A DNA stretch of 41,739 nucleotides. Origin: Acidimicrobiia bacterium. Lineage in GTDB: Bacteria; Actinomycetota; Acidimicrobiia; Acidimicrobiales; Bin134. The position numbers and the translations under genes were made by a program. This document shows, piece by piece, positions 1-41,739 of the stretch (positions are counted from its first letter, which is position 1; each line of letters begins with the position of its first letter). The stretch covers positions 1 through 41,739 of the forward strand of contig JAJDTA010000088.1 in assembly GCA_022827405.1 (NCBI GenBank), read 5' to 3'. A model generated the notes under the pieces. The model was given only the letters and a program-made list of their open reading frames with translations. It did not search any database and was not told where the DNA came from.

Positions 1-829
1 GCATTCCCACGAAGGCCACCGCCAGAGGGAACATGAGCTGGGCCAGCCCGATGTCGGTGCCGGTGGCCTCGGCACCAGCTACCGAGAATGAGAACGCGGT
101 AAGGGCAATGGGGGCGATGATCGACCCGCTGTAGCTCTCGAACAGGTCAGCGCCCATGCCGGCTACGTCGCCCACGTTGTCGCCCACGTTGTCGGCGATG
201 GTGGCCGGATTGCGGGGGTCGTCCTCGGGAATGCCGGCCTCGACCTTGCCCACCAGGTCGGCACCCACGTCGGCCGCCTTGGTGTAGATGCCTCCCCCCA
301 CGCGGGAGAACAGGGCGATGGAACTGGCCCCAAGACCGAAGGCGGTGAAGATCTCAAACGGGTCGTCCACGCTGAGCCACTCCACGAACAGCAAGTAGGT
401 GAAGGACAGTCCGAGCAGGCTCAGCCCCGCCACCGAAAAGCCCATGACCGCGCCGCCCCGGAAGGCCAGCGGCAGCGCCTTGGCCGGGCCTTCGGTCGCG
501 GCTTGGGTGGTGCGGGCGTTGGCCATGGTGGCCACGGTCATACCCACGTACCCGGCACCGGCGGAGAGCACCGCGCCCAAGATGTAGCTGATGAAGGTGA
601 GCTCCACGCCGGTGAGCAGGGGGATGAGGATCGCCATGACCACTACGAACCCGGCCACCCAGGTGTACTCCTGCTTGAGGAAGGCCCGGGCACCGTTCTG
701 GATCTCGGTCATGAGATGGACCATGCGGTCGTTGCCCGGCGGGGCGGATTTCACCAGCTTGTAGAACAAGAAAGCGAGCGCGAGCGCAAGGATCGCGCTC
801 AATCCGGCTAGATACGGTACGGCGTCCAC
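1..829 (-). CDS. hppA: Membrane-bound proton-pumping pyrophosphatase, N-terminal part
   Basis: This integral membrane enzyme hydrolyses pyrophosphate and couples it to H+ (or Na+) export. Only the first ~276 residues lie in the window; the gene runs off the left edge. The translation opens with a hydrophobic helix (VPYLAGLSAILALALAFLFYK), then further membrane segments. It then shows the family's substrate loop, YTKAADVGADLVGKVEAG, followed by DDPRNPATIADNVGDNVGDVAG, with the Asp residues that bind Mg-PPi. The GTG start at 829 is preceded by a good ribosome site (AGGGGG). The K+-dependence residues lie in the missing C-terminal part, so ion type and K+ requirement cannot be read. It is divergent from the folate gene at 940. 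The family call is essentially certain. Confidence 0.95.
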   Translation of the reverse strand, partial: MDAVPYLAGLSAILALALAFLFYKLVKSAPPGNDRMVHLMTEIQNGARAFLKQEYTWVAGFVVVMAILIPLLTGVELTFISYILGAVLSAGAGYVGMTVATMANARTTQAATEGPAKALPLAFRGGAVMGFSVAGLSLLGLSFTYLLFVEWLSVDDPFEIFTAFGLGASSIALFSRVGGGIYTKAADVGADLVGKVEAGIPEDDPRNPATIADNVGDNVGDVAGMGADLFESYSGSIIAPIALTAFSFSVAGAEATGTDIGLAQLMFPLAVAFVGM

Positions 830-858
830 GTTGACCCCCTGATTGAGATAACTAGGCG

Positions 859-888
859 AAGTTAGCCAGCGGAAAAGTGCCCTGCCAA
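859..888 (-). promoter_or_regulatory. Candidate promoter of hppA
   Basis: On the minus strand TTGGCA (888-883) is followed after 18 bp by TAACTT (864-859), about 30 bp before the hppA GTG. The -35 matches 5 of 6 consensus bases; the -10 is a TAnnnT box. The implied leader is short and contains the AGGGGG ribosome site. Read by eye only. Confidence 0.4.
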
Positions 889-939
889 GGTTGCCATTTG
901 GGATGTCTAGTTTCGGGTAATTCGGGATAATCTGGGACG

Positions 940-1545
940 GTGGTCAGCCTCAGCCGGTTGCGGACCGAAGCTCGGGAGGCCCGGCGCTTATTCCCCGATC
1001 CCGAGGGTGCGGCGCGAGCGGTGTGCAACGCCATGACATCCCTCGGCTGGCTCGACGGAGCCAAGCGGGTTTCGGCCACGATCGCCGATGATGGCGAACT
1101 CGACCCCGAACCGTTGGTGACCGCCTGTCGTCTCCGGGACATCGACGTGTACTTCCCGGTATTGCGCGACCCCGCTCCCATGCAGTTCGCCCCGGCCGGC
1201 CCCGATACCGCCATGGTGCACAATCGCTTCGGGATACCCGAGCCCGATGTCGACCCCGAAGCCCTGGTGTCGGCCCGAGAGTTGGACGTGGTGCTGGCTC
1301 CGTTGGTGGTATTCGACGCCGCCGGCCATCGCGCCGGTCGGGGCCAGGGGTACTACGACCGGGCGCTGGCCTTTCTGCTGAACGGCCCCCGACCGGCGAA
1401 ACCGCTGGTGGTGGGACTGGCCTACGAATTGCAGTTGGTGGATGGGGTGCCGTCGCACCCCGGCGACGTGACCATGGACGCGGTTATCACTGAGGAGCGG
1501 GTGCGGGTGTTCAGCAAAGCGCTGTCGCGCCGGACCCGTCGGTGA
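940..1545 (+). CDS. 5-formyltetrahydrofolate cyclo-ligase family protein
   Basis: It probably converts 5-formyl-THF to 5,10-methenyl-THF with ATP in cytosolic one-carbon metabolism. At 201 residues it is the usual family size. The family's nucleotide/folate signature appears as AGRGQGYYDR (family form GxGxGYYDR), and the C-terminal HPGDVTMDAVITEE matches the conserved HxxDxxxDxxxTE end. The N-terminal third is more diverged: the expected basic R-x4-R ATP-binding region is only loosely visible (LRTEAREARR). The start is GTG 940. There is no clear Shine-Dalgarno, but TAATCT (928-933) sits 6 nt upstream, suggesting a leaderless transcript. It is divergent from hppA and about 66 bp ahead of trkA. 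Confidence 0.85.
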   Translation: MVSLSRLRTEAREARRLFPDPEGAARAVCNAMTSLGWLDGAKRVSATIADDGELDPEPLVTACRLRDIDVYFPVLRDPAPMQFAPAGPDTAMVHNRFGIPEPDVDPEALVSARELDVVLAPLVVFDAAGHRAGRGQGYYDRALAFLLNGPRPAKPLVVGLAYELQLVDGVPSHPGDVTMDAVITEERVRVFSKALSRRTRR

Positions 1546-1611
1546 TCGGCGTGCGAGCCCAGAACCGGTGGAGTGCTCGCACCCTCGTGGATTTTCAGTA
1601 AGGATGTAGCA

Positions 1612-2955
1612 GTGCGCATCGTGGTCGTGGGCGCAGGCGAAGTGGGTTCCCACGTAGCTCAGATACTGAGCGAAGAGGGCAACACAGTGTCGGTCGTTGA
1701 GGTGGACGCCAAGAAGCTGCACAACCTGGCTGAAGATCTGGATGTGCTGGCGGTGGAAGGCAGCGGCACCCATCCTCACGTGCTGGTCGAAGCGGGCATC
1801 AACAAGGCCGATCTGCTGGTAGCGGTCACCGCCCACGACGAGGTGAATCTGGTGGCTTGCTTGCTGGCCAAGCAGCACGGGGTGGGACGCACCATCGCCC
1901 GCATCCAAGCCCGCAACCTGCGGGAGAAGGACGCCCGGGAGCTACGGGAGGCGATGCAGGCTGACACCATCATCGACCCCGACGAGGAGACCGCCCACGA
2001 GATCATGGACCTCCTGTCGTATCCCGGGGCCACCGACGTTACGGTGATGGCCGATGGGGAGGTTGTGGTGGTGGGGGCGAAACTCACCGACGACGCACCC
2101 TGGGCCAATATGCGCTTGGCCGACATCGCCGAAGAGTATGAGCCCGACTGGGATTTTCTGGTAGCTGTGCTCACCCGCGCGGGAAAGACCCAGATTCCCC
2201 GGGCCGATACCACTCTTGAGCCCGGAGATCTTCTGCGAGTCGTGTGCAAGCGGCGGGCCCGGGGGACCCTGTTACCGCTCTTGGGCTTGGCGCCGGGAAC
2301 TCACCGCCGGGTGATGCTGTTGGGAGGGGGCCGCACGGCTGAGATCGTGGCCCGCCGATTGAGCGAGCGCCATGCCGAAGTAGTGCTCGTCGAAAGGGGT
2401 CTGGATAGAGCCCAGGAGTTGAGCGAGAAACTGGATGCCGTGCTGGTGATACATGGCGATATCACCGACGCTGATTTGCTGGAATCTGAGGATGTCGGCA
2501 AGTTCGACGCAGTGATCGCCCTCACCGGCAAGGATGACGCCAACATCCTGGCCTGCCTTTATGCCAAGTCGATGGGAGCGAGCGAGACCATTGCGGTACT
2601 GCACAACTTGGCGCTGCGCACGCTGCTGCGGGATGTGGGCATCGACGTGGCGCTTTCCCCCCGCACGGTGAGTGCAAACGGAGTGCTTCGCTACGTGCGG
2701 GGCGAGGTGGCCCAAGTGGCCACTTACCTGTCGGGCGACTTCGAGATAATCGAGGCTGAAATCAAGGCAGGTTCAAAGGCCGACGGGGCCATGGTGAGAG
2801 AACTGGGCCTGCCCAAGGACGTGCTCGTTGGTGCCTATGTGCGAGACGGGAAGCCGCAGATCGGTCGGGGCCGCAGCCATCTCCGTAGCCGAGACCACAT
2901 CGTCGTTTTCGCCCGACCCGACACGGTTGACGAAGTGAAGCGCTTCTTCGGGTGA
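1612..2955 (+). CDS. trkA: Trk potassium uptake regulatory subunit TrkA
   Basis: This cytosolic NAD(H)/nucleotide-binding ring protein gates TrkH-type K+ channels. The 447-residue product has two RCK repeats, as in full-length TrkA. The first starts MRIVVVGAGEVGSHVA (GxGxxG Rossmann loop) and is followed by a TrkA-C-like segment; the second Rossmann fold starts near residue 235 (RVMLLGGGRTAEIVARRL) with its own C-terminal lobe. GTG 1612 is preferred over an in-frame upstream start at 1573, because it places the Rossmann strand at the N-terminus and has AAGGA 7-8 nt upstream. The stop is 7 bp before the first TrkH-type gene, and a second TrkH follows, so one regulator may serve two channels. 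Confidence 0.93.
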   Translation: MRIVVVGAGEVGSHVAQILSEEGNTVSVVEVDAKKLHNLAEDLDVLAVEGSGTHPHVLVEAGINKADLLVAVTAHDEVNLVACLLAKQHGVGRTIARIQARNLREKDARELREAMQADTIIDPDEETAHEIMDLLSYPGATDVTVMADGEVVVVGAKLTDDAPWANMRLADIAEEYEPDWDFLVAVLTRAGKTQIPRADTTLEPGDLLRVVCKRRARGTLLPLLGLAPGTHRRVMLLGGGRTAEIVARRLSERHAEVVLVERGLDRAQELSEKLDAVLVIHGDITDADLLESEDVGKFDAVIALTGKDDANILACLYAKSMGASETIAVLHNLALRTLLRDVGIDVALSPRTVSANGVLRYVRGEVAQVATYLSGDFEIIEAEIKAGSKADGAMVRELGLPKDVLVGAYVRDGKPQIGRGRSHLRSRDHIVVFARPDTVDEVKRFFG

Positions 2956-2962
2956 GCCGCCG

Positions 2963-4267
2963 ATGAGCGACCCGTCTCGGGTTCGCTTCCCCTGGCACCG
3001 TTCCGCAGTCAGGGTGCTGACCACCGTCGTGGCCACGGCCTCCTCCTTCGTGGTGATCTCCACCGTGGTGTACCTGGCTTCCGGAGAAGTCAGCCGGGTG
3101 GACGACGCCATCTTCGAGTCAGTGGCCGGGTTCACCACCACCTCGCTCACCGTGGTGGACCCCGAGGCGCTGTCCAACTGGCTACTGACATGGCGAGCCT
3201 TGACCCAGTGGCTGGGCGGCTTGGGCGGTCTGATGCTGGCCCTGGTGGTGGTGCCGGCCTTCGGGGGACAGCGGCGGCTGAGCGAGGTAGCCGAGGGCCG
3301 GGGGCGGCGGGCTGTGCTGGCCAGGACGTGGTCGCACAACACCCAACGGGTGGTCTCGACCTATGTGGGCTTCACGGTGCTGGTGTTCGCGGCCTACGCC
3401 GCCGCCGGAATGGGCATGTTCGACGCCGCCACCTTTGGCCTCACCACCGCCTCCACTGGCGGATTCGCCAACTATCGGGACTCATTCGCCCACTTCGACT
3501 CGGCGGCCATCGAGTGGGTAGGCGCGGGGGCCATGGCCCTGGCCGGCGTGTCGGTGGCCGCGTTGGTGTGGATGGTGCGAGGGCACGTGCGGGCCCTGTG
3601 GCGATCGACCGAACTCAAGCTCTACGCATGCCTGATCGTTGGGTCGACGGTGCTGGTGGCGGCGTGGACGTGGACCGATACCGGCGGGGGTGCGGACACC
3701 ATCCGAGAGTCGTTTTTCGTCGTCAGCTCGTCGATCAGCACCACGGGCTTCCGAGTCGCAGATTGGGGCCATTGGGTGTCCGCGCCCCAAGTTCTGCTGC
3801 TGTTGCTCATCGGGGTGGGGTCGATGGCGGGCTCGGCCGGAGGCGGTTTCCGGGTGCTCCGGGTAATCGAGATACTGGGCATTGTGCGACGCGAACTGGT
3901 GTTGCAACTCCATCCCCGGGCGGTGGTTCCGGTGAGGGTGTCGGGAGCGGTGGCCTCGGAGGCGTCGCTCACCCGGGTACACAACTTCCAGATTCTGTGG
4001 GTACTGGCCGCCGCATTCGGGGTGTTCGGCATCGCCTCTCTGGGGGAAGACCTGCCGACCGCGGTGTCGGGGTCGATCTCCGCATTGGCGACCGCCGGAC
4101 CTGGATTGGGCGATCTCTCGGGTTTCGCCGACGCCACGGTGCTGGCCGCCCCGGCTCGAGGGGTGTTGATTGCCCTGATGTTCTTAGGGCGGCTGTCGAT
4201 CTACCCGGTGGTGGTGGTGATCGGCTGGGGTATTGGCGAGGTCCAGCGGATGAGGCTGAGACGATGA
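2963..4267 (+). CDS. trkH: TrkH/KtrB-type potassium channel subunit with Ser in filter 1
   Basis: This membrane pore subunit of a Trk/Ktr cation uptake system has 434 residues, near KtrB length and shorter than classical TrkH. The four pore loops can be picked out: FTTTSLTVVD (55-66), TTASTGGFANY, SSISTTGFRVADWG and ALATAGPGLGDL. In loops 2-4 the filter Gly is kept. In loop 1 it is Ser61 (codon 3143-3145), where TrkH/KtrB normally read TTG or VTG. In plant HKT transporters this same Gly-to-Ser change goes with Na+ rather than K+ transport, so selectivity here is uncertain. It lies in an operon with trkA upstream and a second TrkH downstream. Its stop lies inside a 14-bp tandem repeat. Confidence 0.9.
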   Translation: MSDPSRVRFPWHRSAVRVLTTVVATASSFVVISTVVYLASGEVSRVDDAIFESVAGFTTTSLTVVDPEALSNWLLTWRALTQWLGGLGGLMLALVVVPAFGGQRRLSEVAEGRGRRAVLARTWSHNTQRVVSTYVGFTVLVFAAYAAAGMGMFDAATFGLTTASTGGFANYRDSFAHFDSAAIEWVGAGAMALAGVSVAALVWMVRGHVRALWRSTELKLYACLIVGSTVLVAAWTWTDTGGGADTIRESFFVVSSSISTTGFRVADWGHWVSAPQVLLLLLIGVGSMAGSAGGGFRVLRVIEILGIVRRELVLQLHPRAVVPVRVSGAVASEASLTRVHNFQILWVLAAAFGVFGIASLGEDLPTAVSGSISALATAGPGLGDLSGFADATVLAAPARGVLIALMFLGRLSIYPVVVVIGWGIGEVQRMRLRR

Positions 4268-4308
4268 GGCTGGGACGATGAGGCTGGGGCTATGAGGCTG
4301 GGGCTATG
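4250..4308 (+). repeat. 14-bp tandem repeat at the trkH1-trkH2 junction
   Basis: ATGAGGCTG recurs at 4250, 4264, 4278 and 4292, exactly 14 bp apart, and the ATG start of the second TrkH gene falls on the next step at 4306. The stop of the first gene (4265-4267) lies in the second copy. Spacer bases between the copies are G/A/C/T variants (AGACG, GGACG, GGGCT, GGGCT). Each copy carries an AGGCTGGG-like purine stretch that could serve as the ribosome site for the downstream ATG. Confidence 0.85.
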
Positions 4309-5886
4309 ACCGCGGTAGTGGCGGCTGCCCGTCGGGGAAAGGCGGCGGTGAAATGGGCCGTGTTCCAAATGCTGGCGGACCGACCCTGGAATGTGACCAG
4401 CAGGGTGGGGTTCGTGGTGGGGCTGGGGCTGCTGTTCATGGTGCCGGGGATGCTCTTGGCCACCCTGGTGGAGTGGGGGTCGTCCATTTCGGACAACGAA
4501 GTAGCTCTGGGGATGGGGGCACTGGTCACGCTGGCTGGTGGGGGCCTTTTGGTTACCTTCACTCGACTCGATCAGGACATGCCCCCGGCCTCGGTGTTCG
4601 CGGCGGTGGCATGGACGTGGATCGGCTTGTCGATCTTCGCCGCGCTGCCGCTGTGGTTCTCCGGCGAGTTGGGGAGCTTCGACACCGCCCTGTTCGAGGC
4701 GGTGTCCGGCGTCACCGGCACCGGCTCCACCGTGCTCAGCCCCATCGAGGGGACGGGCCGGGGCGTGCTCATGTGGCGCCAGATCATGCAGTGGTACGGC
4801 GGTATGGGGATGGTGGTGTTGGCGGTGACCATTCTGCCGTTCTTGGGGGTCGGCGGTCTGAGCCTCATCACCGCGGAGGCCCCCGGTCCCACTTCCGACC
4901 GGCTGGCACCTCGGGTGAGCTCCACCGCTCGGCGGTTGTGGGCGCTCTACGGCGGTATCACCCTGGCGATAGCGGCCGCCCTGATGATCGCCGGGTTGAG
5001 CCTGTACGACGCAGTGGCACATGCCTTCACCAGCGCAGGAACCGGGGGTTTCTCGCCCTACGACGACTCCATCGGCCACTTCGACAGCACTGCGGTGGAA
5101 GCGGTGATGATTGTCGGGATGCTGGTGGGTGGGGTGAGCTTCACCCTCCACTGGCGGGCGGTGTCGGGCAACCCGAGGGTCTATGGACGGTCTTCTGAGT
5201 TTCGCACCTATCTCCTTGTGATATTCGCGGTCGCGTTGTTCGCGTCGCTGCTGAACTGGCTGAACGACCTGTCCGATCTGTCCAACAGTCTTCGCAACGG
5301 AATCTTCGGCGCGGTGACCCTGGGCACCAGCGTTGGCTTTGGCAACGCCTCCAGCACTAATCCGGGCGGCGATTTCGCGGCTTGGACGCCGGGGGCACAG
5401 GCATTGCTGTTGCCCCTCATGGTCATGGGGGGCATGACCGGAAGCACCGCCGGGGGGCTGAAGGTGCTGCGCGCCCAAGTGATGGCGAAGTACATGCGGG
5501 TCGGGCTGCTGCGAGTGAAGCATCCCAGGGTCGTGGCCCGGGTGAAGCTCGGCCAAATGGTGGTGTCCGAACCGATACTCCAGAGGGTGGCGGGGCTGGT
5601 GGCCCTTTATGCGTTGTCAGCCCTGGTGGCCACCTTGGTGCTGGCCGCACTGGGCCAAGACTTGATCACTTCCTCGTCCGCGGCCATCAGCGCGTTGAGC
5701 AATATGGGCCCGGCCTTGGGCGATGCCGGGCCCACATCCAGTTACTTGGTGTTCTCCCGCCCGGCCCGGGCAGTGCTGATGTCGATGATGCTCATCGGCC
5801 GTCTGGAGTTCTTCGCCATCTTCTTGGTGGCGATGTCGGCCTACGAGAGAACCCGCCGGGTTTCTCGAGTGCAGCTCCGACGCTGA
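4306..5886 (+). CDS. trkH: TrkH-type potassium channel subunit, second paralogue
   Basis: This is the second membrane pore subunit in the Trk operon, 526 residues, longer than its neighbour because of an N-terminal extension of about 80-90 residues with two extra hydrophobic segments, as in classical TrkH. Pore loops read SGVTGTGSTVLSP (filter Gly140), SAGTGGFSPYDDS, GTSVGFGNASS and LSNMGPALGDAG, so all four filter glycines are present, unlike the upstream paralogue. The cytosolic-side region LGQMVVSEPILQRVAG and the end MMLIGRLEFFAIF match TrkH. ATG 4306 begins 38 bp after the previous stop, at the end of the 14-bp repeats. The gene converges with the aminopeptidase gene. Confidence 0.92.
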   Translation: MTAVVAAARRGKAAVKWAVFQMLADRPWNVTSRVGFVVGLGLLFMVPGMLLATLVEWGSSISDNEVALGMGALVTLAGGGLLVTFTRLDQDMPPASVFAAVAWTWIGLSIFAALPLWFSGELGSFDTALFEAVSGVTGTGSTVLSPIEGTGRGVLMWRQIMQWYGGMGMVVLAVTILPFLGVGGLSLITAEAPGPTSDRLAPRVSSTARRLWALYGGITLAIAAALMIAGLSLYDAVAHAFTSAGTGGFSPYDDSIGHFDSTAVEAVMIVGMLVGGVSFTLHWRAVSGNPRVYGRSSEFRTYLLVIFAVALFASLLNWLNDLSDLSNSLRNGIFGAVTLGTSVGFGNASSTNPGGDFAAWTPGAQALLLPLMVMGGMTGSTAGGLKVLRAQVMAKYMRVGLLRVKHPRVVARVKLGQMVVSEPILQRVAGLVALYALSALVATLVLAALGQDLITSSSAAISALSNMGPALGDAGPTSSYLVFSRPARAVLMSMMLIGRLEFFAIFLVAMSAYERTRRVSRVQLRR

Positions 5887-5956
5887 GGGCCAGCGCGAGG
5901 ACTATCTGAGCAGGGTCAAGCTGCGGCGCTGAGGAACGCGCTGAGGGCCAGCGCGA
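5881..5956. repeat. 18-bp direct repeat at convergent gene ends
   Basis: CGCTGAGGGCCAGCGCGA occurs exactly at 5881-5898, over the second trkH stop, and again at 5939-5956, inside the end of the converging aminopeptidase gene. Each copy can fold as a short hairpin (GCTG/CAGC arms). No T-run follows, so a terminator role is possible but unsupported. Confidence 0.6.
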
Positions 5957-7208
5957 AGTCGAGGGGGTCTTGGGATCCGCACATCTCTCGGGCGGAGTGC
6001 ATGGAGAGCTGGGCGACGCCGGCATCCACGGTGGTCACCCCAGTCGTGGCCGCCGCGAAGGGCCCGATGGTCGAACCGCAGGGCATGTCGTTGCGGTGGG
6101 CGTAGATCTGGTGGCCTACTCCGGCCTTCTCGCAGGCAGCGGCGAATGCGGCCTCGCCCACCGCGTCGGTGGCGTAGCGCGGGTTGGCATTGCGCTTGAT
6201 CACCGGGCCGTGGCCGATGGCGATGTGGTGGTCGGGCTCGTGGCGCTCGAGATAGTTGGGATGGGTGGCATGAGCGCCGTCGGCCGATAGGCACAACGAC
6301 CGGGCTAGGGCGGGATGCAGCGAGTCACGGCTGCCGGCAATCCGCTCTAACACAGTGGGCAGTAGCGGGGATGTGGCGCCCTGGGCCGACACGCTGCCCA
6401 CCTCCTCGTGGTCGAACAGGCACAACACCGCACTGGGTACCGCGTCGGCGGGGGCATCGAGCAGGGCCTGGAGCCCGGCCCAGCACGACACCTGGTTGTC
6501 GATCCGAGGGGCGAAGATGAACTCGCCGTCGATGCCGGCCACGGTCGAGGGAGTGAGGTCGTGCAGCATGGCATCCCAGGCCAGCACCTCGTCGGCGGCC
6601 AGACCGGCGGCCTCAGCGACCACCGCGGCGAACTCGCCGGGCGTCCGCAGGCCCAGTCCCCATATCGGGGCCAGGTGGGTCTGCGGATTGAGCAGCAAGC
6701 CCTTCTGGTTGACCTCGCGGTCCAAGTGGATGGCCAGCTGCGGCACCCGCAACACGGGCTGGTCAATGTGAAATAGCCGAGTGCCCGACGGAGTGGCCAC
6801 CCGGCCGGCCACCCCGAGGTCGCGGTCGAGCCAGCTGTTGATCAGCGCGCCGCCGTACACCTCCACTCCGAGTTGGCGGTAACCGACCTGGCCGGTGTCG
6901 GGCTGGGGGGTGATGCGCAGGTTGGGGCTGTCGGTGTGGGCGCCAATGACGCGAAAGCCCGCCTCGCAGGTGTGATGACGCCAAGCCACCAGGCTGCCGT
7001 CCCGGCACACGAAGCGGCTCCCGGAGGCGTCGGGCCAATCGGCGGCCTCGTCCATCGGGGTGAATCCGGCCGCCCTAAGCGCGGCTGCGGCCCGCTCCAC
7101 CACGTGGAACGGCGTCGGACAGGCATCAATGAAGGCCAGAAGCCCTCCAAGCCCCTCGAATTGGCCGTCTACAGTCACTCCAGCCCCATCTGCCACAGGC
7201 GCATCCAC
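5916..7208 (-). CDS. apeB: M18 family (aspartyl) aminopeptidase
   Basis: This cytosolic zinc aminopeptidase removes N-terminal, typically acidic, residues from peptides. The 430-residue product has the M18 metal-binding and structural signatures in order: GAHTDSPNLR (His91 and Asp93), the YGGALINSWLDRDLGVAGR block, LFDHEEVGS with the catalytic Glu pair, LSADGAHATHPNY, and near the end the DMPCGSTIGP block. Its length is typical of the family. The start at 7208 gives a short N-terminal tail before the conserved region. It is divergent from gltB with a 136-bp gap and convergent with the second trkH. The gene symbol is by family similarity only; substrate preference is not visible. Confidence 0.92.
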   Translation of the reverse strand: MDAPVADGAGVTVDGQFEGLGGLLAFIDACPTPFHVVERAAAALRAAGFTPMDEAADWPDASGSRFVCRDGSLVAWRHHTCEAGFRVIGAHTDSPNLRITPQPDTGQVGYRQLGVEVYGGALINSWLDRDLGVAGRVATPSGTRLFHIDQPVLRVPQLAIHLDREVNQKGLLLNPQTHLAPIWGLGLRTPGEFAAVVAEAAGLAADEVLAWDAMLHDLTPSTVAGIDGEFIFAPRIDNQVSCWAGLQALLDAPADAVPSAVLCLFDHEEVGSVSAQGATSPLLPTVLERIAGSRDSLHPALARSLCLSADGAHATHPNYLERHEPDHHIAIGHGPVIKRNANPRYATDAVGEAAFAAACEKAGVGHQIYAHRNDMPCGSTIGPFAAATTGVTTVDAGVAQLSMHSAREMCGSQDPLDFALALSAFLSAAA

Positions 7209-7344
7209 CCCTCAATCATGCCCGTCCGCCCCCTACGGCACGAAACGGACTTGGAAGGCGGCAGAGTTTCAACGGTAAAATTGCAGCCCTGCCGCTGGCC
7301 AATGTCGTCTCGGCGCGCACCGCAAACACGCTGGAAAGGACGCA

Positions 7345-10300
7345 ATGAGGAACTGGCCGCCGCCTCCCGGTCTGCCACACCCCCAAGGCCTTTACGACCC
7401 CCGAAACGAACACGACGGCTGCGGGGTGGGCTTTCTGGTGGACCTGAAGGGCCGGCCCCGCCACGAGATCGTGTCGGTTGGATACGGCGCGCTGTGCAAT
7501 CTCCAGCACCGGGGGGCGCTGGGCGCAGAAGCAAACACCGGCGACGGCGCGGGATTGCTGATACAGGTGCCCGATGACTTCTACCGCCAGGTGTGCGACT
7601 TCGATCTGCCGGCGGCGGGGCACTACGCCACCGGCATCGGCTTTCTGCCCGACACCCCCGAGGCGGCCGCCCATGCCCGGGAGGCCATGGACGCCATCGC
7701 GATATCAGAGGGGCTGACCCCTTTGGGCTGGCGGGAGGTGCCCACCCGTCCCGACGAGCTGGGGGCGCAGGCGCTGGCCACCATGCCCTCGTTCTGGCAG
7801 CCGTTCTACTCCGGCGAAGGGCTCGATGCTGACGCGCTCTTGCGGCGGGCCTACATCGTGCGCACCCGGATTCGCAACGAGGTCGCCTATGAGACCGATG
7901 ACCAGGCCGATACCGGGGCACTGGGGTCAAAGACCCGCAAGCTGACCTACGGCTACTTCGCCAGCCTGTCCAACCGGACCATCGTGTACAAGGGCATGCT
8001 CACCACACCGCAGCTAGGGGAGTTCTACCCCGATTTGAGCGACACCCGGGTGACCAGCGCCTTGGCCATGATCCACTCCCGGTTCTCCACCAACACCTTC
8101 CCCTCCTGGCCGCTGGCCCACCCCTACCGGTTCATCTCCCACAACGGCGAGATCAATACCGTGCAGGGCAACCGCAACTGGATGCGAACCCGTGAGGCGC
8201 TCTTGAGCTCGCCGCACCTGCCCGGCGACCTCGAGCGGCTGTTCCCGGTGTGCGCCGAAGGGGTGAGCGACACCGCCAGCTTCGACCAGGTGCTTGAGCT
8301 GCTGTACATGGGCGGCTACTCGCTGCCTCAGGCGGTGCTCATGATGATCCCCGAACCGTGGGAGAACCATGAGTCGATGTCGCCCGAACTTCGAGCCTTC
8401 TACCGCTACTACGCCTCTTTGATGGAGCCGTGGGACGGGCCGGCCGACATCGTGTTCAGCGACGGCACCCTTATCGGCGCGGTGCTCGACCGCAACGGCC
8501 TGCGCCCGTCCCGCTACTGGGTGACCGACGACGATTTGGTGATCATGGCGTCTGAGGTCGGGGTGATGGACGTCGACCCGGCGGCCATCGTGGAGAAGGG
8601 CCGTTTGCAGCCCGGACGCATGTTCCTGATCGACACCTCCGAGGGCCGCATTGTGCGGGACGCCGAGATCAAGCAGAAGCTGGCCTCGGCCCACCCCTAC
8701 GGCCAGTGGCTAGCCGACAACCAGGTGGACCTCGATGACTTGGTCGAACGCCCCGTACCCGAGCCGGACAACACCCCGCTGCTGATCCGCCAGCAGATGT
8801 TCGGCTACACCCACGAAGAACTCAAGATCCTGTTGGCCCCCATGGCCCGCGACGGCAAGGAGGCGCTGGGGTCGATGGGCACCGACACCCCGGTGGCGGT
8901 GCTGTCCAACCGGTCGCGGCTGCTGTACGACTACTTCCAGCAGCTCTTCGCCCAGGTGACCAACCCGCCGCTGGACGCCATCCGGGAGGAGATCATCACC
9001 GCCACCTGCGGCTGGTTGGGCCCCGAGGGCAACCTGCTTGATCCCCAGCCCGATTCGTGCCGCCAGATCTTCACCCCCCATCCGGTGATCACCAACCAGC
9101 AGCTGGCCAATCTGGTCGACGTAGACGGGCCCGGTGGCCACGACCACTGGCACACCGAGGTGGTGCCCTGCCTGTACGCGGTGGACGACGGCGGGCCGGG
9201 GCTGCGCATCGCCATCCAGCGCATCCGCGAGCAGGTCAGCCGGGCCATCGAGGCGGGCAAGAACATCATCGTGCTGTCGGACCGGGGAGCCAGCGCCGAC
9301 TCGGCACCGATCCCATCGCTGCTGGCCACCGCCGCAGTGCACCACCATCTGATCCGGGAGAAGACCCGCACCCGGGTGGGGCTGGTGGTCGAGACCGGCG
9401 ACGCCCGCGAGGTACACCACATCTGCCTGCTTCAGGCCTACGGGGCCACGGCCATCAACCCCTATTTGGCGTTCGAGACCATCGACCAGATGATCGACGA
9501 GGGGTTGTGCGGCTTCTCGCCCGACGACGACAAGGATCTGGCCCACCGCAATTACATCAAGGCCTGCGACAAGGGCGTGCTCAAGGTCATGTCCAAGATG
9601 GGCATTTCCACGGTGAAGTCGTACGTGGGGGCGCAGATCTTCGAGGCCATTGGCTTGGGGCACCCCATCATTCAAGAGTGCTTCACCGGCACGGTCAGCC
9701 GCTTGGGCGGCATCGGCTTTCCGCAGCTGGCCGAGGAGGTCAGGCTGCGACACCGCATCGCTTTCCCCGAGAATCCCGATGAGCGGGCCCACCGCACCCT
9801 GGAGGGGGGAGGGGAGTACCAATGGCGCCGGGAGGGCGAGTACCACCTGTTCAACCCCGAGACGGTGTTCAAGCTTCAGCACGCCACCCGAGAGGGCCGC
9901 TACGACATCTTCAAGCAGTACTCCGAGAAGGTGGACGCCCAGTCTGAGCGCCTGGCCACCCTGCGGGGACTGTTCCGGTTCCGCACCGGGGTGCGAGAGC
10001 CGATTCCCATCGAGGAGGTGGAACCGGTTTCCAGCATCGTCACCCGGTTCTCCACCGGAGCCATGTCGTACGGGTCGATCTCGGCCGAGGCCCATGAGAC
10101 CCTGGCCATCGCCATGAACCGCATTGGCGGGAAGTCGAATACCGGCGAAGGCGGCGAGGATCCCCGCCGCTATGTGCCCGACCCCAACGGCGACTTGCGC
10201 CGCTCGGCCATCAAACAGGCCGCATCGGGGCGGTTCGGGGTGACCAGCGAGTACCTGGTGAACAGCGACGACATCCAGATCAAGATGGCCCAGGGGGCCA

Positions 10301-11964
10301 AGCCGGGCGAGGGGGGCCAACTCCCCGGCCACAAGGTGTGGCCGTGGATCGCCGAAGTCCGCTACTCCACCCCCGGCGTGGGGCTCATCTCCCCGCCGCC
10401 CCACCACGACATCTACTCCATCGAGGACCTCGCCCAACTCATCCACGACCTGAAGAACGCCAACCCAGAAGCCCGCATCCACGTGAAGCTGGTGTCGGAG
10501 TTGGGCGTGGGCACGGTGGCCGCCGGGGTGTCCAAGGCCCATGCCGACGTGGTGCTGATCTCGGGCCACGACGGCGGCACCGGGGCCTCGCCGCTGACGT
10601 CCATCAAGCACGCCGGCACCCCGTGGGAACTGGGCCTGGCCGAGACCCAGCAGACGCTGCTGCTGAACCGGCTGCGGGACCGGATCGTGGTGCAGACCGA
10701 CGGCCAGCTCAAGACGGGCCGGGATGTGATGATCGCCGCGCTGCTGGGGGCCGAGGAGTTCGGGTTCGCCACCGCGCCTCTGGTGGTTGCGGGATGCGTG
10801 ATGATGCGGGTATGCCATCTGGACACCTGTCCGGTGGGGGTGGCCACCCAGGATCCCGAGCTGCGCAAGAAGTTCACCGGCGAGCCCGAGTTCGTCATCA
10901 ATTTCATGGAATACATCGCCGAGGAGGTGCGAGAGCTGCTGGCCATGCTCGGCTTCCGCACTCTGGCGGAGGCTATCGGGCGGGTGGACTGCTTGGACGT
11001 GAGCGACGCGGTGGACCACTGGAAGGCGTCGGGGCTCGACCTGTCGCCCATCCTGTACGCCCCTGACATCGATCCGGGGGCCGATCGGCACTGCACGCAA
11101 CCTCAGGACCACGGCCTCGACCGCGCCCTCGACCAGCAGCTCATCTTGATGGCCAACTCCGCTTTGGAAGACGGCCTCCCGGTGGAGATTGACCTCCCCA
11201 TCGGCAACGTGAACCGCACAGTGGGCACCATGCTCGGCCATCAGGTGACGTCCAATTGGGGGGCCGGCGGCCTGCCCGACGACACCATCCTCATCAACTT
11301 CTCCGGATCAGCCGGCAACAGCTTTGGGGCGTTTCTGCCCCGGGGCATCACCATGAAACTGACCGGCGACGCCAACGATTACGTGGGCAAGGGCCTGTCA
11401 GGCGGGCGAATCATCGTGACCACGTATCCGCAGGCTCAGTTCGTCGCCGAGGAGAATGTGATCGCGGGCAACGTGATCGGTTACGGTGCCACCAGCGGCG
11501 AACTCTTCCTGCGGGGCCTGGTGGGGGAGCGGTTCTGCGTCCGCAACTCCGGTGCCGTCGCAGTGGTGGAGGGTGTGGGCGACCACGGCTGCGAGTACAT
11601 GACTGGCGGGCGGGCCGTGGTGCTCGGACCCACTGGCCGGAACTTCGGTGCCGGCATGTCGGGCGGCATCGCCTTCGTGTACGACCCCGATGGCGTGTTC
11701 CCCGCCAAGGTAAACCCCGAGATGGTGGACTTGGAGGCGCCCGACGACGCCGACCGCGAGTGGCTGCGGGATCGCATCAGCCAGCACATGGTTAACACCG
11801 GCTCAACGGTGGCCGAGCGGATCCTGGCCAACTGGTCCACTGAGGCTGACCGCTTCGTGAAGGTGATGCCCAAGGACTACAAGCGGGTGCTGGGGGCGCT
11901 GGCCGAGGCTGAGCGAACAGGGACCGACGCCGAAGCAGCCATCATGGCGGCCGCCCATGGGTGA
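7345..11964 (+). CDS. gltB: Glutamate synthase (NADPH) large subunit
   Basis: With GltD it makes glutamate from glutamine and 2-oxoglutarate. The 1539-residue product is full length. A short propeptide precedes the class II amidotransferase nucleophile, Cys26 in HDGCGVGF, which should become the mature N-terminus. The central and FMN-binding synthase domains include [10 protein letters not shown] and [19 protein letters not shown]. The 3Fe-4S cluster motif reads [12 protein letters not shown] (C-x5-C-x4-C). The C-terminal GXGXG beta-helix contains [13 protein letters not shown] and GAGMSGG. ATG 7345 has GGAAAGGA just upstream. A weak promoter candidate lies at 7251-7281 (TTGGAA, 19 bp, TAAAAT). 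gltD starts inside its last codons. Confidence 0.97.
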
Positions 11965-13417
11965 TATTCGCGGGTTCATCAAGCACGGTCGGGAGCTGCC
12001 AACGCGCCGAGCGGTGCCAGTGCGGATCAAGGACTGGAACGAGGTCTACCGGGACTTCGACGACGAGTCGGTGCGCACCCAGGCGTCGCGCTGCATGGAC
12101 TGCGGGATCCCGTTCTGCAACAACGGCTGCCCTTTGGGCAACTTGATCCCCGACTGGAACGACTTGGTGTACAGGGACAACTGGCGGGAGGCCATCGAAC
12201 GGCTGCACGCCACCAACAACTTTCCCGAGTTCACCGGGCGGCTGTGCCCGGCGCCGTGTGAGGCGGCCTGCGTGCTAGGCATCAACGAAGACCCGGTGAC
12301 CATCAAGCAGGTTGAGGTGGAGATCGTTGACCGGGCCTGGGAGGAGGGGTGGATCACCCCGGTGGTGTGCGACGACCGAACCGGCCGCTCTGTCGCGGTG
12401 GTGGGATCGGGGCCGGCCGGTCTGGCCGCGGCCCAGCAGCTCACCCGGGCGGGCCACGATGTGGTGGTGTTCGAGCGGGCCGACCGCATCGGTGGTTTGT
12501 TGCGCTATGGCATTCCCGAATTCAAGATGGAGAAGCGACATCTCGACCTCCGGCTGGCCCAGATGGAAGCCGAGGGCACGGTATTCAAAACAGAGGTGAA
12601 CGTTGGAGTCGACATCAGCGCGGCCGAACTCACCGGGCAGTACGACGCGGTGGTGCTGGCCGGCGGGGCTACCCAATGGCGCGACCTGCCCATTCCCGGT
12701 CGGGAACTGGAGGGCATCTACCAGGCCATGGAGTACCTGCCCCCGGCCAACCGAGTTCAAGAAGGCGACCTGGACGAGCATCCGTTCTCGGCCGCGGGCA
12801 AGCATGTGATCATCATCGGCGGGGGCGACACCGGAGCCGACTGCCTGGGCACCGCCCACCGCCACGGGGCAGCCTCCATCCATCAGTTCGAGATCTTGCC
12901 CCGCCCACCCGACGAACGGGACGACTCCACCCCGTGGCCCACGTGGCCGCTCATGTACCGGTCGTCGTCGGCCCACGAGGAAGGCGGCACCCAGATTTAC
13001 GCCATCAACACCGTGGAGTTCACCGGATCGGGCGGTCAGGTAGAGGCGCTGCATACCATCGACGTGCAGCAGTCATTCGAAGGCGGGCGCATGAGCTTCG
13101 ATCCCATCGAAGGCACCGAGCGGGAGTTCAAAGCTGACCTGGTGCTCTTGGCTCTCGGCTTCACCGGCCCCGAAACCGGCGGGCTGCTCGACGATCTGGG
13201 AGTAGAGATCACCGCCCGGGGAAATGTGGCCCGCGACAACAGCTGGATGAGCACGGTGCCCGGCGTGTTCGTGGCCGGCGACATCGGCCGAGGCCAGAGC
13301 CTGATCGTGTGGGCCATCGCCGAAGGCCGAGCCTGCGCCGCCGCGGTTGATCAATACCTGACCGGCGACACCCTCCTGCCCGCCCCCCTGGTGCCCACCG
13401 CCCAGCAGCTGCGCTAG
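11957..13417 (+). CDS. gltD: Glutamate synthase (NADPH) small subunit
   Basis: This FAD- and NADPH-binding subunit passes electrons to GltB. It has 486 residues, as usual. The N-terminal region carries the cysteines of the two 4Fe-4S clusters: [17 protein letters not shown] and later CPAPCEAAC. The FAD Rossmann motif is [17 protein letters not shown] and the NADPH fold is [15 protein letters not shown]. The C-terminal [22 protein letters not shown] is the typical FAD-contacting end. It overlaps gltB by 8 bp, so translation is probably coupled and the subunits made in step. Confidence 0.97.
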
Positions 13418-13430
13418 CTGCTGTCCAGAT

Positions 13431-14123
13431 TCAGAACGGCTGGGCGTCGAGGAATTCCAGGGCGGCGTCGATGAAGTCGAAGGACTTGGGGGTGGCGAAG
13501 TGATCGACGCCCCTCAGGACCACTAGGCGGGCGTCGGGCAGGGCCTCCACGAGCTGATCGGCGGGGTGGGCGAAGTCCTTGTCGCCCACCACCACGAGGG
13601 TGGGAACGTTGACGCCGCCCAAACAGCTTGTGTCGAAGGCGGTGCGGCTGGCCAAGAGCGCGGCCAGGGCCTCCCGGTCGGCCTCGGGGTCGTCGGCCAG
13701 AGTGGAGAAATGGAGGGCCTCGGGGTTCTCGGGGTCGGGCTCGCCGGTCACCGCGTGAAGAATCATGCGGCTGTGGTCCTCGTCTCGCTCGAACAGGTTC
13801 TTGCCCACCCCCGATACCACCAGCTTGTGAAATCGCTCGGGCGTCCGGGAGGCAATGGACAACAGGGTGTAGGCCCCCAGCGAGAATCCGATGGCGTCGA
13901 TGGCCTCTTCGGGGAAGTGGTCGATCACGTGCTGTTCGAATTCGGCGTAGCCCTCGGGTTCGTGGGGCTTGGGGGCGGTGCCGTGGCCCATCAGGTCGAC
14001 ACCGATCACCTCGCGGCCCGCGTCGGCCAACAGATCAAACCAGGCGTTGTCCCCCCAGGTTCGCCGGGCCGAACCGGCTAGCCCGTGCAGAAGTGCGACA
14101 GCAGGTCCGCTCACCGCGCTCAC
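13431..14123 (-). CDS. Alpha/beta-fold hydrolase
   Basis: A single-domain 230-residue alpha/beta hydrolase, probably cytosolic. HGLAGSARRTW gives the oxyanion-hole strand, GFSLGAY the nucleophile elbow (Ser81), GDKD the acidic-residue loop (Asp181/183) and VDHF the catalytic His208. The cap region is small. The substrate cannot be told; the family includes esterases, thioesterases and C-C hydrolases. The GTG start at 14123 is used; no better in-frame start gives the first beta strand. It converges with gltD (13-bp gap) and lies about 40 bp downstream of the predicted RNA gene on the same strand, so that RNA could also be its leader. Confidence 0.85.
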   Translation of the reverse strand: MSAVSGPAVALLHGLAGSARRTWGDNAWFDLLADAGREVIGVDLMGHGTAPKPHEPEGYAEFEQHVIDHFPEEAIDAIGFSLGAYTLLSIASRTPERFHKLVVSGVGKNLFERDEDHSRMILHAVTGEPDPENPEALHFSTLADDPEADREALAALLASRTAFDTSCLGGVNVPTLVVVGDKDFAHPADQLVEALPDARLVVLRGVDHFATPKSFDFIDAALEFLDAQPF

Positions 14124-14160
14124 ACTACTGACGGCTGAGGAGCAAGTAGCGAAGCGCCCG

Positions 14161-14435
14161 AGAAAAGAAGGAGGCCCCGAGTAGCCTCCCGGCCGAAACC
14201 GGTCGACTTCTCGGGGCCGTCCCGTTCGGTCCCGGCGCTCCGGCTGGCTTGCGCCCTCCGGCTCCCCGGTCCCTACCTCCCAGTTCCTCGCGGCACCTGG
14301 CCTCGTTCCCGGCCCTCGGCTTTCGGTGGTGCCACCGACTTCCTCGGCCCGTTCCAGTGGCCCTGCGGAACTCTTTCGAACCCTCGCCCTTTCGGGCTCC
14401 TGCTCTTCCAGCTACTCCGCTTGTCTCTGGTAGGT
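14161..14435 (-). ncRNA. Putative structured non-coding RNA, family not recognised
   Basis: This stretch of the ~450-bp gap between genes looks like an RNA gene of ~275 nt on the minus strand. A sigma70-like promoter precedes it. Inside are hairpins with GNRA-type loops: GCCC-GAAA-GGGC (14397-14386) and GGC-GCAA-GCC (14255-14246) enclosed by CCGG arms. GCGGA/TCCGC could close a longer 5' domain, a CGGTGG/CCACCG palindrome lies at 14337-14324, and 5' CCTACC can pair with a later GGTAGG. It ends in a 9-bp hairpin followed by a T-rich tract. It lacks the marks I know for RNase P RNA, tmRNA and SRP RNA. A 6S/Ms1-like RNA or a leader of the hydrolase gene are alternatives. Confidence 0.55.
14173..14218 (-). 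terminator. Rho-independent-type hairpin ending the putative RNA
   Basis: Arms 14210-14218 and 14173-14181 form a perfect 9-bp stem (GGCCCCGAG/CTCGGGGCC on the minus strand) with a nested CCGG/CCGG pairing in the loop. It is followed by TCCTTCTTTTCT (14172-14161). The T-tract is interrupted by C, so efficiency is uncertain. Confidence 0.55.
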
Positions 14436-14441
14436 GGGCAT

Positions 14442-14469
14442 ACCATAGCGCGCAGAAAACCCAGGTCAA
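14442..14469 (-). promoter_or_regulatory. Strong sigma70-type promoter of the putative RNA
   Basis: On the minus strand TTGACC (14469-14464) is followed after 16 bp by TATGGT (14447-14442). The bases just upstream (14470-14500) are T/A-rich, like an UP element. Predicted transcription start is near 14435. No coding start with a ribosome site follows. Confidence 0.6.
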
Positions 14470-14576
14470 GGGGAAAATCAAAATCCACAGGGTTTTCCAC
14501 TGCTGTGAGTAGAAATCCCCAGGAAACCTAAAATTAACCACAACCTCCAGCCCGATTTCGGCCCTAAATCAGGCTC

Positions 14577-15332
14577 TCACGACCAGGTGCCGCGGGCCAT
14601 GAGCACGTCGCGAAGCACGGTGGGACGGTCAGTCATGATGCCGTCCACCCCCAGATCCAGCAATCGGTGCATCTCGTCGGCATCGTCCACCGTCCACACG
14701 TGCACCGCCAGCCCCTGGTCGTGAGCGGCATCCACAAACCGCCGATAGACCAGAGGCACACCCTTGGCCGTAGGGGGCACTTGGGCGCACGCCCCGGCTT
14801 TGATGCGCACAGGCAGCCCGGTAGCTGCGGCCTGGAGCTGGCCGACCTCTTTCGGGCTGAGACCGGTGCACAGCCGGGGTCCACCCAGGCGCCGGGCGGT
14901 GGCCAGTCGGCGCCCAGAGAAAGATCCCACGCACACCCGGTCGATGGCGTTGGACCGTTGCAAGGTGTCGATCAGCGGTTCGGTGGCCTGGTCGTGCTTG
15001 GGATCGACCGCGATCCTGACCTCGGGCCAAGCCTCCAGCAGCTCCTCGAAGCGGGGAATGGCCTGTCCTCCGCCCACCCGCACCGTCTCCAAGTCTCGCC
15101 AAACCAATTCGGCGATGGCCTCTGAGCGACCACTGAGCCGCTGCAAGCCCTCATCGTGGAACGCCACTAGTACCCCGTCGCTGGTGGCGTGCACATCGGT
15201 CTCCAAGTAGCGATAGCCAAGGTCGACGGCGGCCGAGAACGCAGCCATGGTGTTCTCCGGTCCCTCCGCGGCCCCACCCCGGTGGGCGATGGGTATCGGC
15301 CCCTCGTGGTCTAAAAACGGCCAAGCGGACAC
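14577..15332 (-). CDS. Glycerophosphodiester phosphodiesterase
   Basis: It hydrolyses glycerophosphodiesters to glycerol-3-phosphate and an alcohol. The 251-residue product shows the GDPD signature IAHRGGAAEGPENTMAAF (catalytic His and Arg-Gly-Gly), then ETDVHATSDGVLVAFHDEGLQRLSG split over the Glu/Asp metal site and second His, IAVDPKH, and the C-terminal VHVWTVDDADEMHRLLDLGVDGIMTDRP. No signal peptide is seen, so it is probably cytosolic. I chose GTG 15332 because an upstream open stretch runs antisense into the neighbouring gene and adds no domain. TAATCT (15345-15340) is 7 nt upstream, fitting a leaderless start. Confidence 0.88.
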   Translation of the reverse strand: MSAWPFLDHEGPIPIAHRGGAAEGPENTMAAFSAAVDLGYRYLETDVHATSDGVLVAFHDEGLQRLSGRSEAIAELVWRDLETVRVGGGQAIPRFEELLEAWPEVRIAVDPKHDQATEPLIDTLQRSNAIDRVCVGSFSGRRLATARRLGGPRLCTGLSPKEVGQLQAAATGLPVRIKAGACAQVPPTAKGVPLVYRRFVDAAHDQGLAVHVWTVDDADEMHRLLDLGVDGIMTDRPTVLRDVLMARGTWS

Positions 15333-15369
15333 CAGCGAGAGATTAGTTGTCGGGATAGATTCACTACCT

Positions 15370-16155
15370 GTGGGATGGGAGCCAGCCGAGAGATTCAGGC
15401 AACTGCTTGAGCACGAGGAATTCGCCCTCCATGAGGGGGCACTGTGCATTGCCGCCCACGGCTGTCCAGATATGGACTTCGACGCCGAGATCGACCGGCT
15501 CGACTCTCTCGCCGATAGTTGCGCCCGCTCCAGCCGGAGCCAAATGCTGCACTCGCTGTTCAGCGAGCTGGGGTTCCACGGCAATCGAGCGGACTACTAC
15601 GACCCCCGCAACTCGTTTCTAAACGAGGTCATGCGCCGGCGCACCGGTATTCCAATCAGCCTTGCTGTACTGACCATCGCAGTAGGGGTCCGCACGGGCT
15701 TTGAGTTCGAGGGAATCGGACTGCCCGGCCACTTCTTGATCCGGGACCGAACCGAGCCCGACACCTACATCGACGTGTTCGCCGGGGGAGCGTTGCTCGA
15801 TGCTCGGGGTTGCGAAGAGCTGTTCCATCAGATCACCGGCGGGCAGAAGGGATTCCACCCCGCATTCTTGGCCCCGGTAGACAACTCATCGATCATGGAG
15901 CGGATACTGGGGAATCTTCGGGCCATCTACGCCCAGCGCCGGGACTACGCCAATCTGGAGTGGGTACTGGAGTTGCGGACTATGTGCCCCTCGGCACCCG
16001 CTGAGGAGGCAAGGCAGCTTGGTCTGATCAACATGGAGCGAGGACGGTTCGAAATAGCGGCCCGGCGGTTCGAGGCACTAGCCGAGGCCGCGGAACACGA
16101 CGATGAGGAGAAGTTTCGGCACTTGGCCGTGCGCGCCCGGGCCCGCATGAACTAG
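15370..16155 (+). CDS. SirB1-like transglutaminase-fold protein with TPR-like tail
   Basis: A 261-residue protein of the SirB1/transglutaminase-like family, cytosolic. The hallmark block YYDPRNSFLNEVMRRRTGIP (residues ~76-95) is followed by ISLAVLTIAV, GIGLPGHFLIR and YIDVFAGGALL. The last ~70 residues look like tetratricopeptide helices (MERILGNLRAIYAQRRDY, GLINMERGRFEIAARRFEAL). Biochemical function in this family is unclear. Start GTG 15370 is 37 bp from the divergent gene's start. A TAGATT box (15356-15361) lies 8 nt upstream with no ribosome site, so a leaderless start is likely. Longer in-frame starts (15289 or 15247) would overlap the divergent gene. Confidence 0.82.
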   Translation: MGWEPAERFRQLLEHEEFALHEGALCIAAHGCPDMDFDAEIDRLDSLADSCARSSRSQMLHSLFSELGFHGNRADYYDPRNSFLNEVMRRRTGIPISLAVLTIAVGVRTGFEFEGIGLPGHFLIRDRTEPDTYIDVFAGGALLDARGCEELFHQITGGQKGFHPAFLAPVDNSSIMERILGNLRAIYAQRRDYANLEWVLELRTMCPSAPAEEARQLGLINMERGRFEIAARRFEALAEAAEHDDEEKFRHLAVRARARMN

Positions 16156-16235
16156 CCGAACCCACCGGTAATCGCCGGTGAACCAGCCCTCGTAGACCGC
16201 AAAGTCGCCCCTTTTGGGCGATAGCGTTAAAGCTC

Positions 16236-17654
16236 GTGACCCGACGCACCAAGATCATCGCCACCATTGGCCCGACGTCGGAATCCCCGCAGATGCTGCG
16301 GGCCATGGTGGACGCCGGTATGGACGTGGCCCGCATCGGTTTGGCCCACGGAACGCTGGAAGAGGCCCTGGAGCGCATGCACCTCGTGCGCCAGGTGGCC
16401 CAAGAAGCCGGTCGGCGGGTGGGAGTCCTGGTGGACTTGCCCGGCCCGAAGGTGCGCACGGCCAGCTTCGGACAGGAGGGCGTGGAGCTGTTGGCCGATT
16501 CCGAGGTGAAGATCAGGGTGGGCGACACCCTGAGCACCGCCGAGGTGGTGGAGGTGGACTACGACAACCTCTTTCACGACATTGCCCTCGGTGACCAAGT
16601 AGCCCTCGGCGATGGACAGGTGCTGTTGGAAATCGCCGACATATCCGGCGACAAAGCCACGGCCCGAGTCCTGCACGGCGACGTGATCCATGGGCGGCCC
16701 GGGTTCCGCATTCCATCCGACCGCCTCAGCATGTCCACACCCACGCCCGAAGACCTGCGGGGCCTGGACGCATTCGTGAGCAACTCGGTGGACTTAGTGG
16801 CCGTATCGTTCGTCCGGTCGGGCGACGACATCCGCCGGGTCGGCGTCGAGCCCCATCCCGCCGGCCCGCTGGTTATCGCCAAGATCGAGACCCAAGCAGC
16901 CGTGCAGAATCTCGACGACATCATTGATGCCTCGGCGGGCATCATGGTGGCTCGCGGCGATCTGGGCACCGAGTGCCTGATGGAGGAGACCCCGCACCTT
17001 CAAAAGCGGATCATCCGCGACTGCATCGCGGGCGGCTTGCCGGTGATCACCGCCACTCAGATGCTGGATTCCATGGTTCAGGCATCGACTCCGACTCGGG
17101 CGGAGGTATCCGACGTGGCCAACGCCGTGTTCGACGGCACCAGTGCGGTGATGCTGTCGGCCGAGACGGCCATCGGCGCCCACCCTGCGGCCACGGTGGC
17201 CACCATGGCCCGAATCGCCGAGCGGGCCGACGAGGAGTTCGACTATGTGCGCTGGGGGGAGAACATCCGCCGCCTGCGTATGACCGACGTGGACGCGCCC
17301 ACTTCGGTGACCGATGCCATGACCGGGGCGGCAGCTACCGCCGCCAACGAGCTCAACTTGGCGGCCATCGTGTGCATTTCGGCCTCCGGGTTCACTGTGC
17401 GGTCGATGGCCCGCTTCCGCCCTCAGGCCTCCATTTTGGGTTTCAGCACCTCAGAACGCACCGTCCAGCAGCTGACCCTGAGCTGGGGTGTCACCCCGAT
17501 GTTGGCCCACGAGCTGGGCAGCTATGAGGCCCGGGTGGCCGAAGCCCTGGACATGGCCGAAGAGGCCGGGCACGTCGCACCCGGCGATGTGGTGGCGGTG
17601 GTGGCCGGCATGACCGAGGCCACCGATGTCCTGCGCTTGGTGCGCATCCACTGA
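16236..17654 (+). CDS. pyk: Pyruvate kinase, with altered monovalent-cation site
   Basis: The last glycolytic step: phosphoenolpyruvate + ADP to pyruvate + ATP. At 472 residues it is standard length. KIIATIGPTSES opens the barrel; IAKIETQAAVQN carries the catalytic Lys and the metal Glu; MVARGDLGTE and TATQMLDSM are canonical. Two usual K+ ligands are changed: RxNFSHG reads R33-I-G-L-A-H-G, and the DTKGPEIR loop reads D67-LPGPKVR. Lys72 replaces the Glu found in K+-dependent enzymes, as known for K+-independent ones. The start is GTG 16236 with TAGCGT (16222-16227) 8 nt upstream. A small CGCCC/GGGCG hairpin (16206-16220) precedes that box. It heads a long same-strand run. Confidence 0.93.
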   Translation: MTRRTKIIATIGPTSESPQMLRAMVDAGMDVARIGLAHGTLEEALERMHLVRQVAQEAGRRVGVLVDLPGPKVRTASFGQEGVELLADSEVKIRVGDTLSTAEVVEVDYDNLFHDIALGDQVALGDGQVLLEIADISGDKATARVLHGDVIHGRPGFRIPSDRLSMSTPTPEDLRGLDAFVSNSVDLVAVSFVRSGDDIRRVGVEPHPAGPLVIAKIETQAAVQNLDDIIDASAGIMVARGDLGTECLMEETPHLQKRIIRDCIAGGLPVITATQMLDSMVQASTPTRAEVSDVANAVFDGTSAVMLSAETAIGAHPAATVATMARIAERADEEFDYVRWGENIRRLRMTDVDAPTSVTDAMTGAAATAANELNLAAIVCISASGFTVRSMARFRPQASILGFSTSERTVQQLTLSWGVTPMLAHELGSYEARVAEALDMAEEAGHVAPGDVVAVVAGMTEATDVLRLVRIH

Positions 17655-17672
17655 CCGTAGAAGGATTGCGCC

Positions 17673-17740
17673 ATGTCAGATGCGCCGGGTGGAATGCCGA
17701 GGTGTCGGCGGTGATGAGCAGGGAGCGTTACAGAAGATGA
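17673..17740 (+). other. Two short overlapping upstream frames before the DUF3151 gene
   Basis: After a good ribosome site (AGAAGGA), ATG 17673 opens a 13-codon frame (MSDAPGGMPRCRR, stop 17712-17714). Its stop overlaps an 8-codon frame (MSRERYRR, stop 17738-17740), whose stop overlaps the DUF3151 ATG. The first peptide begins MSDAP, like the real gene, suggesting either a duplicated gene start or a translational-coupling leader. This could also be chance. Confidence 0.3.
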
Positions 17741-18183
17741 GCGATGCGCCGGTGAACCTCACTCGGTCGGGGCCGCCAGAGACGATTTTGGATCCTGAGC
17801 CACCCCACGCGGTGGCCGCCTTATCCGAGGCGATGAGCCTGCCTGAAGACCGCCGAAGGGACGCGGTGGCCAACGTGGTAGCCCAGTTCCCCCGGTTCTT
17901 GGACGGCTGGGCTCGGCTGGGACAGTTGGCCCGCGACGACACCGAGGCCTACGCCGCGTTCCGGGTGGGCTACCACCGGGGGCTTGACCGGCTGCGCCAG
18001 AACGGTTGGCGGGGGTCGGGTTTTGTGCGTTGGGTCCACGAGGTGAACCGGGGCTTTTTGCGGTCCCTGGCTGGATTGCAGGCCACTGCGTCCGCCATCG
18101 GCGAGCAAGATGAAGAAGAGCGCTGCCGATTGTTTCTCCACCAACTCGACCCATCGTGGCCCCCCCAAGACCTGGAGGCTTGA
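17737..18183 (+). CDS. DUF3151 family protein
   Basis: A 148-residue cytosolic protein of an actinobacterial family without known function. The recognisable core is FRVGYHRGLDRLRQNGWRGS, then VHEVNRGFLRSLAGL and IGEQDEEERCRLFLHQLDPSW, which is the conserved second half of DUF3151. The first half (ALSEAMSLPEDRRRDAVANV, FPRFLDGWARLGQLA) is helical and alanine-rich. ATG 17737 was chosen because the domain begins soon after; an in-frame start at 17626 would overlap pyruvate kinase and adds Cys/Arg-rich sequence of poor coding quality. It lies 82 bp after pyk and 1 bp before the flavin-reductase-like gene. Confidence 0.8.
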   Translation: MSDAPVNLTRSGPPETILDPEPPHAVAALSEAMSLPEDRRRDAVANVVAQFPRFLDGWARLGQLARDDTEAYAAFRVGYHRGLDRLRQNGWRGSGFVRWVHEVNRGFLRSLAGLQATASAIGEQDEEERCRLFLHQLDPSWPPQDLEA

Positions 18184-18184
18184 C

Positions 18185-18748
18185 ATGGCGGCACCAGGCG
18201 GCACCGGACCCATCGGCCCGTTTCCCGAGCAAGTCGGGAATGATCCCGAAGCCCAGGACTCTTACGACCGCCTCCGTCGACGGGTGTTGTGGAGCCTGCC
18301 CTACGGCCTCTACGTAGTGGGATCGAGAGCGGGGGAGCGCCGCAACGGCATGACCCTCAACTGGGCAACCCAGCTGGCCTTTGAGCCCAAGTTGGTGGGG
18401 ATCGGAGTGGAGCATCCGGCCTACACCCACGAACTCATCACCGAGGGCGGAGTGTTCAGCCTGTGCACGATCGCCCGAGATGACCGGGCCATGGTTCGAA
18501 AGTTCACCAAGCCGGTAGAGGTGGATCTCGCGGCCATGACCCTCAACGGTTTCGCATTCCACGACGGGGTCACTGGCGCGCCCATATTGGACTGCGCCCC
18601 CGCCTATCTCGACTGCGAGGTGCGCGACGCGGTGGTCACCGGGGCCCACACCCTGTTCATCGGCGAGGTGGTGGACTGCGGCTTCCAGGCCGACGAGGAC
18701 ACCCCCGTCCTCCGCATGGAGGACACCCGCATGAACTATGGGGGATAG
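18185..18748 (+). CDS. Flavin reductase-like, FMN-binding split-barrel protein
   Basis: A 187-residue protein resembling the flavin reductase-like (FMN-binding split barrel) family. After a polar N-terminus it has the strand pattern WSLPYGLYVVGSRAGERRNGMTLNWATQLAFEPKLVGIGVE, which in this family forms the flavin site, then GVFSLCTIA and the HTLFIGEVVDCGF end strand. Likely a cytosolic flavoprotein; whether it acts as an NAD(P)H:flavin reductase or binds F420/heme cannot be told. ATG 18185 follows the preceding TGA by one base, indicating coupling. Confidence 0.75.
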   Translation: MAAPGGTGPIGPFPEQVGNDPEAQDSYDRLRRRVLWSLPYGLYVVGSRAGERRNGMTLNWATQLAFEPKLVGIGVEHPAYTHELITEGGVFSLCTIARDDRAMVRKFTKPVEVDLAAMTLNGFAFHDGVTGAPILDCAPAYLDCEVRDAVVTGAHTLFIGEVVDCGFQADEDTPVLRMEDTRMNYGG

Positions 18749-18774
18749 AGATCTCCGCTGAATTCACTGGTGCA

Positions 18775-19329
18775 GTGCTCGCCGGAGGTCAGAGCCGGCG
18801 AATGGGTGCCGACAAGGCGTTCATCGAGGTGGGGGGTCGGAAGCTGATTTCCAGTGCCCTGGCCGCACTGGCTGAGGCCTCGCAACGCCTCATCGTTGGC
18901 GGGTCTGACCCTCGGCTGGAAAGCGCGGCGGCGGCTGCCGATGCCCAGCACGTCGCCGACCGCTGGCCCGGCGAGGGTCCCCTGGGAGCAGTGGCCACCG
19001 CCTTGGGCTTTTCCCGCCATCCCGTGACGGTGATATTGCCTTGCGATCTTCCCGCCATCGACGCAGAGGATGTTGCGGTGCTCGTGCAGGCCGTCGTCGA
19101 GGCGCCGCCCTCCACGGCCGTAGTGGCGGCGGTATTCACTGACCAACGCCGCCACTATCTTCCGCTGGCCATCGATTCCCAAGCAGTAGCGCTGGCGGAG
19201 CACCTGTTCCAATCCGGTCGGCGCGCCGTTGCCTCGCTGCTCGATGAAGCAACCGTTGTCGACGTGCCCGCTTCTCCGACCGCCGTGGCCGACATCGACA
19301 GCCCCGAAGACCTCTCATCGGGCCACTAA
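18775..19329 (+). CDS. MobA-like molybdenum cofactor guanylyltransferase
   Basis: A nucleotidyltransferase-fold protein of 184 residues. MLAGGQSRRMGADKAFIEVGG is the GTP-binding signature of MobA-type enzymes (LAGGxSxRMGxDKA). VILPCDLPAID carries the metal-binding Asp, and DIDSPEDL is the usual C-terminal motif. It probably links GMP to molybdopterin, though MobA-like cytidylyl- or other NTP-transferases (MocA-like) look similar. The GTG start leaves almost nothing before LAGG. The frame is open upstream (IEISAEFTGAV) but has no ATG/GTG/TTG there, so the true start may be a rare codon near 18745-18751 behind the GGGGGA stretch. No other molybdopterin gene is in the window. Confidence 0.78.
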   Translation: MLAGGQSRRMGADKAFIEVGGRKLISSALAALAEASQRLIVGGSDPRLESAAAAADAQHVADRWPGEGPLGAVATALGFSRHPVTVILPCDLPAIDAEDVAVLVQAVVEAPPSTAVVAAVFTDQRRHYLPLAIDSQAVALAEHLFQSGRRAVASLLDEATVVDVPASPTAVADIDSPEDLSSGH

Positions 19330-19339
19330 CCTCAGCCGG

Positions 19340-19672
19340 GTGGAGATTCCTGAAATCGGGGTGGCCGAACTAGCCGCATTGCTGTCAGACGACCTGCCAG
19401 ACGACATAGTGCTCATCGACGTGCGCGAGCCCGAGGAATACGCCGAGGCCCGTGTGCCCGGCGCGGTTCTCATTCCCCTGGACACGATCCCCGAGCGGGC
19501 CGGAGAACTGCCCGATCAGCACCTGTACATGATTTGTGCCTTGGGCGGGCGGAGCCTGAAGGCCGCTGAGTATCTGACTGCCTTCGGCTGGTCGTGCACC
19601 AACGTGGCCGGCGGGACCAATGGGTGGGTGGAAGCTGGCTACCCCTACGACTTCGGGCCGACAGGCGATTGA
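19340..19672 (+). CDS. Single-domain rhodanese-like protein
   Basis: A 110-residue rhodanese domain protein, cytosolic. IVLIDVREPEEYAEARVPGAVLIPL is the CH2A-type opening, and the active-site loop reads ICALGGRS, with the catalytic Cys kept but the loop C-x4-R-S differing from the common CRSGxRS. GGTNGWVEAGYP is the typical end. Its probable role is sulfur transfer or persulfide carrying; the nearby mobA-like gene hints at cofactor or sulfur metabolism, but this is inference. GTG 19340 has no ribosome site. TAACCT (19327-19332) lies 7 nt upstream. A longer in-frame start at 19229 would overlap mobA in another frame. Confidence 0.88.
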   Translation: MEIPEIGVAELAALLSDDLPDDIVLIDVREPEEYAEARVPGAVLIPLDTIPERAGELPDQHLYMICALGGRSLKAAEYLTAFGWSCTNVAGGTNGWVEAGYPYDFGPTGD

Positions 19673-20841
19673 AGCGCGAATCCGGCCCCCCCGACCCGAT
19701 CACCTCTCGGCGCAAGCTGGCGGCGGTGGTAGCCGATGCCGCGGCCGCCGACGCCTATGCCCTCGACACCGAGTTCCACCGCGAGCGCACCTACTACCCC
19801 CGGGTGGCGCTAGTTCAGATTGCCTGGCATGACCAGTTGGCCATCATCGACCCGCTGGAAGTGCCCATGGCTGCGCTGGCCGACCTGCTGGAAGGCGATG
19901 GCTTGGCGGTGCTCCATGCCGCCGAACAGGACTTGGAGGTGCTCCAGCACGAGTGCGGCACGCAACCCCGCCGCATATTCGATACCCAGATCGGGGCAGG
20001 ATTCGTCGGATACCGCACGCCATCGCTGGCCGCCCTCCACGAGCGCTTGCTGGGGGTGGAACTGCCCAAAGAGGCCCGCATGTCCGACTGGTTCCAAAGG
20101 CCGCTGCCCGAGCCCATGTTGGCCTATGCGGCGGCCGACGTGGAGCGCTTGTTGGAGATCAGCGACATGCTGCACCAACAGCTGCAGGCTCGAGGGCGCC
20201 TGGAGTGGGCCGAAGAGGAGTGTGCCCTCCTGCTGGAGCGGGCCGATGCCGGGCGGACCTCCGACAACGCGTGGCTCCGGATTAAAGAAGTCCGCCGCAT
20301 GGAGGGCCGACCCCGGGCCCTGGCCCAGGCGGTGGCCAAATGGCGAGAGGAATACGCGGCCCGCACGAACCAGCCTGTTCGCCACGTTCTGTCGGATTTG
20401 GGGGTGGTCGTGGTTGCCCAACGCCTACCCCGAACGGTCAACCAGCTGCGGGACATCCGCGGCGTGGAGCCGCGCAACCTCCGCAAAGGGGCGGACAAGG
20501 AACTATTGGCATTCCTCGACCAGACTCGAGATGCAGACCTTGAGATCGAGCCCCGCAAAAGGACACCCAAACTGGACCCGTCTCTCAAGCCAGCGGTCAA
20601 CCTCATCACCTCGTGGGCGGCCCAGCACGCCGCCGAAGCCGACCTCGACCCCACCTTGGTGGCCACCCGCAGCGACATCGAGGCACTGCTCCGGGGCGAC
20701 CCGGACTGCCGGGCCCGCAAAGGATGGCGAGCCGACATCGTCGCGGCGCCTGTTCAACAGCTATTGGACGGAACCGCGGCAGTAGCCTTCGACAGCCTTG
20801 GCAAACTCGTCTTAGAAGAGCGCTCCGGGCGCCCGATATAG
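19669..20841 (+). CDS. rnd: Ribonuclease D (DEDDy 3'-5' exonuclease with HRDC domain)
   Basis: Processes 3' ends of tRNA and other stable RNAs. The 390-residue protein has the DEDDy exonuclease residues: Asp33 and Glu35 in ALDTEFHRERT, Asp88 in HAAEQDLEVLQ, Tyr153 and Asp157 in YAAADVERL. An HRDC domain follows (about 205-300: WLRIKEVRRMEGRPRALAQ... VNQLRDIRGVEPR) and a C-terminal helical region resembles a second HRDC. The TTG start at 19669 overlaps the rhodanese stop (TTGA), and the product then begins MKRESGPPDP. An upstream in-frame ATG at 19594 would run through rhodanese in a different frame. Confidence 0.92.
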   Translation: MKRESGPPDPITSRRKLAAVVADAAAADAYALDTEFHRERTYYPRVALVQIAWHDQLAIIDPLEVPMAALADLLEGDGLAVLHAAEQDLEVLQHECGTQPRRIFDTQIGAGFVGYRTPSLAALHERLLGVELPKEARMSDWFQRPLPEPMLAYAAADVERLLEISDMLHQQLQARGRLEWAEEECALLLERADAGRTSDNAWLRIKEVRRMEGRPRALAQAVAKWREEYAARTNQPVRHVLSDLGVVVVAQRLPRTVNQLRDIRGVEPRNLRKGADKELLAFLDQTRDADLEIEPRKRTPKLDPSLKPAVNLITSWAAQHAAEADLDPTLVATRSDIEALLRGDPDCRARKGWRADIVAAPVQQLLDGTAAVAFDSLGKLVLEERSGRPI

Positions 20842-20857
20842 GAGGCTGACAGGCACG

Positions 20858-21361
20858 ATGACAGAACGAGAATGGCTGGACTGGGCCTCGTACGGCCGCG
20901 CGGTACGGGAGTTGGCCGCGCTGGTGGCCGACGACGGATACCGGCCCGAGATGATCTTGGCCATTGCCCGGGGCGGCCTGTTCTGCGCCGGATCACTGGG
21001 CTACGCCCTGTCGATCAAGAACATCTACGTAATGAACTGCGAGTACTACACCGGGGTGGACGAGCGGCTTCCCGTTCCGGTGATGCTCCCCCCAGCCGTC
21101 GATCTGGTGGACCACCGCAATTCCAAGATCCTGATTGCCGACGATGTGGCCGACACCGGCCACACCCTCAAGATGGTCTACGACTTCTGTGTCGACCGAG
21201 TGGGCGACGTGCGCTCCGCGGTGCTCTACGAGAAGTCCCATTCCCTCGCGAAATGCGACTATGTGTGGAAGCGCACCGACCAGTGGATCAACTTTCCGTG
21301 GTCCACCGAGCCGCCGCTGGTCAGCGCCGAGGAGGCTCGCCACAAGGTGCTCGACGCCTGA
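20858..21361 (+). CDS. Purine-type phosphoribosyltransferase
   Basis: A 167-residue type I phosphoribosyltransferase. The PRPP-binding signature is ILIADDVADTGHTLKMVYDF (family form hhhhDDhxxTGxT), preceded by ILAIARGGLFCAG (PPi loop) and followed by a base-contacting region with YVWKRTDQWINFPWS. The tryptophan-rich end resembles xanthine/guanine or hypoxanthine PRTases of the GPT/XPRT-like group. It likely salvages a purine base; which one is not visible. It starts 17 bp after RNase D with GGAGG about 12 nt upstream of ATG 20858, and ends the co-directional run from pyruvate kinase. Confidence 0.85.
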   Translation: MTEREWLDWASYGRAVRELAALVADDGYRPEMILAIARGGLFCAGSLGYALSIKNIYVMNCEYYTGVDERLPVPVMLPPAVDLVDHRNSKILIADDVADTGHTLKMVYDFCVDRVGDVRSAVLYEKSHSLAKCDYVWKRTDQWINFPWSTEPPLVSAEEARHKVLDA

Positions 21362-21405
21362 GGTGCTGGTCAGTCCCGCTCCGACAATCTGGCCTGTATC
21401 GCCAG

Positions 21406-21462
21406 TTCATGCTGGCAGTGTGCAAAAGCTGGGAGTGGAGTGGTTAGACTGGCCAGCATGAA
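21406..21462. repeat. 11-bp perfect inverted repeat ahead of a small gene
   Basis: TTCATGCTGGC (21406-21416) and GCCAGCATGAA (21452-21462) are exact reverse complements separated by 35 nt. The structure sits between the phosphoribosyltransferase stop and the small Cys-rich gene. It could be an operator or a weak hairpin; no T-run follows. ATG AAA GCT TAG within the right arm makes a 3-codon frame, probably coincidental. Confidence 0.6.
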
Positions 21463-21533
21463 AGCTTAGGGGGGCGCAGTACCCTCTACTGCCGGTGCCG
21501 AAATGCCGCCGGCTCGATATTGCGGAGCCGCCC

Positions 21534-21752
21534 ATGAAAAAGGGACGCCACCGTCGTTACGAAGAAGCCCGCGCGCTGAAGCACACAAGCGACGACTTCG
21601 ACGTTATGTTCAGGGAGAACGAAGATCCGTGCGTGGAGTGTGGAGCAATTCCCGGGGAGGAGTGCCGCCTTGTCAAGGTGGGTGCCAAGCCTTGGTGCGA
21701 GTACCGGGATACGCCATCAACCGATGGCGTCGACGAGCTTTTTCCTAGCTGA
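21534..21752 (+). CDS. Small Cys-rich (zinc-ribbon-like) protein
   Basis: A 72-residue basic-then-acidic protein. The N-terminus is lysine/arginine-rich (MKKGRHRRYEEARALKH) and the middle has DPCVECGAIPGEECR with a later Cys (Cys33, 36, 44, 55; C-x2-C-x7-C-x10-C). CxxCGAxxGxxCR resembles short zinc-finger proteins common in actinobacteria and their phages, so zinc binding is likely but DNA binding is guesswork. I chose ATG 21534 (GGAG 7 nt upstream) over an in-frame GTG at 21495. It stands alone, with an inverted repeat upstream, and converges with the ClC gene. Confidence 0.65.
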   Translation: MKKGRHRRYEEARALKHTSDDFDVMFRENEDPCVECGAIPGEECRLVKVGAKPWCEYRDTPSTDGVDELFPS

Positions 21753-21770
21753 CAGCCCCAAGAGACCCGG

Positions 21771-23483
21771 TCATACGCCTTCGGTCTCGTCCAGGATTTC
21801 ATCCAACCGAAGGATGTCGTCGGCTCGCACTACTCCTATGAACGTGCCGTCGTCGTCGGTTACCGGAAGTTGATCGGTGTCATTGCCGTCCATCTGGGCC
21901 ACCGCGTCGCGCAGCGTCCACGACGGACGGGCCGTGGGCAGATCGCGTCGGGCGATGTCGGCGACAAGCGTGTCGTTCCACGCGTCGCGCTCCAACTCGC
22001 TCATCTGCTCCAAGCCGCACATCCCAACGTAGGCCCCGCCGTCCACCACCGGGACCTCTCGCTCGCGTCGACCAAGTAGGTGGATGTACACCAACTCGCC
22101 CACGGTGGCATCGGGGGGCACGGTTAGGGTGTCGGTGGTGAGCGCGGACGTAAGCGGCAGGGCGAGCCGGCGCTCCACTAGGCCCTCCCGTTTGTCCAAT
22201 TGATAGGAGGCCACCGAGCTGGATCCGGCCACCAGCTGCGACACCGCGGCGGCAATGAGCGCCGGGACCACGAACGCGGATGTGCCAGTGCTCTCGGCCA
22301 CGAACATCACCGCCGTGATGGGTGCCCGGTATCCGGCGCCCAAGAAGGCGGCCAACCCCAGCGTGTGGTACAGCCCTATGTCGTCTGTTCCCAAGGCTTG
22401 GCCCACGAAGCTGCCCACGATCACCCCTTGAACCGCGAGGGGAATGAACAGCCCGCCGGTGCCCCCGGCGCCAACAGTGGTGAGCGTGGCGATGATTCGG
22501 AAGACCAGCAGGCTGCCGATGAGCAGCAGCGTGTGCTCGCCACCTCGCAGCCATTCGGTGGCCTCCACCCCGGGTCCCAAGCTCAGAGGCTGGTCGAATA
22601 CGGCTTCGGTGGCCACCACCAGCCCGGCCAGCACCGCCCCGCCGACCAGGATTCGAACGCCGAAGGGGAACTGCTGCTCCAATCCCTTGGCCTGTCGCAC
22701 CAGCCAGGCGAATCCCCGGCCTCCCAGACCGGCGATCAACCCGAGCAGGGCTCCTCCGCCCAAGTGGATGATGCTGAGGTTGCTGTCGTGGCTGCCCAAA
22801 TCGATAACCGGGTCGGTGCCCAGCAAGGCCACGTACACCAGATAGCCCGAAGCCGAGGCCATCAGCGCGGGCAGCAGCGCCCGGCGGGCAACATCATCGC
22901 GGTAGGGGGCCTCCAAGGCGAAGATCACCCCAGTGGCCGGAGTCTTGAACACGGCGGCGATGCCCGCTGCTGCCCCCGCAGTGAGCAGCATTTTGGTCTC
23001 TTCCCGGCGCAGCCACCGGGAAAACAAGCCCTGGGTGCTCTGACCGACGGTGGCGCCGGCATACACCGAGGGACCCTCTAGGCCGACCGATCCCCCCAGG
23101 CCAATGGTGGCCACGCCGGCCAGCAGCTTGGCCGGAAGCTGGGACAAGGGCAGTCGGGGGTGGCGCTCGTGGAAGGCCCGCACATATTCGTCGGATGTCG
23201 ACGGAGTGGCACCGCGCCCGAGGTAGCGCAGGATGACCACCGCGCCGAACAAGCCGACAGCCGGAGCGGCCGCCTGCCACCAAAGCGGTCCTTCGAGAAG
23301 CCTCTTGAGCAGCACCTCGACGGTGAGTTGTTCGAAGCCGGCGACCAACAAACCGACTAGTGCCCCGGTGACGATGGAAAGCACCATCACGGCGGGAAAG
23401 GCTCGGCGCGGCCGGAACGAGGCGAGCAACTCCACGCCCGACCTTGCGATCCTTCCCCCTAGAAGTGCTTGGAGTGCTTGCAT
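21771..23483 (-). CDS. ClC-type chloride channel/transporter with CBS domains
   Basis: A membrane Cl-/H+ antiporter or channel of 570 residues. About 430 residues of ClC helices precede two CBS domains (LTTDTLTVPPDATVGELVYI... and DLPTARPSWTLRDAVAQMDG) that usually bind adenine nucleotides. Seen ClC motifs: GSVGLEGPSVYAGATVG with the gating Glu, TGGLFIPLAVQG, and GAGYRAPITAVMFVAE with the conserved Tyr. The first anion motif, GSGIP/GHGVP in most members, reads GRGATPSTSDEY. ATG 23483 starts the gene, 34 bp from the divergent glcD start. Transport mode (exchanger or channel) is not decidable here. Confidence 0.9.
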   Translation of the reverse strand: MQALQALLGGRIARSGVELLASFRPRRAFPAVMVLSIVTGALVGLLVAGFEQLTVEVLLKRLLEGPLWWQAAAPAVGLFGAVVILRYLGRGATPSTSDEYVRAFHERHPRLPLSQLPAKLLAGVATIGLGGSVGLEGPSVYAGATVGQSTQGLFSRWLRREETKMLLTAGAAAGIAAVFKTPATGVIFALEAPYRDDVARRALLPALMASASGYLVYVALLGTDPVIDLGSHDSNLSIIHLGGGALLGLIAGLGGRGFAWLVRQAKGLEQQFPFGVRILVGGAVLAGLVVATEAVFDQPLSLGPGVEATEWLRGGEHTLLLIGSLLVFRIIATLTTVGAGGTGGLFIPLAVQGVIVGSFVGQALGTDDIGLYHTLGLAAFLGAGYRAPITAVMFVAESTGTSAFVVPALIAAAVSQLVAGSSSVASYQLDKREGLVERRLALPLTSALTTDTLTVPPDATVGELVYIHLLGRREREVPVVDGGAYVGMCGLEQMSELERDAWNDTLVADIARRDLPTARPSWTLRDAVAQMDGNDTDQLPVTDDDGTFIGVVRADDILRLDEILDETEGV

Positions 23484-23517
23484 CCTGACTGACTCACTGC
23501 CGGTATTCTACTGGCGG

Positions 23518-24960
23518 ATGAAGTTTCGGAAGGCCGACCCCTTGATGCGAGACCTTCGGCGAGTGCTGCCCCCCGACCGGGTGAGGATAGCCCCGCTGGA
23601 GCGCTCGATTATGGGCCGGGATGCCTCGATTTTTGAAGGAGGACAGGCCGGGCCGGTGTGCTTCCCGATCAACACCGCCGAGGTGCAGGGCTGTGTGGAC
23701 GCGGCCCGGCACCATGGCCGGGCGGTGGTGCCCCGGGGCGCGGGCACCGGGTTGGCCGGGGGAGCGGTGCCCTTGGAGGAGCCGGTGGTGGTGGTCACCA
23801 CCAAGATGAATCGCCTGCTATCGGTGGATGCCGACCGGCGAGTGGCCTGGGTGCAGCCGGGCATGATCAACCTGGACCTCAGCCGGGCCCTAGCACCCCA
23901 TGGCCTGCACTTTGCTCCCGATCCCTCCAGCCAACAGGTGTGCTCACTGGGGGGAAATGTGGGCACCAACGCCGGCGGCCCCCACTGTTTGGCCCTGGGG
24001 GTGACCAGCGCCCATGTGCTGGCCGCCGAAGTGGTGCTCATGTCGGGCGAGGCCGTGGTGCTGGGCGATCCCGACGGCTGGGCCCCCGGGTTGGACCTGC
24101 GGGGGGCGTATGTGGGCTCCGAGGGGATGCTCGGGATTACAACTTCCATCGCGGTGCGGCTCACCCCGAACCCGCCCGCAGTACAGACCCTGCTCTTGGC
24201 CTTCGACTCAGTTGACGCCGCGGCGCAGACGGTGAGCGCGGTGATCGCCGACGGCATCGTGCCTGCGGCCATCGAGATGATGGACAAGAACATCATCTGG
24301 GCAGTGGAGAACTTTGTGGGGGCTGGGTTTCCCACCGATGCGGCCGCGGTGGTGATCGTGGAGGTTGACGGGCTGCCCGGCGGGGTGGCCGCTGAGGCCG
24401 ACCGGGTGGCCGAGTTGGCCGTCGAGCGGGGCAGTAGTGTCCGTCGGGCGGCCGACGACCACGAGCGGGCCTTGATTTGGAAAGGGCGCAAGAGCGCGTT
24501 CGGGGCCATCGCCCAGATCAAGCCCAACTACTACCTGCACGACACGGTGGTGCCCCGAACTCGATTGGCCGAGGTCATGAACCAGGTGTACGAGATCGTC
24601 GAAGAGCACGATCTCCAGGTGATGAACGTGTTCCATGCCGGTGATGGCAACCTCCACCCGCTGCTGCTGTACGACCGCCGGGAGCCGGGGATCATGGACC
24701 GGGTGCACGCGGCGGGATCGGCCATCATCGAGGCTTCGCTGGCCGCGGGCGGGGTGCTGTCGGGCGAGCACGGCATCGGCATCGAAAAACGCGACTACAT
24801 GCCGCTGATGTTCGGCGAGGCCGACTTGGACGCCCAGGCTCGGCTGCGGCGGGCGTTTGACCCCGACGAAATGGCCAACCCCGGCAAAGTGCTGCCCACC
24901 GGAGCAAGCTGCGCTGAAGTGAACGCTCTCGACAAGATCCCCGAGGGGGTGTGGGGCTAG
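23518..24960 (+). CDS. glcD: Glycolate/2-hydroxyacid oxidase FAD subunit GlcD
   Basis: FAD-linked subunit of glycolate oxidase, which oxidises glycolate (or a related D-2-hydroxyacid) to glyoxylate. It has 480 residues. The PCMH-type FAD-binding loop is VVPRGAGTGLAGGAVP, and SLGGNVGTNAGGPHCLALG and GAYVGSEGMLGITTSIAVR match GlcD. The C-terminal FAD-oxidase domain carries NVFHAGDGNLHPL and GGVLSGEHGIGIEKR. ATG 23518 gives a normal N-terminus (MKFRKADPLMRDLRRVL). A far upstream in-frame start would lie antisense inside the ClC gene. glcE begins on the next base after its stop. Confidence 0.93.
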   Translation: MKFRKADPLMRDLRRVLPPDRVRIAPLERSIMGRDASIFEGGQAGPVCFPINTAEVQGCVDAARHHGRAVVPRGAGTGLAGGAVPLEEPVVVVTTKMNRLLSVDADRRVAWVQPGMINLDLSRALAPHGLHFAPDPSSQQVCSLGGNVGTNAGGPHCLALGVTSAHVLAAEVVLMSGEAVVLGDPDGWAPGLDLRGAYVGSEGMLGITTSIAVRLTPNPPAVQTLLLAFDSVDAAAQTVSAVIADGIVPAAIEMMDKNIIWAVENFVGAGFPTDAAAVVIVEVDGLPGGVAAEADRVAELAVERGSSVRRAADDHERALIWKGRKSAFGAIAQIKPNYYLHDTVVPRTRLAEVMNQVYEIVEEHDLQVMNVFHAGDGNLHPLLLYDRREPGIMDRVHAAGSAIIEASLAAGGVLSGEHGIGIEKRDYMPLMFGEADLDAQARLRRAFDPDEMANPGKVLPTGASCAEVNALDKIPEGVWG

Positions 24961-25872
24961 GTGACCGGCGAGGAGGCCGGAGAAGAGCTGGAGTCGTTCG
25001 CCGCCGAAGTGGGGGCAGACGGCCCGGTGGCGGTGGTCGGCGGGCGCACTCAATGGGATATCGGCGGTCATTGCCCGGAGGAGACTCGCCTGGTGCGGTC
25101 CCCGGCTGGAGTGCGGGGCTTCGATCCCGCCGACATGACCATTCGGGTAGGGGCCGGTACGACGGTGGAGGAACTCGACGCCGCGCTGGCCGAGGCCGGC
25201 CAGCGGGCCAACCTGCCGGTCTTGGCAGGAGCCACTGTGGGCGGTGTGCTGGCCGTGGGGCGCGATGACCTGCATGCGCTGGGCCGAGGGAGGCTGCGGG
25301 ACGCGCTGTTGGAAGCGGTCTACGTGGCCGACGATGGACGACTGGTCACCGCGGGCGGCCCGACGGTGAAGAACGTATCGGGATTCGACTTGTGCCGTTT
25401 GCTGGTGGGATCGCTGGGCACGCTGGGACTGCTCGGTGAAGTGATACTGCGCACGTGGCCCCGGCCAGCGGCGCAGCAATGGCTGGCGGGACCGTGCGAT
25501 CCGACGGAGCTGCGTCGCAGCCTGTACTGGCCGTCTTCCATCCTGTGGGACGGCCAAATGACGTGGGTCCATTTGGAGGGCCACGAATCGGATGTGGAGT
25601 CCGAGGCCGAACTGGCCCGCTCGCTGGGATGCGAGCCCACTGGTGGACCGCCACCCCTGCCGGCCCACCGGATGCCGACTGGAGCGCTGGAGGCTGAAGG
25701 GTTTCCGGGCAGTTTTCTGGTGCAGATCGGTACCGGGGTGGCGTATGTGTCTGAGCCCTGCCCCGATCCCGACCCTGACACGACGGTGGTTGCTCTGCAC
25801 CAACGGTTGAAAGCAGCGTTCGACCCCCGAGGTCGGCTCAATCCCGGGCGCGATCCGCTGGCGGCGGGATGA
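24961..25872 (+). CDS. glcE: Glycolate oxidase FAD-binding subunit GlcE
   Basis: Second FAD-binding subunit of glycolate oxidase, 303 residues. It has only the PCMH FAD fold and no FAD-oxidase C-domain, as for GlcE: MTIRVGAGTTVEELDAALAEAG, LPVLAGATVGGVLAVG, AVYVADDGRLVTAGGPTVKNV, GFDLCRLLVGSLGTLGLLGE. It ends with KAAFDPRGRLNPGRD, the typical conserved tail. Start GTG 24961 abuts the glcD stop and the end overlaps glcF by 4 nt, so the three are translationally coupled. Confidence 0.9.
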   Translation: MTGEEAGEELESFAAEVGADGPVAVVGGRTQWDIGGHCPEETRLVRSPAGVRGFDPADMTIRVGAGTTVEELDAALAEAGQRANLPVLAGATVGGVLAVGRDDLHALGRGRLRDALLEAVYVADDGRLVTAGGPTVKNVSGFDLCRLLVGSLGTLGLLGEVILRTWPRPAAQQWLAGPCDPTELRRSLYWPSSILWDGQMTWVHLEGHESDVESEAELARSLGCEPTGGPPPLPAHRMPTGALEAEGFPGSFLVQIGTGVAYVSEPCPDPDPDTTVVALHQRLKAAFDPRGRLNPGRDPLAAG

Positions 25873-27071
25873 CGGCGAAGACATCGCTCGGAATCGATCC
25901 CGAGGAGCTGGCTTCCAGATCCGCGTTGGGAATCGATCCCGAGGAACTGGCTTCCTGTGTGGCATGTGGGCTGTGTTTGCCCCATTGTCCGACATTTCGG
26001 GTGACCGGCGAAGAGTGGGCCTCGCCGCGGGGGCGCATCAGCGCCATGCGCCAGGTGCAAGACCATGGCATGGCCGTGGACGAGGCCTTCTTGGCCTCGA
26101 TGGACTCGTGTGTGCAGTGCCGGGGATGCGAGCCGGCCTGTCCATCCGGGGTGCCCTTCGGCTCGATGATGGAGGCCACGCAAGCTGAATTGGCCCGACG
26201 GCGGCGCGTGGACTGGCGCCGGTGGGGATTCTGGGTTCTCGGCCATCGCCAGCTGTTGAATCTGCTGTCTCGGGCGCTGGCCGTGGTCCAGCGACTCCGG
26301 CTGGTGCCGTCGAAACGGCTGGGGCTGCCCAAGATTCCCCTGGTGCAAGAGCGGCTGCAAGCGACCGGCGATGACGTATGGCTCTTCACCGGCTGCGTGA
26401 TGGACGCTTGGCAGCGATCAACCCATGCCGCGGTGAAGCGGGTGGTGGAGTCGGCCGGCGCCGGGGTGGCCCTGCCCGGGCCAGGAGCGGCGTGCTGCGG
26501 AGCGTTGTCGCTCCATGCTGGATTGGAAGATCATGCCCACGCCCTGGCCGCCCGAACGATGAAGGCCCTGGAGGGCACAGCCCCGATTTTGGTGGACTCA
26601 GCCGGTTGCGGGGCTGTCCTCAAGGAGTACGGCAAGCACTTGGGCACCCCAGAGGCCGTCGCCTTCAGCGAGCGGGTTCAGGACGTCCACGAGTGGCTGG
26701 CGGCCCACGCCGACCGGCTGCCATCGGCGGGGGAGCGGTGTCAGGACGTGACCATCGCCGTTCACGATCCCTGCCACCTGCGCCATGTGCAGCGTATCCA
26801 CCAGCCGGTGGCCGAGGTGCTGGCCCGTTACGCCACGGTGGTGACCCTGGACGACGAGGGCCTGTGCTGCGGTGCAGGCGGGGCCTATGCCGCCATGCAG
26901 CCGGAGCTGGCCGCATCGATTCGAGAGCGCAAGCTGGAGGCCATCGACCGCTCGGGCGCCAATATCGTGGCCAGCGCCAACCCCGGCTGCACCATCCATC
27001 TGGCCAACGCCGGGGTAACCGTGCGCCACCCCCTAGAAATCGTGGACGAGGTTTTGGGCCATGACCGCTGA
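25869..27071 (+). CDS. glcF: Glycolate oxidase iron-sulfur subunit GlcF
   Basis: Electron-transfer subunit, 400 residues. Two 4Fe-4S ferredoxin-type motifs are present: CVACGLCLPHC and CVQCRGCEPAC. Two CCG-type domains follow, with CCGALSLHAGLEDHA, DSAGCGAVLKEYG, HDPCHLRHVQRIH, LCCGAGGAYAAMQ and ANPGCTIHL. It probably passes electrons to the quinone pool. The N-terminus is odd: LGIDPEELAS is duplicated just before the first cluster (39-bp period). The ATGA overlap with glcE supports ATG 25869. A 59-codon gene starts inside its last codons. Confidence 0.93.
   Translation: MTAKTSLGIDPEELASRSALGIDPEELASCVACGLCLPHCPTFRVTGEEWASPRGRISAMRQVQDHGMAVDEAFLASMDSCVQCRGCEPACPSGVPFGSMMEATQAELARRRRVDWRRWGFWVLGHRQLLNLLSRALAVVQRLRLVPSKRLGLPKIPLVQERLQATGDDVWLFTGCVMDAWQRSTHAAVKRVVESAGAGVALPGPGAACCGALSLHAGLEDHAHALAARTMKALEGTAPILVDSAGCGAVLKEYGKHLGTPEAVAFSERVQDVHEWLAAHADRLPSAGERCQDVTIAVHDPCHLRHVQRIHQPVAEVLARYATVVTLDDEGLCCGAGGAYAAMQPELAASIRERKLEAIDRSGANIVASANPGCTIHLANAGVTVRHPLEIVDEVLGHDR
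25887..25955 (+). repeat. 39-bp-period tandem duplication in the glcF start
   Basis: 25887-25916 and 25926-25955 match at 27 of 30 bases and both encode LGIDPEELAS, separated by the codons for RSA. The reading frame is kept (13-codon period). Confidence 0.85.
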
Positions 27072-27240
27072 GCACATCCGCACCCAGCTAGAGCACATCG
27101 CCGAACAACTCGACGACCTAGCCATGTCAATCCTGCGCGACGCCGTGGAAGAAGGCGCCACAACCCGCCCCGAAGAAGAGAAAAAACTAACCAGAGCCCG
27201 CCGCTCCGTGGAGAAGGCAATCCAGATCTTGGAGGACTAG
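27061..27240 (+). CDS. Small hypothetical helical protein
   Basis: A 59-residue frame (MTAEHIRTQLEHIAEQLDDL... ends KAIQILED) that starts 11 bp before the glcF stop and ends in TAG. It is predicted to be two amphipathic helices: an acidic N-terminal one and an Arg/Lys/Glu-rich one (EEEKKLTRARRSVEKAI). Its codon pattern looks coding. I do not recognise a named family; similar short helical proteins with a (L/A)TRARRxxEKA end occur in actinobacteria, from memory. The overlap with glcF implies translation from the same message. A terminator-like inverted repeat begins within it. Confidence 0.6.
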   Translation: MTAEHIRTQLEHIAEQLDDLAMSILRDAVEEGATTRPEEEKKLTRARRSVEKAIQILED

Positions 27241-27260
27241 CGGGCTCTGTCGAGTTTTTT
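27192..27260 (+). terminator. Terminator-like long-loop hairpin after the glc operon
   Basis: CAGAGCCCGC (27192-27201) and GCGGGCTCTG (27240-27249) are perfect 10-bp complements with a 38-nt loop, followed five bases later by TTTTTT (27255-27260). The arms straddle the end of the 59-codon gene. The long loop makes a standard intrinsic terminator uncertain. The rest of the gap up to the HNH gene holds no recognisable gene. Confidence 0.45.
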
Positions 27261-27515
27261 GCAGATAGACAGGGTCACTTCACCAACCATCACCCGCCTC
27301 AAGGTGGATGTACGAGCAGACGAGGACGCCGTCGGTTCTGAGCCCGCACGTGAGCCCGAGATGGAAAGGGCCTTGGTGATTTACGGTTTGGCCTATGGAG
27401 GGATTGTGGGTGTTGTTGCTTATGTTCAGGTCTAGTCCAATAATTTACAGGAATTGTTGGTTTATGAGCGGTTATTCGGGTGGTTGTTGTCACTGGGGTC
27501 GGTATACTTACAGGC

Positions 27516-28796
27516 ATGGAGTTTAGGCCCTTTGAGCAGGGGGAACGGACAGGTCGTAGGCCATCGGGGCCGCCTGTGCCGGTTTGGCCGGAGGCGGTTG
27601 ATGTGGCCGGGCTGTCGCTGTTGGAGCTGCGGGAGCGGCTGGGGCTGATCAAACGAGCTGAGGCCCGGCTGGCCGCGATGAAGACGGCCGCGCTGGGGGA
27701 GTATGCCAGCCGAGGTGGTGAGGGGTTGGCCCGCCGGGTGGCCCTCGAAGAGCTTCAGGCCTCCAAGCAGCAGGCCCGCCGGGAGGTGGAGACGGCCTCA
27801 CAGTTCTCGCAGGTTTCTGAAACCCTCGACGCGTTGGGTGCGGGGGAGATTCCCGAGGCCCACGCCAAGCAGATCGCCAAGGCTGCTTCTTTGGGACCGG
27901 TCGACGAGGCGGTGCTGGTGGAGGCGGCCCGACGCGAGGATTTCGGGACCTTCTCCAAGACGCTGCGCGATCACCAGCACGAGCAGTCGGGCGACGACGG
28001 CAAGTCGTTGATGGCCAAGCAGCGCCAGCGCCGAGAGTTGAGCTTTTTCAAGTCTTCTGACGACGGCATGTTCGTTTTGAACGGCCGGTTCGATCCCGTC
28101 GCCGGGAGCCGGATCGAGGCCGCGCTGGCCGACGAGGAGCGCCGCCTGCGCAACGACAAAGATTCTGCCGATCAGGCATCGTTCAACCAGCGCCTCGCTG
28201 ACGCTTTGGAGAACTTAGTCTGCGCCGACGCAGAAGACCGAAAGCCACAAGGCACCACCCTGATATTGACCGCCAACTGGGACGCCTTAAACCAGAAGCT
28301 GGCCGGTGCCCGCCTGCTCGACGGCACGCCGCTGCCGATTTCCGAAGCGCTGCGGTTGGCCTGCAACGCCGACGTCCTGCCGGCGGTGTTCGACACCAAG
28401 GGCCAACAGCTCTGGGTGGGGCGCAAATACCGCTCGGCCACCGAGGCCCAACGGGCCGCCCTCATCATCCGCGACAAACACTGCATTGGTTGTGGCCGTT
28501 CGGCTACGTGGTGCGAGGTGCATCACATCGACGACTGGTCCAAAGGCGGACCCACCGACATCGACAACCTCGTGCTGGTCTGCACAAGCTGCCACCACAA
28601 CATCCACGACGACGGATGGACCGTTCACCGAAATCCAAACGGCGCCTACGAACTACAACCACCGCCGGTGCCCTACGCCGACTACCCAACCTGGAAACCC
28701 AAACCCAACCCGCCACCCCACGACCGCGAACCCTTCCCCGACACAGGAATCAGCACCCACCGACCCGCCCTAAAACAGCCAGTGCTGCTGAACTGA
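27516..28796 (+). CDS. 13E12-repeat/DUF222 family HNH endonuclease
   Basis: A 426-residue member of the actinobacterial REP13E12 family: an N-terminal alpha-helical DUF222-type region (VDVAGLSLLELRERLGLIKRAEARLAAMK onward, rich in Ala/Glu/Lys/Arg), then a C-terminal HNH nuclease fold. The nuclease is complete: zinc ligands CIGC and CTSC flank the catalytic WCEVHHIDDWSKGG (tandem His) with NLVLVC after it. It ends in a proline-rich tail. The family is often repeated in actinobacterial genomes and is thought to be mobile, but no transposase, terminal repeats or target duplications are visible. ATG 27516 has TATACT (27503-27508) 7 nt upstream and no ribosome site. It appears intact. Confidence 0.88.
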   Translation: MEFRPFEQGERTGRRPSGPPVPVWPEAVDVAGLSLLELRERLGLIKRAEARLAAMKTAALGEYASRGGEGLARRVALEELQASKQQARREVETASQFSQVSETLDALGAGEIPEAHAKQIAKAASLGPVDEAVLVEAARREDFGTFSKTLRDHQHEQSGDDGKSLMAKQRQRRELSFFKSSDDGMFVLNGRFDPVAGSRIEAALADEERRLRNDKDSADQASFNQRLADALENLVCADAEDRKPQGTTLILTANWDALNQKLAGARLLDGTPLPISEALRLACNADVLPAVFDTKGQQLWVGRKYRSATEAQRAALIIRDKHCIGCGRSATWCEVHHIDDWSKGGPTDIDNLVLVCTSCHHNIHDDGWTVHRNPNGAYELQPPPVPYADYPTWKPKPNPPPHDREPFPDTGISTHRPALKQPVLLN

Positions 28797-28989
28797 CCTA
28801 GCCGCGGTGTTTCGACCAGCCACCTCGTGACCCCTGATCCCGCTGCCAGGCCAATCGCCTACGCTGCGCATGGTTCAGGCATACCGCAATTCAGTTCAAG
28901 TTGGTGACCCTGCTTTCATAGTGCCGCAGCGGCTCAGCGCTCGAGGTGAGAAAGTTCCTAGGCGCTGGCTACTTCGTCACTCAGAGTGG

Positions 28990-31284
28990 TCACACAGCGT
29001 GGTCGTAGAGGGTGGTTCGTTGGCGGAGGGGGCGGCCTAGGGGGGTGCAGAGGGCTTGGAGGTCGTCCTCGGTGGCTTCTTGGCCGTGGGAGGCGCCCGC
29101 GGCCCTGGAGATGTTCTCGTTGATGAGGGTGCCGCCTAGGTCGTTCACGCCGGCTTGGAGCATTTGGGCGGCGCCGGCCATGCCGAGCTTTACCCATGAG
29201 GCCTGGATGTTGTGGATCCAGCCGTGGTAGGCGATGCGGCCTACGGCGTGCATCAGCAGCGCCTCCCGGAAGGTGGGGCCCCGACGCGAGCGGCGCTGGA
29301 GGTAGATGGGAGCAGCCATGTGGACGAAGGGCAGAGGCACGAACTCGGTGAATCCGCCGGTTTCCTTCTGGAGCTCGCGGGTGCGGACCAGGTGGCGGGC
29401 CCAGTGGACCGGCTGCTCGACCGTGCCGAACATGATGGTCACGTTGGACCGCAGCCCCAGGCCATGGGCCGTGCGGTGGGCCTCCAGCCACTCGCCGGTG
29501 TCGATCTTGTCGGGGCAAATCACCGCCCGGACCTCGTCGTCGAGAATCTCGGCCGCGGTACCCGGCAAAGAGCGCAGCCCAGCGTCCATTAGTCGGCGCA
29601 GATACTCAGCTAGCGGCTCCTCCAGCCGACGGGCGCCCTCGGTTACCTCAAGTGCCGTGAAGCCGTGGACATGGATGTCGGGCACGGCGTCCTTCACGGC
29701 GCGGGTCACGTCGATGTAATAGTCGCCGTCGAAGTTGGGGTGGATGCCGCCTTGGAGACAGACCTCGGTAGCCCCGGCCTCGGCCGCCTCCACGGTGCGC
29801 TCGGCGATGTCGTCCAAGCTCAGCAGGTAGGGGTCGCCTCGCAGGTTGAGCGACAACGGCCCCTTGGAGAAACCGCAGAACCGGCACTTGAAGGTGCACA
29901 CGTTGGTGTAGTTGATGTTGCGATTGGACACCCAGGTGACCTCGTCGCCCACCGCGGCACAGCGAAGCTCGTCGGCCAACGCGGCCACTGCATGAATCTC
30001 GGGTCCCCGGGCGCCGAATAGGGTGACGATCTCGTCCACCCCAACCTCTTGACCAGCCCGGACCCCGGCGATCACTTCACCCACCGCCCCTCCGGCAGCG
30101 GCGTGTCCCGAGGGGGCGCCGTTAGCAGCAGGCGCGGCCAACAGCATCGGCGGCGAAGCGTCGGCGCCGGAGTACCAGCCCTTGTCATTGGGCCGGCCGA
30201 GGCCCTCGGCGTCGCTGCGGTCCAGCACCGGGAATCGCATGTCCTCGTCAAGCCAACGATCGGAGTCGAGGGCATACTCGGGGTACACGGTCAGCCGGGG
30301 AGCCAAGGCAAACCCCTTGGCCTCGGTGACCGCCCGCAAACGTTCAAGGGCCGGCCAGGGGCGCTCCGGGTTCACGTGGTCGGCGGTCACCGGGGATACC
30401 CCTCCCCAGTCATCGATGCCCGCATCGAGCAGCCGACCAAAGTCGTCAGAGAGGTTGGGCGGGGCCTGAAGGTGGATCTCCTCGGGCAGGATCAGGCGAG
30501 CCAGGGCGATGGCCTCCATGTACTCGTCGCCATCACAGGGCGGGGCCGCGTGCATGGCGGTGCCCGGCTTGGGCAGGAAGTTCTGGACGATGACCTCTTG
30601 GACATGGCCCCAGCGCCGGTGGGACTCGGCGATGGCCTCCAGAGCGTCGACCCGGTCGGCGCGAGTCTCACCGATGCCCACCAGGATTCCGGTGGTGAAC
30701 GGGATGGCCAGCTCGCCGGCGGCTTCCAGGGTGGCCAGGCGCCGCTCGGGGGTCTTGTCGGGCGACCCCCGATGGCAGTCCAGATCGGCCAGGGTCTCCA
30801 GCATCATCCCCTGCGATGGGGCGGTCTTGCGGAGCAGGGCCAGCTCCTCGGAGTAGAGCGCACCGGCATTGGCGTGGGGGAGTAGCCCGGTCTTTTCCAC
30901 CACCAGGCGGGCGGCATGGGCCAGGTAGTCCACCGTGGAGGCGAAGCCCTGGGTTTCCAGCCACCTGGCGGCGTCGGGATAGCGCAGCTCTGGGCGCTCG
31001 CCCAGGGTGAAGAGCGCCTCGTGGCATCCGGCGGCCGCGCCCGATTCGGCGATGGCCAGCACCTCGTGCTCGCTGAGGTACGGAGACTCCAATCGGGCGG
31101 GCGGCTGGGCAAAAGTGCAGTAGCCGCACTTGTCCCGGCACAGCATGGTGAGGGGGATGAACACCTTGGGGGAGTAGGTGATCCGAGTGCCGTGCACCTG
31201 ATCTCGCACCGCCCGAGCCCGGGTCATTAGGTCATTGAGGCTCAGTTCCAGCAGGTCTCGGCTGGTTGGAGCAGCGATCGTCAC
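28990..31284 (-). CDS. fbiC: FbiC: fused CofG/CofH, F420 precursor synthase
   Basis: Makes 7,8-didemethyl-8-hydroxy-5-deazariboflavin (Fo), the chromophore of coenzyme F420, from tyrosine and 5-amino-6-ribitylaminouracil. Two radical-SAM domains are fused in 764 residues, as in actinobacteria: CofG with C49-x3-C53-x2-C56 (CRDKCGYC), and CofH with C463-x3-C467-x2-C470 (CTFKCRFCGFSKG), joined by a Gly/Ala-rich linker near 380-410. GTG 31284 overlaps the transaldolase stop (GTGA), so both are in one operon. A full-length F420 user is not in the window, but the flavin-reductase-like protein could be one. Downstream (28797-28989) is non-coding with no feature I can name. Confidence 0.95.
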   Translation of the reverse strand: MTIAAPTSRDLLELSLNDLMTRARAVRDQVHGTRITYSPKVFIPLTMLCRDKCGYCTFAQPPARLESPYLSEHEVLAIAESGAAAGCHEALFTLGERPELRYPDAARWLETQGFASTVDYLAHAARLVVEKTGLLPHANAGALYSEELALLRKTAPSQGMMLETLADLDCHRGSPDKTPERRLATLEAAGELAIPFTTGILVGIGETRADRVDALEAIAESHRRWGHVQEVIVQNFLPKPGTAMHAAPPCDGDEYMEAIALARLILPEEIHLQAPPNLSDDFGRLLDAGIDDWGGVSPVTADHVNPERPWPALERLRAVTEAKGFALAPRLTVYPEYALDSDRWLDEDMRFPVLDRSDAEGLGRPNDKGWYSGADASPPMLLAAPAANGAPSGHAAAGGAVGEVIAGVRAGQEVGVDEIVTLFGARGPEIHAVAALADELRCAAVGDEVTWVSNRNINYTNVCTFKCRFCGFSKGPLSLNLRGDPYLLSLDDIAERTVEAAEAGATEVCLQGGIHPNFDGDYYIDVTRAVKDAVPDIHVHGFTALEVTEGARRLEEPLAEYLRRLMDAGLRSLPGTAAEILDDEVRAVICPDKIDTGEWLEAHRTAHGLGLRSNVTIMFGTVEQPVHWARHLVRTRELQKETGGFTEFVPLPFVHMAAPIYLQRRSRRGPTFREALLMHAVGRIAYHGWIHNIQASWVKLGMAGAAQMLQAGVNDLGGTLINENISRAAGASHGQEATEDDLQALCTPLGRPLRQRTTLYDHAV

Positions 31285-32423
31285 CGAGCGCCTTCCATTT
31301 GGCCCGACCAGCCGGATTCAGCACGAGCGCCTTCCATCAACCGGTCAGCCGTGGTGGTCAGGCTCTCGAGCAGATCATCAAATGACTTCACGAATGCCGA
31401 CACCCCCTCGTCCTCCAGTCGGTTGGCCACGGCTTCCAGATCCACCCCGGCGTCGGTGACTCTATCGAGAACCCCTTGGGCCGCGTCGGGGTCGGCGTCC
31501 ACGGTGCGGGCCAGCGTGCCGTGGTGGGTGAACGCCTCCAACGTCGCGTCGGGAAGCGTGTTCACGGTGTCGGGTCCGATGAGCTGGTCGACATAGAGGG
31601 TGTCAGGATAAGCCGGGTTCTTGGTTGAAGTGGAAGCCCAGAGCGGCCTTTGCACCCGCGCCCCCCGGGCGGCCAAGGCGTCCCATCGAGGTCCGGCGAA
31701 CTTCTCTTTGAAGATCTGGTAGGCCACTTGGCCTTGGGCCACCGCAGCTTGACCTCGCAGCGCCAAGGCCTCGGGAGTGCCAATGGCCTCGAGCCGGCGG
31801 TCGACCTCGGTGTCGGTTCGGCTGATGAAGAACGAGGCCACCCCCGACACCGACGACAGGTCGCCTTCGCAGGCCTCTAGGCCGCCGAGGTAGGCCTCGA
31901 TGACCTCGGCGTAGCGGGTCAGAGAGAACAAAAGGGTCACGTTGACACTGCGGCCCTCGGCCGTCATGGCCTGGATGGCGGGCAGGCCCTCCGCGGTGCC
32001 GGGAATCTTCACGTACAGGTTGGGGCGGCTTACTCGTTGATTGAGCGCCCGGGCCGCGGTCAGAGTGCCCTCGGTGTCGCGGGCCAGCTTCGGATCGACC
32101 TCCACCGAGACGAAGCCGTCGACGCCGTCGCTGGCCTCATGGACAGGGGCCAGCGCGTCGAGGGCGCCGCCGATGTCGGTGAGCACCAGCTCCCAGTAGG
32201 CATCGGCAACGCTCAGACCGTCGGACAGCAGCCCGGCGAATTGCTCGTCGTAGTCGTTTCCCGAGGTCATGGCCTTCTGGAAAATGCTGGGATTGGAAGT
32301 GAGCCCTCGAACCCCACGCTCAACCCAACGGGCCAACTCGCCGTTTTGAATCCACTCCCGGCGCAGATTGTCCAGCCAAGGACTCTGGCCGTGGTGGCGA
32401 TACAAGTCGTGGAGACTGCTCAT
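31281..32423 (-). CDS. tal: Transaldolase
   Basis: Pentose phosphate pathway enzyme moving a dihydroxyacetone unit from sedoheptulose-7-P to glyceraldehyde-3-P. It is 380 residues, the size of the longer actinobacterial type. LTSNPSIFQKAM opens the family pattern; the Schiff-base Lys is Lys139 in RPNLYVKIPGT; SVNVTLLFSL, SVASFF-type SGVASFFISRTDTEVD and STSTKNP follow. The start ATG 32423 gives MSSLHDLYRHHGQSPWLD. The C-terminal tail repeats MEGAR (residues of a 39-bp duplication) just before the stop, which overlaps fbiC. It lies 5 bp after the tkt stop. Confidence 0.93.
   Translation of the reverse strand: MSSLHDLYRHHGQSPWLDNLRREWIQNGELARWVERGVRGLTSNPSIFQKAMTSGNDYDEQFAGLLSDGLSVADAYWELVLTDIGGALDALAPVHEASDGVDGFVSVEVDPKLARDTEGTLTAARALNQRVSRPNLYVKIPGTAEGLPAIQAMTAEGRSVNVTLLFSLTRYAEVIEAYLGGLEACEGDLSSVSGVASFFISRTDTEVDRRLEAIGTPEALALRGQAAVAQGQVAYQIFKEKFAGPRWDALAARGARVQRPLWASTSTKNPAYPDTLYVDQLIGPDTVNTLPDATLEAFTHHGTLARTVDADPDAAQGVLDRVTDAGVDLEAVANRLEDEGVSAFVKSFDDLLESLTTTADRLMEGARAESGWSGQMEGAR
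31285..31337 (-). repeat. 39-bp-period partial duplication at the transaldolase end
   Basis: CGAGCGCCTTCCAT occurs at 31285-31298 and 31324-31337 (13-codon period). Both copies encode MEGAR at the C-terminus of transaldolase. The rest of each unit has diverged. Confidence 0.6.
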
Positions 32424-32428
32424 TGTCG

Positions 32429-34402
32429 TTACTCCTGACTCTCGATCAGGGCCGCCGCTTGGGCCGCCACATTGGCCGAGTTCATGCCCAGCTTGTCCAG
32501 CACCACCGAACCCGGCGCCGACGCCCCAAACCGGTCGATGCCCACCGGGAGGTCCACCCATCGCTCCCAACCCAGGGTCACCCCCGCTTCCACCGACAGC
32601 TTGGGCACGCCGGGTGGGAGCACCTCGGCCCGGTAGGCGGGTTCTTGGGCGGCGAACAGCTCCCAGCAGGGCATGGAGACCACTCGGACGGACACGCCCC
32701 GCTCCTCCAGAGCCGCGGCCGCGGCCACGCACACCGACACCTCGCTGCCGGTGCCCACCAGAATCACTTCGGGGTTGGGGCTGTCCGCCAGGGTGTAGGC
32801 CCCTTGGGCCACGCCGTCCGTCGCCGCGGTCCCCTCCAGGGTGGGCACATTTTGGCGGGTCAGGATCATGGCGCTGGGGCCGTCCAAATCCACGGCCAGC
32901 CGCCATGCCTGGGCCACCTCGTTGCCGTCGGCCGGTCGGAACACCCGCAGGCCGGGTATGGCCCGCAGCGACATGACGTGCTCAATCGGCTGGTGAGTGG
33001 GGCCGTCCTCGCCGACCCCCACCGAGTCGTGGCTCCACACGAAGATGCTGTGGGCCCCCGACAGCGCGGCCAAGCGCACCGCGGGCCGCATGTAGTCGCT
33101 GAACACCAGAAAGGTTCCGCCCACCGGTACCAGCCCGCCGTGCAGGGCGGCGCCGTTCAGCACCGCACCCATGGCGTGCTCCCGGATGCCGAAATAGATC
33201 TGGCGGCCAGCGGGATGGATCGAGCTGAGCGGGTCGGCGTCGGAGAGGCTGGTGCCGGTGTTGCCGGTGAGGTCGGCGCCGCCGGACACCAAGCCGGGGA
33301 CCACGTCGGCCATGGCATTGAGACAAGCGGAGCTGGCTTTGCGGGTGGCCACCGACTCGCCGGCCGGCCACGACGGGAGCTTGTTCTCCCAGCCGGCCAG
33401 ACCCCGGCCGGCCAGACAGGCCTCATACTCCGAACGCTGGGGACCGAGGGCTTCCACCCGCTGCCGCCAGGCCGACCGCTCAACGGCCCCCCGGCGGCCA
33501 GCCGCCCGATAGGCATCAACCACATCGGCAGGCACATAGAAGGACTCGTCGGCGGGCAGCCCCATCACCGCCTTGGTGGCGGCGATCTCGTCGTCGAACA
33601 GCGAGTAGCCGTGGGCCTCATGGTTGTCGGTTTGACCGGGAGAGGGATTGGCCACATGGCTGCGCACGATGACCATCGACGGGGCGTCGTCAACTGCCAT
33701 AGCCGTTCGGATGCCTGTTTCCAGGGCGTCGAGGTCGTCGGCCGCCTCGCCCAAGTCCACAACGTGCCAGCCGTAGGCGGCGAACCGTTGGGCGGCATCG
33801 TCGGACAAAGAGAGATCGGTGGGCCCGTCGATGGTGATCCGGTTGTCGTCGTAGATGCCGATCAACCGGTCGAGGCGCTGGTGACCGGCTAGCGAGGAGG
33901 CCTCGTGGCTGATTCCCTCGGAGAGGTCTCCGTCGCTGCACAAGGCAAACACCCGGTGGTCGCAGACGTCAGCACCAAATCGATGGCGCAGCCAGCGCTC
34001 GGCGACCGCCATGCCCACCGCGTTGGCGATTCCCTGGCCCAGTGGGCCGGTGGTTACCTCCACCCCTGCGGTGTGGCCGACTTCGGGGTGCCCGGGAGTG
34101 CGGCTACCCCACTGGCGGAAATCCCGCAGGTCGTCGAGAGTCAGCCCCTGGCCGGTCAGGTGCAGCATGGAGTAGAGCAGGATGGAGGCATGGCCGGCAC
34201 TGAGGACGAACCGGTCCCGGTCGGGCCAAGCCGGATCGTCGGCGTCGTAGCGCATTATGCGAGTCCACAGCACATGGGCCAACGGGGCCATGGCCATGGC
34301 GGTTCCCTGGTGCCCGGAGCGGGCTTGGTGGGGAGCATCCATGGCCAGGCCTCGGATGACGCTGATGCCCTGGGCTTCGAGAGCAGCGGGGTACGCAGCC
34401 AT
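32429..34402 (-). CDS. tkt: Transketolase
   Basis: Thiamin-diphosphate enzyme transferring two-carbon units in the pentose phosphate pathway, 657 residues, full length. RSGHQGTAMAMAPLAHVLW aligns with the substrate-binding SGHPG block; the usual Pro is Gln here. DRFVLSAGHAS, the thiamin motif CSDGDLSEGISHEASSLAG (GDGx~N-type), FGIREHAMGAVLNG with the catalytic Glu, and HDSVGVGEDGPTHQPIEH are all present. ATG 34402 gives MAAYPAALEAQG. It precedes tal by 5 bp in a tkt-tal-fbiC operon; 24 bp separate it from the FIST gene upstream. Confidence 0.94.
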   Translation of the reverse strand: MAAYPAALEAQGISVIRGLAMDAPHQARSGHQGTAMAMAPLAHVLWTRIMRYDADDPAWPDRDRFVLSAGHASILLYSMLHLTGQGLTLDDLRDFRQWGSRTPGHPEVGHTAGVEVTTGPLGQGIANAVGMAVAERWLRHRFGADVCDHRVFALCSDGDLSEGISHEASSLAGHQRLDRLIGIYDDNRITIDGPTDLSLSDDAAQRFAAYGWHVVDLGEAADDLDALETGIRTAMAVDDAPSMVIVRSHVANPSPGQTDNHEAHGYSLFDDEIAATKAVMGLPADESFYVPADVVDAYRAAGRRGAVERSAWRQRVEALGPQRSEYEACLAGRGLAGWENKLPSWPAGESVATRKASSACLNAMADVVPGLVSGGADLTGNTGTSLSDADPLSSIHPAGRQIYFGIREHAMGAVLNGAALHGGLVPVGGTFLVFSDYMRPAVRLAALSGAHSIFVWSHDSVGVGEDGPTHQPIEHVMSLRAIPGLRVFRPADGNEVAQAWRLAVDLDGPSAMILTRQNVPTLEGTAATDGVAQGAYTLADSPNPEVILVGTGSEVSVCVAAAAALEERGVSVRVVSMPCWELFAAQEPAYRAEVLPPGVPKLSVEAGVTLGWERWVDLPVGIDRFGASAPGSVVLDKLGMNSANVAAQAAALIESQE

Positions 34403-34426
34403 AGACGATTCGATCCTTTCAGGTTG

Positions 34427-35551
34427 TCAAGGGAACAGCACCACCGAAGCGGTGAACCCATGGAGAAAATTGTGACCGCCGATCGGTCCGAGCTCGCCGG
34501 CACAGAACATTCCAGCCACCGGCGCTCTTTCGAGGGCCTCGTGAACCACGGCTGCGTCATGGTCGGGGCCGTCGAACAAGTGGGTGCCCCGGCCGTTGCA
34601 GGTGAACACCAGGGCCGATCCGGCCGAGGCGTCGGCCATCAGTTCTCGGAGGTCTTCGTCGGCGGTAGCGGCGTCTCGCACTTGGAATTGAACCGTGGTG
34701 CCCACTTCTACCGCGTCGCCCACCGCCAATGCGCCAGTGTGCTCATCGGCGCCGATCAGTCCGCGGATAAGAAAGTCACCCCGGTCGAACTCCGACTTGT
34801 GCTCATCGATCACGACGCCCACATGCAGACCCTTAGCCACTAGTGCCCGGTCGTCTTCGTCCAATCCCAGCAGGGTCTCCCGCAGCCGGTCGACGGCGGT
34901 GCGCCCGCCCATCTCGGTCACGATGTTGCCCTCGGACTTGGTCACGGTGAATGGCTGGCCGATGGGTCGGCATCCCTGGGAAACCACAGTGCGGACCTCG
35001 ACGCCGGGGTCGAGTAGCACGGCCACCGCACCGTCGTCGTAGACCTCGCGATCGAGGATCAGCCGGTTGTCTCCCGGTCGGCTGGCCGCGGAAGCCAGCC
35101 CACCCACCACCGTCACCGCGGGCCCCGTTTTCAACAATGCCTCGCTGGGGAACGTGAACGGGTCGGGTACGGCCAGCAGCGTGCCCTCCGCGTCGGCCGG
35201 CATACCGCCAACGGCCCATCCCTCGTGGCTGCGGACTGCTTCGAGCCGCACCGGTTGGACCGGACAGTGGGCCGCAGCCCAAAGAGAGACCGCGGGGCGT
35301 TCTTCCACTTCGAGGGGGCCGCCGATCACCGACACCGCTGTGGCCCCGACAAGGGCCGAAGGAGCCAGGACCTGGTGAACGGCATCGGCCATCTCCCCGA
35401 CAGCCTCACGGTGGGCGGCGGAGGCGAACAGCACGGCCAAATCCGGCGATGGGCCTACCGCTTCGAGAATCTCGCCGATCACCTCGCCGACCGCGCTGGC
35501 CGAGTCGGGATGCTCAGACAAAGCGGCCCCATACCTGCTCACTCTTCGCAC
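34427..35551 (-). CDS. FIST domain-containing protein
   Basis: A 374-residue protein with FIST_N (about 30-230: DLAVLFASAAHREAVGEM, ALVGATAVSVIGG, GAVAVLLDPGVEVRTVVSQGCRPIG) followed by FIST_C (LVFTCNGRGTHLFDG, APVAGMFCAGELGPIGGHNFLHGFTASVVLFP). The FIST fold is thought to sense small ligands, probably amino acids, and usually sits in signalling proteins; here it stands alone without kinase or GGDEF output. It is soluble, with no signal peptide. The start could be GTG 35551 or GTG 35542. Three phased GGGGGTC sites lie ~60-90 bp upstream. Function is unknown. Confidence 0.85.
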   Translation of the reverse strand: MRRVSRYGAALSEHPDSASAVGEVIGEILEAVGPSPDLAVLFASAAHREAVGEMADAVHQVLAPSALVGATAVSVIGGPLEVEERPAVSLWAAAHCPVQPVRLEAVRSHEGWAVGGMPADAEGTLLAVPDPFTFPSEALLKTGPAVTVVGGLASAASRPGDNRLILDREVYDDGAVAVLLDPGVEVRTVVSQGCRPIGQPFTVTKSEGNIVTEMGGRTAVDRLRETLLGLDEDDRALVAKGLHVGVVIDEHKSEFDRGDFLIRGLIGADEHTGALAVGDAVEVGTTVQFQVRDAATADEDLRELMADASAGSALVFTCNGRGTHLFDGPDHDAAVVHEALERAPVAGMFCAGELGPIGGHNFLHGFTASVVLFP

Positions 35552-35603
35552 GCTAGTCCGACAGAACGCACCGCCAGTGGAAAAAACAGATTGTTACACA
35601 AAA

Positions 35604-35634
35604 GGGGGTCAATATGGGGGTCTACGAGGGGGTC
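35604..35634. promoter_or_regulatory. Three GGGGGTC boxes at exact 12-bp spacing
   Basis: GGGGGTC occurs at 35604-35610, 35616-35622 and 35628-35634 (GACCCCC on the minus strand), with spacers AATAT and TACGA. GCGGGTC at 35639-35645 may be a fourth, one base out of phase. The boxes lie upstream of the FIST gene start and just past the desaturase stop. Phasing near the helical repeat suggests an operator; the bound protein is unknown. Confidence 0.45.
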
Positions 35635-35643
35635 TTTGGCGGG

Positions 35644-36396
35644 TCAACCCGGCACAGAAACCGTGGCCCGAGCGGCCAGAGCATCAACATCTGAGTGGCG
35701 AATCCGGGCCAAGCCCACGCGGCTGGCCGTGCTGATGAACCACCAGCCCAGGTCGAATTGGTACCAGTGACGGGCGAAGCGGGCTGATGTGGGAGCGGCG
35801 TGATGGTTGTTGTGATAACCCTCGCCGCAGGTCAGCCAGGCCAGCCAGGTGACGTTGGTGGCGCTGTTGTCGAACGGTCGGCGCCCGAAGGTGTGGGCCA
35901 CCCCGTTCACCGAGCCTCCTAGGCCGATATACCCCACGGTGTGGACGACGATGGCCACCACGCCGGGAACCCAGCCCAGCCACAACACCAAGACCGCGAT
36001 TCCCAAGGCCAATCCGATGATCCCGCGATTGAGCAGCAATCGGTCGGGCAAGGTAATCGGGATGTCCTTGGCGTAGCGCTCGGTGGTTTGGGGATCGCGG
36101 GCCGAGCGCCGGTAGAGGGCGGCATTGGTTAGCTGCACCCGCAGCCAGCCCAGCCGAGCCGGGGAGTGGGGGTCTTCGGGAGTATCGGTGAACGCATGGT
36201 GCTTGCGGTGAACTGCGGCCCACTGTCGGGCTGAGATCCCGGTCGCTGCCCACAAGAACACCTTGAAGAAGCTGCGGAGCGCGGGATGCAGCTGCACTGC
36301 CTTGTGGGCCAGGTCACGGTGCAGATACACAGTGGTGGCCAGATTGGCCAACTGGGTGAGGGCGAGTCCAACAACGATCGCGATCACTATCTGCAC
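35644..36396 (-). CDS. Membrane fatty-acid (acyl-CoA) desaturase
   Basis: A 250-residue di-iron membrane desaturase introducing a double bond in acyl chains. The three histidine boxes are HRDLAH (26-31), HRKHH (63-67) and HNNHH (195-199), with an extra NGVAHTF (164-170) typical of acyl-CoA delta-9 type enzymes. There are about four membrane segments. It is a little shorter than many family members, lacking an N-terminal extension. The ATG at 36396 precedes a hydrophobic segment (MQIVIAIVVGLALTQLANL). It may be regulated from the 36397-36634 intergenic region. Substrate (CoA or lipid-bound) is not visible. Confidence 0.88.
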   Translation of the reverse strand: MQIVIAIVVGLALTQLANLATTVYLHRDLAHKAVQLHPALRSFFKVFLWAATGISARQWAAVHRKHHAFTDTPEDPHSPARLGWLRVQLTNAALYRRSARDPQTTERYAKDIPITLPDRLLLNRGIIGLALGIAVLVLWLGWVPGVVAIVVHTVGYIGLGGSVNGVAHTFGRRPFDNSATNVTWLAWLTCGEGYHNNHHAAPTSARFARHWYQFDLGWWFISTASRVGLARIRHSDVDALAARATVSVPG

Positions 36397-36520
36397 GGCT
36401 TGAACTCCTGACGGGTCATGACTGCTAGGTCATGGCTGGCCGCCGACTCCGACAGCCACGGGTGTGACCCTAGAAGATAGGAGAGGGTTACATCACATAT
36501 TCGCTGGCCATACTGGCTGG

Positions 36521-36600
36521 TACTACTGCCGTCGGAGTGGTGCGGGAGACTCCTGGCGAGCGAGAAACCCGTGATACTGCTACTACTGCCCTGGGAGTGG
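36521..36600 (+). repeat. 20-bp direct repeat, 60 bp apart, between divergent genes
   Basis: TACTACTGCCGTCGGAGTGG (36521-36540) and TACTACTGCCCTGGGAGTGG (36581-36600) match at 18 of 20 bases, 60 bp apart. They lie between the desaturase (-) and ligase (+) starts in an otherwise featureless 238-bp gap, so they could be operator sites for either gene. Confidence 0.5.
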
Positions 36601-36634
36601 GGGATTACAGGGCAGCCAGGTAGCTTGTTTTGAG

Positions 36635-37279
36635 ATGGGGGTGTTGTCGGAGTTCGAGTCGAAGCGGCTGCTGGCTAGCCACGGCGTTGTAGTGAGTCGA
36701 GACAGTCTGGCTCGGTCGGCGGACGAAGCGGTGGCCGCGGCGAAAGAGGTCGGCGGCCCGGTGGCTCTGAAGCTGTGCGGACCGTCGCTGGCTCACAAGA
36801 GCGAGCGGGGGCTGGTGCGGTTGGGGCTGGACGGACCCGACGCGGTGCGGTTCGCCGCTGACGATCTATTGGCCGCGGCCATCGAGGACGACGGCGAGGT
36901 GGCCTTGCTGGTGTCGGAGATGGTGATCGGGCATCGGGAGCTCATCGCCGGTGTCGTGCTCACCGAGCAATTCGGCGCCGCTCTCATGCTCGGCCTGGGC
37001 GGCGTGCTGGCCGAGGCAATCGGGGAGGCGGTGTTCCGACTGCTTCCGGCAAGTCAGGCCGATTGCCTGGACATGATCGATGACCTGGGGATTCCTGAAT
37101 TGCTGGGTCCGCTGCGGGGCGAGCCGGCAGTGGACCGAGACGCGCTGACACAGACTCTCTTGGGATTGGCTGAAGCGGCGGGCGGAGACGGCGTCCAGGC
37201 AATTGATGTCAACCCCCTGATCATTCGCGACGGCCAGCCGGTGGCGGTGGACGCTCTGGTCGTGGTGAGCAGCCCATGA
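36635..37279 (+). CDS. ADP-forming acyl/acetyl-CoA synthetase, ATP-grasp (beta) subunit
   Basis: A 214-residue ATP-grasp protein, the beta-type subunit of an ADP-forming acid-CoA ligase. SEFESKRLLASHGVVVSRD opens the fold. LKLCGPSLAHKSERGLVRLGL has His54 at the position that relays phosphate in such enzymes. GVVLTEQFGAALMLGLGGVLAE is the Gly-rich loop, and QAIDVNPLII closes it. It is cytosolic. Start ATG 36635 has TAGCTT (36621-36626) 8 nt upstream and no ribosome site. The alpha gene overlaps its end (37276). The enzyme could make or use acetyl-CoA or another acyl-CoA; the substrate is unknown. Confidence 0.82.
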   Translation: MGVLSEFESKRLLASHGVVVSRDSLARSADEAVAAAKEVGGPVALKLCGPSLAHKSERGLVRLGLDGPDAVRFAADDLLAAAIEDDGEVALLVSEMVIGHRELIAGVVLTEQFGAALMLGLGGVLAEAIGEAVFRLLPASQADCLDMIDDLGIPELLGPLRGEPAVDRDALTQTLLGLAEAAGGDGVQAIDVNPLIIRDGQPVAVDALVVVSSP

Positions 37280-38736
37280 GCCCCGCGCCGTTCGACCTGT
37301 TCTTCAACCCCCGAGGCATCGTGGTGGCCGGTGCTTCCACCCATCCGGGGAAGTTCGGCTTCGTCGCTCTTCACAACGTGTTGGCGGGGGGATTCGACGG
37401 ACCGGTGTTCGCCACCAATCCCGAGCAGCCGACCATTCTGGGGCTCGACACGCTGGCGTCGGTCGGACAGGTGCCCGCGGGGGCGGCAGACTTGGTTCTG
37501 GTCTGCACGCCCCCTAAGACCTGCCCCGACATCCTGCGGTCGGCAGCCAGTCGGGGCATCAGGGCGGCTTTCATCGCGTCAGGCGGTTTCCGGGAAGCCG
37601 GCGCCGAGGGTGCCCGGGCCGAGAATGAGCTGATCGATCTGGCCCGCTCTCTGGGCATGACAGTGGCCGGGCCCAACGGACAGGGGTTGATCTCCACCCC
37701 GGCCAAGCTGGCCGCTCAGATCGTGGCACCGGTGCCGCCCCCCGGTCCGGTCGCAGTGGCCAGCCAATCGGGCAATCTGGTGTCAGCGTTCATGAACTAC
37801 GCCGCGCTCAGCGGAGTGGGCATCAGCCGGGCGGTGAGCGCCGGCAACGCGGCCATGGTGGGAGTGGTCGATTACCTGAGTTGGTTTGCCGGCGATCCCC
37901 ATACCAAGGCCATGGCGGCCTATGTCGAGGGAGTGGGCGACGGCCAGGGGTTCGCGGCCGCCATCCGCAAGGCGTCCGAGGCGAAGCCGGTGGTGCTGGT
38001 CAAGGGTGGGACCACTCCTCGGGGTGCGCAGGCTGCGGCCAGCCACACCGGGGCGTTGGCCACCGACGACCGGATTTTCGACGGCATGGTGCGCCAGAAC
38101 GGCGCAGTGCGGACCGCCACCATCGAAGAGGCGTTCGACGCCGTCGCCGCCTTCGCCACCCAGCCGCTGCCCGCGGGCCCCCGCACGGTCGTGCTGTCCA
38201 GCGCGGGAGGGTGGGGCGTCATCGCCGCTGATGCGGTATCGAAATCCAGCCTGGAGCTGATCCCCCTTCCTGCCGATCTGGAGGCGGCCATCGACCGGCT
38301 GGTGCCGCCCCGCTGGAGCCGCCACAACCCCATTGACCTGGCCGGGGGCGAGAGCCGCGACACCATCCCGGAGGCGATCCACCTGGTAGCCGAACATCCT
38401 GAAGTCGACTCGGTCGTCTATCTGGGGATGGGCATCCAGGCCAATACCGCCTCCCATCTGCGGTCAGGCCCGTACTTCCACTCAGCCGAGCTGGCCCGAA
38501 TCTGCGACTACCACGAGCGCCAGGACAGCCGCTTTGCCACGGCGGCAGCCGAGGCTTCGGCCCAAACCGGCAAACCCATCCTGGCCGCCACTGAACTGGC
38601 CGTCACGCAGCCCGGAAATGCCGGGCCGGCTGCGACAGCGGCCGAAAACCGCTATTGCTTCCCCTCCGCCGACCGGGCCGTGCGAGCGCTGCATCATCTG
38701 TGGCGGTACGCCCGATGGCGCAAGCGCCACCTGTGA
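37276..38736 (+). CDS. ADP-forming acyl/acetyl-CoA synthetase, CoA-binding (alpha) subunit
   Basis: The 486-residue alpha-type subunit: a CoA-binding Rossmann domain (GIVVAGASTHPGKFGFVAL), a flavodoxin-like ligase domain and a further ligase-CoA fold. The phosphorylated His of this family is His257 in AAASHTGALA. SQSGNLVSAFMNYAAL and SAGNAAMVGVVDYL are typical; the usual GPNC motif reads GPNGQG here. It overlaps the beta gene by 4 nt. Together they make ATP from acyl-CoA, or the reverse. It is similar to the archaeal acetyl-CoA synthetase pair and to acetyltransferase-like fusions. Confidence 0.85.
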   Translation: MSPAPFDLFFNPRGIVVAGASTHPGKFGFVALHNVLAGGFDGPVFATNPEQPTILGLDTLASVGQVPAGAADLVLVCTPPKTCPDILRSAASRGIRAAFIASGGFREAGAEGARAENELIDLARSLGMTVAGPNGQGLISTPAKLAAQIVAPVPPPGPVAVASQSGNLVSAFMNYAALSGVGISRAVSAGNAAMVGVVDYLSWFAGDPHTKAMAAYVEGVGDGQGFAAAIRKASEAKPVVLVKGGTTPRGAQAAASHTGALATDDRIFDGMVRQNGAVRTATIEEAFDAVAAFATQPLPAGPRTVVLSSAGGWGVIAADAVSKSSLELIPLPADLEAAIDRLVPPRWSRHNPIDLAGGESRDTIPEAIHLVAEHPEVDSVVYLGMGIQANTASHLRSGPYFHSAELARICDYHERQDSRFATAAAEASAQTGKPILAATELAVTQPGNAGPAATAAENRYCFPSADRAVRALHHLWRYARWRKRHL

Positions 38737-38805
38737 GCCGAGTCATGATCGGCGAGATGGCCAGCGGCACGCCCGATGTCGCAGGGGCAACCTAGGATAC
38801 CCGCA

Positions 38806-40308
38806 GTGCGTCGAATCCTGATGCCCCTTCTGCTGTTGGCGGTCGCCCTCGGGTCGCTTCTCGGCTCCAACTATCTGAGCGACCGGCTTCACGAGAATCT
38901 CGGCGAAGTGGCCGCTGACGACTCGGTCCCACCCGGCGTGGGCACGCCTTTGATATCCACCCTTCGCCTGCGAGAGCTGCTGACCCCTTCGCTCACCGAG
39001 CCCGACTTCTTCACCACCCTGGACGACCTGATGGCCACCGCCCCCACGGCCGCCTGTCTCTCCATCACCCTTGACGGCCGCGAGCCTCCGTTCTATGAAA
39101 GCGGGGCAAACACCCAGGTCATGCCCTCTGAAGCCTTGGTCTTGCTCACCTTGGCCACGGCCCACCAGGTGCTCGGCCCTGAACACACGTTCACCACCTC
39201 GGTGCAATCCACCGTTCCGATGGACGGTGGAGTAGTGAACGGCGACATCTACTTGGTGGGCGGGGGCGATCCGCGGCTGTTCACCGACGAATTCCTGGCA
39301 ACGCTGACCGAGGACCGAGACCGGATTCATACTCCCATCGAAGAGCTGGCCCAGAAGCTGGTGGATGACGGGCTGACCCTGGTGACCGGTGCGGTGGTGG
39401 GGGATGCCACTCGCTATGACGATCTCCGTTACGTCCCGTCCTGGCCGGAGAGCGTCATCGACTCCGAGACGATCGGCACCTTGCTAGCGCTGCAATTCGA
39501 CGACGGCTGGGTGCAGTTCCCCGTCCCGGAATCTGAACAGGCCACCGATGAGGTTGATGGAGCGGGCGAACAAGAAGGGGACAACGAGTATCTGGCCGCA
39601 GAGGATCCGCCGTTCTACGCGGCCGCGCTGTTCGACGACATGCTGGAAGCGCGCGACGTGGTCATCCGCCGCAGCCCCCGCTCTGAAGCGGTGCCCGACG
39701 ATGAAGAGGTCTACGTGATGGCGGCGATCGAGTCGGTACCGCTCTCGGATCTCTATGGCCAGATCCTCGCCAACCGAGATATCGAGACCATCGAGCTGCT
39801 GCTCAAGGAGATCGGCTTGGCCGCGATGGGCACCGGCAGCACCAGCGCCGGTTTCCAAGCGGTAGAGAACACGCTCAACAACGCGGGAATCGACCTCGAC
39901 CAACTCCAACTGCTCCAATTCGACGGCTCGGGACTCGATCCGGCCAACGTCGCGACCTGCCCGGTGTTCACCTCACTGCTGGACAGCGCGGAGTTCAGCC
40001 CGCTGTTCCACGAGCTCCTCCCGACCGCAGCTGAAGCCCGCCCGCTTGGGAGTCGGTTTGCCGGTGTCCCAGATCCAGGGCGGATCACGGCGTTCTCGGG
40101 CGGAACATCAAGCGTCACCGCAGTGATGGGCTACATCGATATCGGCTTGGGCCAAGAAGTGACGTTTACCTTCATTGCCAACCAGCCCGGCGCCGACGAC
40201 AACCGAGCCATCCGAAACCTGGAAGAGCAGATCGTGCGCCACCTGGCCACCTTGGCGGCAAAACCAAGCCTCGACGACATCGGCCTCCAACCGATCCGAA
40301 ACAGCTGA
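38806..40308 (+). CDS. S13/PBP4-like membrane-anchored protein lacking catalytic motifs
   Basis: A 500-residue protein of the D-Ala-D-Ala carboxypeptidase (peptidase S13, DacB/PBP4) fold. An N-terminal anchor (residues ~4-22) puts the rest outside the membrane. Family landmarks: GDIYLVGGGDPRL, PSWPESVIDSETIG, DGSGLDPAN and GYIDI. All three catalytic motifs are changed: SxxK is Glu109-x-x-Val112 in PSEALVLLT, SxN is Arg324-Asp-Ile326, and KTG is Phe430-Ser-Gly. It should therefore be enzymatically dead. GTG 38806 has AGGA 8 nt upstream, or TAGGAT (38793-38798) at 7 nt; an ATG at 38776 is possible. The gene is long and intact, so it is a kept pseudoenzyme rather than a decayed gene. Confidence 0.8.
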   Translation: MRRILMPLLLLAVALGSLLGSNYLSDRLHENLGEVAADDSVPPGVGTPLISTLRLRELLTPSLTEPDFFTTLDDLMATAPTAACLSITLDGREPPFYESGANTQVMPSEALVLLTLATAHQVLGPEHTFTTSVQSTVPMDGGVVNGDIYLVGGGDPRLFTDEFLATLTEDRDRIHTPIEELAQKLVDDGLTLVTGAVVGDATRYDDLRYVPSWPESVIDSETIGTLLALQFDDGWVQFPVPESEQATDEVDGAGEQEGDNEYLAAEDPPFYAAALFDDMLEARDVVIRRSPRSEAVPDDEEVYVMAAIESVPLSDLYGQILANRDIETIELLLKEIGLAAMGTGSTSAGFQAVENTLNNAGIDLDQLQLLQFDGSGLDPANVATCPVFTSLLDSAEFSPLFHELLPTAAEARPLGSRFAGVPDPGRITAFSGGTSSVTAVMGYIDIGLGQEVTFTFIANQPGADDNRAIRNLEEQIVRHLATLAAKPSLDDIGLQPIRNS

Positions 40309-40346
40309 CCGGGCTCGGAAAAGACCTTCGCCCAATGACCAGATAA

Positions 40347-40991
40347 ATGACCGAGCCCGAGACCAGCACGATGGCCATGTTCCCGCTGGGAATGGTGCTG
40401 ATCCCCACGATGGTCGTGCCGATCCACGTGTTCGAGCCCCGTTACCGGCAGATGACCAGGGACTGCCTGGACGGAGCCCGCGAGTTCGGCGTGGTGCTCA
40501 TCGAGCGGGGTAGCGAAGTAGGCGGCGGTGACATCCGCACCTGGGCGGGGACCGCGGCCAACATCATCGACGCCCAGGAATTCCCCGACGGACGGTGGGG
40601 CCTGGTCGTCGGTGGTACGCGCCGAATTCGGGTATCTCGGTGGCTGGAAGACGATCCGTATCCCCGGGCCGAGGTCCAAGACTGGCCCGATGCCTCCGAA
40701 AGAGACGACGACAAAGAGGAGATCGCCGCCAGACTCCCTGCGGTAACGGCCACGTGGCGCCGGGTGTTGGCCTTGCAATCCGAATTGGGTGCGCCCGGAC
40801 TTCCGGCCACCTTCGAGGTGTCCGACGACCCCGCGATCGCGATATGGCAGCTCGCCGCCCTGTCTCCCAATGGACCGCTGGACCGGCAGAGGCTCTTGGC
40901 CGCGGAAAGCCCGGCCCGCCGCTTGAGCCTGTTGGCTGAACTCCTGGACGACGCCGAGGAGGTCATCCGAGCCCGAATCGAGATGGGGTAG
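40347..40991 (+). CDS. LON substrate-binding domain protein
   Basis: A 214-residue stand-alone LON N-terminal (PUA-like) domain. FPLGMVLIPTMVVPIHVFEPRYRQMTRD is the diagnostic opening; GVVLIERGSEVGGGD and GTAANIIDAQEFPDGRWGLVVGGTRRIRV follow, and the C-terminal half is a helical bundle. No ATPase or protease part is present, so it probably binds unfolded protein or another partner; the exact role is unknown. ATG 40347 is used; a ribosome site is not obvious. It lies 38 bp after the S13-like gene. Confidence 0.85.
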   Translation: MTEPETSTMAMFPLGMVLIPTMVVPIHVFEPRYRQMTRDCLDGAREFGVVLIERGSEVGGGDIRTWAGTAANIIDAQEFPDGRWGLVVGGTRRIRVSRWLEDDPYPRAEVQDWPDASERDDDKEEIAARLPAVTATWRRVLALQSELGAPGLPATFEVSDDPAIAIWQLAALSPNGPLDRQRLLAAESPARRLSLLAELLDDAEEVIRARIEMG

Positions 40992-41033
40992 TGGAAACCA
41001 CCGGGATAGGCTGACCGATTGCAGGAGGTGGCC

Positions 41034-41372
41034 GTGGCCAAACGTTCAAAAGCTGCCCGAAAAGGGAACTCGCCCAACGAAGTGTTGTCCGAGCTGAAGA
41101 CGCTGCTCATCGGCTATGGCCGACAGGAGATCGTTACGCCGCTCACCCAATTGGGCAAGACGCTGAAGCTCGGCATTCTCGGCGCGCTGAGCATCGGCGT
41201 GGGACTGGTATTCCTGTCCGTAGCTGGATTGCGCTTGCTCCAGACCGAGGCTTCCGGGGTGTTCGACGGCAACATGAGCGCCCTGCCCTATCTGGTGGTG
41301 CTCGTTGGACTGCTTGCCGTGCTGGCGGCACTGGTGGCCGCCAGGACACGCATATCGAGAGGAGGCCGCTGA
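41034..41372 (+). CDS. Small two-helix membrane protein (holin-X/PF07332-like)
   Basis: A 112-residue protein with a basic N-terminus (MAKRSKAARKGNSPNEVL), an amphipathic stretch ELKTLLIGYGRQEIVTPL, then two membrane helices (LGILGALSIGVGLVFLSVAGLR and LPYLVVLVGLLAVLAALVAA). It resembles the actinobacterial phage-holin-X-like membrane family; no lytic role is implied. GTG 41034 has AGGAGG five nt upstream, which decides the start. The following gene's ATG overlaps its stop (TGATG). Confidence 0.65.
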   Translation: MAKRSKAARKGNSPNEVLSELKTLLIGYGRQEIVTPLTQLGKTLKLGILGALSIGVGLVFLSVAGLRLLQTEASGVFDGNMSALPYLVVLVGLLAVLAALVAARTRISRGGR

Positions 41373-41602
41373 TGAGCGACGTGGATGACGTGGATATGGA
41401 ACGCGGGTCGATCAACAGGGACGACATCCGGGCAAAGTTTGAAGATCTGAAGCACAGCCTGGACCACACCGCAGAAGCGGCTCGCACGCCGATGCTGGCC
41501 TCAGGCATAGCGATCGTGGCGGTAATGGCGGTTTTGGCCTTCCTGCTGGGACGGCGGCGCGGTCGGGCCAGCCGGACCGTGGTCGAAGTCCGCCGGGTCT
41601 GA
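41372..41602 (+). CDS. Small membrane protein with acidic N-terminus
   Basis: A 76-residue single-helix protein: acidic N-terminus (MSDVDDVDMERGSINRDD), a charged helix KFEDLKHSLDHTAEAAR, one membrane segment (MLASGIAIVAVMAVLAFLLG) and a basic tail GRRRGRASR. I do not recognise a family. It starts on the last base of the preceding stop codon, so the two are probably partners, with this one presumably facing the cytosol by its basic tail. Confidence 0.6.
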   Translation: MSDVDDVDMERGSINRDDIRAKFEDLKHSLDHTAEAARTPMLASGIAIVAVMAVLAFLLGRRRGRASRTVVEVRRV

Positions 41603-41628
41603 TCGGACAGGGAAATCGGACAGGAAAG

Positions 41629-41739
41629 ATGCTTGACCCGTTGGGATATGTGCGCCGGCATGCCATCCGACGCGGGGTAATGGGCGGAAGCCGAGCATGG
41701 CTCATCCTGGGCGCGGTGGCCTGGGGGTTCCGCCTGTTG
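41629..41739 (+). CDS. Small membrane protein, cut by window end
   Basis: An open frame of 37 codons running off the right edge: MLDPLGYVRRHAIRRGVMGG followed by a hydrophobic stretch SRAWLILGAVAWGFRLL. AGGA precedes the ATG by 3 nt. Probably the next member of the small membrane-protein cluster. An imperfect direct repeat ATCGGACAGG(G)AAA occurs twice just upstream (41602-41626). The family cannot be called from this fragment. Confidence 0.5.
   Translation, partial: MLDPLGYVRRHAIRRGVMGGSRAWLILGAVAWGFRLL

Follow-up and report, generated by a model that had tools for sequence, protein, structure and literature searches.

Question and features of the locus

Does the interval between an alpha/beta-hydrolase gene and a glycerophosphodiester phosphodiesterase (GDPD) gene of this Acidimicrobiia contig contain an RNA gene in its own right and, if so, what kind of RNA would it specify? 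Throughout, 'the window' refers to the entire 41,739-nucleotide stretch of DNA that was analysed. An initial annotation, made from the letters of the window alone, proposed a new structured RNA gene on the minus strand, and our analysis supports this. Comparison of related genomes shows an independently promoted, structured, non-coding RNA under selection, as far as sequence can establish this. We are almost certain that the stretch is a real non-coding RNA (ncRNA) gene; no transcript data are available. The features of the region are as follows (all on the minus strand).

14577-15340: GDPD gene, upstream neighbour, start approximate (ORF, tblastn)
14481-14543: conserved phased array 5' of the promoter, putative activator-binding sites (conservation, repeat counts)
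14543-14534: array site TTGTGGTTAA
14522-14512: array site CTGGGGATTTC
14502-14493: array site CAGTGGAAAA
14490-14481: array site CTGTGGATTT
14442-14469: sigma70-type promoter, TTGACC-16-TATGGT (sequence; conservation in aligned genus genomes)
14155-14436: predicted RNA gene, about 280 nt (conservation, z-score, covariation)
14275-14435: domain 1, long irregular rod, 14435-14427 paired with 14283-14275 (RNAalifold, 20 genomes)
14386-14397: variable side hairpin GCCC-GAAA-GGGC within domain 1 (alignment A1)
14338-14323: tip hairpin of domain 1, UCGGUG-GCAC-CACCGA (RNAalifold)
14228-14273: domain 2, middle hairpin with a GCAA-capped tip (RNAalifold; two pairs changed on both sides)
14169-14223: domain 3, 3' terminal hairpin, intrinsic-terminator-like, core CCCCGAG-A-AGU...GGCU-A-CUCGGGG, the family signature (match to covariance model R2; covariation)
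13431-14123: alpha/beta-hydrolase gene, downstream neighbour, outside the RNA (ORF)

The promoter is exactly as the initial annotation described it. Direct reading of the minus strand gives a -35 box, TTGACC (14469-14464), a 16-nt spacer and a -10 box, TATGGT (14447-14442). It is kept in the 19 other genus genomes of the alignment and, in many members from other families, a TTGAC-like -35 box is followed 16-18 nt on by a -10-like hexamer. The purine-rich stretch with GAAA- and GCAA-capped hairpins is also present. The claim of a closing 9-bp hairpin followed by a T-rich tract holds only in part: the helix GGCCCCGAG/CTCGGGGCC is there and leads into CTTCTTTTC, but the hairpin is longer than 9 bp. 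The T-rich tract lies 3' of the hairpin (14158-14170, minus strand), and a similar CTTTTC occurs in most genus members. The limits first assigned to the element also need correction, as the conserved block begins 5' of the promoter, at about 14543. The ends of the RNA gene itself are inferred from the promoter (5') and the terminator (3'), both of which are consensus-based calls without transcript data. The hydrolase gene starts about 35 nt past the RNA end, on the same strand.

Conservation within the genus

A DNA search of 60 relatives for the region identifies a related RNA with its promoter in 19 of 21 same-genus genomes (18 as long matches and one, G004, through its two ends). No proper copy was found by this search in the other two, G001 and G009. 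Elsewhere in the G001 genome (L026, contig C194, about position 22755) there is a sequence, GCGCGCTATGGTTTGCCCATCTATCGGAGA, which resembles the -10 box and the 5' start of the RNA.

In the oriented alignment, conservation runs from the block 5' of the promoter through the promoter and the RNA and stops after the hairpin. Identity among close relatives is 87-97% in the RNA body and 60-77% in the upstream intergenic DNA between the block and the GDPD gene. Because the body is better conserved than this intergenic DNA and its structure covaries (see below), the locus is beyond chance. In two divergent copies (L020 and L021) the upstream block remains 89-93% identical and the RNA body only 55-59%. 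Partial tandem duplications of the terminator end, 3' of the hairpin, occur in three genus members (L014, L016 and L017), where a TCGGGGCCTCCTGCTTTTC-like sequence is repeated once or more.

The length differences among the genus copies are not multiples of three, and none of the six frames stays open in more than 10 of 20 species, which makes a protein gene very unlikely. The protein frames had been judged implausible from the window alone and, indeed, none survives across species.

Secondary structure and covariation

The predicted folding energy of the window RNA (14440-14155) is -150.8 kcal/mol (z = -5.2), and none of 200 dinucleotide shuffles is as stable. From the 20 genomes of alignment A1, RNAalifold predicts a consensus structure of three domains. 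Positions 14435-14275 form an irregular rod, 14273-14228 a middle hairpin and 14223-14169 the 3' terminal hairpin; a large central bubble is not part of the prediction. The terminal hairpin is composed of 9 bp, an A.A mismatch, 4 bp, a small internal loop and 5 bp, together with a 4-bp outer extension. The region of the side hairpin (14386-14397) is absent from the shorter copies L018 and L020.

Ten pairs are changed on both sides within the genus, compared with 2.2 in shuffles, and none of 500 shuffles reaches the observed values; helices 1, 4 and 5 of domain 1 hold seven of the ten. On the consensus structure 97.7% of cells are paired, and this falls to 31-51% when the structure is slid along the alignment. 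The slid comparison is tilted towards this structure, which comes from the very alignment being tested, and the two-sided changes are the stronger point. Covarying stems in homologous regions, which the initial annotation had suggested as a check, are significant both here and in the order-wide hairpin described below. At the level of sequence the locus satisfies the criteria for a stand-alone ncRNA, with promoter and terminator conserved together with the body, a covarying structure and no coding frame; the discrete transcript is a prediction.

An order-wide family defined by the 3' hairpin

The first distant members were several weak matches in other families of the order, obtained by plain sequence search. 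All have a purine-rich body and the hairpin GGCCCCGAGRAGY...GGCUACUCGGGGCC, and in most cases a promoter can be recognised as well. Used as a pattern, the hairpin matched 22 of 298 order genomes (the gap range excluded the genus itself) while a reversed control pattern matched none, and all but one of the 22 looked like family members. The exception, L048, is coding sequence and was set aside as due to chance; so was a separate match, in G468, in which the hairpin lies right at the -10 box. A tighter pattern, applied to the contigs of 84,980 species, retrieved 83 stretches. Most of their titles are Acidimicrobiales, Acidimicrobiia, Acidimicrobiaceae or simply Actinomycetes, Actinomycetota or bacterium; three are Acidobacteria/Acidobacteriota or Bifidobacterium breve, and these are metagenome bins whose placement is unchecked. 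Viral contigs searched with the pattern gave no matches.

A covariance model, R2, was built from 48 diverse hairpins, including that of the window. It matches the window at 14169-14221 (66.5 bits, E = 1.4e-10, with the window copy in the model). With strict filters and E <= 0.01 it matches 89 of 248 order genomes, distributed over 27 numbered families (our own count), and 78 of 213 among the best assemblies. The other 159 of the 248 genomes have no R2 match under these filters. The hairpin core, CCCCGAGRAGY...GGCUACUCGGGG, recurs across the order with strong covariation: the 48 hairpins include 35 cells with two-sided changes compared with 7.7 after shuffling (0 of 500 shuffles reach this). 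Sequences retrieved by R2 but absent from the model include changed cores which remain paired, CCCCAAG/CUUGGGG (L284, L288) and CCCCGGG/CCCGGGG (L283). It should be noted that the order-wide set was collected via the hairpin itself, so the invariance of its core is partly an effect of selection and of the search pattern.

In a phylum sample of 296 genomes we found two convincing members outside the order: L293 (G323:C764, about 5307-5361) and L294 (G339:C117, about 5257-5307). In both, the hairpin ends a plausible body. The hairpin core of L294 is changed but still paired, and its RNA is predicted to fold as a rod closed by the 5' end and the hairpin. These likely members suggest that the RNA is older than the Acidimicrobiales.

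Variation of the RNA body and its neighbours

The hairpin and, where readable, the promoter persist while the body and the flanking genes vary. With promoters placed by consensus, the distance from the -35 box to the hairpin ranges from 114 nt (L034) to about 550 nt in many members and about 710 nt in L072 and L092; the promoter could not be placed with confidence at about 20 loci. The inferred body measures from about 80 to more than 500 nt among the relatives. Judged by eye, the bodies cannot be aligned from one family to another, and the homology of the whole RNA across families would rest on the hairpin together with, where they can be read, the promoter and the upstream repeats. Without its terminal hairpin the body nevertheless folds better than dinucleotide shuffles in all 22 members tested (z from -1.2 to -6.1). 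One member from another family (L270; G278:C1:962000-967500) carries an internal tandem array, with a unit of about 110 nt, upstream of the terminal hairpin, and the body may be able to grow through repeat expansion of this type.

The genus and several other clades retain the GDPD gene upstream (tblastn), and pyruvate kinase is often close by, the clade neighbours being GDPD, alpha/beta hydrolase, gltD and pyk. Elsewhere the neighbours include LexA-like and CrgA-like genes (L043), CoA ligase, amidohydrolase, O-methyltransferase and others. These were judged by eye from ORF translations, without a Pfam scan, and not every locus was annotated. In other families the RNA adjoins unrelated or oppositely oriented genes. 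Because the flanking genes vary and because L020 keeps the RNA with no hydrolase detected beside it, the RNA is not tied to any single neighbour.

Upstream repeats and chromosome position

The four array sites of the window are spaced by about 20, 20 and 12 bp. From CTGGGG to the -35 box the sequence is 80-98% identical in the genus; values for flanking intergenic DNA are 32-77%. In the 160 nt upstream of 72 loci with a readable promoter, TGGGGA occurs 134 times (5.0 expected from mononucleotide shuffles) and its reverse complement, TCCCCA, only 4 times. GGGATTTC occurs 67 times (0.2 expected) and the DnaA-type motif TGTG[CG]A[CT]AA 18 times (0.14 expected), never in the reverse orientation. 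The counts are not independent, because the set includes many close relatives and the choice of promoters depended in part on a GGGAT-like motif close by, which inflates the GGGATTTC count. Successive sites are 10-12, 20-22 or 32-33 bp apart, corresponding to one, two and three helical turns. Both in the window and in the 72 loci, TGGGGATTTC / TGTGGAYAA repeats in a single orientation stand directly 5' of the RNA promoter, and some are perfect DnaA boxes. In the sampled parts of two complete genomes, about 0.75 Mb of each, the three-site layout was seen only at the RNA gene; its uniqueness rests on these sampled stretches.

In both of the complete same-genus genomes a GC-skew sign change occurs about 60 kb from the RNA gene (G006:C1, about 2158-2218 kb; G014:C1, about 1858-1918 kb), opposite the switch near dnaA. 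This sign change is a putative terminus. In a third genome, from another family (G278), the skew switch falls somewhere from about 510 to 735 kb, whereas the gene is at 964 kb, about 230-450 kb away. As two genomes of one genus count as about one observation, placement near the terminus is no more than a lead.

Comparison with known RNAs

At gathering score, neither the 41.7-kb window nor the distant copies contain a match to any Rfam 15 family. This was the check proposed with the initial annotation, and it leaves the suggestion of a new RNA standing. Relaxed Rfam scans give only chance-level matches, the region yielding generic GC-rich hairpins and others far below cut-off. The initial annotation had also seen no sign of RNase P RNA or tmRNA, and neither is found here. 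RNase P RNA of type A, which resembles the new RNA in being large, GC-rich and purine-rich, has no match at the locus and is encoded on another contig of the same genome (RF00010, 157 bits; type B gives none), while ARAGORN identifies no tmRNA in the window. The F6 sRNA of Mycobacterium tuberculosis (RF01791) is likewise a GC-rich hairpin with a GCCCCG/CGGGGC helix and matches weakly (22.7 bits compared with a gathering score of 46), but only this generic helix is common to the two, the match is below cut-off and the other strand scores too.

OLE, raiA, GOLLD and ROOL are large orphan bacterial ncRNAs: stand-alone, structured, lineage-restricted and of a function not known from sequence. The new RNA shares all these traits, but has no covariance-model match to any Rfam 15 family. 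The open-access papers searched contain no described Acidimicrobiales ncRNA (subscription papers and supplements were outside the search). We regard it as a new family of a known kind, the stand-alone structured bacterial ncRNA; that it also represents a new functional class is possible but has not been demonstrated.

Alternative explanations

The main rival is that the RNA is the Acidimicrobiales counterpart of Ms1 or 6S RNA, a rod-like RNA which associates with RNA polymerase to adjust transcription when growth is slow. Like Ms1 (MTS2823/ncRv13661; scr3559 in Streptomyces), it is actinobacterial and stand-alone, with a sigma70-type promoter; genus copies and several others are predicted to form a long irregular rod whose closing helix is near the 5' end, with short hairpins after it, and the genus copies approach the Ms1 length of about 300 nt. 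6S RNA is also a stand-alone, long irregular hairpin; that its model (RF00013) matches none of 13 genomes tested counts in favour of this rival. The silence of Rfam is not decisive here, since Rfam detects Ms1 only near mycobacteria (PMC9130861). On the other hand, Ms1 is most conserved at the central bubble of its long hairpin and in the adjacent helices (PMC4191392), whereas conservation of the new RNA peaks in the 3' hairpin and no large central bubble is predicted in its genus consensus, a difference from 6S RNA as well. The new RNA is, moreover, very variable in length, and the HAD hydrolase/oxidoreductase synteny of Ms1 does not appear among the neighbours seen. The position of Ms1 relative to ori is conserved (PMC4191392), while the new gene lies near the putative terminus in two genomes. 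The initial annotation had kept a 6S/Ms1-like RNA in view: as an identity this finds no support from the 6S model or from Rfam, but as a function it is not excluded, and we rate this explanation as unlikely though still in contention.

The other alternatives fare less well. That phased DNA repeats, promoter and terminator are all that matters, forming a chromosomal DNA element (for example, DnaA-box-like sites near the terminus) with an incidental RNA body, would fit the excess and single orientation of the DnaA-type motif and the closeness to the skew switch in the two same-genus genomes. The body is, however, conserved and covarying in the genus and folds better than shuffles in the 22 members tested, and the gene is much further from the switch in the third genome; this explanation seems to us improbable. 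We are equally disinclined to accept a CsrB-like sponge, or any other RNA that titrates a small RNA-binding protein through numerous GGA-rich hairpins. The purine-rich, GGA-rich sequence, variable in length and in its number of hairpins, would suit such a role, but the GGA-richness may reflect composition, and CsrA (PF02599) is absent from the genome of the window and from five other same-genus genomes tested, occurring in one of nine relatives overall. Least credible is the cis-acting leader or attenuator of the hydrolase gene, which the initial annotation had also considered. The short distance to the hydrolase start on the same strand is compatible with it, but a strong predicted terminator separates the two, no hydrolase is detected beside the RNA in L020 and there is no constant downstream gene in other families.

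Proposed function

We favour a stand-alone structured ncRNA of an Acidimicrobiales family which acts as a protein-binding scaffold or sequestering RNA and consider this combined statement probable rather than assured, the protein binding being inferred. A family of this type is indicated because the RNA has its own conserved promoter, covarying domains, a near-invariant hairpin, hypervariable length and independence from its neighbours. The function taken by itself, scaffold or sequestering RNA, is a working inference to which we give slightly less than an even chance. In this scheme an activator protein would bind the helically phased TGGGGA/TGTGGA repeats beside the -35 box and switch transcription, which would end at the 3' hairpin. 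The hairpin would also be where a conserved partner protein binds; such a partner is inferred because the stem sequence on both strands and the R.A mismatch are kept beyond the needs of pairing. The RNA would then act in trans, neither as a leader nor by base-pairing with one target.

A broader proposal is that this is an ancient actinobacterial RNA class of an undescribed functional type, spanning the Acidimicrobiales and at least two lineages outside the order, in which a structured body that evolves freely lies between a phased-repeat promoter and a fixed 3' hairpin and which works through a dedicated protein partner. We offer this only tentatively. An RNA that is kept across many families while its interior changes freely is likely to matter to the cell. 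The Acidimicrobiales are known mostly from metagenomes, and one hairpin and one promoter provide a handle for finding the transcript, its partner and its role. The RNA may also show what a branch of the Actinomycetota without detected 6S RNA (in the genomes tested) uses such an RNA for.

The phased repeats suggest sites for a cooperative activator. DnaA is one candidate, without binding data. A search for tandem DnaA boxes gave none in three genomes. In the dnaA regions of G014 and G006 (L138 and L139) no more than one or two perfect DnaA boxes lie within 1.5 kb of the gene and, given these few boxes, oriC of the genus may not adjoin dnaA.
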